DNA from: Bacillota bacterium
Lineage (GTDB): Bacteria; Bacillota; SHA-98; UBA4971
Assembly (NCBI GenBank): GCA_012516125.1
Contig: JAAYXB010000086.1
Coordinates: forward strand, 1 to 54,617
Length of the DNA stretch: 54,617 bases
Direction: 5' to 3'
Part shown: piece after piece, positions 1 through 54,617 of the stretch
Numbering within the stretch: position 1 is the stretch's first letter
Layout: every line of letters starts with the position of its first letter
Made by a program: the position numbers and the translations under genes
Notes under the pieces: model-generated
The model's input: only the letters and a program-made list of their open reading frames with translations
What the model was told of the DNA's origin: nothing
The model's database searches: none

Positions 1-141
1 GGGGTGTCAAAATCCGGCTGCCTAGCCGGACGGGCCGGATTTTGGCGAAGCGCGCCCCGCTTGGGGCGCCGTCCCCGAGTGCAACACCGGCAACCCGGCA
101 ACTACTGGAAGAGGGGCGAGGACTAATGCACCCTCACTTAG
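1..141 (+). repeat. Dispersed palindromic (MITE-like) repeat, copy A, truncated by window start
   Basis: This is the right part of an element seen again at 31909-32108 (copy B), 32667-32792 (copy C, inverted), 37041-37100 (fragment D) and 54474-54617 (copy E, inverted). It carries two perfect hairpins: AAAATCCGG paired with CCGGATTTT, and GCGCCCCGCTTGGGGCGC. These are followed by the inner arm CACCGGCAACCC and the outer end CTAATGCACCCTCACTTAG. The final CTTAG (137-141) contains the complement of the TAA stop codon of darA on the other strand. The sequence begins inside the element, which is what an assembly break at a repeat looks like. Confidence 0.8.
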
Positions 142-464
142 ATCCGAATGAAACTCTCCACCCCGGTAACAAACACTATAGCCCCCCCTGCCTGGACCTC
201 CACCGGGACCCCGCCCGACGGCATTTGACCCGTCCCGGGCGTGAACTGGGGGGCGGCCTCGAGTCGCCTCGGGCAGCACTCTGTGATGACGCCGATGACC
301 TCCTGCACCCTTTCGTCCTCCACGCCAATCAGAAACGTGGTGTTGCCCTCGCGCAGGAATCCCCCTGTCGAGGCTAGCCGGGTGGCGCCGATGTGCCTTT
401 CGGCGAAAGCGTCAAGTAGAGCCGAGGCGTCGCTATCCCTCACGATGGCGAACACCAGCTTCAT
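138..464 (-). CDS. darA: Cyclic-di-AMP receptor DarA (PII-like)
   Basis: This 108-residue PII-like protein matches the DarA/PstA family, which binds cyclic di-AMP as a trimer in the cytoplasm; its downstream targets are mostly unknown. The start MKLVFAIVRD, the run LASTGGFLREGNTTFLIGVE (about residues 31-50) and the GGAIVFV strand near the C-terminus are the family hallmarks. The length is the usual one (about 109). The ATG has GGGAGG about 10 nt upstream and lies 4 nt after the MFS transporter stop, so this is the last gene of a four-gene operon. Its TAA stop lies within the end of repeat copy A. In other Firmicutes darA often sits near tmk/holB; here it follows a transporter, which is unusual. 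Confidence 0.9.
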   Translation of the reverse strand: MKLVFAIVRDSDASALLDAFAERHIGATRLASTGGFLREGNTTFLIGVEDERVQEVIGVITECCPRRLEAAPQFTPGTGQMPSGGVPVEVQAGGAIVFVTGVESFIRI

Positions 465-468
465 CCCC

Positions 469-1881
469 TCATCCCTCCCTTGAGATGGCCGCGCGCCTGC
501 GGCGGGCCCACTGTACGCGCGGGATCATGCGAAACGGGTGGTCCATGATCCTGGAAAGGAGCAGCAGCGATACCAGGCGCACACACGTCCCCGCGTAGAA
601 GGTGTGCCGGAGCCCGAACGTTCTGTAGAACACGTCGCCGAGGAACGGCGCCACGAAGGATGCAACGTTTATCATCATGTTGAATACCGCAACCGCACTC
701 GCGCTCCTGCCGGGCTTCGCATAGGCAAGAGCCAGGTTGAACACGGCGAGGTTGATCCCGCCCATACAGAACCCTGATGCCACCTGCATCGCGTACAGGT
801 ACGACACGGACCTTGACAGCATGTAAGCGGCGGGGAAGACTGCGAGCCCCGCCATGCAGATGAGCAGGACAATCCTGTTGCCTCGGCGCGACACCACTCT
901 CCCCCAGTACACCGAGCTTACGACCGTGGCGATTCCCGCTAGCGTCGCAAACGCGCCGATGGTGGCGTTGGAGAGGGACAGGACCTCAACGTGGTATATA
1001 GGCCACATGGCCGCGGTGAACCCGAACCCGAACCACAGCACAAAGCAGCTCAGCGAGAAGAACTTGAATTTCCGGCCGTATTCCTCGTCGGTGAGAAGGT
1101 CCTTCATCCGGTAGATAAGGCCCGGCCTCGCCTCTCTCGCCTCCACTGTGCGCTCCCGGGTCGGGATCACCTCCCGCATCCTCGACATGAACGCTATCCC
1201 GAGGGCGCCGAAGGCGCTGGCTACGATGAAGAGGACCATGTAGTTGACGGGGAAGGCCACGATATCCAGGAGGTACCCGGCTGCAAGGGTCCCCAGGACA
1301 CCGGTGAGACCAACATACATGTTCCGGAGCCCGAATATCTCGCCCCTCCGGTTCTCAGGGAACATGTCGCCCACCATTGCGGTCCAGGCCACGCCCGAGA
1401 TCGCGCCCGGGACGGACATGAGAGTGACGATGGCCACAAGCACCCCGGCCTTCACCCCGGAGACGTAGGGTAGAAACGGAATGAACGCAAGGGGCAGGTA
1501 AAGCATCCTGTGCAAGCCTGCCCAGAGGAGAATCATGGGAAGGCGAGCTTTACGCCTCTCAACCAGACTCGCGGCGGGGAGAAAGGCCAGCGCGTTGGCC
1601 AGGGCCGGCGCGGAGGTGAGCAGAGCAACGAAAAGGCTGGACGCCCCAAGGGCGATTGCGTACACCCCGAGGAAGGGGTTGACGAGCCCGAAAGCCGTGT
1701 TGGTGGCCATCCCCTCAAGCGTCGTGTATACGAAATTATGCCGGATTGTGCTGGTCGGCCTCGCCCGGCGACCCAGTATGCGACGCCGTGACCCGAGCTG
1801 GACCGGCCGCGACCGGCCCAACCCCGGCTGAGGGCGCCCCGAGACAACGCCGCAGAGTGCACGGTCTCCATCAGTAGTCAT
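469..1881 (-). CDS. MFS transporter
   Basis: This is a polytopic membrane protein of about 470 residues of the major facilitator superfamily. Roughly 12 hydrophobic segments begin at FGLVNPFLGVYAIALGASSLF (near residue 65). The segment GDMFPENRRGEIFGLRNMY is a cytoplasmic-loop signature like motif A of drug and sugar exporters. ATG at 1881 is chosen over an in-frame GTG at 1887 because AAAGGTG lies 9 nt upstream. The first 50 or so residues are Arg/Pro-rich and low in hydrophobicity, so translation may begin further in. It is the third gene of the minus-strand operon, 14 nt after the flippase-like gene. The substrate cannot be told. Confidence 0.8.
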   Translation of the reverse strand: MTTDGDRALCGVVSGRPQPGLGRSRPVQLGSRRRILGRRARPTSTIRHNFVYTTLEGMATNTAFGLVNPFLGVYAIALGASSLFVALLTSAPALANALAFLPAASLVERRKARLPMILLWAGLHRMLYLPLAFIPFLPYVSGVKAGVLVAIVTLMSVPGAISGVAWTAMVGDMFPENRRGEIFGLRNMYVGLTGVLGTLAAGYLLDIVAFPVNYMVLFIVASAFGALGIAFMSRMREVIPTRERTVEAREARPGLIYRMKDLLTDEEYGRKFKFFSLSCFVLWFGFGFTAAMWPIYHVEVLSLSNATIGAFATLAGIATVVSSVYWGRVVSRRGNRIVLLICMAGLAVFPAAYMLSRSVSYLYAMQVASGFCMGGINLAVFNLALAYAKPGRSASAVAVFNMMINVASFVAPFLGDVFYRTFGLRHTFYAGTCVRLVSLLLLSRIMDHPFRMIPRVQWARRRRAAISREG

Positions 1882-1895
1882 AGCCACTTACACCT

Positions 1896-2975
1896 TTAGC
1901 TAGCAGATTTCCCTCTCCCGTCATCCCGGCGCGTGCGGCCGTGCAGGTAGCTTGCGGCGACCGCGACGGCCCCGACAAGCAGCGTAAGGTGGTACGTAAG
2001 GCCCCTCCACAAAAGCACGAACACGCCAAGGAGCCTGAAGGGCACTATCGATCCGAACAGCACGGCAAGGCTCGCCTCGGCCGCTCCGCTCGATCCCGGC
2101 GTAGGGGCGTATGCTGCAGCAAGATAGAATATGCCCGCCACGCCCATAGTCTGAGCGAAAGGGGGATCCACGCCGAGGCCTCGTAGTACAAGGACCGGGA
2201 TGAAGAATGCCATCGCCCAGCTGAGGAGGCTCAGGACCGAGATGGCGACAAGCGCAGGCCTCCGCTCGCGAACGAACGTCCTGAACGCCGCCCGAAAGTC
2301 CCTGACCTCCGTCTTCACCTTCTCGAGGAAGGAATCCGCAGCATGAGCCGGGATCAGCCGCCTCGCATACTTGTTACGGAGGATACGGTCGAGGACGGCT
2401 CCGACGGACTCGGGGTAAAGGGCAAAGAAGCCTATCAGCGTGAGGACCAGAATGTAGAGCACCAGACCGACGAATAGCGCGACCTCAAGTCCTCCGGGAA
2501 GGTCCCAGGACCTGCGGCCCACGATATACCATACCGGAAAGATGAGTGCCAGGGCAAGCCTGGCAAGGGAGCTCACTATTGTCTTGATAGCGATGACCGC
2601 GGTGGATTCCCCCGCCCCGATGCCGTGGCGGTGCAGGAGATACACCTGAAGCGGTTCACCTCCTGTATCAAACGGCGTGACGCATGCGACGAACGCTCCC
2701 GCGAGGGCTATCCGAAGCGCGCTCGCGAACCCAAGCTTACCGCCGAGCGCTCTCACAAGCGTTTCTATGCGGGCGGCCTCGAGGATCCACCCGACCACAA
2801 CCAGCAGCCCGGCGGTGGCAAGAGACACACGGTCCACCCGGAACAGGCTCGACCAGCCCTCGCCGCCTCCCGTGAGGCGCATGATGAGAAAGATGGCAAG
2901 GGCGCTGACAAGGACCGCGCCGGCTGCTCCGCGCACAAGGCTTTTCGTGCTTCTCGGCCTTCTCGGCTCAGCCAC
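1896..2975 (-). CDS. Lysylphosphatidylglycerol synthase/AglD-type flippase-like membrane protein (UPF0104)
   Basis: This roughly 359-residue membrane protein has about eight hydrophobic helices and fits the LPG_synthase_TM/UPF0104 family. Supporting segments are FDTGGEPLQVYLLHRHG (family consensus near 'GG.P.....L.R.G'), ESTAVIAIKTIV, and the late PTPGSSGAAEASL motif typical of this fold. Members flip or handle lipid-linked substrates; many are uncharacterised. The reading frame extends upstream into the radical SAM gene, but GTG at 2975 gives a 13-nt intergenic gap and a plausible GGCGG site, so I use it. It lacks the C-terminal synthase domain of MprF, so aminoacyl transfer is unlikely. Confidence 0.75.
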   Translation of the reverse strand: MAEPRRPRSTKSLVRGAAGAVLVSALAIFLIMRLTGGGEGWSSLFRVDRVSLATAGLLVVVGWILEAARIETLVRALGGKLGFASALRIALAGAFVACVTPFDTGGEPLQVYLLHRHGIGAGESTAVIAIKTIVSSLARLALALIFPVWYIVGRRSWDLPGGLEVALFVGLVLYILVLTLIGFFALYPESVGAVLDRILRNKYARRLIPAHAADSFLEKVKTEVRDFRAAFRTFVRERRPALVAISVLSLLSWAMAFFIPVLVLRGLGVDPPFAQTMGVAGIFYLAAAYAPTPGSSGAAEASLAVLFGSIVPFRLLGVFVLLWRGLTYHLTLLVGAVAVAASYLHGRTRRDDGRGKSAS

Positions 2976-2988
2976 GTCGTCCCGCCTT

Positions 2989-4296
2989 TCATCCGTGCCG
3001 CATAGAACACGAAAGCTCTTCCCGCGAGGGAGTGAAGCTACCAACTCGCAGCGCAGGGCACCTCGCCTGAAGCTCCCTGGTGAACGCATCGATTCCAAGC
3101 ACACGCCCCCTGGGACCCCGAAGGGCCGCGGTGAGCACATCGGGATCGATGTTCAGGTTTCGGAGCTGTACCATGTCTATGTGGGCCCTTTCAATGAGTG
3201 CACACAGAGCATCCAGCTCCTCCTCCCGGTCGGTGAGGCCGGGAAACACCAGAAGGTTCACCGAGACGAAGACCCCGTTCGCCTTCGCAACAGCTATCGA
3301 CGCCTCAACATCGGCCAACCCATACCCCCGCGGGCGGTGGTACGCATCGTAGATCTCATCCCTCGCGCTGATCATGCTTACCCTCATGCTGTCGAGGCCT
3401 GCCCTGCATAGTTTCGCCACGGCGTCGGTAAGCCCTGCACTCGTGTTAACGTTTATGAGACCTCTTTCTTTCACCTCTGCCCTTATCCTCGCGATGGACC
3501 GAGCGATGAGGTCCGCCTGCAGCAGGGGCTCGCCCTCGCATCCCTGCCCGAAGCTGATGATGGCATGGGGAGCGTCGCGAAGGTGCGGCAATGCCACCTC
3601 GACTATCTCGTCCGGTGTGGGGACGAAGTTGATGCGGGTCTGCGGAGACGGGCAGCACTCCGCGGGCTGAAGTGAAATGCAGCCTATGCACGAGGCCGGG
3701 CACGCAGGTGACACGGGGATCCCTGCCTCCCAGCGGCAGTAGAACACGTTCTGCGCCGTGAAGCACTGGTACTCCACCGAGCACCTGGCAAGCTGCTGGA
3801 GAATCCTGTTATCCGGATGTTCCCGTAACCGCGCCTCTATCAGCGACCGAAGCTCGGCAGTGTTGTACTCGCCTGGGTGCCACCTCGACGGGTCATCCGT
3901 CCTTATCGCCGCAACATACGGTTGTCCCTCGCCCATTCCCACCGCAGCATACCCATACAGGGGCAGGGTCCGAACCTTGCGGTCCCCGTCGATCACGTAA
4001 GCCGGGAGCAGCGTGCGCGTGAACCCGGCCGGCAGCAGCGCTCCCACCGCCCACCCGGGGGTCTCGCTCCCGTGTTGCGCGTTGGGCTCCAGCCATAGCG
4101 CGAGCGCCTCGCCGGTGTCCGGGCTCATGCCGATGGCCTGGCGCCCCGGAAGCATGGCGAGAGTTGAGCCAGCGGGAAGGGGGATCATGTCCTTCTCCCG
4201 AATCTCCCACATCTCATCCCATGACCGGCCGAGGGCCGCCAGGCTTCCCTCGTCAAACATGGTTCCCCGGTCATCCGCGTACAGAGCCCGAAACAT
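2989..4296 (-). CDS. Radical SAM protein
   Basis: This is a 435-residue protein with a radical SAM core starting about residue 190. The cluster-binding motif CPASCIGC has the canonical CX3CX2C spacing, followed by a GQGCEGEP (GGE-like) motif and a (beta-alpha) barrel up to NLNIDPDVL. The first 190 residues form a separate domain with no recognisable signature. Extra cysteines just ahead of the motif (CSVEYQCF, FYCRW) could hold another cluster. It is the first gene of the operon leading to darA, with the promoter at 4381-4409. Homologues of this two-part architecture are generally annotated only as radical SAM proteins, and I cannot name the reaction. Confidence 0.8.
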   Translation of the reverse strand: MFRALYADDRGTMFDEGSLAALGRSWDEMWEIREKDMIPLPAGSTLAMLPGRQAIGMSPDTGEALALWLEPNAQHGSETPGWAVGALLPAGFTRTLLPAYVIDGDRKVRTLPLYGYAAVGMGEGQPYVAAIRTDDPSRWHPGEYNTAELRSLIEARLREHPDNRILQQLARCSVEYQCFTAQNVFYCRWEAGIPVSPACPASCIGCISLQPAECCPSPQTRINFVPTPDEIVEVALPHLRDAPHAIISFGQGCEGEPLLQADLIARSIARIRAEVKERGLINVNTSAGLTDAVAKLCRAGLDSMRVSMISARDEIYDAYHRPRGYGLADVEASIAVAKANGVFVSVNLLVFPGLTDREEELDALCALIERAHIDMVQLRNLNIDPDVLTAALRGPRGRVLGIDAFTRELQARCPALRVGSFTPSREELSCSMRHG

Positions 4297-4380
4297 GAAA
4301 GCAAATCTCCTGCGCCCGTCCGGGTGGTCGCACCACGCTGTCTTCGCGCGGTCTGGTCGCCCGGGTAGTCTCGTTGAACA

Positions 4381-4409
4381 ATTATACCTTCCCGGGTGGC
4401 ACCCCGCAA
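4381..4409 (-). promoter_or_regulatory. Sigma-A-type promoter for the radical SAM-darA operon
   Basis: On the minus strand TTGCGG (4404-4409) and a perfect TATAAT (4381-4386) are separated by 17 bp. The radical SAM gene starts about 85 bp downstream. Confidence 0.6.
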
Positions 4410-4825
4410 GGAGGTCGGGCCGATACGTCTGAATCGTATATATTCAGCATACCAGTGCGAATATGGGGCATCCACATTCTGGGCGGGATTCCTCGGGAGG
4501 AATTTGCTGTGTACCATCGAATAGCTTTGAGAGTCGGGCAGCAACTGCTTTGTGGCGCCGCGTCGGCAGCAGACTCGCACGGTTCGGCCCGCAACATTGC
4601 CTGCCCGCCGTCAGCGTGCCGGCGTGACCACGCTGAAGCTGACCAGGGTCTTCACGACGGGGCCGCGTGACCCTTGGGTCCCGCTCGACAGGAAACGCGG
4701 AGGGCACAACCGGGCTTCCACTGGTTTCTGATGGCTCCCGCTGCCCAGATGGCTCCGGGCGCCCGGCCCGTTTTCCCCCTGAGCGTCCGGACCTGTGACC
4801 TGCAACTCGACGCCGGAAGGGAGTG
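4410..4825. other. Divergent intergenic region with an inverted repeat
   Basis: There is no convincing gene here. The inverted repeat CTGAAT-N7-ATTCAG at 4429-4447 lies just upstream of the minus-strand promoter and could be an operator; its centre is AT-rich against a GC-rich background. The remaining bases contain no obvious structured RNA that I can recognise. Confidence 0.35.
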
Positions 4826-4948
4826 ATGACCTACTGGTTGCGAGATAGCCAGACGCTTCCAGATGCAGTTACCTGTAAAGCCGCATTGCGCGAGGCAGGC
4901 AATGATGCCTGCGAGCGAGGCGGACGAGAAACGAAGGAGGCATCATGA
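4826..4948 (+). CDS. Possible 40-residue leader peptide upstream of the permuted peptide-binding protein
   Basis: A short ORF begins with ATG behind GGAAGGGAG and ends with TGA at 4946-4948, two bases before the TTG start of the next gene and inside that gene's ribosome-binding region. It encodes MTYWLRDSQTLPDAV followed by a charged tail. Position and tight spacing suggest translational coupling or a leader peptide. I know of no homologue, and it may be chance. Confidence 0.3.
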   Translation: MTYWLRDSQTLPDAVTCKAALREAGNDACERGGRETKEAS

Positions 4949-4949
4949 A

Positions 4950-6626
4950 TTGAGAAGAGTGCTTGTTGTGCTCGTGGCCGCGCTTGTGCTTGCGACCATG
5001 AGTGTCGGGCTTGTCAGCGCAGCAAAACCCCTGCCGAAGCTGGTGCTGCTCTCCGGTGACTCTCAGATCGCGAGGCTGTACGCCCAGGGCGTGCAGGAGA
5101 TGATCCGCAAGAACCTGGGCATCCCCCTTGAGATCGAGGCCGTTGACTTCAAGACAAGGCTTCAGAAGATGAGAAACAAGGACTTCCAGATCGTCTTCGC
5201 CGGCTGGGGCGCCGACTACGACGATCCCATGACGTTCCTGGACATGTGGATTACCGACGGGCCGTTCAACGACGTCATGTGGAGCAACCCCAGCTACGAT
5301 AAGCTCATCCAGGTGGCGAAGACCTCTCCTGACGAAGCGGTCCGCATGAAGGCCATGGCCCAGGCGGAGAAGATCCTCATCGGCGAGATGCCAATCGCGC
5401 CTCTTTACTGGCCGGCCTGGAACTTCGTCGAGCATCCCTATGTTAAGAACGTTGTCCGCAAGACCGTCGGTTCTGACTTCGAGTGGAAGTGGGCCTACAC
5501 CGAAGGGCGCCCGGGCGGCGACAAGGATCAGTTCCTCCGTGTGAACTTCGGCGAGGAGCCGCCAGACCTTGACCCAGCCACGTCCACCGACCAGGTGTCC
5601 TTCTGGGTTATCAACGCGACTTATGAGGGCCTTGCCCGGAAGAACCCGGAAATGAAGATTCTCCAGGGTTCCGGCCTTGCCGAGAGCTGGACGGTGTCGA
5701 AGGACCGTAAGGTGTACACCTTCAAGCTCCGCGATGCCAAGTGGAGCGACGGGGTTCCGGTCACCGCGTACGACTTCGAGTACGGCTGGAAGAGGGCTGT
5801 CGATCCCCGCACCGCGTCGCAGTATGCGTACATGATGTACGTCATCAAGAATGCCGAGAAAGTCAACGGCATGGAGGTTCCCGACGACAAGGATCCCAAG
5901 AAAGCCGAAAAGAACAAGGCCATCGACGACGCTCTCGCGACCGTGGGGGTGAAGGCCCTCGATGCGAAGACCCTGCGCGTGGAGCTGGAGGCGCCAACCC
6001 CGTTCTTCCTTGACCTCATCACCTTCATTACCTACATGCCCAGCCCGAAGCATATGGTGGAGAAGCTAGGCGACGAGTACGCCTCCGAGGTCGACAAGAT
6101 GGTGGCGTGCGGGCCGTTTAAGGTCGCCAAGTGGCAGCACGAGTACAAGATCATTCTCGAGAAGAACCCCTACTACTGGGATGCCAAGTCCGTCAAGCTG
6201 CAGCGGATCGAGGCCGACATGATCAAGGACATCGCCACCCCGCTGAACATGTTCGACGCGGGAGAGCTTGACCTCGTTGGTGTCCCCGGCACTTACATCG
6301 AGCAGTACAGAAACAAGGGCATGAGGACCATCGCCGAGGCGACCGCCTGGTACCTCGAGTTCAACTGCAAGCACGAGGTCTTCAAGAACGCAAAGGTCCG
6401 TAAGGCTTTCTCTCTTGCCCTCGACAGGCAGGCTTACGTTGACCACGTGCTGAAGAACGGCTCGCTGCCGGCGACATCTCTCGTGCCGCCAACCATCCAC
6501 GGCAAGGATGGCGTGTCGTTCCACGACGTATACGTCGGCGACCTGTTGCCCAAGAAGGCCGATGTCAAGCTGGCAAAGCAGCTTCTGGCCGAGGGTCTCG
6601 CTGAGCTCGGCTACGCCATGCCTTAA
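4950..6626 (+). CDS. Oligopeptide ABC transporter substrate-binding protein, apparently circularly permuted
   Basis: This family 5 (OppA/DppE-type) binding protein of about 558 residues feeds the permeases and ATPases that follow. Start: TTG at 4950, with AAGGAGG 9 nt upstream. Residues 1-24 are a signal peptide ending VGLVSA with no lipobox Cys. Residues 25-185 (LPKLVLLSGDSQ through FAGWGADYDDPMTFLDMW to WKWAYTE) are what is normally the C-terminal lobe. A linker GRPGGDKD follows, then residues 194-558 begin with the usual N-terminal FGEEPPDLDPATS, continue through the LRDAKWSDG motif and end LLAEGLAELGYAMP. Family order is signal, N-lobe, C-lobe. Here the C-lobe comes first, and the protein's last residues would join its mature N-terminus naturally. 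Total length is normal, so nothing is missing. Confidence 0.9.
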   Translation: MRRVLVVLVAALVLATMSVGLVSAAKPLPKLVLLSGDSQIARLYAQGVQEMIRKNLGIPLEIEAVDFKTRLQKMRNKDFQIVFAGWGADYDDPMTFLDMWITDGPFNDVMWSNPSYDKLIQVAKTSPDEAVRMKAMAQAEKILIGEMPIAPLYWPAWNFVEHPYVKNVVRKTVGSDFEWKWAYTEGRPGGDKDQFLRVNFGEEPPDLDPATSTDQVSFWVINATYEGLARKNPEMKILQGSGLAESWTVSKDRKVYTFKLRDAKWSDGVPVTAYDFEYGWKRAVDPRTASQYAYMMYVIKNAEKVNGMEVPDDKDPKKAEKNKAIDDALATVGVKALDAKTLRVELEAPTPFFLDLITFITYMPSPKHMVEKLGDEYASEVDKMVACGPFKVAKWQHEYKIILEKNPYYWDAKSVKLQRIEADMIKDIATPLNMFDAGELDLVGVPGTYIEQYRNKGMRTIAEATAWYLEFNCKHEVFKNAKVRKAFSLALDRQAYVDHVLKNGSLPATSLVPPTIHGKDGVSFHDVYVGDLLPKKADVKLAKQLLAEGLAELGYAMP

Positions 6627-6665
6627 GCCCGGCTGGGCGGGACGATAAAGCCGGGTCTACCGGCT

Positions 6666-6688
6666 GGAGCCTCTAAGGCTCCTGTTTT
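6666..6688 (+). terminator. Weak intrinsic terminator or attenuator after the peptide-binding protein
   Basis: GGAGCC-TCTAA-GGCTCC is followed by TGTTTT. The 6-bp stem is short, which would allow partial read-through into the permease genes. Confidence 0.4.
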
Positions 6689-6731
6689 CACGGGTATTCC
6701 CGGCATAGGACTGTCTCGAGAAGAAAGCAGT

Positions 6732-6760
6732 GAGGCCCTGCGCCAGGAGAGCAGGGCCTC
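6732..6760 (+). other. Strong mRNA hairpin between binding protein and permease genes
   Basis: GAGGCCCTGC and GCAGGGCCTC form a perfect 10-bp stem with a 9-nt loop and no following U-tract. In peptide ABC operons such hairpins commonly protect the abundant upstream binding-protein mRNA from 3' decay. Confidence 0.5.
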
Positions 6761-6829
6761 GCTGCCGTATGATGTGGTTTCCGGAACGTGCGCAAGGCGC
6801 GAGGTGATCGCGGCAAAGGAGTGGGTGCT

Positions 6830-7756
6830 TTGGGACGCTATATACTCAGGCGGTTCGGGCTGATGCTTGCCGCGCTATGGGTGATCGTCACAGCCACTTT
6901 CTTTCTGATGCACGCCATCCCGGGCGATCCGTTCCTGGGCGAGAAGGTGACTGAGGCGATCCGCCAGAATATGCTTCGCAAGTACGGCCTCGACAAGCCC
7001 CTCTGGGAGCAATACGTGATTTATCTGGGAAATCTCTTGCGCGGGGATTTCGGCACTTCCCTGAAGATGCTTCACCGCTCGGTAAACGACATGATCCGCG
7101 ACGGGTTCCCCGTCTCGGCGCTTCTGGGCCTCGAGGCGCTCGCGTACGCGGTGACCCTCGGTCTCCTTCTGGGCACCGTCGCCGGGTTTCGGCACAACAC
7201 GTGGCTGGACTACCTTGCGATGTTCGTGGCGCTCATAGGCATCTCGGTGCCGGGGTTCATCATGGGTGGGCTTATGCAGTACGTTATCGGCCTCAAGCTC
7301 AGATGGCTCCCAATAGCCCGGTGGGAGGGCTTCAGGTACACGATCATGCCCGCCGCTGCTCTGGGGCTTGGCACACTCGCGGTAATGGCGAGGATGATGC
7401 GCACGAGCGTGCTCGAAGTCACGAGCCAGGACTACATCAAGACTGCCAAGGCTAAAGGCCTCTCGCAGAGGGAGATCGTCTTTCGCCACGTGCTGCGGAA
7501 CGCGATCCTTCCCATCGTGACCATCCTCGGGCCGCTCACAGCAGGCATCGTGACAGGCAGCTTCGTCATCGAGCTGATCTTCGGCATACCAGGGCTCGGC
7601 AAGTACTACGTGCAGAGCATCTTCAACCGGGACTACACGCTCATCCTGGGGACGACGATCTTCTACGCCGTTCTCCTCGTGTTCCTGAACTTCCTGGTTG
7701 ATGTGGCTTACGGGATCATCGACCCGCGGATCCGGCTCATGAGAAGCAGGGAGTGA
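6830..7756 (+). CDS. Peptide ABC transporter permease, OppB/DppB type
   Basis: This 308-residue inner-membrane permease has about six helices. The family start MGRYILRRFGLML comes from TTG at 6830 with AAAGGAG 8 nt upstream; the frame is open further upstream but that part is unlike the family. HAIPGDPF near residue 30 and the EAA loop (DYIKTAKAKGLSQREIVFRHVLRNA) identify the OppB/DppB family and its ATPase contact. It is the second gene of the operon started by the permuted binding protein, and its stop overlaps the next start (TGATG). Confidence 0.93.
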   Translation: MGRYILRRFGLMLAALWVIVTATFFLMHAIPGDPFLGEKVTEAIRQNMLRKYGLDKPLWEQYVIYLGNLLRGDFGTSLKMLHRSVNDMIRDGFPVSALLGLEALAYAVTLGLLLGTVAGFRHNTWLDYLAMFVALIGISVPGFIMGGLMQYVIGLKLRWLPIARWEGFRYTIMPAAALGLGTLAVMARMMRTSVLEVTSQDYIKTAKAKGLSQREIVFRHVLRNAILPIVTILGPLTAGIVTGSFVIELIFGIPGLGKYYVQSIFNRDYTLILGTTIFYAVLLVFLNFLVDVAYGIIDPRIRLMRSRE

Positions 7757-8688
7757 TGAGATTGGCATCAGCGCAAGAGATAACACAGGACATGTTCGAA
7801 CCGTTGCAGCTTGGAGCGGGCGAAGGTGAAGCCATCACGCGTCCGCCCATAAGTTACTGGCGCGAGGTTGCGAGGCGCTTCAGGCGCAACCGCCTTGCCG
7901 TGGCGGGCCTTGTCATCCTCGTGGCTCTTCTCGCGTTCGCATTCATAGGGCCGTTTCTCACGCCCTGGGACCCCAGGGAACAGAGCCTGTTCGACACGAA
8001 CAAGCCGCCGTCGGCGGAGCATTGGTTCGGCACGGACAACCTCGGACGCGACATATTCGCAAGGCTGTGCTACGGCATCAAGATCTCGCTCTTCGTCGGG
8101 ATCATGGCCGCCCTCATTGACCTCGTGGTGGGCGTGATCTACGGCGGCATCTCGGGGTACTTCGGCGGGGTGGTAGACGATGTCATGATGAGGATCGTGG
8201 ACATACTCTATGGCATCCCTTACATCATCGTCGCCATCCTTCTCCTCGTGGTCATCGGCCCCGGCCTCTGGTCGGTGATCCTGGCCATGACCATCACCGG
8301 ATGGGTCGGCATGGCGAGGCTCGTGCGCGGACAGGTGCTCCAGCTCAAGGAGCAGGAATTCGTGCTGGCGGCGCGGGTGCTGGGGGCAAGCCACCTCGGG
8401 ATAATCCTCCGGCACCTCATCCCCAACGCCATGGGTGTCATCATCGTCCAGATGACGTTCACCATTCCCGGCGCCATATTCGGCGAGGCCTTCCTGAGCT
8501 TCATAGGGCTCGGCGTGCCGCTGCCTCTCGCGAGTCTCGGCACCATGGCGAACGACGGGTATCAGTATCTTCGGATATACCCTTACCAGCTGATCATCCC
8601 GGCGATCGCCATCATCATGACCATGCTCGGGTTCAACTTCGTGGGCGACGGCCTGCGAGACGCGCTTGACCCGAAGCTGCGGAGGTGA
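7756..8688 (+). CDS. Peptide ABC transporter permease, OppC/DppC type
   Basis: This roughly 310-residue partner permease has a cytoplasmic N-terminus with the OppC_N element YWREVARRFRRNRLAVAGL, then HWFGTDNLGRDIFARLCYG (near residue 90), which is diagnostic for OppC/DppC. The EAA-loop equivalent is EFVLAARVLGASHLGIILRHLIPNA, and the C-terminus GDGLRDALDPKLRR is typical. The ATG at 7756 shares its A with the upstream TGA stop; an in-frame GTG lies one codon before. It forms the pore with the preceding permease. Confidence 0.93.
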   Translation: MRLASAQEITQDMFEPLQLGAGEGEAITRPPISYWREVARRFRRNRLAVAGLVILVALLAFAFIGPFLTPWDPREQSLFDTNKPPSAEHWFGTDNLGRDIFARLCYGIKISLFVGIMAALIDLVVGVIYGGISGYFGGVVDDVMMRIVDILYGIPYIIVAILLLVVIGPGLWSVILAMTITGWVGMARLVRGQVLQLKEQEFVLAARVLGASHLGIILRHLIPNAMGVIIVQMTFTIPGAIFGEAFLSFIGLGVPLPLASLGTMANDGYQYLRIYPYQLIIPAIAIIMTMLGFNFVGDGLRDALDPKLRR

Positions 8689-8693
8689 GAAGG

Positions 8694-9740
8694 ATGGCTG
8701 GGGAAAGATTGCTTGACGTCAAGAATCTCGAGGTGTCCTTCTACACCTACGCCGGCAAGGTGCATGCGGTGCGCGGCGTCTCGTTCCACGTCAACAGGGG
8801 CGAGACCCTGGCAATAGTGGGCGAGTCCGGCTGCGGCAAGACCGTCTCGGTGCAATCGACCATCAAGCTCATACCGATGCCGCCCGGGAAGATCGAAGGG
8901 GGCACGGTGCTGTTTGACGGCAAGGACCTCACCGCCATGAGCGATCGCGACCTTCAGAGCGTGAGGGGCGCGGAGATCGGCGTGATATTCCAGGATCCCA
9001 TGACGTCGCTGAACCCCACCATGACGGTGGGAAGGCAGATCACCGAGGGTCTCATCAAGCACCAGAGGCTCAGCGCCCAGGAGGCAAAGCACCGGGCCAT
9101 CGAAATGCTATCGCTGGTCGAGATACCAAACCCGAAGGAGAGGTTCCGCCAGTATCCGCACCAGTTCAGCGGCGGTATGAGACAGCGCGTCATGATCGCC
9201 ATCGCGCTCTCATGCAACCCGAAACTGCTCATCGCGGACGAGCCCACCACAGGCCTCGACGTAACCATCCAGGCTCAGATACTCGACCTCATGAAGAGCC
9301 TGCAAACGAAGCTCGACACGTCCATAATCCTGATAACCCATGACCTCGGCGTGGTCTCGAAGCTGGCCGACAGGATAGTGGTCATGTACGCAGGAAAGGT
9401 TGCCGAGGCCGGTAGTTCCGAGGACATTTTCTATAACGCCCTGCATCCATACACTCAAGCGCTTCTGAAGTCGGTGCCCAGGCTTCATGAAGAGACCAAG
9501 AGGGAGCTTCTCGCCATCCCCGGGACGCCTCCAGATCTTTTCGTGCCTCCGAAAGGATGCGCCTTCGCGCCACGCTGCAGCTACGCGATGAGGGTGTGCC
9601 TGGACCACCAGCCCGGGGACTTCGCAGCAGGCGGTAGCCACACCGTGGCCTGCTGGCTTATGGACCCCAGGGCCGCGCATGTCAGAGAAAGACACGCCGG
9701 CAGGGCCGGGGATGCCGGGGCCAGAGGAGGCGCAAGCTGA
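8694..9740 (+). CDS. Peptide ABC transporter ATP-binding protein, OppD/DppD type
   Basis: This 348-residue cytoplasmic ATPase has Walker [10 protein letters not shown]-loop [10 protein letters not shown], signature FSGGMRQR, Walker B LLIADEPT and H-loop THD. The C-terminal oligopeptide/dipeptide domain (GTPPDL, then CAFAPRC..A...C) carries the cysteines that bind an Fe-S cluster in some family members. The ATG at 8694 follows GGAGGTGAGAAGG. It pairs with the next gene as an ATPase heterodimer. Confidence 0.93.
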
Positions 9741-10705
9741 TGGTTCACGACACGCAGGATACGGTTCTGGAGGTAGTAAACCTCAAGAAGTACTTCCAGT
9801 TCGGCCGGAGAGCGGTCCTCAAGGCCGTGGACGACGTGACCTTCTCCGTAAGAAAGGGCGAGGTGTTCGGCCTGGTGGGGGAGAGCGGCTGCGGCAAGAC
9901 AACCGTGGGCCGCACGATCGTGGGGCTTTACAGCCCCACAGCCGGCAAAGTCCTCTACAAAGGCGAGGACACGAGCAGGCTGAAGGGCGCCGAGGTCAAG
10001 AAGTTCAAGCGCCGGGTACAAATGATCTTCCAGGACCCGTATGCGTCCCTGGACCCCCGGATGACGGTGGGAGACATCATAGGGGAAGCCCTCGACATCC
10101 ACAGGCTGGCAAGGGGCAAAGAGCGGCTCGCCAGGATACATGAGCTTCTGAACGTCGTGGGGCTGTCGGCAGAGCACGCCAACAGGTTCCCGCACGAGTT
10201 CTCCGGGGGCCAGCGCCAGCGCATCGGGATAGCTCGCGCCCTCGCGGTCGACCCCGAGTTCATCGTGGCCGACGAGCCCATCTCGGCGCTGGACGTGTCC
10301 ATTCAGGCACAGGTCGTGAACCTGCTGTCGCGCCTGCGGGAGGAGAGAGGCCTCACGTACATCTTCATAGCTCACGACCTCGCAATGGTAAAGCATCTCT
10401 CCGACAACGTCGGCGTAATGTACCTGGGCAGGCTGGTTGAGCTTGCTCCCAGCGCGGAGCTTTACAAGAACCCGCTCCATCCCTACACCCAGGGACTCCT
10501 GTCGGCGATCCCCATCCCGGACCCCAGGGTTGAGAGGGAGAGAAAGCGGATCGTCCTCGAAGGCGAGGTCCCGAGCCCTGTTAACCCGCCGAAGGGCTGC
10601 AGGTTCCAGACCCGGTGCAGGCACGCAAAACCGGCGTGCCGCGAGGAGGACCCGAAGCTCAAGCCGGTGGCCCCGGGCCATTTTGCGGCGTGCCACCTGT
10701 ACTAG
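9740..10705 (+). CDS. Peptide ABC transporter ATP-binding protein, OppF/DppF type
   Basis: This 321-residue ATPase begins with the OppF-type [23 protein letters not shown]. It has Walker [28 protein letters not shown], signature [16 protein letters not shown], Walker [15 protein letters not shown], and the C-terminal cysteine-rich region ([11 protein letters not shown]...C). Its ATG overlaps the upstream TGA (TGATG). It completes a five-component importer. The operon ends at the hairpin at 10717-10747. Confidence 0.93.
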
Positions 10706-10716
10706 GTGCTCATCAC

Positions 10717-10747
10717 GCGGCCCGGCAACCGCTGGGCCGCGTTGTTT
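10717..10747 (+). terminator. Rho-independent terminator of the first peptide ABC operon
   Basis: GCGGCCC and GGGCCGC form a GC-only stem over a 10-nt loop, followed by GTTGTTT, 12 nt after the last stop codon. Confidence 0.65.
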
Positions 10748-11003
10748 ACGCGGATCGTCGGCACCCACCCGGGTCGGCCCAGCAGATCGGGGCCGCCACG
10801 GCCCTGTCGCCACGGCCCGGATCCCGACGCCTGGCAGCCTTGGAGACGGGGGATCAGACGACAAGCGATGTGGAAAGAGGCGGGCTGCCCTGGGACGCCG
10901 TATAGTAGCGTGTTGAACGACCTGCCCCCACCTCGCGCATCGCATGCACCCGCCGCCCGCTATGCCCGTACGGCGGCCGCCGCGTCGCCCGCTCGGTTCA
11001 GGC
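10748..11003. other. Intergenic region between convergent operons
   Basis: GC-rich sequence between the peptide operon terminator and the 3' end of rho. I see no gene, repeat or structured RNA in it. Confidence 0.5.
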
Positions 11004-12317
11004 TTACTGGCTCAGTGCTCTTACGTTCTCGGCAAACGATGACTTCACTACAAGCTGGCGGAACTCCTCATTGTTCTTCGTGTGGTGGAGCCGCTCCAGC
11101 ATGAGCTCGGTCATCTCCGCGGTACCAAGGTTCCCCATCGCCCGGCGGAGGAGGTACATCATGTCGAGCTCTTCTTCGCTCAGGAGAAGCTCCTCCTTGC
11201 GTGTCCCGGACCTGTTTATATCGATGGCGGGGAAGATTCGTCGCTCCGCGAGCTTGCGGTCGAGATGAAGCTCCATATTGCCGGTGCCCTTGAACTCCTC
11301 GTAGATCACGTCATCCATACGGCTTCCCGTCTCAACAAGGGCCGTCGCCAGGATCGTAAGGCTGCCCCCCTCCTCGATGTTGCGCGCCGCACCGAAGAAC
11401 CGTTTCGGGCTTCGGAGCGCGTTCGGGTCAAGGCCTCCGGACAACGTGCGCCCGCTTGGCGGCTCGACCAGGTTGTAGGCACGTGCCAGCCGCGTGATGC
11501 TATCCATGAGGATCACAACGTCCTTGCCGTGCTCCACCAGCCGCTTTGCGCGCTCGAGCACCATCTCGGCCACGCGTATGTGGTTCTCCGGCGGCAGATC
11601 AAACGTCGAGCTCGTCACAAGGCCTTTCACCGACCGCTCCATGTCGGTGACCTCTTCGGGACGCTCATCGACGAGCAGCACCAGGAGCTCAACTTCGGGG
11701 TGATTGGCTGTTATGGCGTTTGCGATCTTCTTGAGGACCGTCGTCTTGCCGGCCTTGGGAGGCGATACTATGAGGCCGCGCTGCCCCTTGCCGAGGGGCG
11801 CAATGAGGTCGATCATGCGGGTGGTTATCTCCCTCGGGGTCGTCTCCAGCCGCAACCGCTCGTTGGGGTATATCGGCGTGAGGTCCTCGAAGAAGAGCCT
11901 CCTCGTGGCCATTTCGGGGTCTCGGCCATTCACCGCTTCGACTCGCAGCAAGGCGAAGTATTTCTCGCTTTCCTTCGGAGGTCTCACCTGGCCGGATATC
12001 ATGTCACCCGTGCGTAGGGCAAACCGCCTGATTTGTGACGGAGACACGTATATATCATCAGGGCTCGGGTTAAGGCCGGCCACCCTGAGAAAGCCGAAGC
12101 CCTCGGCCATGATCTCCAGTATGCCCTCGGCGAAGATGAGGCCTTCCTTTTCGGCCCGCACCTTCAGGATTTCGAAGATCAGCTCCTTCTTCCTCAGTTT
12201 CGTTGGACTTGCGATTCCAAGGTCCCTCGCGATCTCATAGAGATCGTGGATGGTCCTGGCCTCCAAATCGCTGATGTTCATGGGTTCCTCGGGAACACCC
12301 TGTCCATTTCGTCCCAT
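11004..12317 (-). CDS. rho: Transcription termination factor Rho
   Basis: This 437-residue hexameric RNA helicase ends untranslated transcripts. The N-terminal Rho_N helix-extended-loop region ([19 protein letters not shown]) is followed by the RNA-binding cold-shock-like domain (EGFGFLR, near residue 75), Walker A PPKAGKTT (about 183), Walker [12 protein letters not shown] (about 260) and the Q/R-loop region GGSLTIL. The length matches the family. The ATG at 12317 has AAAGGA 12 nt upstream; a second ATG 12 codons in (MNISDL) fits the family start equally well. A perfect -10 lies about 235 bp upstream, leaving a long leader, which is common for autoregulated rho. Confidence 0.95.
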
Positions 12318-12735
12318 CGATTTATCCAGTCCTTTCGTTGTGAATTCTTACGGTTCCATGTCGTCTGGGGTGCCAGACGCTATCCTGCCTCGGAACCACG
12401 CCACGCCATGGGAACGACCATCTTAAGGCCGTATGACAGGAAGCTCGCAGCGGGGTACGATTAAGGAAACATGTGAAAAGGCTGATAGTGCCAACGCTAT
12501 GGTGCCTGGTGACAACACGCAGCATCAATGGAGGCCTGGTCACACACCGGTATTATAGCATTGCCAGGGGGACTACATAAAATCCAGGTACACCTCTCGT
12601 GATACCGGGGCATCCGCCCTTTTGCCATGAGGTCGGAAGGCTCAATATGTCAAGCGCAGGATGGAACGGAAGACCCACACTGTTATTTCGCCATACAAAC
12701 GGAAATTCCTTCCGCCTCGCCCGCCAGCCCGTTTC
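12318..12735 (-). promoter_or_regulatory. rho leader and promoter region
   Basis: On the minus strand a perfect TATAAT at 12552-12557 has only a weak -35 (TTATGT-like). It would give a leader of roughly 225 nt before rho. The part from 12558 to 12735 holds the 3' flank of pyrG; a TTGACA on the minus strand at 12648-12653 has no good -10 partner. I see no gene. Long rho leaders elsewhere mediate autoregulation; that is inference here. Confidence 0.4.
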
Positions 12736-14403
<1,668 letters not shown>

Positions 14404-15132
14404 CTATTTGTAGTTTAGCACGTATACCGTGGTGCTTTCCGGCAGCGACCCTGCACGCACCGAGGTCTCGTTCGAGTCGAGCCTGACCACGTTGTCGAAG
14501 CCCGCCAGGAACCTGTCAACCCCTGCGATGGGCAGGCCCACGGCAGGAGTTTTGTAGTGCATTGGGATGACCACCCTGGGCGATGTCGCTTCGACCAGCC
14601 GCCTGGCCCCGGCGGCATCGATAGTGTACGTGCCGCCCACAGGCACAAACAGAACGTCGACCCTGCCGAGCTCGTCGAGTTGCTGCTTCGAGAGGTCATG
14701 GCCGATGTCGCCCATGTGCGCCAGCCTGATGCCGTCCACTTCCATCACGAATATGGTGTTCGGACCGCGTTTGGCGCCCCGTTCGGTATCATGGAAGCTC
14801 GCCACGGGGTAGATCTTGATCCCGGCTTTCTCGTGCCTGTCCTTGCCCTTCAACACGATGGGATTTCCACGCGCCGCCGACACGTTGTTATGGTCGAAAT
14901 GATCGTGGCTCAAGGTCACCACATCCGCCTCAACCTGCGGCACAGGATAGCCCACCGTCGCATCAAAGGGATCGGTCAGGATCCTGACACCACTCGACGA
15001 GGTAATCAGGAAGCATGCGTGTCCAAACCACCTGACCGTGATCTCTCCGCCCGATGCGGCCCTGGCCGCGCTGCCCAAAAGACACCCTGCCGCAACGATC
15101 GCTGCACTGACCAAAACAAGCTTCACAACCAC
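14404..15132 (-). CDS. Exported MBL-fold metal-dependent hydrolase (UPF0173-like)
   Basis: This 242-residue protein has an N-terminal hydrophobic signal (LVLVSAAIVAAGCLLGSAARA). It is followed by a metallo-beta-lactamase fold like YtkL/UlaG: WFGHACFLI, the zinc motif SHDHFDH (HxHxDH), then HMGDIGH and PMHYKT ligands. Most relatives are cytoplasmic, so export is notable. The Cys in the signal does not sit in a clean lipobox. The GTG start at 15132 follows GAGGGGGTG. The substrate is unknown. It lies 12 nt after the upstream membrane-protein gene, so it is probably co-transcribed. Confidence 0.8.
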   Translation of the reverse strand: MVVKLVLVSAAIVAAGCLLGSAARAASGGEITVRWFGHACFLITSSSGVRILTDPFDATVGYPVPQVEADVVTLSHDHFDHNNVSAARGNPIVLKGKDRHEKAGIKIYPVASFHDTERGAKRGPNTIFVMEVDGIRLAHMGDIGHDLSKQQLDELGRVDVLFVPVGGTYTIDAAGARRLVEATSPRVVIPMHYKTPAVGLPIAGVDRFLAGFDNVVRLDSNETSVRAGSLPESTTVYVLNYK

Positions 15133-15144
15133 AGGGACACCCCC

Positions 15145-15867
15145 TCACCCTGTCGAGTCCGCCTGGCCTGACGACTCCTCATCGTCAAGCACCCCGTACT
15201 TCTCAAAAAGCACCTTCGTAGCCCGGTTGCTCGTGAAAGCGACCACGCCCATGTACAGCAGGCTGAAGGCAGGAGCGAGAACCACGCACAGAATCGTCAC
15301 GACCGTCTCGAACACCATGACGAGCAGCGAGTAAATGGGGTTCGCGAGCGCGAGGAGCGCGGCCCTCTTGAAGACCTTGCGAAACCCGGTGTCCTGCTGC
15401 ACCATGACGGCAAGCAGGTAGGGCGTCATCATGGCAAGGAAGAGCAGGGCGTATAGCCATAGCCCCCCGATGAGCTTGAACGCCACGCCGGGCCTCGAGA
15501 TGAACCAGATGATGTCGACCACGACGACGGTTGAAAGCCCCACGTGTGCCGCCATGATAGCCAGCGAGCGCAGGGAAAACCGCCTGAGGCCTTCCAGGAA
15601 ATCGCGAGGCACCACGTCGCGCCCTTTCAGAATGAGCGCCATCACGTGAAAGGCCGCCCCTTGCGGCGGGGCGGCGAGAATCACCAGCGCTGGCACCATG
15701 GCGATGAAGGACTTCACGAAGAGGCTCAAGAGGAGCGCACAGCAGGCGAACCACCCGAACCATGCAAGGCTCACGAGCACCACGGTGCCGAGGTATCCGT
15801 AAGCGTCTTTCACCGACGCTCCCACCACGGCGCCTGCTCTTAATACCTCGTCTCTGGGTCCTGACAT
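15145..15867 (-). CDS. DUF624/YesL-like membrane protein
   Basis: This 240-residue integral membrane protein has about five hydrophobic segments: YLGTVVLVSLAWFGWFACCALLL, MVPALVILAAP, SLAIMAAHVGLSTVVVVDIIWF, LWLYALLFLAMMTPYLLAVMV and LLVMVFETVVTILCVVLAPAF. The overall pattern and the N-terminal 'W....N...L..'-like layout resemble the DUF624 (YesL) family of unknown function. The acidic C-terminal tail is cytoplasmic. The ATG is preceded by AGGAGG with 5-nt spacing. No catalytic motif is visible. Confidence 0.6.
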   Translation of the reverse strand: MSGPRDEVLRAGAVVGASVKDAYGYLGTVVLVSLAWFGWFACCALLLSLFVKSFIAMVPALVILAAPPQGAAFHVMALILKGRDVVPRDFLEGLRRFSLRSLAIMAAHVGLSTVVVVDIIWFISRPGVAFKLIGGLWLYALLFLAMMTPYLLAVMVQQDTGFRKVFKRAALLALANPIYSLLVMVFETVVTILCVVLAPAFSLLYMGVVAFTSNRATKVLFEKYGVLDDEESSGQADSTG

Positions 15868-15897
15868 CGCGACCTCCTGTTGCCGGCATCCCCCCGC

Positions 15898-17592
15898 CTA
15901 CATCTTTTCCGGTGCGGAGATGCCGAGGATGCCGAGGCAGTTCCGAAGAACGATGCCCACTGCCCCGGAAAGCGCGAGCCTTGCCGATGTCAGGCCGGCG
16001 TCGTCACTCATCACCCTGCAACTATTGTAGAATGAATGGAACAATCCTGCAAGGTCCAGAGCGTATTTTGCGAGTCTGTTCGGCGCGCGATCCGAGGCAC
16101 TCGTGACAACCTCGTCTGGGTAGGCCGCAAGCTTCCGAGCGATATCGAGTTCAATCTCCTCCTCAAGGCGCGAGAGATCCGCGCTGGCCGCCCCCTCGAA
16201 CTTCACCCCGTTTTCTTCGGCCTGCCTGAAGATGCTGCATATCCGCGCATGGGCGTACTGCACGTAATAAACCGGGTTCTCCTGGGACTGGCGCTTGGCG
16301 AGCTCGAGGTCGAAATCGAGATGGCTCTCGATGTTGCGCATGAGCATGAAGTAGCGCGCCGCGTCACGTCCGACCTCGTCAACGAGCTCGTCCATGGTCA
16401 CAAACTCTCCCGCCCGCTTGGACATTTTCACTCGCTCGCCGGAAGATACAATGGACAGAAATTGGAGGAGCAACACTTCGAGGCACTCGCCAGGGTATCC
16501 GAGCGCCTGGATGCCCGCCCTGGTTGGCACCACGTGCCCGTGGTGGTCAGGCCCCCAAATGTCGATGATGAGATCGAAACCGCGGTCCAGCTTGTTCTTA
16601 TGATAAGCTATGTCCCCAGCAAGATAGGTGTACTCGCCGTCGCTCTTTACGAGCACCCTGTCCTTGTCGTCCCCGAACTTCGTGCTGCAAAGCCAGGTCG
16701 CGCCATCCTTCTCGTAGACCATCCCTCTTTCCCGGAGGATCCTCAGCACTTTCTGGTGAGCACCGCTTTCAACGAGCTTGCGCTCACTGAACCACACGTC
16801 GAAGTCCACGCCGAAGCGGGCAAGCGATCTTTTCTGGCTTTCCAGCATCCTCGATAGCGCAAACTCTCGGAAAAACCGGGCCCGCTCCGCCGGGGTCATT
16901 CTCTTCAGCCTCTCGCCGTGCTCCGCCGCGGCCTCGCGGGCGATGTCTATAATGTACGAGCCCTGGTAGCATCTCTCAGGGAACTCGACGTTCTCCCCCT
17001 GAAGCTGCCTGTACCTGAGGTCCACAGACTCCCCGAGGACCGCTACCTGGTTCCCTGCGTCGTTGATATAGTACTCGGTGCTAACGTCATACCCGGCAGC
17101 CTTCAGGATGTTTGCAAGAGCAGCTCCCACGGCGGCCGCCCGAGCGTTCACGACGTTCATGGGGCCGGTGGGGTTCGCGCTCACGAACTCGACTTGTACA
17201 CGCCTGCCCTTTCCGACATCGCTCCTCCCGTAGGCGTGGCCTGCGGCGTGTACGGCGCGGATAGTGTCCTCAAGCCACGCCCGGGAGAGGAAAAAGTTGA
17301 TGAATCCCGCTCCGGCCACCTCGACGCGCTCGATATAGCGGGTTTTCCCGACGGCCGCCTTCAGGGAGGCAGCTATAACCTCGGCGATCTGCCTCGGAGG
17401 CCGTCCGAGCTGCTTCGCAAGGACCATTGCAACGGTGGTGGCGAAGTCGCCGTAGGACTTGTCCCGCGCAAGCTCCACAGGAACGTCGTGGGGCTGGTAC
17501 TCTCCCACCTGCGCCGCAAGCTCGCTCGAGGCGATGGCGTTCGCCACGGCAGCCCGGATCTCACGTCGCACGTCCTCTGCTACGTTATGCAA
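15898..17592 (-). CDS. argS: Arginyl-tRNA synthetase
   Basis: This class I aminoacyl-tRNA synthetase of about 564 residues charges tRNA-Arg. It has an N-terminal additional domain (to about residue 110), the catalytic core with FVSANPTGPMNVVNARAAAVG in place of the usual HIGH signature, FVTMDELVDEVGRDAARY, KMSKS-equivalent KMSKRAGEFV, and a C-terminal DALR anticodon-binding domain ending LGISAPEKM. I place the start at TTG 17592, behind GGGGGAGG; this gives the usual length, and the upstream in-frame extension is repetitive and unlike the family. The histidines of HIGH are replaced by asparagines (NVVN). Confidence 0.93.
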   Translation of the reverse strand: MHNVAEDVRREIRAAVANAIASSELAAQVGEYQPHDVPVELARDKSYGDFATTVAMVLAKQLGRPPRQIAEVIAASLKAAVGKTRYIERVEVAGAGFINFFLSRAWLEDTIRAVHAAGHAYGRSDVGKGRRVQVEFVSANPTGPMNVVNARAAAVGAALANILKAAGYDVSTEYYINDAGNQVAVLGESVDLRYRQLQGENVEFPERCYQGSYIIDIAREAAAEHGERLKRMTPAERARFFREFALSRMLESQKRSLARFGVDFDVWFSERKLVESGAHQKVLRILRERGMVYEKDGATWLCSTKFGDDKDRVLVKSDGEYTYLAGDIAYHKNKLDRGFDLIIDIWGPDHHGHVVPTRAGIQALGYPGECLEVLLLQFLSIVSSGERVKMSKRAGEFVTMDELVDEVGRDAARYFMLMRNIESHLDFDLELAKRQSQENPVYYVQYAHARICSIFRQAEENGVKFEGAASADLSRLEEEIELDIARKLAAYPDEVVTSASDRAPNRLAKYALDLAGLFHSFYNSCRVMSDDAGLTSARLALSGAVGIVLRNCLGILGISAPEKM

Positions 17593-17649
17593 TGCAGCAT
17601 CCCCCTCCCCCGATCGCCGGGCGCCTGCCGGGTCGCCCAGCATGCGCTG

Positions 17650-17688
17650 TTGCCTTGCACCGTTACCTTGCGCTCTTACCTTGCGCTG
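17650..17688 (-). repeat. Three 13-bp tandem repeats in the argS leader
   Basis: TTACCTTGCGC recurs at 17676 and 17663, with a degenerate TTGCCTTGCAC at 17650: exact 13-bp periodicity between the argS promoter and start. Function unknown; it could be an operator array, or slippage. Confidence 0.55.
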
Positions 17689-17716
17689 TTCCCGACTCAG
17701 GCCCACCTATTTCGGT

Positions 17717-17745
17717 ATTATAACACAGATGCGTGGAGCGTGGCA
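17717..17745 (-). promoter_or_regulatory. Candidate argS promoter overlapping the end of the protease gene
   Basis: A perfect TATAAT at 17717-17722 (minus strand) with TGCCAC at 17740-17745, 17 bp apart. The -10 overlaps the TAA stop of the M16 protease gene. Confidence 0.45.
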
Positions 17746-18992
17746 GCCATCTCGTCCTCCTTCTCGAACGGTCCAACCGCAGCAAGACGGAGGTTCTTCT
17801 TCTTGAAAAGGTCGGACGCCACCTCGGCAATGTCCTGGGCCGTCACGGCCTCCACCTTCGCGAGCACCTCGTCCACAGGCACGATCTTGTCCGTGAGCAC
17901 CATGTGCTCACCGTTGCGAAGAGCAAGGTTAAGCGTGTCCTCGAGCCGGAGGGCGAGAGCGCCCTTGTAGAAGTCCTTGGCCTTTCGAAGCTCCTCATCG
18001 CCGACCTTCTCGTCGCGCATCCGGGCAAGCTGCTCCAGGACCACGCTCACCGTGTCAGCGCCCCTGGCCGGGTCCACACCCGCGTACACCCTCATGATCC
18101 CGGTGTCGAGATACGCCGAGTACTGGGACCCCACTGAATACGCAAGGCTCCTCTTCACCCGCACCTCCTGAAACAACCTCGAGCTCATTCCCCAGCCGAG
18201 AATCACGTTGAGGATCTCCAGGGCGTAGCGGCGCGGGTGGAGCCGCTCGTAGCCGGGAAGGCCGAGCGCAAGGTTGGCCTGCTTGATGTCGCGCCTCTCG
18301 ACCTTCGCGAGAGGCCTCTCCGAGGTGAACCTTGCAGGGGCGAAATTCCGGCGCTTTCCGCCAGACCGCGGCCCGAACTCGCTCGCTACCGCCTCTCGGA
18401 CGTCCTCCGCGCTCACCTTGCCGGCGACCGAGACCACCATGTTTGCCGGTTGGTACAGGGACTCGAAGTAATCCATCACCTTTTCACGGGTTATGGAGCG
18501 GATGACATCCTCAGTGCCCGCTACGCTCCTGCCGAGGGGGTGGCCAGGCCACATCATCTCCTCGAGGAGGACGTGAACCCATGAATCGGGCCTGTCCCTG
18601 ACCATCTTGATCTCTTCAATAACCACGCCGCGCTCCCGCTCAATGGCTTCAGGGTCGAAGAGCGAGCGAAGAACCATGTCCGTGAGAACGTCGAGGCCAA
18701 GCCCGAAGCTCTCCGAGGGCACCTTTACCAGGAAGCACGTGGTTTCCTTATTGGTGAAGCCGTTTATCGTGCCTCCCACCCCCTCGATGGCCGCGGAAAT
18801 CTTGAGATTGCTGTCGCGCTTCGGAGTGCCCTTGAAAAGCATGTGCTCTATGAAATGGGATATCCCATTTGCCTCCGGGTCCTCATACCGTGCCCCGGCG
18901 CCGACCCAGATCGTCACCGACGCGGATCTCATATGGGGCATTTCTTCGGTTATCACACGAAGGCCATTATCCAGGGTTTCGATTGATACCAC
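17718..18992 (-). CDS. M16-family zinc protease (pitrilysin/insulinase type)
   Basis: This 424-residue metalloprotease has the inverted zinc motif HFIEH (HxxEH) in NGISHFIEHMLFKGT (near residue 50) and the downstream glutamate in the 70-80 residue helix that follows. It has the first M16 domain and a C-terminal inactive M16_C domain (LALGLPGYERLHPRRYALEIL). The family start is GTG at 18992 (encoding VVSIETLDNGLRVITEEMPH), with GGGGGGAG 8 nt upstream; the frame is open upstream but not conserved-looking. Bacillus YmxG/PepR-type relatives sit near pnp and dut. It leads the argS-rho gene string. Confidence 0.88.
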   Translation of the reverse strand: MVSIETLDNGLRVITEEMPHMRSASVTIWVGAGARYEDPEANGISHFIEHMLFKGTPKRDSNLKISAAIEGVGGTINGFTNKETTCFLVKVPSESFGLGLDVLTDMVLRSLFDPEAIERERGVVIEEIKMVRDRPDSWVHVLLEEMMWPGHPLGRSVAGTEDVIRSITREKVMDYFESLYQPANMVVSVAGKVSAEDVREAVASEFGPRSGGKRRNFAPARFTSERPLAKVERRDIKQANLALGLPGYERLHPRRYALEILNVILGWGMSSRLFQEVRVKRSLAYSVGSQYSAYLDTGIMRVYAGVDPARGADTVSVVLEQLARMRDEKVGDEELRKAKDFYKGALALRLEDTLNLALRNGEHMVLTDKIVPVDEVLAKVEAVTAQDIAEVASDLFKKKNLRLAAVGPFEKEDEMAATLHASVL

Positions 18993-19376
18993 AGTCGCTG
19001 CTCCCCCCTCATGTTGATCATCAGAGGCCGTTCCCCGCGGCGGCCATTCATTAGAGTCTCCGTTTCGTCTGGAGATCACGCAGGGTTCCTTCGGACGTTC
19101 GCGTAGCAACGCGCCCCGACAGCCTTTCGACGCCCCGTCTGTATTCCCTTCATTTCTACAAGAGTGGCAAAACTTGCCCTCCTAGAAGGAAATGCCCCCC
19201 AAGTGCAGAATATTAAATTGAAGTGGAGACAGCCCGTGATTGTCGCGCATGCGTCACAAGAGTGAAGGGGGGTGGAGGTGGGCGAGGTTCCGGTTGCGTC
19301 ATTCCCAAGGTAGAGTGGTATCTTGAGTCCCGGGAATCTCAAGAGAGCGTACGCGAGTAATGAAGGAGGTAGAGCA
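18993..19376. other. Divergent intergenic region upstream of the second peptide ABC operon
   Basis: There is no gene here. An AT-rich patch (AATATTAAATTGAAG, about 19208-19222) stands out and probably holds promoter elements. The inverted repeat CTTGAG-N10-CTCAAG at 19322-19343 lies 30 nt before the binding-protein start and could be an operator or leader hairpin. Confidence 0.4.
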
Positions 19377-21059
19377 ATGTTCCGTGGAGGCCGCATGATA
19401 GTCACATTGTTGCTGGTGGCTGCACTGGTGCTGGGAAGCACGCTCCTGGCCAGCGGCGAGGAACAAAAGCCCAAGTACGGCGGCATCTGGAAGGACGCCC
19501 TCGGCGCAGATCCCCCCGGACCTTGACCCCGTCATGGCAACTGATACCACTTCGGCTGAGGTCGGTTATCAGATTTTCGAGACTCTGGTCGCCATCGACC
19601 CTGACGGCGAGATCGTGCCCCTTCTGGCAGAATCGTGGAAAGCTTCTCCCGACGGCAAGACCTTCACATTCAAGCTGCGCAAGGGAGTGCACTTCCATAA
19701 GACCACCGAAGGCGGCAAGCCCACCGCCAACGGCGGCCGGGAAGTCACCGCGGACGACTGGGTGTGGACGTTCAACTACATCTGCGATCCGAAAACCAAT
19801 TCCCCGCGAGCGTACTTCATCGATATGGTGAAGGGTTACAAGGAATACCGCGAGGGGAAGGCCCAGTCGATCTCGGGTATCAAGGCTCTCGACAAGTATA
19901 CGCTCCAGATCGAGACCACCTACCCGTTCGCCCGTTTATCGCGGTGCTCAGCTACAACACCTTTGTGGTCCTGCCCAAGGAGGACGTGCTGAAGTGGGGC
20001 AAGGATTGGAACTTCCACGTGGTGGGCACCGGACCATTCAAGTTCGAATACTGGAAGCACGATGACAAGCTGGTGCTGTCGCGCAACGAGAACTACTGGA
20101 TGAAGGACAAGTGGGGCAACAGGCTTCCCTATCTCGACGGCATCGAGTTCAGGATCATTACCGACGCCACCATTGAGTGGACCGAGTACAAGCTAGGCAA
20201 CCTCTATGCCACCCACGTAGATGACCCGTACTATCCCGAGGCTTCTAAGGGCCTGAAGGTCATCAATGGCGTGAAGACCGCCGTGAATGAGCTGGGCACT
20301 TACCTTGAGAGGCCACAGCTGGGCACTTACTACTACGGCATGAACCAGACCCTCCCTCCGTTCAAGGGCAACAAGTACCTCAGACAGGCGTTCAACTACG
20401 CCATCAACAGGCAGGCGCTCATCGACTTCGTGCTCAACGGCCGCGCCATGCCCGCCAAGGGCGTGCTTCCGCCCGGCATGTTCGCGTACAACGAGAACCT
20501 CAAAGGCTATACCTACGATCCGAAGATGGCCAAGGACCTCCTTAAGAAGGCCGGGTATCCCAAGGGTGTCCAGGTGACGCTCCAGTACAACACGAGCCAG
20601 GGCCACAAGAGGATAGCTGAGGCTCTCCAGGCTCAGTTCGCTCAAGTGGGCATCAAGATCGACCTTAAGAACGTGGACTGGGGCGCCCACCTCGATACGT
20701 GCGGCACTCAGGGCACGGTGCCTTTCTTCCGCATGGGCTGGGTCGTCGACTACCCTGACCCGGACAACTTCCTATACGTGTTGCTTAACTCCGATAACTT
20801 CGGAGACCCGGGCAACTACACGAGGTACCATAACCCGCTGTTCGACGACCTCACGAAGCAGGCCAGACTCGCCACCGACCAGGAGGTCCGGAGGAAACTG
20901 TACCAGAAGGCCGAGCAGATCGTGGTTGAGGATGCGCCGTGGGTGTTCATCTACCACTACACGAGCCACAATATGCTCAAGCCGTTCGTGCGGGGATACA
21001 AGCTCCCGTCGTTCGGTCAGTACTGCAACAAGTTCACGGAGGTCTGGCTTGATCTGTGA
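19377..21059 (+). pseudogene. Peptide ABC transporter substrate-binding protein, two compensating frameshifts
   Basis: A full-length (about 560-codon) family 5 binding protein in normal domain order. It opens with the signal peptide MFRGGRMIVTLLLVAALVLG (no lipobox Cys) behind a perfect GAAGGAGGT. The frame breaks after GADPP at a run of six Cs (19512-19517; five would restore DPPDLDP). It continues in another frame from MATDTTSAEVG to IETTYPFA, then returns at a three-C run (19931-19933; four would give PFAPFIAVL). After that it is intact to KFTEVWLDL. Both breaks are in C runs and cancel, so base-calling error or very recent decay is likely. Downstream permeases are intact, favouring a working gene. 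Confidence 0.8.
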
Positions 21060-21078
21060 TCGGAGGGGCTTGAGGCTG

Positions 21079-21114
21079 GCGCCTGGCGGGGAGGGGTCCC
21101 TCCCCGCCAGGCGC
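21079..21114 (+). other. Very strong mRNA hairpin between binding protein and permease
   Basis: GCGCCTGGCGGGGAGG pairs perfectly with CCTCCCCGCCAGGCGC (16 bp, tiny loop), 19 nt after the stop and without a U-tract. The first peptide operon has a hairpin at the equivalent place (6732-6760), supporting an mRNA-stability role. Confidence 0.6.
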
Positions 21115-21207
21115 GAGGGAAGCAGGACTTTCGCGGCGCACCGGAAGCCTGCTTGTGACATTGGGTGGGCCACCAGATGAGGAATCCGGGGGAGGCTGGT
21201 TTCGACC

Positions 21208-22128
21208 GTGGGAAGGTACATAGCACGCAGGCTGCTTTCGGTTATACCCGTTCTCGCCGGGGTGATCCTGGTTGTGTTCATCCTCAGCACCATCGTGCCG
21301 GGGGACCCTGCCAGAATTCTCTCCGGTCAGAGAGGTGACCCCGAGACCATCGAGCGTATCCGGCGCGAGATGGGCCTCCATCTGCCGTGGTACATCCAGA
21401 TGGTGAAGTTCTTCAAAGACGCGATCACATTCGACCTGGGGCGGTCCTACCGGAATAACATGAAGGTCACTCAGGCGCTAGCCGAGAGGATCCCGGCTTC
21501 AGCGAAACTGGCAGGTGCGGCCCTCGTGATCGCCGTGCCTTTCGGGATGGTGCTTGGCATCATATCCGCGGTCAAACAGTACTCTATCTGGGACTACGCC
21601 AGCATGATCCTTGCCCTCCTGGGAGTCTCGGTGCCGGTATTCTTCTTCGGGCTTCTCATGATCGTGGTGTTCTGTGTCAAGCTGGGCTGGCTTCCGGGCA
21701 CAGGTTACGGGGGTCTCCGTTACCTCATCCTTCCCGCGATAACCCTGGGGCTGCGGCCCGCCGCTCTCATAGCCAGGATCACTCGATCCAGCATGCTCGA
21801 GGTCATACGGCAGGACTACATAAGGACCGCCCGTTCGAAAGGGGTTCACGAGAGAGCCGTGGTGTTGAGGCACGCTCTTCGCAACGCCATGATCCCCGTG
21901 GTCACCGTCATCGGCGTGGACGTGCCCAGCCTCTTGAGCGGTGCCATGCTCACCGAAACCATCTTCTGTTGGCCCGGGATCGGCAGGCTCGCAGTTGAAG
22001 CGGTGATCAACCGGGACTTCCCGATTCAGCGCGGGGTCGTGCTCTTCATGGCCCTCGTCTTCCTTGGGGCGACTCTCATCGTTGACCTGTCCTACGGGTT
22101 CTTCGACCCGAGGGTACGTTACGAGTAG
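21208..22128 (+). CDS. Peptide ABC transporter permease, OppB/DppB type
   Basis: This 306-residue permease begins MGRYIARRLLSVIPVLAGVILVVF (GTG start behind GGGGGAGG). It carries IVPGDPARILSG near residue 30, six predicted helices and the EAA loop QDYIRTARSKGVHERAVVLRHALRNAMIP. The C-terminus LSYGFFDPRVRYE is typical of DppB. It is only moderately similar to the permease at 6830, so the two operons are not recent duplicates. It is followed 14 nt later by its partner permease. Confidence 0.93.
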   Translation: MGRYIARRLLSVIPVLAGVILVVFILSTIVPGDPARILSGQRGDPETIERIRREMGLHLPWYIQMVKFFKDAITFDLGRSYRNNMKVTQALAERIPASAKLAGAALVIAVPFGMVLGIISAVKQYSIWDYASMILALLGVSVPVFFFGLLMIVVFCVKLGWLPGTGYGGLRYLILPAITLGLRPAALIARITRSSMLEVIRQDYIRTARSKGVHERAVVLRHALRNAMIPVVTVIGVDVPSLLSGAMLTETIFCWPGIGRLAVEAVINRDFPIQRGVVLFMALVFLGATLIVDLSYGFFDPRVRYE

Positions 22129-22142
22129 GGGGACAGCACACT

Positions 22143-23096
22143 ATGTCGAACACCGGAGCTAGAATTCCAGAAACCAGTGGCGCCATCGTGCCTCCCGCGC
22201 GCCTAGCCGCCCGCAACGCGGGCAAAGAAGAGGCCGGTCGAAGTCTCTGGTACTACGCCTGGCTGCGCCTCAAGAGAAACAAGTCGGCGATGCTCGGGCT
22301 TGCCCTCGTTTCGCTGATGGTGTTCTCCGCGGTCTTCGCCCCCTGGATAACAAGGTATGACCCCATCGAGCAGCTCATCTGGACGGAAGGAGCCTCGGCG
22401 CAGCTTGCTCCCCCGAGCGCAAAGCACTGGTTCGGGACGGACCTGTACGGGCGGGACATATTCTCCCGCGTGATCTACGGCACGCGCGTGTCTCTCAGGC
22501 TCGCTGTCGCCGCTACGGTCATCTCGGTCGTAATCGGAACTACCCTTGGTGCACTCGCAGGATATTACGGCGGGTTCATCGACGACGTGGTATCCTGGCT
22601 CATAAGCGTGATCTTCGCCTTCCCGTTCCTCCTGTTCGTCATCGCTATCGTCGCCTACCTGCCCCCCAGCGACACTCTCGTGTACACGGCGATCGGCGTC
22701 GTGTCGTGGATAGGGGTGGCAAGGATCGTCAGAGGCCAGGTGATGGCCATCAAGGAAACGGAGTTCGTCCAGGCCGCTGTCGCATCGGGTGCAAGCGATA
22801 TGAGGATCATCTTCAAGCACATCCTGCCCAACGTGATCGCGCCTGTGATAGTCTCTGCCACCCTGGGGATGGGCGGGATAGTGATGCTGGAGGCCGGCCT
22901 TACCTATCTCGGGTTCGGCACCCAGCCGCCCACGCCCAGTTGGGGGTACATGATCTCGCGAGGCCAGGAGTACCTGCTCTCGGGCAAGTGGTGGTGGTCG
23001 ATCTTCCCCGGGATCGCCATCTGCCTGACCGTGCTCGGGTTCAACCTCCTCGGCGACGGCCTGCGGGATGCCCTGGATCCGAGGCTGAAACAGTGA
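22143..23096 (+). CDS. Peptide ABC transporter permease, OppC/DppC type
   Basis: This 317-residue permease has a long soluble N-terminus (about 45 residues), the OppC_N element YYAWLRLKRNKSAMLGL and the diagnostic HWFGTDLYGRDIFSRVIYG near residue 97. The EAA loop is EFVQAAVASGASDMRIIFKHILPN, and the end is GDGLRDALDPRLKQ. The ATG follows AGGGGGA. No ATPase genes follow; the operon stops 8 bp before the convergent V-ATPase operon, so this importer must borrow ATPases, perhaps those at 8694-10705. Confidence 0.93.
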   Translation: MSNTGARIPETSGAIVPPARLAARNAGKEEAGRSLWYYAWLRLKRNKSAMLGLALVSLMVFSAVFAPWITRYDPIEQLIWTEGASAQLAPPSAKHWFGTDLYGRDIFSRVIYGTRVSLRLAVAATVISVVIGTTLGALAGYYGGFIDDVVSWLISVIFAFPFLLFVIAIVAYLPPSDTLVYTAIGVVSWIGVARIVRGQVMAIKETEFVQAAVASGASDMRIIFKHILPNVIAPVIVSATLGMGGIVMLEAGLTYLGFGTQPPTPSWGYMISRGQEYLLSGKWWWSIFPGIAICLTVLGFNLLGDGLRDALDPRLKQ

Positions 23097-23104
23097 ATGG
23101 TGTG

Positions 23105-23737
23105 CTACGCCTGTCTTGCACGGACGATGTCTTTCACCTTCATGAGGCGGGTGAGGTTCCCGCGCTCCATTTCGTCCAGCTTCATCGTGATGTACCGGGC
23201 CGTGCTCCGGAGGTTCGGGATGAGGACGTACTCAAGCGCGTTGACGCGGCGCCTGGTCTTCTCGATTTCATCAGCCAGAAGCTCAATGGACTTCTCGACC
23301 TCAGCAAGCTCCGCTAACTTGGGAAGCAACTCCGCGAGGCCTGCCACAGCGTCGTCCAGCGACGCGCTTGTCCCGCAGAACCCGTAAGGGTGCACGCCCC
23401 GTGCCTTTTCGCCGCGCCACGTGAATTCCGGCACCTTCACGTTCATGATGGTCGTGGTGGATACATCGACGCCGCACGACGCCTTCGGCGCCATGAAGAC
23501 CTCTTCAAGCGCCTCCCTGGACATGGCGGCCCTGGCCTGAAGGAAGGCGGGCAGCACTTCGGCAAGGCGCGCCTCAACACGCCCGCGCAGAGCCTGCTCC
23601 TTCTTTATGAGGTCGAGGAATTTCTTCATGAGTTCGTCGCGCTTATCTTTCAGCAGTTTGTGCCCGCGCTCAGCCATCCCGAGGCGCTTCTTGAGCCTCA
23701 AAAGCTGCATGCGGGTGGGGCTGACCCTGACCTCCAT
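23105..23737 (-). CDS. atpD: V-type ATP synthase subunit D
   Basis: This 210-residue central-stalk subunit transmits rotation between the A3B3 head and the membrane ring. The start EVRVSPTRMQLLRLKKRL and the long N- and C-terminal coiled-coil helices (GHKLLKDKRDELMKKFL; EKTRRRVNALEYVLIP) are the family signature. It is the last gene of the nine-gene operon, about 100 nt after subunit B. Confidence 0.93.
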   Translation of the reverse strand: MEVRVSPTRMQLLRLKKRLGMAERGHKLLKDKRDELMKKFLDLIKKEQALRGRVEARLAEVLPAFLQARAAMSREALEEVFMAPKASCGVDVSTTTIMNVKVPEFTWRGEKARGVHPYGFCGTSASLDDAVAGLAELLPKLAELAEVEKSIELLADEIEKTRRRVNALEYVLIPNLRSTARYITMKLDEMERGNLTRLMKVKDIVRARQA

Positions 23738-23836
23738 GACACCGCCGCATCGGCGCCCCCGGCTGCCTCGCCGTACACGGCGCGCCTTGCGGCTCCCTCC
23801 CTTTCACATCTTCACATCGCCCGCCAGCCCGGCCTC

Positions 23837-25228
23837 TTATGCGGTCCGCACCCTGGGCATGTACTTCTCGATGTACTCCTCGCGCACCCTCTTGAGCTCC
23901 CTGACAGGAAGCATCGCCAGGAGTTCCCAGCCTATGCTGAGCGTCTGCTCTATCGAGCGATTTTCCTCCGGACCTTGCTTCACGTAGCGCGCCTCGAACT
24001 CGTCGGCGAACTTCGAGAACTGCTTGTCTACTTCGGAGAGCGCGGCCTCGCCCAGGATCACCGCAAGCTCCTTGGCTTCCTTGCCGCGCGCGTACGCGGC
24101 ATAGAGTTGGTTCATGGTGTCCGCATGGTCTTCGCGCGTCTTGCCCTTGCCTATGCCCTTGTCCTTCAGCCTGGACAGGGACGGCAAGACATCAATGGGC
24201 GGGTATATGCCCTTGCGGTGCAGCTCGCGCGAGAGGAATATCTGCCCCTCAGTGATGTAACCGGTGAGATCCACGATCGGGTGGGTCTTGTCATCCTCCG
24301 GCATGGTGAGGATGGGGATCTGCGTGATGGACCCCTTCCGCCCTTTGATCCTTCCTGCCCTCTCATAGATCGTGGCGAGGTCGGTGTATAGATAGCCCGG
24401 ATAGCCGCGCCGTCCCGGGACCTCCTTGCGCGCGGCGGACACCTCGCGCAGGGCCTCACAGTAGTTGGTCATGTCCGTGAGGATCACCAGCACGTGCATG
24501 TCCTTTTCGTACGCCAGGTACTCCGCTGCCGTCAGGGCCATCCTGGGCGTGGATATCCGCTCGATGGCCGGGTCGTTGGCAAGGTTCAGGAAGAGCACCG
24601 CGCGCTCGATGGCGCCCGTGCGCCTGAAATCCCTGATGAAGTAGTCCGCCTCCTCGAATGTGATGCCCATGGCCCCGAAAACGACGGAGAACTTCTCCTC
24701 GGTGCCCAGAACCCGTGCCTGCCTTGCGATCTGCGCTGCGAGGCTCGCGTGCGGAAGTCCCGACCCCGAGAAAATGGGAAGCTTCTGGCCGCGCACCAGG
24801 GTGTTCATGCCGTCGATGGCCGAAACCCCCGTCTGGATGAATTCCGACGGATAGTCGCGGGCGTAAGGGTTTACGGGACTGCCGTTTATGTCCAGCTTCT
24901 TCTCGGGGATCACAGGCGGGCCGCCGTCACGCGGGCGCCCGAATCCGTCGAAGACGCGCCCAAGCATGTCGGGTGACACCGCAAGCTCAATGCCCCTCCC
25001 GAGGAACCTGACCCTGGCCCGGGCAAGGTTGAGCCCGGCCGACCCCTCGAAAAGCTGCACGAGGGCCCTGGAGCCGGACGCTTCGAGCACCCTGCCCCTC
25101 CGGGTCTCGCCTGAAGCGATCTCTATCTCCACAAGCTCTCCGTATTTGACGTCCTGGACTTGCTCGACCATCATGAGCGGCCCGGCGACCTCGGAGACCG
25201 TCAGGTATTCCTTAAGCAACCTCTTCAC
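23837..25228 (-). CDS. atpB: V-type ATP synthase subunit B
   Basis: This 463-residue non-catalytic head subunit starts [22 protein letters not shown] (GTG). The nucleotide-domain region [10 protein letters not shown] replaces the Walker A of subunit A, as expected. [40 protein letters not shown] is the conserved B-subunit block. The length fits the family. It overlaps the end of subunit A by 17 nt, implying coupled translation. Confidence 0.95.
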
Positions 25229-26984
25229 CCCCAGCTTGGGTCAGGCCAGCGAACACCTTCGCTATATCCTCCCGAACCTTGTCAAGCCTTGCGATATCGC
25301 TCTCCGGCACGTACTTCATCCTTGCGATCGTATCCCTCACGGGAAGCTCGAGGATGGCGTCGAGACTCGCACCCTGCTCCACGGCGACGAGCGCCGCATG
25401 ATGGAAGTCGAGAATGGCCTTGAGCATCAGGTGCTGTTTCTTGAGGGAAGTGTATGTGTCCACCTCGTGGTACGCGTTCTGGTGCAGGAAGTCCTCGCGC
25501 AGGCTTTTCGCCGTCTCGAGGGTCAGCCTGTCCTTGACTGAAAGCGCGTCCACACCGACCAGCCGCACTATCTCTTCCAGCTCCGCCTCTTCTTGAAGGA
25601 TCTTCATGGCCTCGGCACGCAGCGTCCCGAAGTCCGGTGCCACAGTCTCAGTCATGTGCTCTTCCAACCTCTCGAGATACAACGAATAGCTGATGAGCCA
25701 GTTGATGGCCGGGAAGTGACGCCGTGCCGCCAGAGAGTCGTCAAGGCCCCAGAACACCTTCACAATCCTGAGCGTGGCCTGGGTCACCGGCTCCGAGAGG
25801 TCTCCGCCGGGAGGCGACACCGCACCCACCACGGTAAGCGTGCCCTCGCGGTTGTCGCTGCCAAGGCACCTGACGCGGCCCGCCCTTTCGTAGAACTCCG
25901 CGGCTCTGGAGCTGAGGTACGCAGGGTATCCTTCCTCGCCCGGCATCTCCTCGAGTCGGCCGGATATCTCGCGCAGGGCCTCGGCCCAGCGCGACGTGGA
26001 GTCGGCCATGAGCGCCACGTTGTACCCCATGTCGCGGAAGTACTCGGCAATGGTGATCCCGGTGTACACCGAGGCCTCCCGCGCCGCCACCGGCATGTCG
26101 GAAGTGTTTGCAACGAGAACGGTGCGCTTCATGAGCGGCTCCCCTGTGCGCGGGTCCGTAAGCTCCGGGAAGTCCATGAGCACCTCGGTCATCTCGTTCC
26201 CACGCTCGCCGCACCCGATGTACACGATAATGTCGGCGTCAGCCCACCTTGCAAGCTGGTGCTGGACCACCGTCTTGCCGCTGCCGAAGGGGCCAGGCAC
26301 GCACGCGGTCCCGCCTTTCGCTACCGGGAAAAACGTATCGATGATGCGCTGCCCGGTGACAAGCGGCTGGTATGGGGCGAGCTTTTCCCTGTAGGGACGG
26401 CCGCGCCGCACGGGCCACCTTGTGAGCATCGTGATGCCCCTGGTACCCGACGCCGTCCTGATCCTGGCTATCACGTCCAGCACGGTGAACTCGCCCGCGC
26501 GGATCTCGTCCACGGTCCCCTCGACATCGTGGGGGACCATGATCCTGTGCTCCACCACGGTGGTCTCCTGAACCACCCCGAGCACATCGCCAGGACCAAC
26601 GTGGTCACCCGGCTTTACCCGCGGCTCGAACGACCACCTGCGCTCGCGGTCGAGGCCCGGCAGCTCTACGCCGCGCTCGATGCGGTCGCCGACTGCGGCC
26701 CGGATCTTATCGAGAGGCCTCTGAATCCCGTCGTAGATGGACTCGATGAGGCCAGGCCCGAGCTCCACCGAAAGAGCCTCGCCCGTCGAGTACACAGGCT
26801 CCCCTGGCCCAAGCCCGGCGGTCTCCTCGTAGACCTGGATCGACGCCCTGTCGCCGCGCATCTCGATGATCTCGCCAATGAGCTTCTTCTCGCTCACCCG
26901 CACCACGTCGTACATCCTGGCATCGTGCATGCCCTCAGCCACAACGAGCGGCCCCGAAACCTTGATGATCCTTCCCACGTCCAT
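25212..26984 (-). CDS. atpA: V-type ATP synthase catalytic subunit A
   Basis: This 590-residue catalytic head subunit (EC 7.1.2.2/7.2.2.1 type) has Walker [16 protein letters not shown] (about residue 232), the catalytic [14 protein letters not shown], the [27 protein letters not shown] block and the bulge region (residues 115-200) unique to A subunits. The start [19 protein letters not shown] is canonical, with GAGGGTAGG upstream. It lies 8 nt after subunit F. Confidence 0.96.
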
Positions 26985-26992
26985 CGACGATC

Positions 26993-27322
26993 CTACCCTC
27001 TCTCTTGAAACAGGATGTCGGCTCCGACCGCCTTCTCGACGATCCTCTTCATTCTTTGCGAGGCAAGCCCGAGAGAGCCGCCCACACCCGGGATGATGAG
27101 CACCGCGGGCAGCGGCGCATCCTGGAATCCCTCGATGACGTCGGGTACGGCCTTCGCCACCTGCTCTGTCACGAAGATCACGGCGTACCCGCCCTTGCGT
27201 GCCTCCTGAAGAACGGATGCAGCATCGTCCTCGTGCTTTACGATGAACACGTCCACCCCAAGCGCGCGAAACCCGAAAACCGCCTCTTCTTCGCCGACGG
27301 CTGCGAACTTATACATGGACAT
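26993..27322 (-). CDS. atpF: V-type ATP synthase subunit F
   Basis: This 109-residue central-stalk subunit begins [26 protein letters not shown], a Rossmann-like fold with [12 protein letters not shown] and the PAVLIIPG strand. ATG at 27322 is chosen (AAAGG 7 nt upstream); it overlaps the end of subunit C by 14 nt. The frame is open upstream, but this start gives the usual length. Confidence 0.9.
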
Positions 27323-28328
27323 CACGCAGCCTTTCTCTGATGCTCTCCCTGGACATGCCCGAGAGCTTCCCAACGAGGATGAGCCTCACCAGCTTAAGCT
27401 CGTGCAACTTCGCGAAGATGTATCCGACAAGGGGCTCAGGCCCCAGGGGCACATACCGTGCTTTTCGGATGCGATCCCACATGGTTGCCTCCGAAAGCCT
27501 TTCCAGCTCCGCAAGGGACTTCCCCTCGGCAAGCGCGGCCGCCGCCTGCCTCGCCACGGCCTCGTAGCCGGTGCCGGCAACACTTGCGACCACAGCCTCT
27601 GGAGGCTGCTCGTACGAGGCGATGAGCCGCAAGGGGCTAATCTTCCCGCCTGGCACCATGGCCTCCGCCGCAAAATCTCTGTCCCTTCCCATCCTCCTGG
27701 ACCTGAAATAGACTGACAGGTTGAAGAGGTCCACCTCCGTCTCGACGAGGTCCTCGAGGTACTGGATGCCGAGCGACTTCGCTCTGGCCATAAGGTAGCG
27801 ATACATCTCCCGGTCCACGGCAATGTCGATGGTCTCAGGCATGGCCCGGAGGTCATGGGCGGCCTTCGCTGTACTGAGAGCCTCGGCGAGGTGGGGCGGG
27901 AGGTCTCTCGTCTCGCCCTCGATGGCCCGCTCGATGGTGCCCAGGTCACAAGTCCCGTGCCTGACCACAGCCTTCTCCGGAGGAACGCGGTACAACTTCG
28001 CCTTGAGCATCACCTTGAGGTTGTGGAAATCCCATCTTGCGGTGATGAAATCCACAAGCTCCGGCTCTGGGGTGGTTTCCCGCACCAGCGCGGCTAGCCT
28101 CTTTTCCTCACCGGCCGTAACGTCGTCGACGGCCGGGCGTGCCTTTTCAGAAAGCCCCGCACGAGCATATCCCGCCTCCGCCAGCACCTTCAGCGCTCCC
28201 TCGAGATCGGGGGCGTCGATCATGCGGTCGATGCGACCCCGGTCGAGGAGCCTCGTCTCGAGCACCCTCACGCGCCCGGTAGCATATGCGTACTTGGATT
28301 CAAGCCCCAGCATTTCGCCATCAGTCAC
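27309..28328 (-). CDS. atpC: V-type ATP synthase subunit C
   Basis: This 339-residue funnel-shaped subunit (V-ATPase d homologue) connects the central stalk to the K ring. It starts with LESKYAYATGRVRVLETRLLDRGRIDRMIDAPDLEGALKVL and contains FITARWDFHNLKVMLKAKL, the hallmark repeat of this family. The end EPLVGYIFAKLHELKLVRLILVGKLSGM is equally typical. The ATG follows GGGAGGTG. Confidence 0.93.
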   Translation of the reverse strand: MTDGEMLGLESKYAYATGRVRVLETRLLDRGRIDRMIDAPDLEGALKVLAEAGYARAGLSEKARPAVDDVTAGEEKRLAALVRETTPEPELVDFITARWDFHNLKVMLKAKLYRVPPEKAVVRHGTCDLGTIERAIEGETRDLPPHLAEALSTAKAAHDLRAMPETIDIAVDREMYRYLMARAKSLGIQYLEDLVETEVDLFNLSVYFRSRRMGRDRDFAAEAMVPGGKISPLRLIASYEQPPEAVVASVAGTGYEAVARQAAAALAEGKSLAELERLSEATMWDRIRKARYVPLGPEPLVGYIFAKLHELKLVRLILVGKLSGMSRESIRERLRDVHV

Positions 28329-28354
28329 CTCCCGGGATGCCCGGGTGCTCAGCT

Positions 28355-28954
28355 TCAGCCGAAGAGAACCCTGGCTACCTCCACCACCAGCGCCTCGCGC
28401 TCTCGCGCCAGGAGCGCGTCGAACGTAGAGTTCACTTCCATGCTCCCTGTCCGCAGCACAAAGCCCCCGTTAAATCCACCAGGAGCGCTGGAGAGCCGAA
28501 GAGCCGCCTTGCGGCCCTGCCTTGCCAGCTCTGCGTTCACCTCCGCCACAACCTCGGGACCAATGGTCTCGAGGTCGCGCGCGGACATGACGACCTCTTC
28601 ATCGCCGCTCTCCACCGCTTCAAGCATCGCCTGCTTCAAGTACGCCCTGTACCGCGCAGGCTCCAGCGAGGCCAGGCGCTTTCGGGCCTCCTGGAAGACC
28701 TCATCGACGAGGGTTGCCTTTGTCGCCAGCACTTGTCTGCGGGCGTCCAGCTCCGCGAGGGTCAGAGTGCGCCGCCGCTCCTCGTCGGCCTTCTCCTTGC
28801 CCCGCGCAAGCTCCTCATCGCGCCTCCTCGCCGCCTCCGCCCTGGCCTCGGCGAGTATCGCCTGAGCCTCAGCTGTGGCGGCGTTCACGATCTCGTCTGC
28901 CCTGGCTTTCGCGTCTTCCAGGATTTTCTCCTGCATCTTCTCGAGAGCAGACAT
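28355..28954 (-). CDS. atpE: V-type ATP synthase subunit E
   Basis: This 199-residue peripheral stalk subunit has an N-terminal Ala/Glu/Arg-rich coiled coil of about 75 residues (LEKMQEKILEDAKARADEIV) and a C-terminal globular domain ending STFDALLAREREALVVEVARVLF. It pairs with the H/G subunit at the head of the operon. The ATG overlaps the K subunit stop (TGAATG), behind AAAGGAG. Confidence 0.93.
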   Translation of the reverse strand: MSALEKMQEKILEDAKARADEIVNAATAEAQAILAEARAEAARRRDEELARGKEKADEERRRTLTLAELDARRQVLATKATLVDEVFQEARKRLASLEPARYRAYLKQAMLEAVESGDEEVVMSARDLETIGPEVVAEVNAELARQGRKAALRLSSAPGGFNGGFVLRTGSMEVNSTFDALLAREREALVVEVARVLFG

Positions 28955-29455
<501 letters not shown>

Positions 29456-31465
29456 TTAAGCCTCCCCTTCCTCCATGACTTCGATGTACCTCGTCCTCTT
29501 TCTAAACGGCAGGAACCTCCGCCCGCCCCCCTCGAAGAACTTGCTGAAGAACTCCACGTATTGCAGCCTGCTTGAGTGCACGTACGAACCGACGACGTTT
29601 ATCGCAAGGTTGAACCCATGCCCTATGGCAAGGAGCAGGATCATCGGGATCCAGCCGACAAACGGTATACCGAGCATGCGCAAGGCCATGTCATCGATGA
29701 CAACCGCGATCACCGACGATGCGAGCCCGAGGGCCAGAAGCCTCGAATAGGACAGCACATCGCTGAGGTACCCCGTAACCCCGTACAGGCTGAGAATTCC
29801 TGATCCCAGGCGTTTGATGGGGTTCCTGTGCGCACGTCCCTGGGTGAGGATGAGCCCGGCGGCCCCGGCAATAGCGGCCCACTGACCCACCGCCGCAAGC
29901 CCCGCGTTCTTCAGGCCTGAGCCTCCGAGAAGGAGAAGAAGACCTGTGAGGAACACATACCAGAACCCCTGATCGAAGATGGCGTCAAGGAGTCTCCCCT
30001 GCTTGACATTGGAGTAGAATTTGATCCCTAGACCAACATAGATGTGGATGACGCCCAGGGCGAACGACACCCCCAGCATGAGCATGGGGTTATCCATGGG
30101 GTTGAACCAGAGCGGCGGTATCCTGACGAGGTTGCCCAGCCAGCCTCCGGTCAACGCTCCCACGATCGCGGAGGACACTCCGCACATGGCGAGAAGCGTA
30201 AAGAGCTTCTTCGCGAGGCCCGCCATCTTCACTTTCTTCAGGAGCAGGAGCGAAAGGGCCGTAAGCCCAAGCCCGTACCCGACGTCTCCGAGAGCAATGC
30301 CGAAGAATATGAAGAAGAACGGGGCCAGCGCGAACGTGGGATCCACCGACCCATTCCGGGGCATGCTGTAAATCTCCGTCACAGCCTCAAACGGAGTCAC
30401 CGGACCCGGATTCTCCAGCGCCACCGGCGGGACCTCACCTTCGACCGGGTCGCGCGACTCAATGTGGACGAGCCCGAATCTCGATGTGAGTGCTTTCTCC
30501 AGGGTGGGCAAATCGGACGCGCGCACCCATCCCTCAACCGCGAACGCCGTGCGGGTGGCGGGACAGCTGCGCTCGAGGAGCCGCCTCTCGCGCTCGAGTG
30601 ACAGGTTGTCATAGAGCGAGAGTATTTTGACACGCTCGGAGAGGAGAGGTTTCACTTCACCCAGGATGCGCGCTCTTTCATCCGCGATCCGGGATAGCTC
30701 TTCACCGCATGCGCGAATCTCCTGGGCGGGTGTACCATCGAGCGCCGGCAACTGTGTGGGCGATACGCCGTGCTCCGCGAGTACGTCAAGAGCGTGCTGC
30801 CTGTCCGCGGCAAGGCACACTATCACCGCCGGCACCGTGCGCTTGCCTTCCGGCCCGCGCTCGACATGGACAGCGTAGCACGACTCTTCAAGCCGCTCTA
30901 TGACCTCATCGAAAGCCCTTACGGGGATCTCGCACAGAACGAGGCAATACGACCGCTTCTCTGAAATCCTTGCGAGTGGAACGTCGAGCCACGCCCAGGG
31001 TTGAAGCTCCCTCAGGGTCGAGTGCACGCGGGTCTCCTCGTTGTGAAGCCTCGAGAGTTCCTCGTCCAGCCTGCGGCATTGCTCGTAGGTCCGGTGTCCC
31101 TCATCGTAGAGCCTGCCGTACTCCTCGAACGAGGACTCCGAAAGCGGCACTTTGCCGCCGGCGAATTGCTGGATGAGGCTCTTCTTGACCTTCTCGAACC
31201 TGTCGAAGAATTCTATGCAGTACTTAAGCTCCGCGAGGCGCTGGTCAATCTCCTCGAAGCTTGGGGCCTCTTCGAGCTGACGTGCACGGTCACCCCGCGC
31301 CGCTGAGGCGCAGGCATCGGCGCCTTCGTTGGAGTCAGCGCCATCGGCCGAGAAATCCTCCTTCACAACCTCGAGAAGCCCGAGTTCCTGCAGGGTCTCG
31401 GCAATGCCGCAAGCCTCCGAAACAGGTGCAACCAGGACGATCTTCTTCATCCTAGCGACTGCCAC
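29456..31465 (-). CDS. atpI: V-type ATP synthase subunit I (a-type stator)
   Basis: This 669-residue stator has a cytoplasmic coiled-coil N-half (to about residue 385) and about seven membrane helices. The motifs FGIALGDVGYGL, LLSYSRLLALGLASSVIAVVI (containing the essential ion-channel Arg) and the C-terminal LQYVEFFSKFFEGGGRRFLPFRKRTRYI are diagnostic. The GTG start at 31465 (MAVARMKKIVLV) matches the family's MAIVKMKK opening; an ATG five codons in directly follows the upstream TAG. It overlaps subunit H by 14 nt. Confidence 0.93.
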   Translation of the reverse strand: MAVARMKKIVLVAPVSEACGIAETLQELGLLEVVKEDFSADGADSNEGADACASAARGDRARQLEEAPSFEEIDQRLAELKYCIEFFDRFEKVKKSLIQQFAGGKVPLSESSFEEYGRLYDEGHRTYEQCRRLDEELSRLHNEETRVHSTLRELQPWAWLDVPLARISEKRSYCLVLCEIPVRAFDEVIERLEESCYAVHVERGPEGKRTVPAVIVCLAADRQHALDVLAEHGVSPTQLPALDGTPAQEIRACGEELSRIADERARILGEVKPLLSERVKILSLYDNLSLERERRLLERSCPATRTAFAVEGWVRASDLPTLEKALTSRFGLVHIESRDPVEGEVPPVALENPGPVTPFEAVTEIYSMPRNGSVDPTFALAPFFFIFFGIALGDVGYGLGLTALSLLLLKKVKMAGLAKKLFTLLAMCGVSSAIVGALTGGWLGNLVRIPPLWFNPMDNPMLMLGVSFALGVIHIYVGLGIKFYSNVKQGRLLDAIFDQGFWYVFLTGLLLLLGGSGLKNAGLAAVGQWAAIAGAAGLILTQGRAHRNPIKRLGSGILSLYGVTGYLSDVLSYSRLLALGLASSVIAVVIDDMALRMLGIPFVGWIPMILLLAIGHGFNLAINVVGSYVHSSRLQYVEFFSKFFEGGGRRFLPFRKRTRYIEVMEEGEA

Positions 31466-31778
31466 TTGCCGTCACGATCCTCTCCACCACAAGATCAACC
31501 GCCTGTGACATCCTGGCACGCGCCTGGCTTGCCAGGTCGCGGCACTCGGCCGCTGCCCTCTCCGCGATGGCAGCTGCGGCCGCCCTGGCCTCGGCCTCTT
31601 GAGCCCTGGCGCTCGCTCCGGCCTCGGCGGCGGCCTCCGCCACCGCGTTTTCCACGACCATCCTTGCGGTGGCGCGGGCATCTTGGATGATGGACCTGGC
31701 ACGCGCCTCAGCCTCCCTGACGATCTCGTCAGCACGCGCCTCGGCGTCCTGCAACTGCTTCAGGGCCTCGTAAGCCAA
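31452..31778 (-). CDS. V-type ATP synthase subunit H/G (peripheral stalk)
   Basis: This 108-residue Ala/Glu/Arg-rich coiled coil (ALKQLQDAEARADEIVREAEARARSIIQDAR onward) is placed first in the V-ATPase operon, where the NtpG/AhaH stalk subunit usually lies. It would pair with subunit E. The start is TTG at 31778 with GGGAGGTG 6 nt upstream, and the promoter 25 nt further up. Sequence is low complexity, so position is the main support. Confidence 0.8.
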   Translation of the reverse strand: MAYEALKQLQDAEARADEIVREAEARARSIIQDARATARMVVENAVAEAAAEAGASARAQEAEARAAAAAIAERAAAECRDLASQARARMSQAVDLVVERIVTASGSR

Positions 31779-31803
31779 GCATCCCACCTCCCGACCGTCA
31801 ACT

Positions 31804-31832
31804 ATTCTACTACAACAAGTACAGCGCAACAA
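31804..31832 (-). promoter_or_regulatory. Promoter of the V-type ATPase operon
   Basis: TTGTTG (31827-31832) and TAGAAT (31804-31809) on the minus strand, 17 bp apart, with the first gene start about 25 nt downstream of the -10. Confidence 0.6.
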
Positions 31833-31908
31833 CCCCTGCAAGCAGGCCAAAACCCTGGCATGAATCTCACCAGGGCTTTCCCAGGGCCCGCACGACGGGT
31901 CCATGGTT

Positions 31909-32108
31909 CCAAGTGGGGGTGCAAAAATGCTCCCGACTTTTGGGAGGGGTTGCCGGTGATTGCACGAGGGGTGTCAAAATCCGGCTGCCTAGCCGGACGG
32001 GCCGGATTTTGGCGAAGCGCGCCCCGCTTGGGGCGCGGTCCCCGAGTGCAACACCGGCAACCCGGCAACTACTGGAAGAGGGGCGAGGACTAATGCACCT
32101 TGACTTAG
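31909..32108 (+). repeat. MITE-like repeat, copy B (most complete, 200 bp)
   Basis: Outer ends CCAAGTGGGGGTGCAAAAAT and CTAATGCACCTTGACTTAG are imperfect inverted repeats. Inner arms GGGTTGCCGGTG and CACCGGCAACCC are a perfect 12-bp inverted pair. Between them lies a roughly 75-bp module with two hairpins that copies A and E share but copy C lacks. No ORF of interest lies inside. Confidence 0.85.
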
Positions 32109-32666
32109 TGTTTCGACACAGAAGCTCAAGTTCCTTCCGCGGACAGCAGCTACGCAAACGGGAAAAGCGTGAGTGGACCTCGAAGGAAGAGTGGCCTGCC
32201 GTCCAAGCAGGATGTGCCATCCTCGCACGTTCATATCGCACCAGCCGTACAAAGCCCTGTCGCGCCGGCACCGCCAACCCGGAACCTGCCGCCAAACCGC
32301 TTCGGACCCGCGAACCCGCAGTCCTAAAACAAAACGTCCCAAAGGGCACAAAATGTGCGGGAATTACGTCCCGGTTGGGAACTCTGGAATGCGAAGTGCG
32401 TTATGAGTTAGTGAAAGCCGGGTGAACAAGGAAGGACCATCGGGTATCCAGGAGTATCCGAGGCGCGCGCCCTTTAACATATACCTTGCGGGAACCGATA
32501 GGGTAACAACACACCCTCCCGGCAGCAACAACAGCGACAACCGACCCACGCCAATAGACCACCCAAAACCCAGCGGGAGCCGCCGCAGGCCTTGTTCGAG
32601 CCAGGTTTTGTCGGCGGCTTCCGCTGTACCGGGACCGGGCACGCTATAGAGATGGCGGGCGCCCGC
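32109..32666. other. Gene-free stretch between inverted repeat copies
   Basis: About 560 bp with no convincing gene, RBS or structured RNA. Local composition is A/C-rich on the plus strand (many AAC and CCA words) and unlike the flanking genes. Together with copies B and C it forms an 884-bp block bounded by inverted elements, like a small composite mobile unit or a site where such elements accumulated. Confidence 0.4.
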
Positions 32667-32792
32667 CTAAGTGAGGGTTCATTAGCTCCTCTCAGTTTCC
32701 CGGCATCTGGTGGGTTGGCGGTGTTGCACCCTCTCTTTGAGTCACCGGCAACCCCTCCCAAGGGTCGGGGGCATTATTGCACTCTCTCTTAG
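32667..32792 (-). repeat. MITE-like repeat, copy C (short form, 126 bp, inverted)
   Basis: Read on the minus strand it starts CTAAGAGAGAGTGCAATAAT and ends CTAATGAACCCTCACTTAG, giving clear terminal inverted repeats bounded by TA at both ends. It keeps the GACCCTTGGGAGGGGTTGCC core but lacks the 75-bp hairpin module. The CTAAG end supplies the TAA stop of trxB. Confidence 0.85.
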
Positions 32793-33733
32793 TGCCCTGA
32801 TATGTGCCTCTCCGCCTCAACCGCCGCCACGGCTCCGTCTGCCACCGCGGTGACGACCTGCCGTACCGTCTTCGCGCGGACGTCTCCGGCCGCGAAGAGA
32901 CCCGCTGTGCGCGTTCTCATGCGGTCGTCCGTTACAATGTAGCCCTGCGGATCGAGGTCCACCAGGCCTGCAACGAATCCGGTGTCGGGCCGGCTGCCGA
33001 TGGCCACAAAGACCCCGTCCGCGTCCAGACGCCGCTTCTCGCCCGTCCTGGTGTCCCTCAGGATAACCCCCTCGACCCTGTCCGCGCCAAGGATCTCGTC
33101 CACCACCGAGTTCCAGGCGAAGCCGACCTTCGGGTTCTTGAAGGCGTCCTCCTGCACAACTTTCGTCGCCCTCAGCTCGTCGCGCCTGTGCACCACGGTC
33201 ACGCGCGACGCGAATCTCGTCAGGAAGAGCGCCTCGACTATCGCCGAGTCGCCCCCGCCGACCACCAGCACATGCTTGTCCCGAAAGAACGCGCCGTCGC
33301 AGGTAGCACAGTACGACACGCCGGAGCCGCGCAACCTGTCCTCGCCCGGGACACCAAGCCTCACAGGCTCGGTTCCGGTGGCAACGATGACGGCGGGCGC
33401 CTGCAAGTCGCCTTCGCTGGTGCTTATGAGGAACGCCCCGCCGTCCTCGCCTGTGGCAAGGGCGCGCACCTCAGCATAGCGGAACTCCGCGCCGAACCGG
33501 CGGGCCTGCTGCTCCATCCTCCGCATGAGATCGGGCCCAGTAATTCCCTCGGGGAAGCCAGGATAGTTCTCGATGAGATGCGTGGTGGAGGCCTGTCCAC
33601 CGGCAGCGCCCCGTTCGAGCACGACCGTGGCAAGCCTCGCGCGGCCCGCGTAAAGCGCAGCCGCAAGGCCTGCCGGGCCTGCCCCTATCACGACAACTTC
33701 AGGGTCCGTCGTTGTTCTGTCTGGCAATGCCAT
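32789..33733 (-). CDS. trxB: Thioredoxin-disulfide reductase
   Basis: This 314-residue flavoprotein transfers electrons from NADPH to thioredoxin. It has the FAD motif VVIGAGPAGLAAALYAGRA (residues 14-32), redox-active YCATCDG (CxxC, about 138), the NADPH-binding VVGGGDSA (about 158) and the C-terminal FAD contact GLFAAGDV. Length and order are standard. The ATG follows GAAGGAG. Its TAA stop is formed by the terminal CTAAG of repeat copy C, so the gene ends exactly at the element. Some 'trxB-like' enzymes use other partners; motifs here are the classical type. Confidence 0.93.
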   Translation of the reverse strand: MALPDRTTTDPEVVVIGAGPAGLAAALYAGRARLATVVLERGAAGGQASTTHLIENYPGFPEGITGPDLMRRMEQQARRFGAEFRYAEVRALATGEDGGAFLISTSEGDLQAPAVIVATGTEPVRLGVPGEDRLRGSGVSYCATCDGAFFRDKHVLVVGGGDSAIVEALFLTRFASRVTVVHRRDELRATKVVQEDAFKNPKVGFAWNSVVDEILGADRVEGVILRDTRTGEKRRLDADGVFVAIGSRPDTGFVAGLVDLDPQGYIVTDDRMRTRTAGLFAAGDVRAKTVRQVVTAVADGAVAAVEAERHISGH

Positions 33734-33772
33734 CTCACTCCTTCACCGTTGCAGCGTCGCAGCGTGGGAGCG

Positions 33773-35017
33773 TCACCTGGACAGGGATCTGCGCCCTGCC
33801 CTTCGAATGATGTCCTTCAAATTCTCCAGGAATGCGCGGGGAAAAGACCTGCGGGGCATTCCGGCCGCCGCCACAAGGTCCACCGATGCCATCTCGTCCT
33901 TGTCGAAGAGGACGACGAGCCTCCCGAGGGTTTCGCCGCGCCTGATAGGCGCCCGGGGAATCCCGTCGATGAGTATTCTCTCCTCGATAAGGTGGGCCAA
34001 ATCTTTGCGGACGACGACGCGAAGGTCGTCCGCGGCCGTAAGATCGATCTCCCCGTCCATGCCACCCTCGACGCGCGTCCTCGTGACCACCTGCCCGCGG
34101 GAAGCAAAGGTCACGACCCTGTGGTGGTTGAACCCGTAGTCCAGCAACTTCGCCGAGTCAGCCCACCTCGCAGCGGAGTCGAGGACCACCGAGATAAACT
34201 GCACGCCGCCCCTTGTAGCCGACGCGACCAGGCAGTATCCCGCGGCAGCGGTGGTGCCCGTTTTCACTCCGTCGGCGCCCTCAAAGGACCATAACAGGGC
34301 GTTGGTGTTCGCGAGTCGCCGACGCTCCGCCGCCTCGCCGTGCGCAAGCTCTATCTCCGCCTCGCGCGTGCTCACGATGTCGGCGAACAGCGGGTACTGC
34401 AGCCCGTAACGCGCCATGAGCGCCAGATCGAAGGCGGTGGAATAGTGGTTCGGCTCGGTCAGCCCGTGAGGGTTCGCGAACCTCGTGCGCAGAGCACCGA
34501 TCTTCTGGGCCTTGATGTTCATCATCCGCACGAAGTTCGGCACCGATCCGGCAATGTGCTCAGCAATGGCAACACAACCATCATTACCTGACCTGAGCAT
34601 AGTCCCCCGGACCAGATCATCCAGCCTGAGTCTCTGCCCCTTGCGAAGCCACAGCGATGACCCGGGCACGCCTGCTGCATTGGCGCTCACGACTACCTCC
34701 GAGTCCATGTCGCCCAGCTCGATAGCGAGTATCGCCGTCATGATCTTCGTAGTGCTGGCGGGGTGCATGCGCACGTTCTCGTTCTTGCCGTAAAGGACCG
34801 TCCCTGTGGTGCCCTCAATAAGGACGGCCGACGCTGCCGTCACCCATGGCCCCTCGGTGTAGTAGGGCGCATACACAATCTCCGGGTACCCGCGCGTCCT
34901 TGTGTAAAGCCGCGCCGTGGCCGGTAGAATGCAGGCGCTACCCAGCGACACGGCGCCGGCGAGAACCGCGGCAAACCCGACGACCCAGTAAACCAGGATC
35001 CTCCTGGGCACGAACAC
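33773..35017 (-). CDS. D-alanyl-D-alanine carboxypeptidase (DacF/PBP5 family)
   Basis: This 414-residue exported serine-type peptidase trims the pentapeptide of peptidoglycan. A hydrophobic signal or anchor (VYWVVGFAAVLAGAVSLGSA) is followed by the S11 motifs: PASTTKIM (SxxK, about residue 87), MLRSGNDG (SxN) and GVKTGTT (KTG, about 240). The C-terminal PBP5_C domain runs from TRTRVEGG to the end, finishing in an amphipathic Arg-rich helix (FLENLKDIIRRAGRRS) that probably sits on the membrane, as in PBP5. The start is GTG. Neighbouring epimerase suggests muropeptide turnover. Confidence 0.9.
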   Translation of the reverse strand: MFVPRRILVYWVVGFAAVLAGAVSLGSACILPATARLYTRTRGYPEIVYAPYYTEGPWVTAASAVLIEGTTGTVLYGKNENVRMHPASTTKIMTAILAIELGDMDSEVVVSANAAGVPGSSLWLRKGQRLRLDDLVRGTMLRSGNDGCVAIAEHIAGSVPNFVRMMNIKAQKIGALRTRFANPHGLTEPNHYSTAFDLALMARYGLQYPLFADIVSTREAEIELAHGEAAERRRLANTNALLWSFEGADGVKTGTTAAAGYCLVASATRGGVQFISVVLDSAARWADSAKLLDYGFNHHRVVTFASRGQVVTRTRVEGGMDGEIDLTAADDLRVVVRKDLAHLIEERILIDGIPRAPIRRGETLGRLVVLFDKDEMASVDLVAAAGMPRRSFPRAFLENLKDIIRRAGRRSLSR

Positions 35018-35180
35018 CGCTTGCCACCCGCTTCGGGCAGTTTGGCGTCGGCAACCTGCCCTGCACTATCCCTATGCGAGCGGACGACGGCCGATACCTG
35101 CCCCCTCGCATGCGTCCCGCCCAGCCCAGCCCGGCCCGGCCCCGTCGCTCCGCCTCCTGCCGCCATCCCACAGCGCCACA

Positions 35181-36200
35181 TCACTCCGAAGGCGAAACCC
35201 CGAGACCTGGCGCATCAGGAAGCACAAGCTCGCCTCCGTCCCGCACGGAAACGCCTTTCCAGGGATCGCGGGACAACAAGAGGTTCCCATCGAGGTCAGC
35301 CCAATCGACAAGCCCGGCTATCTGGGCTGCAGCCGTAATGCTAATGGATGTCTCTACCATGCAGCCCAGCATGATCTTAAGGCCACAAGCTCGCGCGGCC
35401 CTGATCATGCGAAGGGCGCCCGTGATGCCCCCGCACTTCATCAGCTTAATGTTGATGCCGTCTACAGCCCCTACAAGGCGAGGCACATCTTCCAAGGTCA
35501 CAGCGCTCTCATCTGCCACCACCGGCATTTGCACCCGCTCCCGCACAAACCTCAGGCCGTCCAGGTCCCAGGGGGACACCGGTTGCTCCAGAAGTTCCAC
35601 CCCAAGCGGGGCGATCTGGTCTGCGAGCGCCACAGCCTCTTTGGGCGTCCACGCCGCGTTGGCGTCCACCCTGATCGTGGCGTTCGCGGAACGCCTCACC
35701 GCCTTTACGATCTCGAGGTCGCCGGCGCTGCCGAGCTTGACCTTGAGCACGGAAAAGCTGCGTGCCGCCTCAGCCGCACGGTCCGCCATGGCCTCCGGAC
35801 GATCGATGCCGATGGTAAACGATGTCCTCGGGAGCGGAAGACCGGAAAGCCCAAGCATCCTATGGACAGGTAGGGCGCAGAGCTTGCCCGCAAGGTCCCA
35901 CATGGCCATGTCGATGGCGGCCTTGGCCGCCGCGTTGAACCTTATGGAACGGTTCATCCTGTCGAACACCTGCTCTATCGCGAAGGGGTCATCGCCGAGA
36001 CACTCGGCCAGACGCGCCATCGTAGCCATCACATGCTCGGCGGATTCCCCGTAGAACGCGGACGGCGCGGCCGCCCCCACCCCGGTTACACCATCATGTC
36101 GAACCTCCACCACCACGTTTCGGGCGACGGTCTGTGTCCCCCGGGCGATCGTAAAAGGCGTCACAAGCGGCAGCTCCACTATACGCGCGTATAATTCCAT
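35181..36200 (-). CDS. Dipeptide epimerase (enolase superfamily, L-Ala-D/L-Glu epimerase type)
   Basis: This roughly 339-residue enzyme of the muconate-lactonizing subgroup has the catalytic lysine in LKVKLG (KxK), metal ligands in RVDANAAW (D), ELLEQPV (E) and VADES (D), the second base in NIKLMKCGG, and the substrate motif ADLDGN (DxD, marks dipeptide epimerases). ATG 36200 with GGAGG upstream is preferred over an in-frame start eight codons earlier. It would convert L-Ala-D-Glu from murein to L-Ala-L-Glu, consistent with peptide importers in the window and a D,D-carboxypeptidase next door. Exact dipeptide preference cannot be read. Confidence 0.88.
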   Translation of the reverse strand: MELYARIVELPLVTPFTIARGTQTVARNVVVEVRHDGVTGVGAAAPSAFYGESAEHVMATMARLAECLGDDPFAIEQVFDRMNRSIRFNAAAKAAIDMAMWDLAGKLCALPVHRMLGLSGLPLPRTSFTIGIDRPEAMADRAAEAARSFSVLKVKLGSAGDLEIVKAVRRSANATIRVDANAAWTPKEAVALADQIAPLGVELLEQPVSPWDLDGLRFVRERVQMPVVADESAVTLEDVPRLVGAVDGINIKLMKCGGITGALRMIRAARACGLKIMLGCMVETSISITAAAQIAGLVDWADLDGNLLLSRDPWKGVSVRDGGELVLPDAPGLGVSPSE

Positions 36201-36404
36201 CGAATTTCCTCCTCTACCGCGCAATCGTTTCTACACCCGGCCTGGAACTCCTGCAGACACGCCGTGGCACGGGTGCCCCCTGAATCACCCTTTTTGATCA
36301 CCCATAAGCTGGAAGGACGCCTGGGCGTTCCCGGCGAACCATCCCCCGCAGCCGCAAGCCCGCAGGGGCACCGGGTGAAAAAACGGAGAAAGGCTGGTGG
36401 TATC

Positions 36405-36971
36405 ATGAACTCCCGTCTCATGCTCAGACGAATGCCAGACATCGCCATCGTGTCAGTCGCCGTCGCGATGATTTGCGTGGTCGGGCTGAGCCTTCCCACG
36501 GACGCCGGGACCTCAGACCGGGCGACGGTCCCCGTTACGTGCAAGGTGGTGGCTGCGCTCGAGGCCTCATTCCCGGGCGCAGTGAGCCTCGGGAACCTCG
36601 ACGTGGGCGCTCCTCCCGTGCTATCCGCACCTCAAACCGTTACCGTGCGCTCGAACGCGCCATGGGCCCTCAAGATCCGCTCGGATGCTCAGGACGGGCG
36701 CATGAGGCAGTGGACCGGAACAGGCTACGCCACGCCCGTTCCTAGGACCATGGCGGCGCCGCTCGAGTGGAAGCGCCAGGACGGCGCGGATTTCACTCCG
36801 ATCTCGGGAAACGAAGCCGTGGTCGCGGCAGGAATGCCACCGACGGGTTCTGTGGGCGCTACTGTTTCGGTCGTTTTCAGGCAGGCGGCAAGCTATGACG
36901 ATGAGGCGTTGCCCGACCCGGCTCACGCATACAGGATCGAGGTAACGTACGTGGCCACCCAGACTTACTGA
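36405..36971 (+). CDS. Exported beta-rich protein, WxL/spore-coat-U-like
   Basis: This 188-residue protein has a signal peptide (IAIVSVAVAMICVVGLSLP). It is followed by an all-beta domain: VTCKVVAALEASFPGAVSLGNLDVG, then VTVRSNAPWALKIRSDAQDG with a central Trp (about residue 87), closing HAYRIEVTYVATQTY. The layout (a leading 'LDFG'-like strand, a central W, a final strand of alternating hydrophobics) recalls WxL domains and SCPU/DUF4402 pilin-like subunits; identity is not certain. A very similar opening domain occurs in the third gene (38345-41266). ATG 36405 follows GAGAAAGG. It is the first of three exported genes on this strand. Confidence 0.6.
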   Translation: MNSRLMLRRMPDIAIVSVAVAMICVVGLSLPTDAGTSDRATVPVTCKVVAALEASFPGAVSLGNLDVGAPPVLSAPQTVTVRSNAPWALKIRSDAQDGRMRQWTGTGYATPVPRTMAAPLEWKRQDGADFTPISGNEAVVAAGMPPTGSVGATVSVVFRQAASYDDEALPDPAHAYRIEVTYVATQTY

Positions 36972-37040
36972 GTGCACTAAGAGGGTCTCGCGCGGCAGGA
37001 AGGATGAGATAGAGGGGTGATCGGTGTGAGCGAACCACGT

Positions 37041-37100
37041 GAGAATGCAGCAATTCTCTCGACCTTGGGAGGGGTTGCCGGTGACTCAAGAGGAGGTGCA
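37041..37100 (+). repeat. MITE-like repeat fragment D
   Basis: GACCTTGGGAGGGGTTGCCG and GTGACTCAAGAG match the left half of copies B and C; the upstream 20 bases align with the outer end at about 70 percent. The right half is missing. It lies directly before the next gene, and its border supplies AGGAGGTGCAAGGAG, used as ribosome site. Confidence 0.65.
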
Positions 37101-37112
37101 AGGAGTACCTGG

Positions 37113-38336
37113 TTGCGCAAGGGCAAAACGGCGTTTGCCGCCCTCGTTTGTGCCGGCGTGATTTCCCTTGCCTCGCCTGGTGCGGGGTCCCAGTGGGTTT
37201 CCATCCGAGTCAGCCCCGCCAGCATAACAGCGGCCGTAAAAGACGGCGACACGATCGGGCCTGTGCTCGTCACGAATCGCGGAACCTCTGCTGTTGACGT
37301 GCAGGGGTGCTGTGAGATGGGCGGGCACGACCAGGCGGGCGTGCCGGTCCACTATGCAATAAAAGACCCAGCCGCCGTGGCTGTCTACATCACGCTCGAT
37401 CCGGCCGAGTTCCGGCTGCCGCCCGGGGGTTCCAGACCCGTTTACGCAAGGGTCCACGTGAAGAGCGGGTTCTCTGGGGGCGCTTACCCTGTCATAACGT
37501 TCCGGGCCAGGCGCGCTGAAGGACCACCGGGAGGCGATATCAGCACCGCCTCGCAGGTCGCCGTGCTTACACTTCTCACCGTGGCGCCCCGCAGCCCGGT
37601 GGTCCGCCTGGAAGCAGAGCCTGTGCTCATCTCTTTGGCCGTCGAGGGAAACGCCGACAGAAACGGTATCAGGGTGATTGCCACTTGCGAGAATGCAGGC
37701 AATATCCACGCCAGCCTTTCCGGAGTGGTTTTCATAAGAGACTGTGATGGCAAGGTGACCGCACAAGGCGCGCTTGCGTCAGCCATGTGTCTTCCGGGGT
37801 GCGTCCGCGCGCTGTCAGGCCTGGTGGATGCGGCGCGCCTCCGAAAGGGCACGTACATCGCCGAGGTGCGGCTCACAGGCGGTGGAAGGGCGGCAGACTC
37901 TGCGCTCATCGCATTCAGGGTACTGGACGGCATGCACGTGGCTTCCACCCGCATCGATCTCCGGGGAGAGCCGGCAGCCTCGCCTGGAAGCGAACGCCCC
38001 ATGGCTCCCAGAATAGCACGGCTTACCGTGCCAGCGGTCAGCGAAGGGCGCGATCTCCCGCTCGAGGTGGCGCTGGAAAACCCCGATAGCTCGCTCCTCG
38101 ATCCCATCGGTTACGTGGAGATCTGGGACTACCAAATGAAACGGGTCGGAGTTGTCGCTCTCCAAGGTGCGAGCACCGCGCCGCGAGATCTCACTGTGAT
38201 CCGCCTAATCTGGCCGGAGGTCCTGTCGCCCGGCTATTATACGGCCAGGGCCACCTTGCAATGGCGCAGCGAGCGCCTCTCGGTATCGACACCTTTCGTG
38301 GTCGGCGGCAGCATCACTCTCGGGAGCAAGAGGTGA
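37113..38336 (+). CDS. Exported DUF916/chaperone-like protein
   Basis: This 407-residue protein has a signal peptide (KTAFAALVCAGVISLASPGAG) and an N-terminal Ig-like domain. That domain runs WVSIRVSPASITAAVKDGD, then VTNRGTSAVDV, then ITLDPAEFRLPPGGSRPVYARV and GGAYPVITFRAR. This order (sP-start, 'v.N' strand, 'L.PG' strand) resembles the peptidoglycan-binding half of WxL-interacting proteins (DUF916) and, more distantly, pilus chaperones. Two further Ig-like domains follow, with no membrane anchor at the C-terminus. Start: TTG 37113, 7 nt after AAGGAG; the open frame upstream runs through a repeat fragment and lacks a signal-like start. It overlaps the next gene's RBS region by position. 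Confidence 0.55.
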   Translation: MRKGKTAFAALVCAGVISLASPGAGSQWVSIRVSPASITAAVKDGDTIGPVLVTNRGTSAVDVQGCCEMGGHDQAGVPVHYAIKDPAAVAVYITLDPAEFRLPPGGSRPVYARVHVKSGFSGGAYPVITFRARRAEGPPGGDISTASQVAVLTLLTVAPRSPVVRLEAEPVLISLAVEGNADRNGIRVIATCENAGNIHASLSGVVFIRDCDGKVTAQGALASAMCLPGCVRALSGLVDAARLRKGTYIAEVRLTGGGRAADSALIAFRVLDGMHVASTRIDLRGEPAASPGSERPMAPRIARLTVPAVSEGRDLPLEVALENPDSSLLDPIGYVEIWDYQMKRVGVVALQGASTAPRDLTVIRLIWPEVLSPGYYTARATLQWRSERLSVSTPFVVGGSITLGSKR

Positions 38337-38344
38337 CGGCGCAG

Positions 38345-41266
38345 ATGGCAACGGGCTTCAGGCGCGCAGCATTCCTCGGGTCTATACTGTGCGTCACGGT
38401 GGCGACGCTATCCGCGTCACCGGCGGCCACCTGGGCCCCTCAGCCCGTGATTGAGATGGCGGTCCAGGAAGGCAAAGTGGACTTTGGTGAAGTGAGCCCG
38501 GCCTCCTCACCTCGCACGCTCCCGGACGCCGTCTATATTGCGGTAAAGACACAGGGGGCCGGACCCTGGAACCTGACCGTAAGCGCAACCGGGGACTTCT
38601 CGGCCGGTGAAGGCGGTCCGACTTTCCCCATCGGAAACCTCGAGGTTGCTGGGCGCCTGAACGGGCAGCCGGCGCCATTTCAGCGATGCAGCACCTCTCC
38701 TGTGACGCTAGTCTCAAACGGCCCGGCGACCGGTGGCACCGTGGCCGTGGACTATCGCTTGAGCATTGGATACGATGCCCCGGTACCCGCGACCGGAGCG
38801 GAGTACCGGAGCAGCCTCGTGTACACGACGAGCTTCGGCACACTCGCGGCGTCGTACGTCGACCCTAACCCATTTGATCCCACCATCCACCAGGCTGTCG
38901 CGATAAAGTACCACTATTCCCGCCTTGTCTACCCATATGTCATTGTGTGGATCTCCGACTCCCAGGGCCAGGCGGTCTACACCAGGTCCTTTCCAAGACC
39001 CCCTGACGGATGGTATGTGGAAACCTGGGACGGAAGGGACATGAGCGGCCGTCCGGTCCCTGATGGCGTATACTCATATTCGATTACAAGTTCCGTATAT
39101 GTAATCGCCGGGGGCTACATCAACGTGCAACGCGGCATGCGCGGAGCACCGGCGCCGGGCAGCGCCGCGATTCGCCACGCCGGAGCGCTCCTGCAGCTCT
39201 CTGCGTGGGCCCACCCGGATTCGGCAGCGGTCGGCGATGTCGTCACGATTGGTGCTTCGCTACGGAACGCGAGCGCGTTTGACCTCGCGAAAGCACGAGT
39301 CGCTTTCGACCTCCCCACGGGGCTTCGCCCCGTGGCGGGGACCGGTGCTTCCGAAGATGGCCCGGGTCGCCCCATCACCATGACCCCCACGGCGACAGGT
39401 GTCTCATGGGATCTCGGGACGCTTGAAAGAGAGGCTTCTGTATGCTTCTCCTTCAAGGCGGCCGTGGGGCCAGACGCACGGCCCATGGACGGCGCGCTTC
39501 GCGCCCGCGCGTCTGCTGCGTTTGGAAGGCTCATGGTGAAATCGGGAGAGGTGAGCATCTCTCTCGTCATCGAAAGCGGAACGGAAGCGAATTACGGAGC
39601 CGTCCTGGGCAGGGTTTTCATGGACCGCAACGCTGATGGCAGGATGAACGAAGGCGACCAACCCGCGCAGGGAGTGCTCGTGGCCATCGATGACGCGGAG
39701 ACGGCAAGATCCGACTCCGGCGGATGGTTCATCATGGAGGGGTTGGGCCCAGGGGATCATGTCATGCAGGTGGCCGAACGAACCCTGCCACCAGGTTGGG
39801 AGTCGCGATCGGCCTTGATTCCAGTAAGCGTCGCCGCAGGGGAGACGGTGCGCCTGGACATTCCGCTGCAGCGGGTTCCGCTGCAGCAGATGGACGGTGC
39901 AGCACCTGGCGCGGCGGCGCCGCCATCCGCCGTGATCTCGGGAACGAAAGTTGTCAAGCTGGAGATGGGTCCCGGGTACACGTCATGGCAGGCTAGTGGC
40001 AAGGTCGCGGCACAAACCGAAACCAGGCTTGAGCTCAGCCTGAGTGGCGAAAAGCGTGCTACCTACATGACGGACGAGGGGGCCAACGGCCTTGCCACGT
40101 CAGGACCGGAAGCCATGTCCTCCGGGCGGGTAACTCTCGGCGCACCGCTCTCTAGGAACGCCAGGCTTGTCATGGAGCTCGCGGCAGGCTCCGAAACGGG
40201 CAGAAAGCCTCCTGGCCTAAGTGTTGGAATGGAAGTTGCGCCGATGCGAGGCCTGAAGTTGACGGTAGGCTACGACGCAGCTCAAAGATCACCCCGGGTT
40301 TCTGGAGCCTGGGAACAGCGACTGACGGATGCCCTGACGCTCACAGCGGGCGGGGACGTCTCCAGGAACGGTGAGAAGATGGCGATCGCGCCCCTGGTGA
40401 GCTTTGCCTACGCCGGCCCGTCCGGCGTCACCGGCCGGCTCGCCGTGGGAGGTGCACCGCACCTTGCAGCCGAGGTTGCGTGCTCCCTGCCGCTCGGTCG
40501 AGGTCTCAGTCTGTCGTTGACCCACCGCCGGAATATCGGGGGGACCACCCGGCAAGGTCAGAGCGAAAGCCCACTAGACACAGTCGTTGGGCTGTGGTGC
40601 TCACCTCGCAGCGAGGCACCTTTCACGGTCGCCGCTCAGTATGAGCCGGCCAATGGCAGGCTCGGGGGGTCCCTTCTGCTCGCGGGAAACGCGTCGGGCG
40701 GAGGTTCATGGCGGGCCGATCTCCGGGCTTCGTTCGGGCCTCGCCGGGAGACCCTCTCGTTGCGGGCCAGTGTTGTCCTGCCAGGCCACCTTGAGACGGT
40801 GGGAATATTGACGTGTGAGGGCGAAACACAGCGGCTTGAGACAGGAAGCACAGTCGGGAAGCTCACAACGGCCATTTCCTGCTCTGTTGTGCTCGATGAA
40901 CGAACATGCGCGTCCGGGCTCCTGTCACTGAAGCAGGTCGATGATACTTCACCTCCTGTGCCGGTCCGTACGGTAACTCGGTCCATAGCGGCCTATTTCG
41001 ATCGCCGGGTGGCGCCGGGATTATCCCTGGGCGTGGGAGGGTCCTGGACGCACCTGGACCCGGGAGGGCTGTCCCTGGCAACAGTGGACGCGCGGGCCGC
41101 ATATGACATCACGCCCCAGGCAAGGCTCATCCTCGGCTACCGCGCGACACTTGTCGCGGCAGGGTCCTCTCCAATGGGGACTCCCTGGCCGCCGGGGCCT
41201 TACGTGAGGCTGGTCCTGGCATCCGGGTGGGATTCTACGGCGCCAGACCTATATGATCTCCGCTAA
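38345..41266 (+). CDS. Large exported multidomain protein with a beta-barrel-like C-terminus
   Basis: A 973-residue protein. Signal peptide about residues 1-29; WxL-like beta domain 30-170 (GPWNLTVSATGDF, W75; twin of the 36405 product); FlgD-type Ig domain about 172-255 (WDGRDMSGRPVPDGVYSY); DUF11 domain about 280-409 (SAAVGDVVTIGASLRN); SdrD_B/Cna-B-like domain about 418-512 (GRVFMDRNADGRMNEGD, a calcium-type loop). Residues about 539-973 consist of alternating amphipathic strands with short turns (LKLTVGYDAAQRSPRVSGAW, LTLTAGGDVSRNGEKM, LSLGVGGSWTHL, ARLILGYRATLV), which looks like an outer-membrane barrel. Start ATG behind AGAGGTGA, directly after the preceding stop. Its 3' end overlaps the convergent ABC-F gene by 18 nt. 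Role unknown. Confidence 0.6.
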   Translation: MATGFRRAAFLGSILCVTVATLSASPAATWAPQPVIEMAVQEGKVDFGEVSPASSPRTLPDAVYIAVKTQGAGPWNLTVSATGDFSAGEGGPTFPIGNLEVAGRLNGQPAPFQRCSTSPVTLVSNGPATGGTVAVDYRLSIGYDAPVPATGAEYRSSLVYTTSFGTLAASYVDPNPFDPTIHQAVAIKYHYSRLVYPYVIVWISDSQGQAVYTRSFPRPPDGWYVETWDGRDMSGRPVPDGVYSYSITSSVYVIAGGYINVQRGMRGAPAPGSAAIRHAGALLQLSAWAHPDSAAVGDVVTIGASLRNASAFDLAKARVAFDLPTGLRPVAGTGASEDGPGRPITMTPTATGVSWDLGTLEREASVCFSFKAAVGPDARPMDGALRARASAAFGRLMVKSGEVSISLVIESGTEANYGAVLGRVFMDRNADGRMNEGDQPAQGVLVAIDDAETARSDSGGWFIMEGLGPGDHVMQVAERTLPPGWESRSALIPVSVAAGETVRLDIPLQRVPLQQMDGAAPGAAAPPSAVISGTKVVKLEMGPGYTSWQASGKVAAQTETRLELSLSGEKRATYMTDEGANGLATSGPEAMSSGRVTLGAPLSRNARLVMELAAGSETGRKPPGLSVGMEVAPMRGLKLTVGYDAAQRSPRVSGAWEQRLTDALTLTAGGDVSRNGEKMAIAPLVSFAYAGPSGVTGRLAVGGAPHLAAEVACSLPLGRGLSLSLTHRRNIGGTTRQGQSESPLDTVVGLWCSPRSEAPFTVAAQYEPANGRLGGSLLLAGNASGGGSWRADLRASFGPRRETLSLRASVVLPGHLETVGILTCEGETQRLETGSTVGKLTTAISCSVVLDERTCASGLLSLKQVDDTSPPVPVRTVTRSIAAYFDRRVAPGLSLGVGGSWTHLDPGGLSLATVDARAAYDITPQARLILGYRATLVAAGSSPMGTPWPPGPYVRLVLASGWDSTAPDLYDLR

Positions 41267-43201
41267 GTCCTCCCACTTCTTATAGTACTCGGCGAGCCTC
41301 TTTTCGGCATCGGCGAGGGACTTTGCCTTTTCGGCCATGCGGTCCGGGTATAGATAGATCTCGAGGTCTGCAAGCTCGGCATTGAGCTGTTCGATGGTGG
41401 CCTCAAGCTCCATGATTTGCTTCTCGAGGGCGTCGATGTCGCAGGCGCCCTTTTCATCCTCCCGCCCTCCGCGGACCTGTGGCGGGCGAGCCGCCCGGCA
41501 CGCCCTGCGCGCTGCCGGAACATTCGCGCCATCTTCCCCGCCCTCCAGCGCGGGCCCGTCATCGCCGCCCGTCTGGCGAGCAAACTTTTTCTCAACATAA
41601 TACGCATAACCTCCTGGGTAGTCCACGATTCGGCTGTCCTCGACCTCAATGATCCTGTCGGCGACCCGCTCGAGGAAATACCTGTCGTGAGACACCACGA
41701 GAAGCGTGCCCCCGTACCCTGCGAGCGCTCTTTCCAGGACCTCTATGGAGTCGATATCCAGGTGGTTTGTGGGCTCGTCCATGACGAGCAGGTTGCAGCC
41801 GGACGCCATGATCCTCGCAAGTTCGACCCTGTTCCGCTCCCCTCCCGACAGGTCCCGGACATGCTTGAACACATCGTCACCCTTAAAGAGAAAACGTCCG
41901 AGCAGGTTGCGGGCCTCCTGGGGCGTCATGCCCGTGGAGCCAAGCATCTGTTCGAGCACAGTTCTGTCAGGCGCAAGGTCTGCGTGCTGCTGATCGTAGT
42001 ACCCGATCACAACGCCTGCACCAAGGCGCACCGTTCCAGCGGATGGTTCCGTGCGGCCGGTGATGATATGCAGCAGCGTGGATTTCCCGACGCCGTTCCG
42101 GCCCACGATCCCCACGTGCTCGCCCCGCCTCACAACGATGTCCGCGTCCTCGAAAAGAACTCTGTCGCCAAACCTCATCGCAAGGCCCTTGGCCCTCAAC
42201 ACCTGCTCGCCACTATGCCCTGAACTCGAAAGGGAAAAGCCCATGCTCTTCCGCTTCAGAACTGGTCTTTCCACCCGCTCGATGCGGGCAAGTTTCTTAC
42301 GTATGTCCTCCGCACGCCTCGCGAACTTGTTGTTTCTGGCGGAAAGGGCGGTGTAGTGCCTGAGCATGCTCTCGAGCCTTGCGATCTCCTTCTGCTGGAG
42401 TTCGTAGGCCGTCTCCTGCTGCGTAAGTCGCCGCTGTTTTTCGTCGACGTACGAAGAGTAGTTCCCCGCGTACTCGACGACCCTGTGGTCCTCGACCTCC
42501 AGGATCCTCGTGACGACACAGTCCAGGAACTGCCTGTCGTGGGAGATCACGATGACCGTGCCCTCGTAGTCGGCAAGGAACTCCTCGAGCCAGGCTGTGG
42601 ACGGGATGTCCAGGTGATTGGTGGGCTCATCGAGCAGAAGCACATCGGGCCGGGCAAGAAGCGCCCTGGCAAGCGCAACCCTTGTCCTTTCGCCTCCGCT
42701 GAAGCTGCCGACGGGACGCAGATGGTCCTCGCGGGAAAAACCGAGGCCGGCCAGCACACCGGCGACCCTGCTGTTTACCGAGTACCCGTCCCGCCTCTCG
42801 AATTCCTCGGTAAGCGCGGCGAAGTCCCGCATCACCCGCTTCAGCCTGTCAGGGGAGGCGGCGACCTCCGGCGCGCTCATCTCACGCGAGAGCCGGGCGA
42901 TATCCTTCTCCATGTCGAGCAATTCCTGGAGGCCGCTGTACACCACGTCAATGAGGGGCGCGCTTGAATCGAACGATGGGTCCTGTTCAACAAGGCCTAA
43001 CCGGACGCCCTCAGAGATGACGATCCGACCGGAATCGGGCGCCTCGATCCCTGCGAGCAGCCGAAGAAGGGTGGTCTTGCCGGCGCCGTTTCGCCCGATC
43101 AGCCCGACTTTCTCGCCGGCCTTGATCTGGAACGATGCTCCTGCGATCACGGTGTTTATACCGTACGACTTGGATACTCCCTCTGCCTGAATGACGACCA
43201 C
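41249..43201 (-). CDS. ABC-F family ATP-binding protein
   Basis: This 650-residue cytoplasmic protein has two ABC cassettes and no membrane segments. Cassette 1: IGRNGAGKTTLL, signature FSGGERTRVALA, LLLDEPTNHLDI, ISHD. The interdomain linker (about residues 240-330) is coiled-coil and Lys/Arg-rich. Cassette 2: VGRNGVGKSTLL, DLSGGERNRVELA, LVMDEPTNHLDI. A C-terminal coiled coil (LEKQIMELEATIEQLNAELADLEIYLY) resembles Uup/YfmR/YdiF members. Such proteins act on the ribosome E site. Start GTG 43201 behind TAGGAG; an upstream in-frame extension is repetitive and ignored. Which ABC-F class, and whether it gives antibiotic protection, cannot be told. Confidence 0.92.
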   Translation of the reverse strand: MVVIQAEGVSKSYGINTVIAGASFQIKAGEKVGLIGRNGAGKTTLLRLLAGIEAPDSGRIVISEGVRLGLVEQDPSFDSSAPLIDVVYSGLQELLDMEKDIARLSREMSAPEVAASPDRLKRVMRDFAALTEEFERRDGYSVNSRVAGVLAGLGFSREDHLRPVGSFSGGERTRVALARALLARPDVLLLDEPTNHLDIPSTAWLEEFLADYEGTVIVISHDRQFLDCVVTRILEVEDHRVVEYAGNYSSYVDEKQRRLTQQETAYELQQKEIARLESMLRHYTALSARNNKFARRAEDIRKKLARIERVERPVLKRKSMGFSLSSSGHSGEQVLRAKGLAMRFGDRVLFEDADIVVRRGEHVGIVGRNGVGKSTLLHIITGRTEPSAGTVRLGAGVVIGYYDQQHADLAPDRTVLEQMLGSTGMTPQEARNLLGRFLFKGDDVFKHVRDLSGGERNRVELARIMASGCNLLVMDEPTNHLDIDSIEVLERALAGYGGTLLVVSHDRYFLERVADRIIEVEDSRIVDYPGGYAYYVEKKFARQTGGDDGPALEGGEDGANVPAARRACRAARPPQVRGGREDEKGACDIDALEKQIMELEATIEQLNAELADLEIYLYPDRMAEKAKSLADAEKRLAEYYKKWEDLAEII

Positions 43202-43751
43202 TGGGCTCCTACTCCCCCCACGCGCCTCGTGCCTGCGCGCCCCCTCCGTCCCCTCCGTCCCCTCCAATCCTACGGTACAGTGGGCCGTCGCGCAAGCCCA
43301 CCAACCCAATATTAGCCGCCCGCCCCCGGGGGCGTCGTACCCGGATGCGGATGCGGACGCAGGTTCGCGCAGGTTCAACGTCACGTTCACGTGAAGTCGC
43401 CGCCGGCCATCTTCGCGACCTCGAGAGCCTCTTCGTGGCAGGGGTTGCCTTCGACGACGAGATCTCTTGCGTTGGGAGATGACATAAACTCGGGCCCCGT
43501 GGAAAACATAGGCGCTCTCCTCGCCGACGAGGCCCGGGCAGACGGCCTCGCGCCCACCTGCGAATGGTTCTCACTACCTGCACCGGGGGACTCGCCCCGG
43601 TTGCCGTGCCCGCCGCCCCAGGCCACCTCGTCTGCGGCCACAAGAAGTAGCTTCCCAGCAGGGACCAGGCGTTCGGCATCGAATTGCTATTGCGCGAAGT
43701 CCTCATCGTCGGCCCTGATACCGCGTGGAGGGAGCGTTTACGGCGGGAATC
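43202..43751. other. Region between ABC-F gene and histidine kinase gene
   Basis: It contains a short tandem repeat (three GTCCCCTCC units, about 43246-43272) and the small minus-strand ORF at 43387-43641. No clear promoter for the two-component genes was seen. Confidence 0.4.
43387..43641 (-). CDS. Small hypothetical protein upstream of the ABC-F gene
   Basis: 84 residues, not recognised. The frame shows the strong GC preference at third codon positions seen in the real genes, and the C-terminus reads naturally (SPNARDLVVEGNPCHEEALEVAKMAGGDFT is conserved-looking, though I know no family). The start is unclear: GTG at 43641 has GGGAAG 9 nt upstream, but the same coding-like frame continues further to a TAG near 43695 without ATG, GTG or TTG. 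It may be the tail of a decayed gene. Confidence 0.4.
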   Translation of the reverse strand: MAADEVAWGGGHGNRGESPGAGSENHSQVGARPSARASSARRAPMFSTGPEFMSSPNARDLVVEGNPCHEEALEVAKMAGGDFT

Positions 43752-45818
43752 ATGAACGGCGGCTTCACTCTGCAGAGGCGGCACCTGGCTGGTCGCCTGA
43801 TCCTTTACGTCACGCTGCTCCTCGTAGCCGTGATGGCAGTTACCACCGCCATCGCCGTGCGGAGCGAGAGCGTGCGTATCCTCGATCAGATGCGTAAGGA
43901 TGGGGTGACGCTCGCCGAATCATACGCCCTTTCAATCGAGAACGCCATGGTGACGGACTCCGGGATCTCTCGCATCGTGGAAAAGGCTAGGACGTCCGCG
44001 GGCATAAGGTACCTGCGGATCTACGGGCAGAAGGGCCGATTCCTCACACGGGCTGACCTCCTCTCCGAGGAGCAAACTCCACCCATGGACGTCTTTTCAC
44101 AGTTCGATGTGGAACCTGACGACGCGCTGCTCGCCAGGGTGATCGCCACCCACGCGCCCGCCGACGAACTTCAGCGACTGCCATCCGGGGAGACAATATT
44201 CCGCGTGATGGTCCCGTTGTACTTCTTCGGAAGCATGGTCGGGGCCGTCGAGGTTGGCATGGACCTCGGTACGATGCGCGCCGCCATCCATCAGGCCACG
44301 CTGCAATCGGTCGCCCTCACCATGGCCGCGATAATCGTGGGGTCACTCGGCGTCCTGTGGCTGGCCCTCAAGATCGCACGACCACTGAGCGTCCTCACGG
44401 CAGCCGCCAGGCGGGCGGCCTCCGGTGACCTCTCCACCCGGATCGACGTGCACACAGGAGACGAGATCGAGGATCTTGCAGCCGCCTTCAACGTGATGGC
44501 GGAGAACCTCGGCACATCCATGGCAAACCTGAGGACCGCATACCAGGAACTCGAGCGCCACATTGCCACCATCTGCGAGCTCAAAGAGTATACTGACAGC
44601 ATCCTCGCCGCCATCCCTACAGGCGTGATAACCGTGGACGCCACTGGCATCGTCATCACCGTGAACCGGGCCGCGTCAGAGATGCTGGATCTCGGGCGCG
44701 ACGTGGCGGCGGCATCGGGCCCATTCCGGAAGGCGCTCCGCAGCCTCCCCCCTCTCATCGACCTCATCGCCGATTCCCTGGCCAGCAGGAAGGCCTGCTG
44801 CGGTCGGGAGGTCTCAGTGGAGATGCCGCGCCGCGCCACTTTCCTGGTGAACACCGCAATCATGAGCGAGCCCGGAGGAGCTTTTGCAGGTGTGGCGGTC
44901 ACACTCCAAGACATCACCTGGCAGAAAGACCTGCAGGCGAAGGCCACCCGACAGGACCGCCTCACGGAGCTCGGCCGCCTGGCCGCAGCCATCGCGCACG
45001 AGGTGCGGAACCCCATCGGATCCATAAAGTCCTGTGCACGCTACATGCAATCAAAGGCCGCAGACCAGGAGATCTCCGCGCTTCTTGACATCATCGTCAA
45101 GGAGTCGGACCGCCTCAACGTGCTCGTGCAGCAGCTCCTCGATTTCTCGCAGTCGCACTCCACTATGCCGAAGTACACTGACGTCGGAAGGATCCTGTCC
45201 GACATCGTGAGCCTTGTGAGCCTGCGCGCTGAGGCTGCCGGGATCCACGTGTCACTCAGTGTGGACAGCATACCGGGGTGCTTTGTAGACGAGGACAGGA
45301 TACGACAGGCGTTCCTAAACGTCTGCATCAACGCTCTTGAGGCAATGGAGGGAGCAGGGGTAACACGGGGAACGTGGGGTCTGACGGATGCGATGGAGGC
45401 AAAGGACGCGGACAGATGTCGGGAAGACAGCTTTCAGGAGGAACGCACCCTGAACGTTTCGTGTTCCTACGACGCCGCCACCCAATCGATACGAGTGGCG
45501 TTCACCGATAGTGGACCGGGCATCGATCCTGACGTGTTGCCCCACATTTTCGAGCCTTTCTACACAACCCGTAAGCGCGGAACCGGACTCGGTCTGGCAA
45601 TCGTCAAGCAGATCGTCGAGGAGCACGGGGGAACCGTGTCGGTGGCAAGCCCCTATCCGGCTGCATCCGGGCACGGGGCGCTGTTCGAGATCTCACTCCC
45701 CGCGCCGTATGGATACGTCACGCCGGAGAATGGGGGTGCCACAGGCTGCGAGTCCTCTTCAAGCCCTCTCAAACAAGGAGGGATTGCAGATGCCTGTGGG
45801 GATACTCGTGGTAGATGA
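43752..45818 (+). CDS. Membrane sensor histidine kinase (NtrB/AtoS-like)
   Basis: This 688-residue kinase has TM1 about residues 12-34, an extracytoplasmic sensor region about 35-185 (double-Cache/PAS-like), and TM2 about 186-212. Then come HAMP (RPLSVLTAAARRAASGDLSTRI), a PAS domain (LAAIPTGVITVDATGIVITVN), HisKA with phospho-acceptor His in AIAHEVRNPIGSIKS (about H416), and HATPase with N-box NVCINALEAME, DSGPGI, FEPFYTT and GTGLGLAI. ATG 43752 is preferred to an upstream GTG because that lacks an RBS. It overlaps the response-regulator gene by 29 nt, so the two form a pair. Confidence 0.93.
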   Translation: MNGGFTLQRRHLAGRLILYVTLLLVAVMAVTTAIAVRSESVRILDQMRKDGVTLAESYALSIENAMVTDSGISRIVEKARTSAGIRYLRIYGQKGRFLTRADLLSEEQTPPMDVFSQFDVEPDDALLARVIATHAPADELQRLPSGETIFRVMVPLYFFGSMVGAVEVGMDLGTMRAAIHQATLQSVALTMAAIIVGSLGVLWLALKIARPLSVLTAAARRAASGDLSTRIDVHTGDEIEDLAAAFNVMAENLGTSMANLRTAYQELERHIATICELKEYTDSILAAIPTGVITVDATGIVITVNRAASEMLDLGRDVAAASGPFRKALRSLPPLIDLIADSLASRKACCGREVSVEMPRRATFLVNTAIMSEPGGAFAGVAVTLQDITWQKDLQAKATRQDRLTELGRLAAAIAHEVRNPIGSIKSCARYMQSKAADQEISALLDIIVKESDRLNVLVQQLLDFSQSHSTMPKYTDVGRILSDIVSLVSLRAEAAGIHVSLSVDSIPGCFVDEDRIRQAFLNVCINALEAMEGAGVTRGTWGLTDAMEAKDADRCREDSFQEERTLNVSCSYDAATQSIRVAFTDSGPGIDPDVLPHIFEPFYTTRKRGTGLGLAIVKQIVEEHGGTVSVASPYPAASGHGALFEISLPAPYGYVTPENGGATGCESSSSPLKQGGIADACGDTRGR

Positions 45819-47136
45819 CGACGACAGTCTTCGCACGGCGGTTACCGTAATACTGCGTGGAAGGGGCTATCTAGCCGACGCCGCCGCAGCTGCACGCGAG
45901 GCGCTCGCACTTCTCGAAAAGAAGCACTACGACGTGGTGCTCGTTGATCTTCGCATGGAGGGCATGAGCGGCCTGGAGGCCGTTCCCAGGATTAAAGCTG
46001 TTGCGCCCCGGGCAGTGGTCATCATCATGACCGCGTACGGCACCATAAGAACGGCTGTCGAGGCTGTCCGCGCCGGCGCGTTCGACTACATCACGAAGCC
46101 TTTCGAGATGGATGAGCTTCTCCTCGTCATCGAACAGGGCCTGAGAATGAGGGACCTGTCCGAAGAGAACGCTCACCTGCGCGGGAGAATGCTGGGCAGA
46201 AGCCCATTTCCCGGGATCATCGGAACGAGTCCCGCAATGCAGCGTGTCTATGAAATGATCAACAAGGTCGCACCATACGACGTGACCGCCCTCATAGTCG
46301 GCGAGTCCGGCACCGGCAAGGAACTCGTGGCTCAGGCTATCCACGACAACAGTGCCAGGCGCGATCGGCCTCTTGTCAAGCTGAATTGCGCTGCGGTCCC
46401 CGACACTCTCCTCGAAAGCGAACTCTTCGGCCATGAAAAGGGAGCGTTCACGGGGGCGCAATTCCAGAGGCCAGGCAAGTTCGAGGCGGCGGACACGGGA
46501 ACTATCTTCTTGGACGAAGTGGGCGACATGAGCCCTTCAATGCAGGCCAAGCTCCTCCGGGTGCTCCAGGAAAAGGAGTTCGAGCGCGTTGGCGGCCGCG
46601 AAACCATCCGTGTTGATGTCAGGATCCTTGCCGCAACCAACAGGGACCTCGCTCAGGCGGTCGCGAACGGCTCCTTCAGGGAAGACCTATACTATCGTTT
46701 GAACATTGTAACCATAGTCCTTCCCCCGCTGCGGGAGCGTGCAGAGGACATACCCCTCCTCGTTCAACACTTCGTCCACATGTTCAACGCCGCGTTCCAC
46801 AAGGAGTTCGAAGGGCCATCGCCGGAGGCGATGGATCTCTTGATGAGGTACCATTGGCCGGGCAACGTCAGGGAACTCAAGAACGTCATCGAGCAAGCCG
46901 TCCTCTTGGGTACAGGCAGTCGCATAACCCCGGAGCACCTTCCCGCCGTGGTGCGTGAGCACGCTGAGCGCAAGAACGCCTCCATAAGGTGCGTGGAGCG
47001 CGATCACATCCGAAGAGTCCTCGAGAGCTGCGGTTGGAACCAAAGGAAGGCTGCAGAGATCCTGGGCATCCACAGGAACACCTTGAGGCGTAAGCTCGAA
47101 GAGTTCAGTATAGCTCCTCCCGCCGGCACGTCATAG
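45790..47136 (+). CDS. Sigma-54-dependent response regulator (NtrC family)
   Basis: This 448-residue activator has a receiver domain 1-120 (VDDDD, phospho-acceptor D53 in LVDLRMEG, T/K at MTAYGT and TKPFE). Its AAA+ domain (about 140-380) has GESGTGKE (Walker A), the sigma-54 contact loop GAFTGA, LDEVGDM (Walker B), and arginine fingers in FREDLYYRLN. A Fis-type helix-turn-helix (NQRKAAEILGIHRNTLRRKLEEF) ends the protein. ATG 45790 follows AAGGAGG with 7-nt spacing. The enhancer sites and sigma-54 promoter just downstream (47385-47536) very likely are its target. Confidence 0.95.
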   Translation: MPVGILVVDDDDSLRTAVTVILRGRGYLADAAAAAREALALLEKKHYDVVLVDLRMEGMSGLEAVPRIKAVAPRAVVIIMTAYGTIRTAVEAVRAGAFDYITKPFEMDELLLVIEQGLRMRDLSEENAHLRGRMLGRSPFPGIIGTSPAMQRVYEMINKVAPYDVTALIVGESGTGKELVAQAIHDNSARRDRPLVKLNCAAVPDTLLESELFGHEKGAFTGAQFQRPGKFEAADTGTIFLDEVGDMSPSMQAKLLRVLQEKEFERVGGRETIRVDVRILAATNRDLAQAVANGSFREDLYYRLNIVTIVLPPLRERAEDIPLLVQHFVHMFNAAFHKEFEGPSPEAMDLLMRYHWPGNVRELKNVIEQAVLLGTGSRITPEHLPAVVREHAERKNASIRCVERDHIRRVLESCGWNQRKAAEILGIHRNTLRRKLEEFSIAPPAGTS

Positions 47137-47384
47137 TCGCGAACCAGGATGCGGGCATGACCTTCCAAGGAGATGTCAGTCTAGCGTGGGATTCTTCCAG
47201 GGCACGCTGGAAGCAGGTGGCCCCAGGGTCACGCCCGCCGAGCCTCGAGCGATGCGGACAACGCAGGCGTATCGATCTCCCCGCATCTTCATGGCCCGGC
47301 CGTTCTCTGTCGCCGACCATCAGAGCCCTTCGGCGCCCGCTCACGTCAGCAGCGCTCACTCGAGACCCAGGGCACGAGGTGCGG

Positions 47385-47421
47385 CACCAGAATGGTGCTA
47401 CGGTGCACCAGAATGGTGCAT
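47385..47421 (+). promoter_or_regulatory. Two tandem NtrC-like enhancer sites
   Basis: GCACCAGAATGGTGC at 47385-47399 and TGCACCAGAATGGTGCA at 47405-47421 are perfect palindromes of GCACCA-N3-TGGTGC, very close to the enteric NtrC consensus. The centres are 21 bp apart (two helix turns), so both sit on one face of the DNA. They lie about 110-140 bp upstream of the sigma-54 promoter, a standard enhancer distance. Confidence 0.85.
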
Positions 47422-47520
47422 CATGCCGTGCTCACATGGATAGTTCTGCAAGAGCCCCAGAGCGGCCGCAGCCCGCAGCCTCTTCCCGTCACGCCCAGCG
47501 TCCGCCCGGATGGGGTGGGC

Positions 47521-47536
47521 TGGCACAAGACATGCA
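47521..47536 (+). promoter_or_regulatory. Sigma-54 (-24/-12) promoter
   Basis: TGGCAC-AAGAC-ATGCA matches TGGCAC-N5-TTGCW with one mismatch; GG (47522-47523) and GC (47534-47535) are at the required spacing. Transcription would start near 47547, about 36 nt before the binding-protein ATG. Confidence 0.8.
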
Positions 47537-47582
47537 GGCAAGGGTCTACCGAGAGTCTCAAATCTCCCAGGAGGTGCGTGTC

Positions 47583-48614
47583 ATGAGAAACCCTGCTGTT
47601 GCACGCTGCATAGCCGCAGCCATCGTAGCCGTCATGGTGCTCGGCCTTTGCACCGCGCTCGCGGCGGCGCAAGGGTCGCGGGAACTCGTCGTGTACGTCA
47701 CTTTCCACGAAAACGAGGCGAAACGTCTCTTCTCCCTTTTCGAAAGGGAAACTGGAATCAAGGTCAAGTACCTCGCGCTCGCCACGGGGCAGGCGGTAGC
47801 GAGAGTGGAGGCGGAGGCAACCTCACCGCAGGCAGACATCTTTCTCGGAGCGGGTGCGGAAAACCATGAGGCAATGAAGATGAAAGGCCTTCTTGCCCAG
47901 TACGTATCGCCTGAGGCGGCAAAGATCCCGAAGGCGTTCAAGGACAAGGACGGATACTGGACCGGCATCTACCTGGGGCCCGTGGCCATCATCGTGAACA
48001 AGGACAGGTTCGACGCAGAATGCAAGCCGAAGAACATCCCCATGCCGGAGACATGGAAGGACCTGTTGCGACCCGAATTCCGGGGCGAAATCGTGATGCC
48101 CAACCCGCAGCTCTCCAGCACGGGATACACGTTCCTCTCGTCTTACCTCCAAAAGTATGGGCAAGCGGAAGGATGGGCGTTCTTCGAACAGCTGGACAAG
48201 AACGTGAACCACTACACGAAGAAGGGTCTTGCCCCCGCCCAGCTCGTGGCGACGGGCGAGTTCCTTATCGGGATCAACTTCCTGCATGACCAGCTTCTCA
48301 TGAAGAAGGCCGGGTTCAATGTGGAGATCATCGTCCCGAAGGGTGCTGGATGGGAAATTGGGTCTGTGTCGATCATAAAGGGCGGCCCGAACCCCGAGAA
48401 CGCCAAGAAGTTCATCGACTTCGTGATAGGCCAGAAGGCGCAGCAGTTGCACACGGACCTCACCATGAGGATCCCGACGCGGCCCGACGTCGAGCTTCCG
48501 CCCGGCGTGAAGCCCCTCACCGAGATGGACATCTTCGAGGAATTCGACATCATCAAGGCCGCAGCGGACAAGGATGCCCTGTTGAAAATCTGGAGCACGA
48601 AGTTCGCCCGTTGA
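47583..48614 (+). CDS. ABC transporter substrate-binding protein, Fe3+/AfuA type
   Basis: This 343-residue periplasmic protein has a signal peptide (CIAAAIVAVMVLGLCTALAAA, cleaved before QGSRELVVY). The lone Cys is not in a lipobox. It is a family 1-type binding protein: LVVYVTFHENEAKRLFSLFERETGIKVKYL, then QADIFLGAGAENHEAMKMKGLL, YLGPVAIIVNKDRF and GEIVMPNPQLSSTGYTFL. AfuA/FbpA/PotD-like proteins bind Fe3+, sugar phosphates, phosphonates or polyamines; the iron-binding Tyr pair is not obvious, so a phosphorylated or organic anion is possible. ATG follows AGGAGGTG. It is driven by the sigma-54 promoter upstream. Confidence 0.88.
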   Translation: MRNPAVARCIAAAIVAVMVLGLCTALAAAQGSRELVVYVTFHENEAKRLFSLFERETGIKVKYLALATGQAVARVEAEATSPQADIFLGAGAENHEAMKMKGLLAQYVSPEAAKIPKAFKDKDGYWTGIYLGPVAIIVNKDRFDAECKPKNIPMPETWKDLLRPEFRGEIVMPNPQLSSTGYTFLSSYLQKYGQAEGWAFFEQLDKNVNHYTKKGLAPAQLVATGEFLIGINFLHDQLLMKKAGFNVEIIVPKGAGWEIGSVSIIKGGPNPENAKKFIDFVIGQKAQQLHTDLTMRIPTRPDVELPPGVKPLTEMDIFEEFDIIKAAADKDALLKIWSTKFAR

Positions 48615-48860
48615 CGACTGGGTTGCAGTTCCCAGGGCAGGGGCAACCGACCGGGGAGCGCGCCGGTATCCTGAACACGCCTGCACGGCCCGGAGGATAT
48701 CAGAGCCTGCCCCGCCACCAGGCCTTCACGCCGTGCCGGTTCCCCCTGCCCGCTATAGGGTCCGATGGCAGGCCCTTCTTCATCCCATCAAAAGCGGCTG
48801 CTAGCTACAGGGCAAGGGCCTGGCCGGCCGGCTGCCGCACGCCTTGAACGGGGGATAATC
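48615..48860 (+). other. Gap between binding protein and permease
   Basis: About 245 bp with no gene. No clear terminator hairpin was seen, so the permease and ATPase are probably read from the same sigma-54 promoter. Confidence 0.4.
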
Positions 48861-50534
48861 GTGGAACTCTCTGCAGGCAAAGCTCAACGGCACACAGGAC
48901 GACACAACCGGACACTGACCCATGCTGGCAAGGTCATGCGCGAGCCCGCCTTGGTGTTCGTTGTCGGGGGATCAGTGGCGCTTCTCGTGGTTTTCCTCTT
49001 CCTGCCACTCGGGAAGGTGCTCGCCATGCCCGGCGCCGGCGACTGGCTCTCTTACTTCGAGACGCCGCGCTTCGTAAGGGCTACCCTCAACAGCCTGTTC
49101 ATGGCGGCGATCTCGACGGCATCTGCGACCCTCCTCGGATTCGCGTTCGCATATGCTGTCACGTACGCCGAGGTCCCGGGGAGCCGCATCTTCCGCATCA
49201 TTGGGCTCCTGCCATTGATGTCGCCCCCGTTCGTCACAGGACTGGCGTTCATACTGTTGTTCGGACGGCGTGGTCTCATCACATGGACCCTCCTCGGCTT
49301 GAGGCCGGACATATACGGCTGGAAGGGTCTTTGGGCAGTCCAGACGTTTGCATTCTTCCCTACTGCGTATCTGTCCATATCCTCGGTGCTCAAGGCCGCA
49401 GGTTCAAACCTGGAGTTCGCAGCCGTAAACCTCGGAGCACGCCGGTGGCGAGTCTTCCGTGACGTCGTGTTGCCGCTTGCGACTCCGGGTATTGCCGGGG
49501 CCGCCCTCCTCGTCGCCTCGCAGGTCCTCGCAGACTTCGGAAATCCAATGCTCATCGCTGGGGACTTCACGGTACTTGCCACCGAGTCTTATCTGGAGCT
49601 CATCACCAACTGGAGCCCCGCGCGGGCTGCCGTGCTCTCGGCGGTGCTGCTCGTGCCTGCGCTCGTGGTATTCCTTGTCCAGCGCTCCATAGTAGAGCGA
49701 CGCTCCTTCGTAACGGTGACAGGCAAGCCCATCCAGGGCACTCGCACGGGCCCAGCCCCGTGGCTGAAGTGGGGACTCGCAGTTTTCTGCCTTGCCATCG
49801 CCCTCTTCGTGCTGGCCATATATGGCGTGATCCTGGTTTGTGCGTTCGTGAAAACATGGGGCGCCGACTTCACGCCCACAGCGTATCATTTCGTCATGGC
49901 CGTAATACATGGAAGAGAGCTCGGCAACAGCCTGATGCTCTCCGCAGCCGCTGCAGCGTTCTCTGCTCTCTTTACAGTCGTGCTGGCATATGTGGTTCAG
50001 TTCAAGCAAGTACCTGGCAAGGCTGTGCTGGACTTCGCGGCGGTGTTGCCGTCGGCTGTTCCAGGAACGGTGCTCGGCATCGGGTACGTTCTCACGTTCA
50101 ACTCCGGACCCCTCGCTATGACAGGAACCGCGTTCATAATCATAACGTTCATGGTTTTTCACTACATGGCAGTCGGCTACAGGACAGCGTCCGGCATGCT
50201 CAAACAGATTGATAGAGGGATCGAGGAGGCCTCCACAAACCTCGGCGCCCACAGCTTGAGGTCGTTCTGGTCGGTGATGTTGCCTCTTATGAGGCCGGCA
50301 TTTACCACAGGACTTGTGTACACGTTTATCAGGTCCATGAACTCAGTGAGCGGCCCCATCTTCCTGATCTCTCCAACCTGGACACTGGCGTCGGTATCCA
50401 TCATAAACCTTGCGGACCACGGCTACTGGGGTCAGGCGAGTTCGCTAGGTGTCGCGGTGGTCGGATCGATATTCGTGGTCCTAGGTGTGGCGAGGTTCGT
50501 CCTGGGCGAGAAGGTCAGACTCTTCGAAATATAG
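48861..50534 (+). CDS. ABC transporter permease, fused double permease (FbpB/AfuB type)
   Basis: This 557-residue protein has about 12 membrane helices in two homologous halves. Each half has an EAA loop for ATPase contact: EFAAVNLGARRWRVFRDVVLPLATPG (first half) and EEASTNLGAHSLRSFWSVMLPLMRPA (second half). GTG 48861 is chosen (GGGGGA 5 nt upstream); the open frame extends further up without membrane or family features. The fused form is typical of ferric-ion and AfuB-type importers. The ATPase gene follows 10 nt later. Confidence 0.92.
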   Translation: MELSAGKAQRHTGRHNRTLTHAGKVMREPALVFVVGGSVALLVVFLFLPLGKVLAMPGAGDWLSYFETPRFVRATLNSLFMAAISTASATLLGFAFAYAVTYAEVPGSRIFRIIGLLPLMSPPFVTGLAFILLFGRRGLITWTLLGLRPDIYGWKGLWAVQTFAFFPTAYLSISSVLKAAGSNLEFAAVNLGARRWRVFRDVVLPLATPGIAGAALLVASQVLADFGNPMLIAGDFTVLATESYLELITNWSPARAAVLSAVLLVPALVVFLVQRSIVERRSFVTVTGKPIQGTRTGPAPWLKWGLAVFCLAIALFVLAIYGVILVCAFVKTWGADFTPTAYHFVMAVIHGRELGNSLMLSAAAAAFSALFTVVLAYVVQFKQVPGKAVLDFAAVLPSAVPGTVLGIGYVLTFNSGPLAMTGTAFIIITFMVFHYMAVGYRTASGMLKQIDRGIEEASTNLGAHSLRSFWSVMLPLMRPAFTTGLVYTFIRSMNSVSGPIFLISPTWTLASVSIINLADHGYWGQASSLGVAVVGSIFVVLGVARFVLGEKVRLFEI

Positions 50535-50544
50535 GAGGACCTCA

Positions 50545-51693
50545 ATGACGATCGCACGTACTGCGGTTTCAGTTGACCTGAAGAATGTCACAAAATCTTT
50601 CGGGCGAACCCGTGTGGTCGACAGCGTGGACCTCCATGTGGAACCCGGAAAACTCACCACGCTCCTCGGCCCGTCCGGCTGCGGGAAGACGACGACCCTG
50701 CGAATGATCGCAGGGTTCCACGAACCCGATTCCGGCGAGATATACATCGGCGGCAGGCGTGTGGACGTGCTTCCAGCGTACCTGCGCAACACGGCGATGG
50801 TGTTCCAGGACTACGCGCTGTTTCCGCACATGAGCATCTTCTCCAATGTCGCGTACGGCCTCAGAATCCGCGGGGTGAAGCCTGAGGAGATCAAGAAACG
50901 GGTGACCGAAGCTCTCGATCTCGTGCAATTGACCGGGATGGAGAACCGCTTCCCCGCGCAGCTCTCTGGAGGACAACAGCAACGCGTCGCGCTTGCGAGG
51001 GCCCTCGTCATCCAGCCGGATGCCCTCCTTCTAGACGAACCCCTTTCAAATCTCGATGCCAAGCTGAGAGAGGCGGTGAGGAGCGAGCTTCGGGATATTC
51101 AGCAAAGGACCGGCATCACATCCATTTACGTGACCCACGACCAGGAGGAGGCCTTCAGCCTCTCAGACACGGTGGTGGTCATGAGCGAGGGCAGGATCCA
51201 GCAGGTAGGCACGCCGGAAGACATCTATTATCGACCCGCCAACCGGTTCGTCGCGGAGTTCGTGGGCAACACGAATCTCCTCAGCGCTGTGGTTCTTACA
51301 GCTCAGCGCGAGCATGTGGTGTTGGCAGCGGCAGGAACCACCCTCGTAGCCACGAGCCCAGGGCGAAGGTTCGCGCCCGGCCAAAGCGTTCTTCTTACCG
51401 TAAGACCAGAGTCAGTGCACATCGCCGCGACCACACCCCCGGCAGGCGAGGAACGTCGTTGGGAAGCTGGTGAGTTGAACGTACTCCCGTGTCAGGTAGT
51501 CAAGACGACCTTCCTGGGAAGCAGGTCCAGGCACACCGTCCGCCTTCCCGATGGAGCTCTCTGGACCGTGGACGTCCCAGACCCCGGCACCGCGACCATG
51601 ACAGGTGGCGAGGCATTCGTTGCGTTCGCGCCTGAAAGAACCCACGTCATTGCCAGCGAGGCTCCAGGGGGCACCTCCGCCTCGGCTGGGTGA
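50545..51693 (+). CDS. ABC transporter ATP-binding protein, FbpC/PotA type
   Basis: This 382-residue ATPase has Walker A GPSGCGKTTT (about residue 42), Q-loop VFQDYALFPHM, signature LSGGQQQRVALARAL, Walker B LLLDEPLSNLDAKLRE and H-loop VTHDQEEA. A C-terminal TOBE_2 domain (about 245-370; EFVGNTNLL, VRPESVHI) is typical of carbohydrate/iron/polyamine importers. ATG 50545 follows TAGGAGGACCTCA. It completes the importer begun at 47583. Confidence 0.93.
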   Translation: MTIARTAVSVDLKNVTKSFGRTRVVDSVDLHVEPGKLTTLLGPSGCGKTTTLRMIAGFHEPDSGEIYIGGRRVDVLPAYLRNTAMVFQDYALFPHMSIFSNVAYGLRIRGVKPEEIKKRVTEALDLVQLTGMENRFPAQLSGGQQQRVALARALVIQPDALLLDEPLSNLDAKLREAVRSELRDIQQRTGITSIYVTHDQEEAFSLSDTVVVMSEGRIQQVGTPEDIYYRPANRFVAEFVGNTNLLSAVVLTAQREHVVLAAAGTTLVATSPGRRFAPGQSVLLTVRPESVHIAATTPPAGEERRWEAGELNVLPCQVVKTTFLGSRSRHTVRLPDGALWTVDVPDPGTATMTGGEAFVAFAPERTHVIASEAPGGTSASAG

Positions 51694-51785
51694 GCACTAA
51701 TTGCCGATCCCCTCCCCCGGTTCGAGGATGGGAAGTTTCGCGGGGCCTTTGGGGAGTATGTCAAGCCTCGATGAGTCGGAACCTG

Positions 51786-51815
51786 GTGACGGCATTGCAA
51801 GGGCTGTGCTATTAT
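51786..51815 (+). promoter_or_regulatory. Candidate promoter of the nucleotidyltransferase pair
   Basis: GTGACG (51786-51791) and TATTAT (51810-51815) with 18-bp spacing, 25 bp before the next gene. The -35 is weak. Confidence 0.35.
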
Positions 51816-51839
51816 GTGCTTGGTGGCCCACATAACGCG

Positions 51840-52166
51840 ATGTCACAACGTGGCGACGTGAGAGGAGCGGCCTTTCCCCAAATGCGCCGTATTGACCTGG
51901 AGGAATATGTCACGACATACAAGGCCCGCGCACGCCTCGCTTGGCTCCAAGCGCAGAGCGCGCGCCTGGGGCAGCCCCGAAGCGTCAGACGGCGCCCAAG
52001 GAGCGACGAGGAAGCAAAGATACTCACGCTTCTTGCCAGGGCACGACTCCGTCGTGCGCTGGCCACAGGAGAGCTCACCGTGATCGGGCCGAGGAGGTAT
52101 CGCCTGCGTGTCTTCGACAAGTCCGGAGATCGCCCGCCTGCGGGAACATCTACAGAAGGCGGCTGA
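51840..52166 (+). CDS. Small basic protein partnered with a nucleotidyltransferase
   Basis: About 108 residues, not recognised. It is helical and very Arg-rich: MRRIDLEEYVTTYKARARLAWLQ, a basic linker, then DEEAKILTLLARARLRRALATGEL and VIGPRRYRLRV, which could be a small winged-helix or DNA-binding end. Start uncertain: ATG 51840 or 51882, neither with a good RBS. It overlaps the next gene by 59 nt, so the two are translationally linked, an arrangement common in toxin-antitoxin pairs. Confidence 0.5.
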   Translation: MSQRGDVRGAAFPQMRRIDLEEYVTTYKARARLAWLQAQSARLGQPRSVRRRPRSDEEAKILTLLARARLRRALATGELTVIGPRRYRLRVFDKSGDRPPAGTSTEGG

Positions 52167-52692
52167 CATCGCAGAGCCATTCAAGCGCCGCATGTACGCC
52201 CTTGGCGTGATATCCGCCGCGCTCGCTCCAAGGGGCATCGTGCCCATCCTGGTCGGAGGTTGCGCTGTTGAGTTCTATACCCTTGGGAGTTACGCCACCC
52301 AGGACGTCGACGTCGTCGTATCCGGGCGCGACGAATTCGATGAGGTCCTGCGGAGTCTGGGATTCTCAAAAGGTGCGGGCCAGCGGCACTGGTACAGCGA
52401 AGGGCTGGACCTCGCCATTGAGGCGCCGGACAGCGTCCTCGCAGGGTCTCTGGAGCGAGTGGTCGCTGTTGAAGTGGAGGGCTTTACAGTTCACATCATC
52501 GGCCTCGAGGATCTCCTCATGGATAGACTACGGGCATTCGTCCACTGGCGGTCGGCAGCGGACGGCGAGTGGGCCGCGCGGATCATCGCTCTGCACGCGT
52601 CCGGAATCGACTGGCCGTACCTGGAGGATCAGGCCGCTCGGGAAGGTCTCACGGATGCGCTCGAGACAGTGCGACGCGGCGCAGGCGGATAG
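52108..52692 (+). CDS. Nucleotidyltransferase-fold protein (DUF6036/AbiEii-like)
   Basis: This 194-residue protein has the minimal nucleotidyltransferase motif VGGCAVEFYTLGSYATQDVDVVV (about residues 48-70; GG...hxDxDhh). It is followed by EFDEVLRSLGF, LDLAIEAPDS (third Asp region) and IIGLEDLLMDRLRAFVHW, as seen in DUF6036/AbiEii-type proteins. The start is GTG 52108 with GAGGAGG 10 nt upstream, inside the previous gene. Relatives include TA toxins and tRNA- or protein-modifying enzymes; activity here is inferred only from the fold. Confidence 0.65.
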   Translation: MSSTSPEIARLREHLQKAADIAEPFKRRMYALGVISAALAPRGIVPILVGGCAVEFYTLGSYATQDVDVVVSGRDEFDEVLRSLGFSKGAGQRHWYSEGLDLAIEAPDSVLAGSLERVVAVEVEGFTVHIIGLEDLLMDRLRAFVHWRSAADGEWAARIIALHASGIDWPYLEDQAAREGLTDALETVRRGAGG

Positions 52693-53069
52693 GAGGGTGC
52701 TCTCGCCTGAGTATGGCCGCGCACTTGGCCGCTTACAAGTTCATACCCTGCGGAGCCTGCCGAGGATCCTGTCCATCCGCTCTCTGTGTGAGGCGTACAC
52801 TTGACATCCTCCGCACCTGGCGAGCATAGCCGCGCGCCACTCTTCCGTACGAGGCCACTCGCGCATGCGTCCATGATATACCCGGCCCAGTCAAACTCCC
52901 AGCACGCCATTTGCAGCCGGTATGCGGGGCACCTGGAGACCTCGGGATGGTTTCGCGGAAAGGGCGGCGAACGTTACCCCAGCAGTTCTTGCTCATGGTT
53001 CTCTTCCAGTCCGCCGTACGGTCTCCCGGCACCGTTGTCTTTCATGCTATGGGTTGCCTCCAGGCAAGA
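52693..53069. other. Gene-free intergenic region
   Basis: No coding frame has the codon bias of the neighbours. TTGACA at 52801-52806 is followed after 17 bp by GCATAG, a half-good promoter with no obvious downstream gene on that strand. Confidence 0.4.
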
Positions 53070-53825
53070 CTACTGGGCACCTTCTTCGTGGGAACCCCCT
53101 CTACCTATCCTCCAGTAGTCAGCGTAGACCACAGCAATCCGGAACGATCTTCGCATCCACATGAAGCCGAGGACTCCTTCGATGGACATCTCCTTCGCGC
53201 ACCACGCGCCCCCTTCGACGGGCCCGTAGCGAACGGTCACAGCTCGGACTCCGACCACCCCCGGCACCCTGCCGCCGGTGACCTGTACCTCGACCGGAGC
53301 ACCCGTTGCCTCGTCCAGCCACGCGATGCCTCTCGAGAGGCCATCAGCTTTCCGTTGAGAAAACGCGAAGGCAATGCACTGCCTGCCGTCGAAGTCCCGC
53401 CTCTCGCCGGTGCGGCTCGCGGAAACGTCTTTCTGAACCTCGGGGTCAAAAGGCGAACCGCGAAGCAGCTCCAGCGGGGGAAGACCCGCGGGGCTTTGCC
53501 CGTCGCGCAGCAGCCCACGTGCGGGCCGCTCCTCATCAGACGACGCTACGGCGCCGTCTTCCGCGAACCATACCTGACTTGCGACGAGGTCGCCTTCAGG
53601 CCCCATTTCCACGCGCGTCCAGACCTCCTGGGAGTGCTCCGGCCTACCGGATGAGTCAAGCAGCTCAACCCTGACGCCCACCAGGCCGGGCACCCAGTCC
53701 CTGTTTGCGCGGGCAAGGGCAACAGCCATTCTCCAGGTCGGGTCGGCTGATGTCACGGACCCACCCGGGGCGCTCGCTCGGGAGCCAGGAGACGGAGCGC
53801 CGAGAAGCATCGCGAGACACATCAC
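53070..53825 (-). CDS. Exported LolA/RseB-like protein
   Basis: This roughly 251-residue protein resembles outer-membrane lipoprotein-sorting or sigma-E regulatory proteins with the LolA half-barrel fold. Supporting blocks are GERRDFDGRQCIAFAFSQ, AWLDEATGAPVEVQVTGG and EMSIEGVLGFMWMRRSFRIAVVYADYWRI. The first usable start (GTG 53825) gives a shortened signal (MMCLAMLLGAPSPGSRA). The same frame continues upstream for 25 codons into a better signal peptide (RRGRGRIGCTIVAGVMCLAML) without ATG/GTG/TTG, so a frameshift or rare start is possible. The function is uncertain; such proteins also occur in monoderms. Confidence 0.55.
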   Translation of the reverse strand: MMCLAMLLGAPSPGSRASAPGGSVTSADPTWRMAVALARANRDWVPGLVGVRVELLDSSGRPEHSQEVWTRVEMGPEGDLVASQVWFAEDGAVASSDEERPARGLLRDGQSPAGLPPLELLRGSPFDPEVQKDVSASRTGERRDFDGRQCIAFAFSQRKADGLSRGIAWLDEATGAPVEVQVTGGRVPGVVGVRAVTVRYGPVEGGAWCAKEMSIEGVLGFMWMRRSFRIAVVYADYWRIGRGGSHEEGAQ

Positions 53826-54067
53826 GCCCGCGACGATCGTGCAGCCTATCCGTCCCCGGCCCCTGCGGCTCGTCCCGACTCTGTCATGCGTGGCCCGTCA
53901 CCCGCCAACAGCTCAAGAGTTCTCCCGACAGTCGGCGGCAGGCGCATCCTCAGAGCCCCGTGCCCCGCTGCACTTCGGGAAACCCACTATGTATCGCGCA
54001 AGCGCCTCGCCCGCCGGGCGCATATCACCGAGGCCGACCGGGACAGAAGGTATGGTTCGCCGACGGC
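53826..54067 (-). other. Short gap between LolA-like and YbjQ-like genes
   Basis: It includes the in-frame upstream extension of the LolA-like signal peptide and a possible 36-codon ORF (MRPAGEALARYIVGFP...) with no RBS. Nothing firm. Confidence 0.3.
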
Positions 54068-54388
54068 CTATGCCCCCTCGATCTTGACCGCCGTCCCGCT
54101 TGCCGTGACCATGAGCATGCCTTCCCTCACGACCTCATAGTCGATGTCGATGCCGATCACAGCGTTAGCACCAAGGCGCGCCGCCTGGTCAGCCATCTCC
54201 TGGAGCGCTATCCGGCGGGCGTGGGCGAGTTTTTCCTCGTACGCACCAGAACGGCCCCCAACAATGTCGGTGATGCTCGCAAAGATGTCCCTCACGATGT
54301 TCGCGCCCATTATGGCTTCGCCAGCCACGACACCCAGGTACTCGCGCACCGGTCGCCCCTCGATGTAAGGAGTCGTCGACAGAAGCAC
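54068..54388 (-). CDS. YbjQ/UPF0145 family protein
   Basis: This 106-residue protein has [45 protein letters not shown], the conserved core of the YbjQ (heavy-metal-binding-domain, UPF0145) family, then [25 protein letters not shown]. Family members form homopentamers of unknown function. The GTG start at 54388 (encoding the family opening LLSTTP) lies 8 nt after GGAGG and is preferred to an ATG seven codons earlier. Confidence 0.88.
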
Positions 54389-54418
54389 AACCTCCACCTC
54401 CAAGCCCATGATAACACA

Positions 54419-54457
54419 GCCCGTCCGCGGTCGCCAGCCACACGGACGGGCGATTTT
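54419..54457 (+). terminator. Hairpin with U-tract upstream of the YbjQ-like gene
   Basis: GCCCGTCCG and CGGACGGGC form a perfect 9-bp stem, followed by GATTTT on the plus strand. It could end plus-strand transcription entering from the repeat; no plus-strand gene lies close. Confidence 0.35.
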
Positions 54458-54473
54458 CGGTTACCCAAAGGGA

Positions 54474-54617
54474 CTAAGTAGATCGCCACAAGTAATCGCC
54501 GGTTTCAGAGAGCACACGTGCCGTGCAGGGTTGCCGGTGTTGCACTCGGGGACGGCGCCCCAAGCGGGGCGCGCTTCGCCAAAATCCGGCCCGTCTGGCT
54601 AGGCAGCCGGATTTTGA
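54474..54617 (-). repeat. MITE-like repeat, copy E, truncated by window end
   Basis: Reverse complement of copy A: the same hairpin module and CACCGGCAACCC arm, with one mismatch in the first 90 bases from the window edge. The outer end (CTTAG complement at 54474) is more diverged. The window stops at the same internal point as at its start, in opposite orientation. Confidence 0.75.

Follow-up and report, generated by a model that had tools for sequence, protein, structure and literature searches.

The window analysed here, a stretch of 54,617 nucleotides that makes up contig C74 of a draft genome (3.24 Mb, 98 contigs), carries a gene, permA, whose product is by alignment an ordinary peptide-uptake receptor with its chain order shuffled, so that the usual last third now comes first. 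We hold it very probable that permA is a genuine gene under selection, that its product is a naturally circularly permuted peptide-binding protein of OppA type (SBP_bac_5, cluster C), and that this protein serves the OppBCDF importer encoded downstream as its receptor. Our results also indicate that permutation of this kind has occurred at least five times independently in this family within Bacillota, judging from trees and cut sites of the forms that we call A (permA and its relatives), B, C, D1 and D2.

A reordered binding protein at the head of an opp operon

The permuted gene, its segments and the importer genes lie as follows.
4935..4941, + strand: Shine-Dalgarno-like AAGGAGG, read from the sequence
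4950..6626, + strand: permuted SBP gene permA, 558 aa, TTG start, TAA stop
4950..5024, + strand: signal peptide, residues 1-25 (...GLVSAA), without a lipobox; read from the sequence, kept in eight relatives
5025..5507, + strand: piece 1, the normal C-terminal third, residues 26-186 (KPLPKLVLL...WAYTEG); OppA match, Pfam profile 288-366
5508..5525, + strand: linker RPGGDK between the former C- and N-termini; RPGGD conserved in every aligned permA member
5526..6623, + strand: piece 2, the normal N-terminal two thirds, residues 193-558 (DQFLRVNF...LAELGYAMP); OppA match, Pfam profile 5-279
6830..7756, + strand: OppB-type permease (Pfam BPD_transp_1), conserved beside permA
7753..8688, + strand: OppC-type permease (Pfam OppC_N, BPD_transp_1)
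8685..9740, + strand: OppD-type ATPase (Pfam ABC_tran, oligo_HPY)
9740..10705, + strand: OppF-type ATPase (Pfam ABC_tran, oligo_HPY)

The whole protein scores 288.5 bits against Pfam SBP_bac_5 (PF00496), whose curated cut-off is 32.4. Within one open frame, profile positions 288-366 match at 5031-5267 and positions 5-279 only afterwards, at 5673-6605, the reverse of the usual segment order; permA is, on these matches, a member of SBP_bac_5 by descent and not by order. In a phmmer search of PDB chains, the match to Bacillus subtilis OppA (PDB 8are) has an overall E-value of 1e-92, with permA residues 185-556 corresponding to OppA 11-363 and residues 23-175 to OppA 363-516. The pieces thus meet at OppA residue 363, and each segment is covered once, without overlap or loss. 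The complete, exchanged pieces were also found against NCBIfam. The initial annotation had proposed a C-terminal segment followed by a linker and the N-terminal part, joined as ...KWAYTE-GRPGGDKD-QFLRVNFGEEPPDLDPATS; the junction reads as it was given, and the Pfam and OppA alignments agree on the swapped order. Rejoining the ends restores the family order at a normal length, as had also been proposed, since both pieces are complete against OppA and the protein has 558 residues. Piece 1 holds the second half of lobe II and the C-terminal strands of lobe I, and the linker stands where a normal protein has its C-terminal tail and its N-terminal tether.

The gene start is conserved. An AGGAGG core lies just 5' of it in all seven species compared, and several congeners have ATG in place of TTG at the same position. 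The N-terminal hydrophobic leader ends in VSAA and is conserved in relatives, as expected of an exported protein. Wherever the contig extends far enough, permA is the first gene of the opp operon, and its nearest normal-order relatives likewise head the corresponding oppBCDF. No close normal-order paralog of permA was found in the same genome, the next best match having 32% identity. Its position at the operon head and the lack of such a paralog suggest that the permA protein is very probably the receptor of the adjacent OppBCDF importer. It resembles B. subtilis OppA in family, size, the GWGADYDDP stretch and position at the head of oppBCDF, and differs in being circularly permuted and, in this genome, in having no lipobox.

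The window contains a second binding protein (19402-21056). The initial annotation was right that its order is normal, but here it is split over two frames, the open stretches being 196 and 452 codons long and the shift lying near 19932-19947. Its relatives in congeners are single open frames of 564-591 aa, and the split is either a draft indel or a young pseudogene.

Inheritance and selection

The nearest named database records are Bacillota MAGs (MAG-64, Yes71-24, UBA6811). Colinear, full-length permA genes occur in four congeners (99, 96, 96 and 93% identity) and in two genomes from another family of the same class (66%). The gene is also colinear in two single-contig genomes of a third family, G200 (55%) and G375 (56%, the match running across one TGA). 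The initial annotation had suggested looking for relatives with the same junction linker; RPGGD is present in every member aligned. Between species dN/dS is 0.018-0.069, by which measure permA is under strong purifying selection. Because the window belongs to a draft in 98 contigs and normal relatives of the f66 family do occur in tandem, reads from two adjacent normal oppA genes might have been joined in the wrong order. However, the identical order and linker recur in independent assemblies, single-contig genomes included, and codons across the whole of permA evolve under purifying selection. We therefore regard misassembly of tandem oppA copies as refuted, its probability being close to nil, and chance as excluded by the same colinear relatives; permA is, on this comparative evidence, inherited and selected and not a product of assembly. 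Matches from Melainabacteria/Obscuribacter were considered as permuted relatives and rejected, being in normal order. In plasmid searches the best matches listed were two-piece with less than 60% identity, and the three that were fetched had the normal order.

Repeated permutation within Bacillota

Whereas the initial annotation treated the permuted gene as an isolated curiosity, the family has at least five independent cases, three of them in this genome. Besides permA, the latter are:
contig C89 (L034:2684-4255), - strand: permuted SBP B (permB), DppA-like, same cut loop as A
contig C7 (L035:1568-3262), - strand: permuted SBP C (permC), AppA-like, different cut site

Residues 254-538 of permB correspond to DppA 72-368 and residues 66-192 to DppA 389-518, while permC residues 432-560 correspond to AppA 86-210 and residues 36-316 to AppA 212-487. 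The cut in C lies after the stretch GTGPFxLxxxxxGxxxxLxxNPxYW, and the nearest relatives of B and C differ. Among 398 sampled Bacillota genomes A is present in 9, B in about 25 and C in 27. By our count about 44 of the 398 carry one or more of the permuted types, counting D1, a share that is no unbiased rate because the sample includes nearly the whole small class to which the window belongs. One genome (G271) has a permuted protein as its sole SBP_bac_5 protein, and another (G160) has four permuted ones. The OppC partner of C (L049:6491-7966 and in other C operons) is about 490-510 aa long and has about 190 additional residues separating OppC_N from the permease domain.

Permuted proteins were re-cut to normal order, and a 73-row tree was built from them together with normal relatives. 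In this quick tree, built without bootstrap and containing some long normal branches, permA groups with normal f66 proteins (support 99) and permB with normal f66, f116 and f137 proteins (support 100), while permC stands apart. The closest normal relatives have about 50-56% identity to A and 59-61% to B. The well-supported branches require that A, B, C and D1 arose separately, by four events. AU tests reject single clades of A+B (p 6e-4), B+D1 (p 2e-56) and D1+D2 (p 1.6e-4). That A, B and D1 share a cut loop might point to one ancient permutation common to A, B, C and D, with the normal-order relatives as later reversions. Against this, C and D2 are cut elsewhere, normal-order relatives accompany each permuted clade separately, the three pairings above are rejected and many exact reversions would be needed. 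We consider a single ancient permutation highly improbable and largely refuted; reversion is possible within the D clade alone.

The D locus came from a search of the class of genome G372, and normal-order orthologs were fetched from 13 genomes. Here one orthologous SBP occurs in three orders, normal, D1 and D2, the proteins being roughly 60-80% identical to D1. The D1 order, in G372, uses the same cut loop as A and B. The D2 order, in six genomes, is cut between VRVIYIGFN and PFEDVRVRQAL; these proteins have a signal peptide and acidic tether as in the normal protein of the genus (e.g. GGCAPDEEVVDEPVDE), followed by the new start. Normal and D2 genes are flanked alike, by two upstream genes and by oppBCDF downstream, the contig of G430 stopping short of the upstream genes. 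Within one genus (g278) the order is normal in G429 and D2 in G432, G433 and G434, with neighbours conserved. The SBP orthologs at loci L190-L195 differ in chain order from those at L196-L207, and from that at L208. In the tree of the locus, D2-type genes are interspersed with normal ones, and D2 as one clade is weakly rejected (AU p 0.022), though not when G430 is left out (p 0.33). D2 may thus represent two events, or one with reversion or gene conversion. We tentatively suggest, with somewhat less than even confidence, that family 5 binding proteins of Bacillota are prone to permutation, their order changing repeatedly, at one preferred loop and elsewhere, in place at orthologous loci, and perhaps reverting, and that D2, given the interleaving and the weakly rejected clade, had several origins, went back to normal order or underwent partial conversion by a normal copy.

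Fold, tethering and route of origin

In OppA structures both termini lie in lobe I, into which lobe II is inserted. The aspartate of the GWxADYxDP stretch, which permA retains, helps to hold the amino end of the peptide. The permA protein would fold as the usual two-lobed Venus flytrap and bind peptides as usual. Joining the old termini, adjacent in lobe I, should cost little, and the new ends would fall in lobe II, in the exposed loop that separates the helix ending in LLxxGLxELG from the strand LPKLVLL. For types A, B and D1 the predicted order is the second half of lobe II, C-terminal lobe I, N-terminal lobe I and the first half of lobe II. Lobe I would thereby become an insert in lobe II and the lobe crossings would stay two, so that neither closure on the ligand nor docking on OppBC should be affected. 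Where a tether is present, it would shift from lobe I to lobe II. The AlphaFold model of permA is moderate (mean pLDDT 68.5, pTM 0.66), its better parts agreeing with the secondary structure of the family. Foldseek matched only one piece of the model to OppA, over about 380 columns; the tool does not align across a permutation. Both by sequence and by fold, the top-ranking matches are peptide binders of cluster C.

TpMglB-2 (Tp0684) is a circularly permuted glucose-binding protein described as 'Type Ic / Cluster Bc' (PMC4990184). Like permA, it is a natural permutant of an ABC-importer binding protein; it has relatives in Gram-positive bacteria, and its function is kept. It belongs to cluster B, is sugar-binding, has another cut and gains a fourth lobe crossing, whereas permA is a cluster C protein and lies outside that type definition (cluster B sugar-binding fold, permuted N lobe; PMC4990184). 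It was described as one family and not as repeated events. The TpMglB-2 authors proposed adaptation to anchoring (PMC4990184), and repeated events here suggest a permissive loop or a benefit, so that the permuted proteins could have a changed role, as a tethered sensor or with altered docking, the permutation being selected for moving the anchored end to lobe II. We think this unlikely, since within the same operon permuted proteins take the place of the normal one, a lipobox is absent from permuted A and C and from much of B, and the lipobox tracks envelope type and not order. In the genomes with Omp85 (this one, G014, G200 and G160) permuted proteins have no clear lipobox, which is likewise absent from the normal SBPs checked in this genome. 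In those without Omp85 (G023, G351, G372, G261 and G221) it is present on the checked SBPs, normal or permuted, some lipoboxes being read by eye where the script pattern missed them. Lgt was found in all nine genomes compared for tethering. As the lipobox follows the Omp85 envelope marker, permutation is independent of tethering, and we reject tethering as its driver. The Omp85 protein of this genome (contig C89:74670-75581) suggests an outer membrane in this member of the Bacillota. The function of permA is most likely ordinary, that of receptor of its own OppBCDF importer.

Duplication followed by deletion is the general model of natural circular permutation (PMC3281007), and permA resembles such permutants in that two segments are fully exchanged and a short linker joins the old termini. 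In contrast to the general model, permA is secreted, its signal peptide staying in front, and the family has at least five events, with normal and permuted orthologs at one locus. We lean towards an origin in which the mature body was duplicated in frame and in tandem downstream of a single signal peptide, after which the front of copy 1 would have been deleted and copy 2 truncated, with the signal peptide kept. This is the route that the initial annotation had put forward: natural permutation with a retained signal peptide is strongly supported, and duplication with loss of the outer parts is likeliest while still inferred. Duplication is common at these loci, with f66 tandem pairs before oppBCDF and tandem permuted C genes. 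Tandem pairs of normal A-like SBPs were seen at L138, L139 and L160, of which the first two immediately precede oppBCDF; permuted C genes are likewise paired at L146, L175 and L176. No double-length intermediate or remnant SBP gene was found. Separate trees of the two permA pieces gave no pointer to two different parent copies; parentage from two tandem copies was rejected, because each piece groups with normal relatives of one and the same kind, and the tandem pair in f66 seems younger than its split from A. The short similarity between the bases after the stop and those at the mature start, which the initial annotation read as a possible breakpoint scar, finds no support as such, as the bases after the stop differ among related species; the permutation predates the split of genomes only 55-66% identical in permA protein, so that no nucleotide scar could survive. 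Fission into two genes that were subsequently joined in reverse order, with a new signal peptide in front, is also a general route for circular permutation (PMC3281007) and would likewise leave both pieces complete. Nevertheless, a separate half of a secreted two-lobed protein would require its own signal peptide, no split SBP pair was seen, and the signal peptide and acidic tether of D2 match the normal gene of the same genus. This route seems rather improbable to us, and duplication followed by deletion remains our preferred reading.

Natural permutation of binding proteins was already known. We found no report of a permuted family 5 or Opp/Dpp protein in the open-licence literature; within that literature, permutation in this family, its repeated occurrence and the comparison of both orders at one locus appear to be new. 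Permuted SBPs escape notice in annotation because order-dependent domain models report two pieces under an ordinary name. The origin and spread of natural circular permutations have so far been argued mostly from old, isolated cases. This family offers several independent events, one reused cut loop, and normal and permuted orthologs that are roughly 70-85% identical with conserved neighbours, so that origin, folding order, export and tethering can be compared in pairs.
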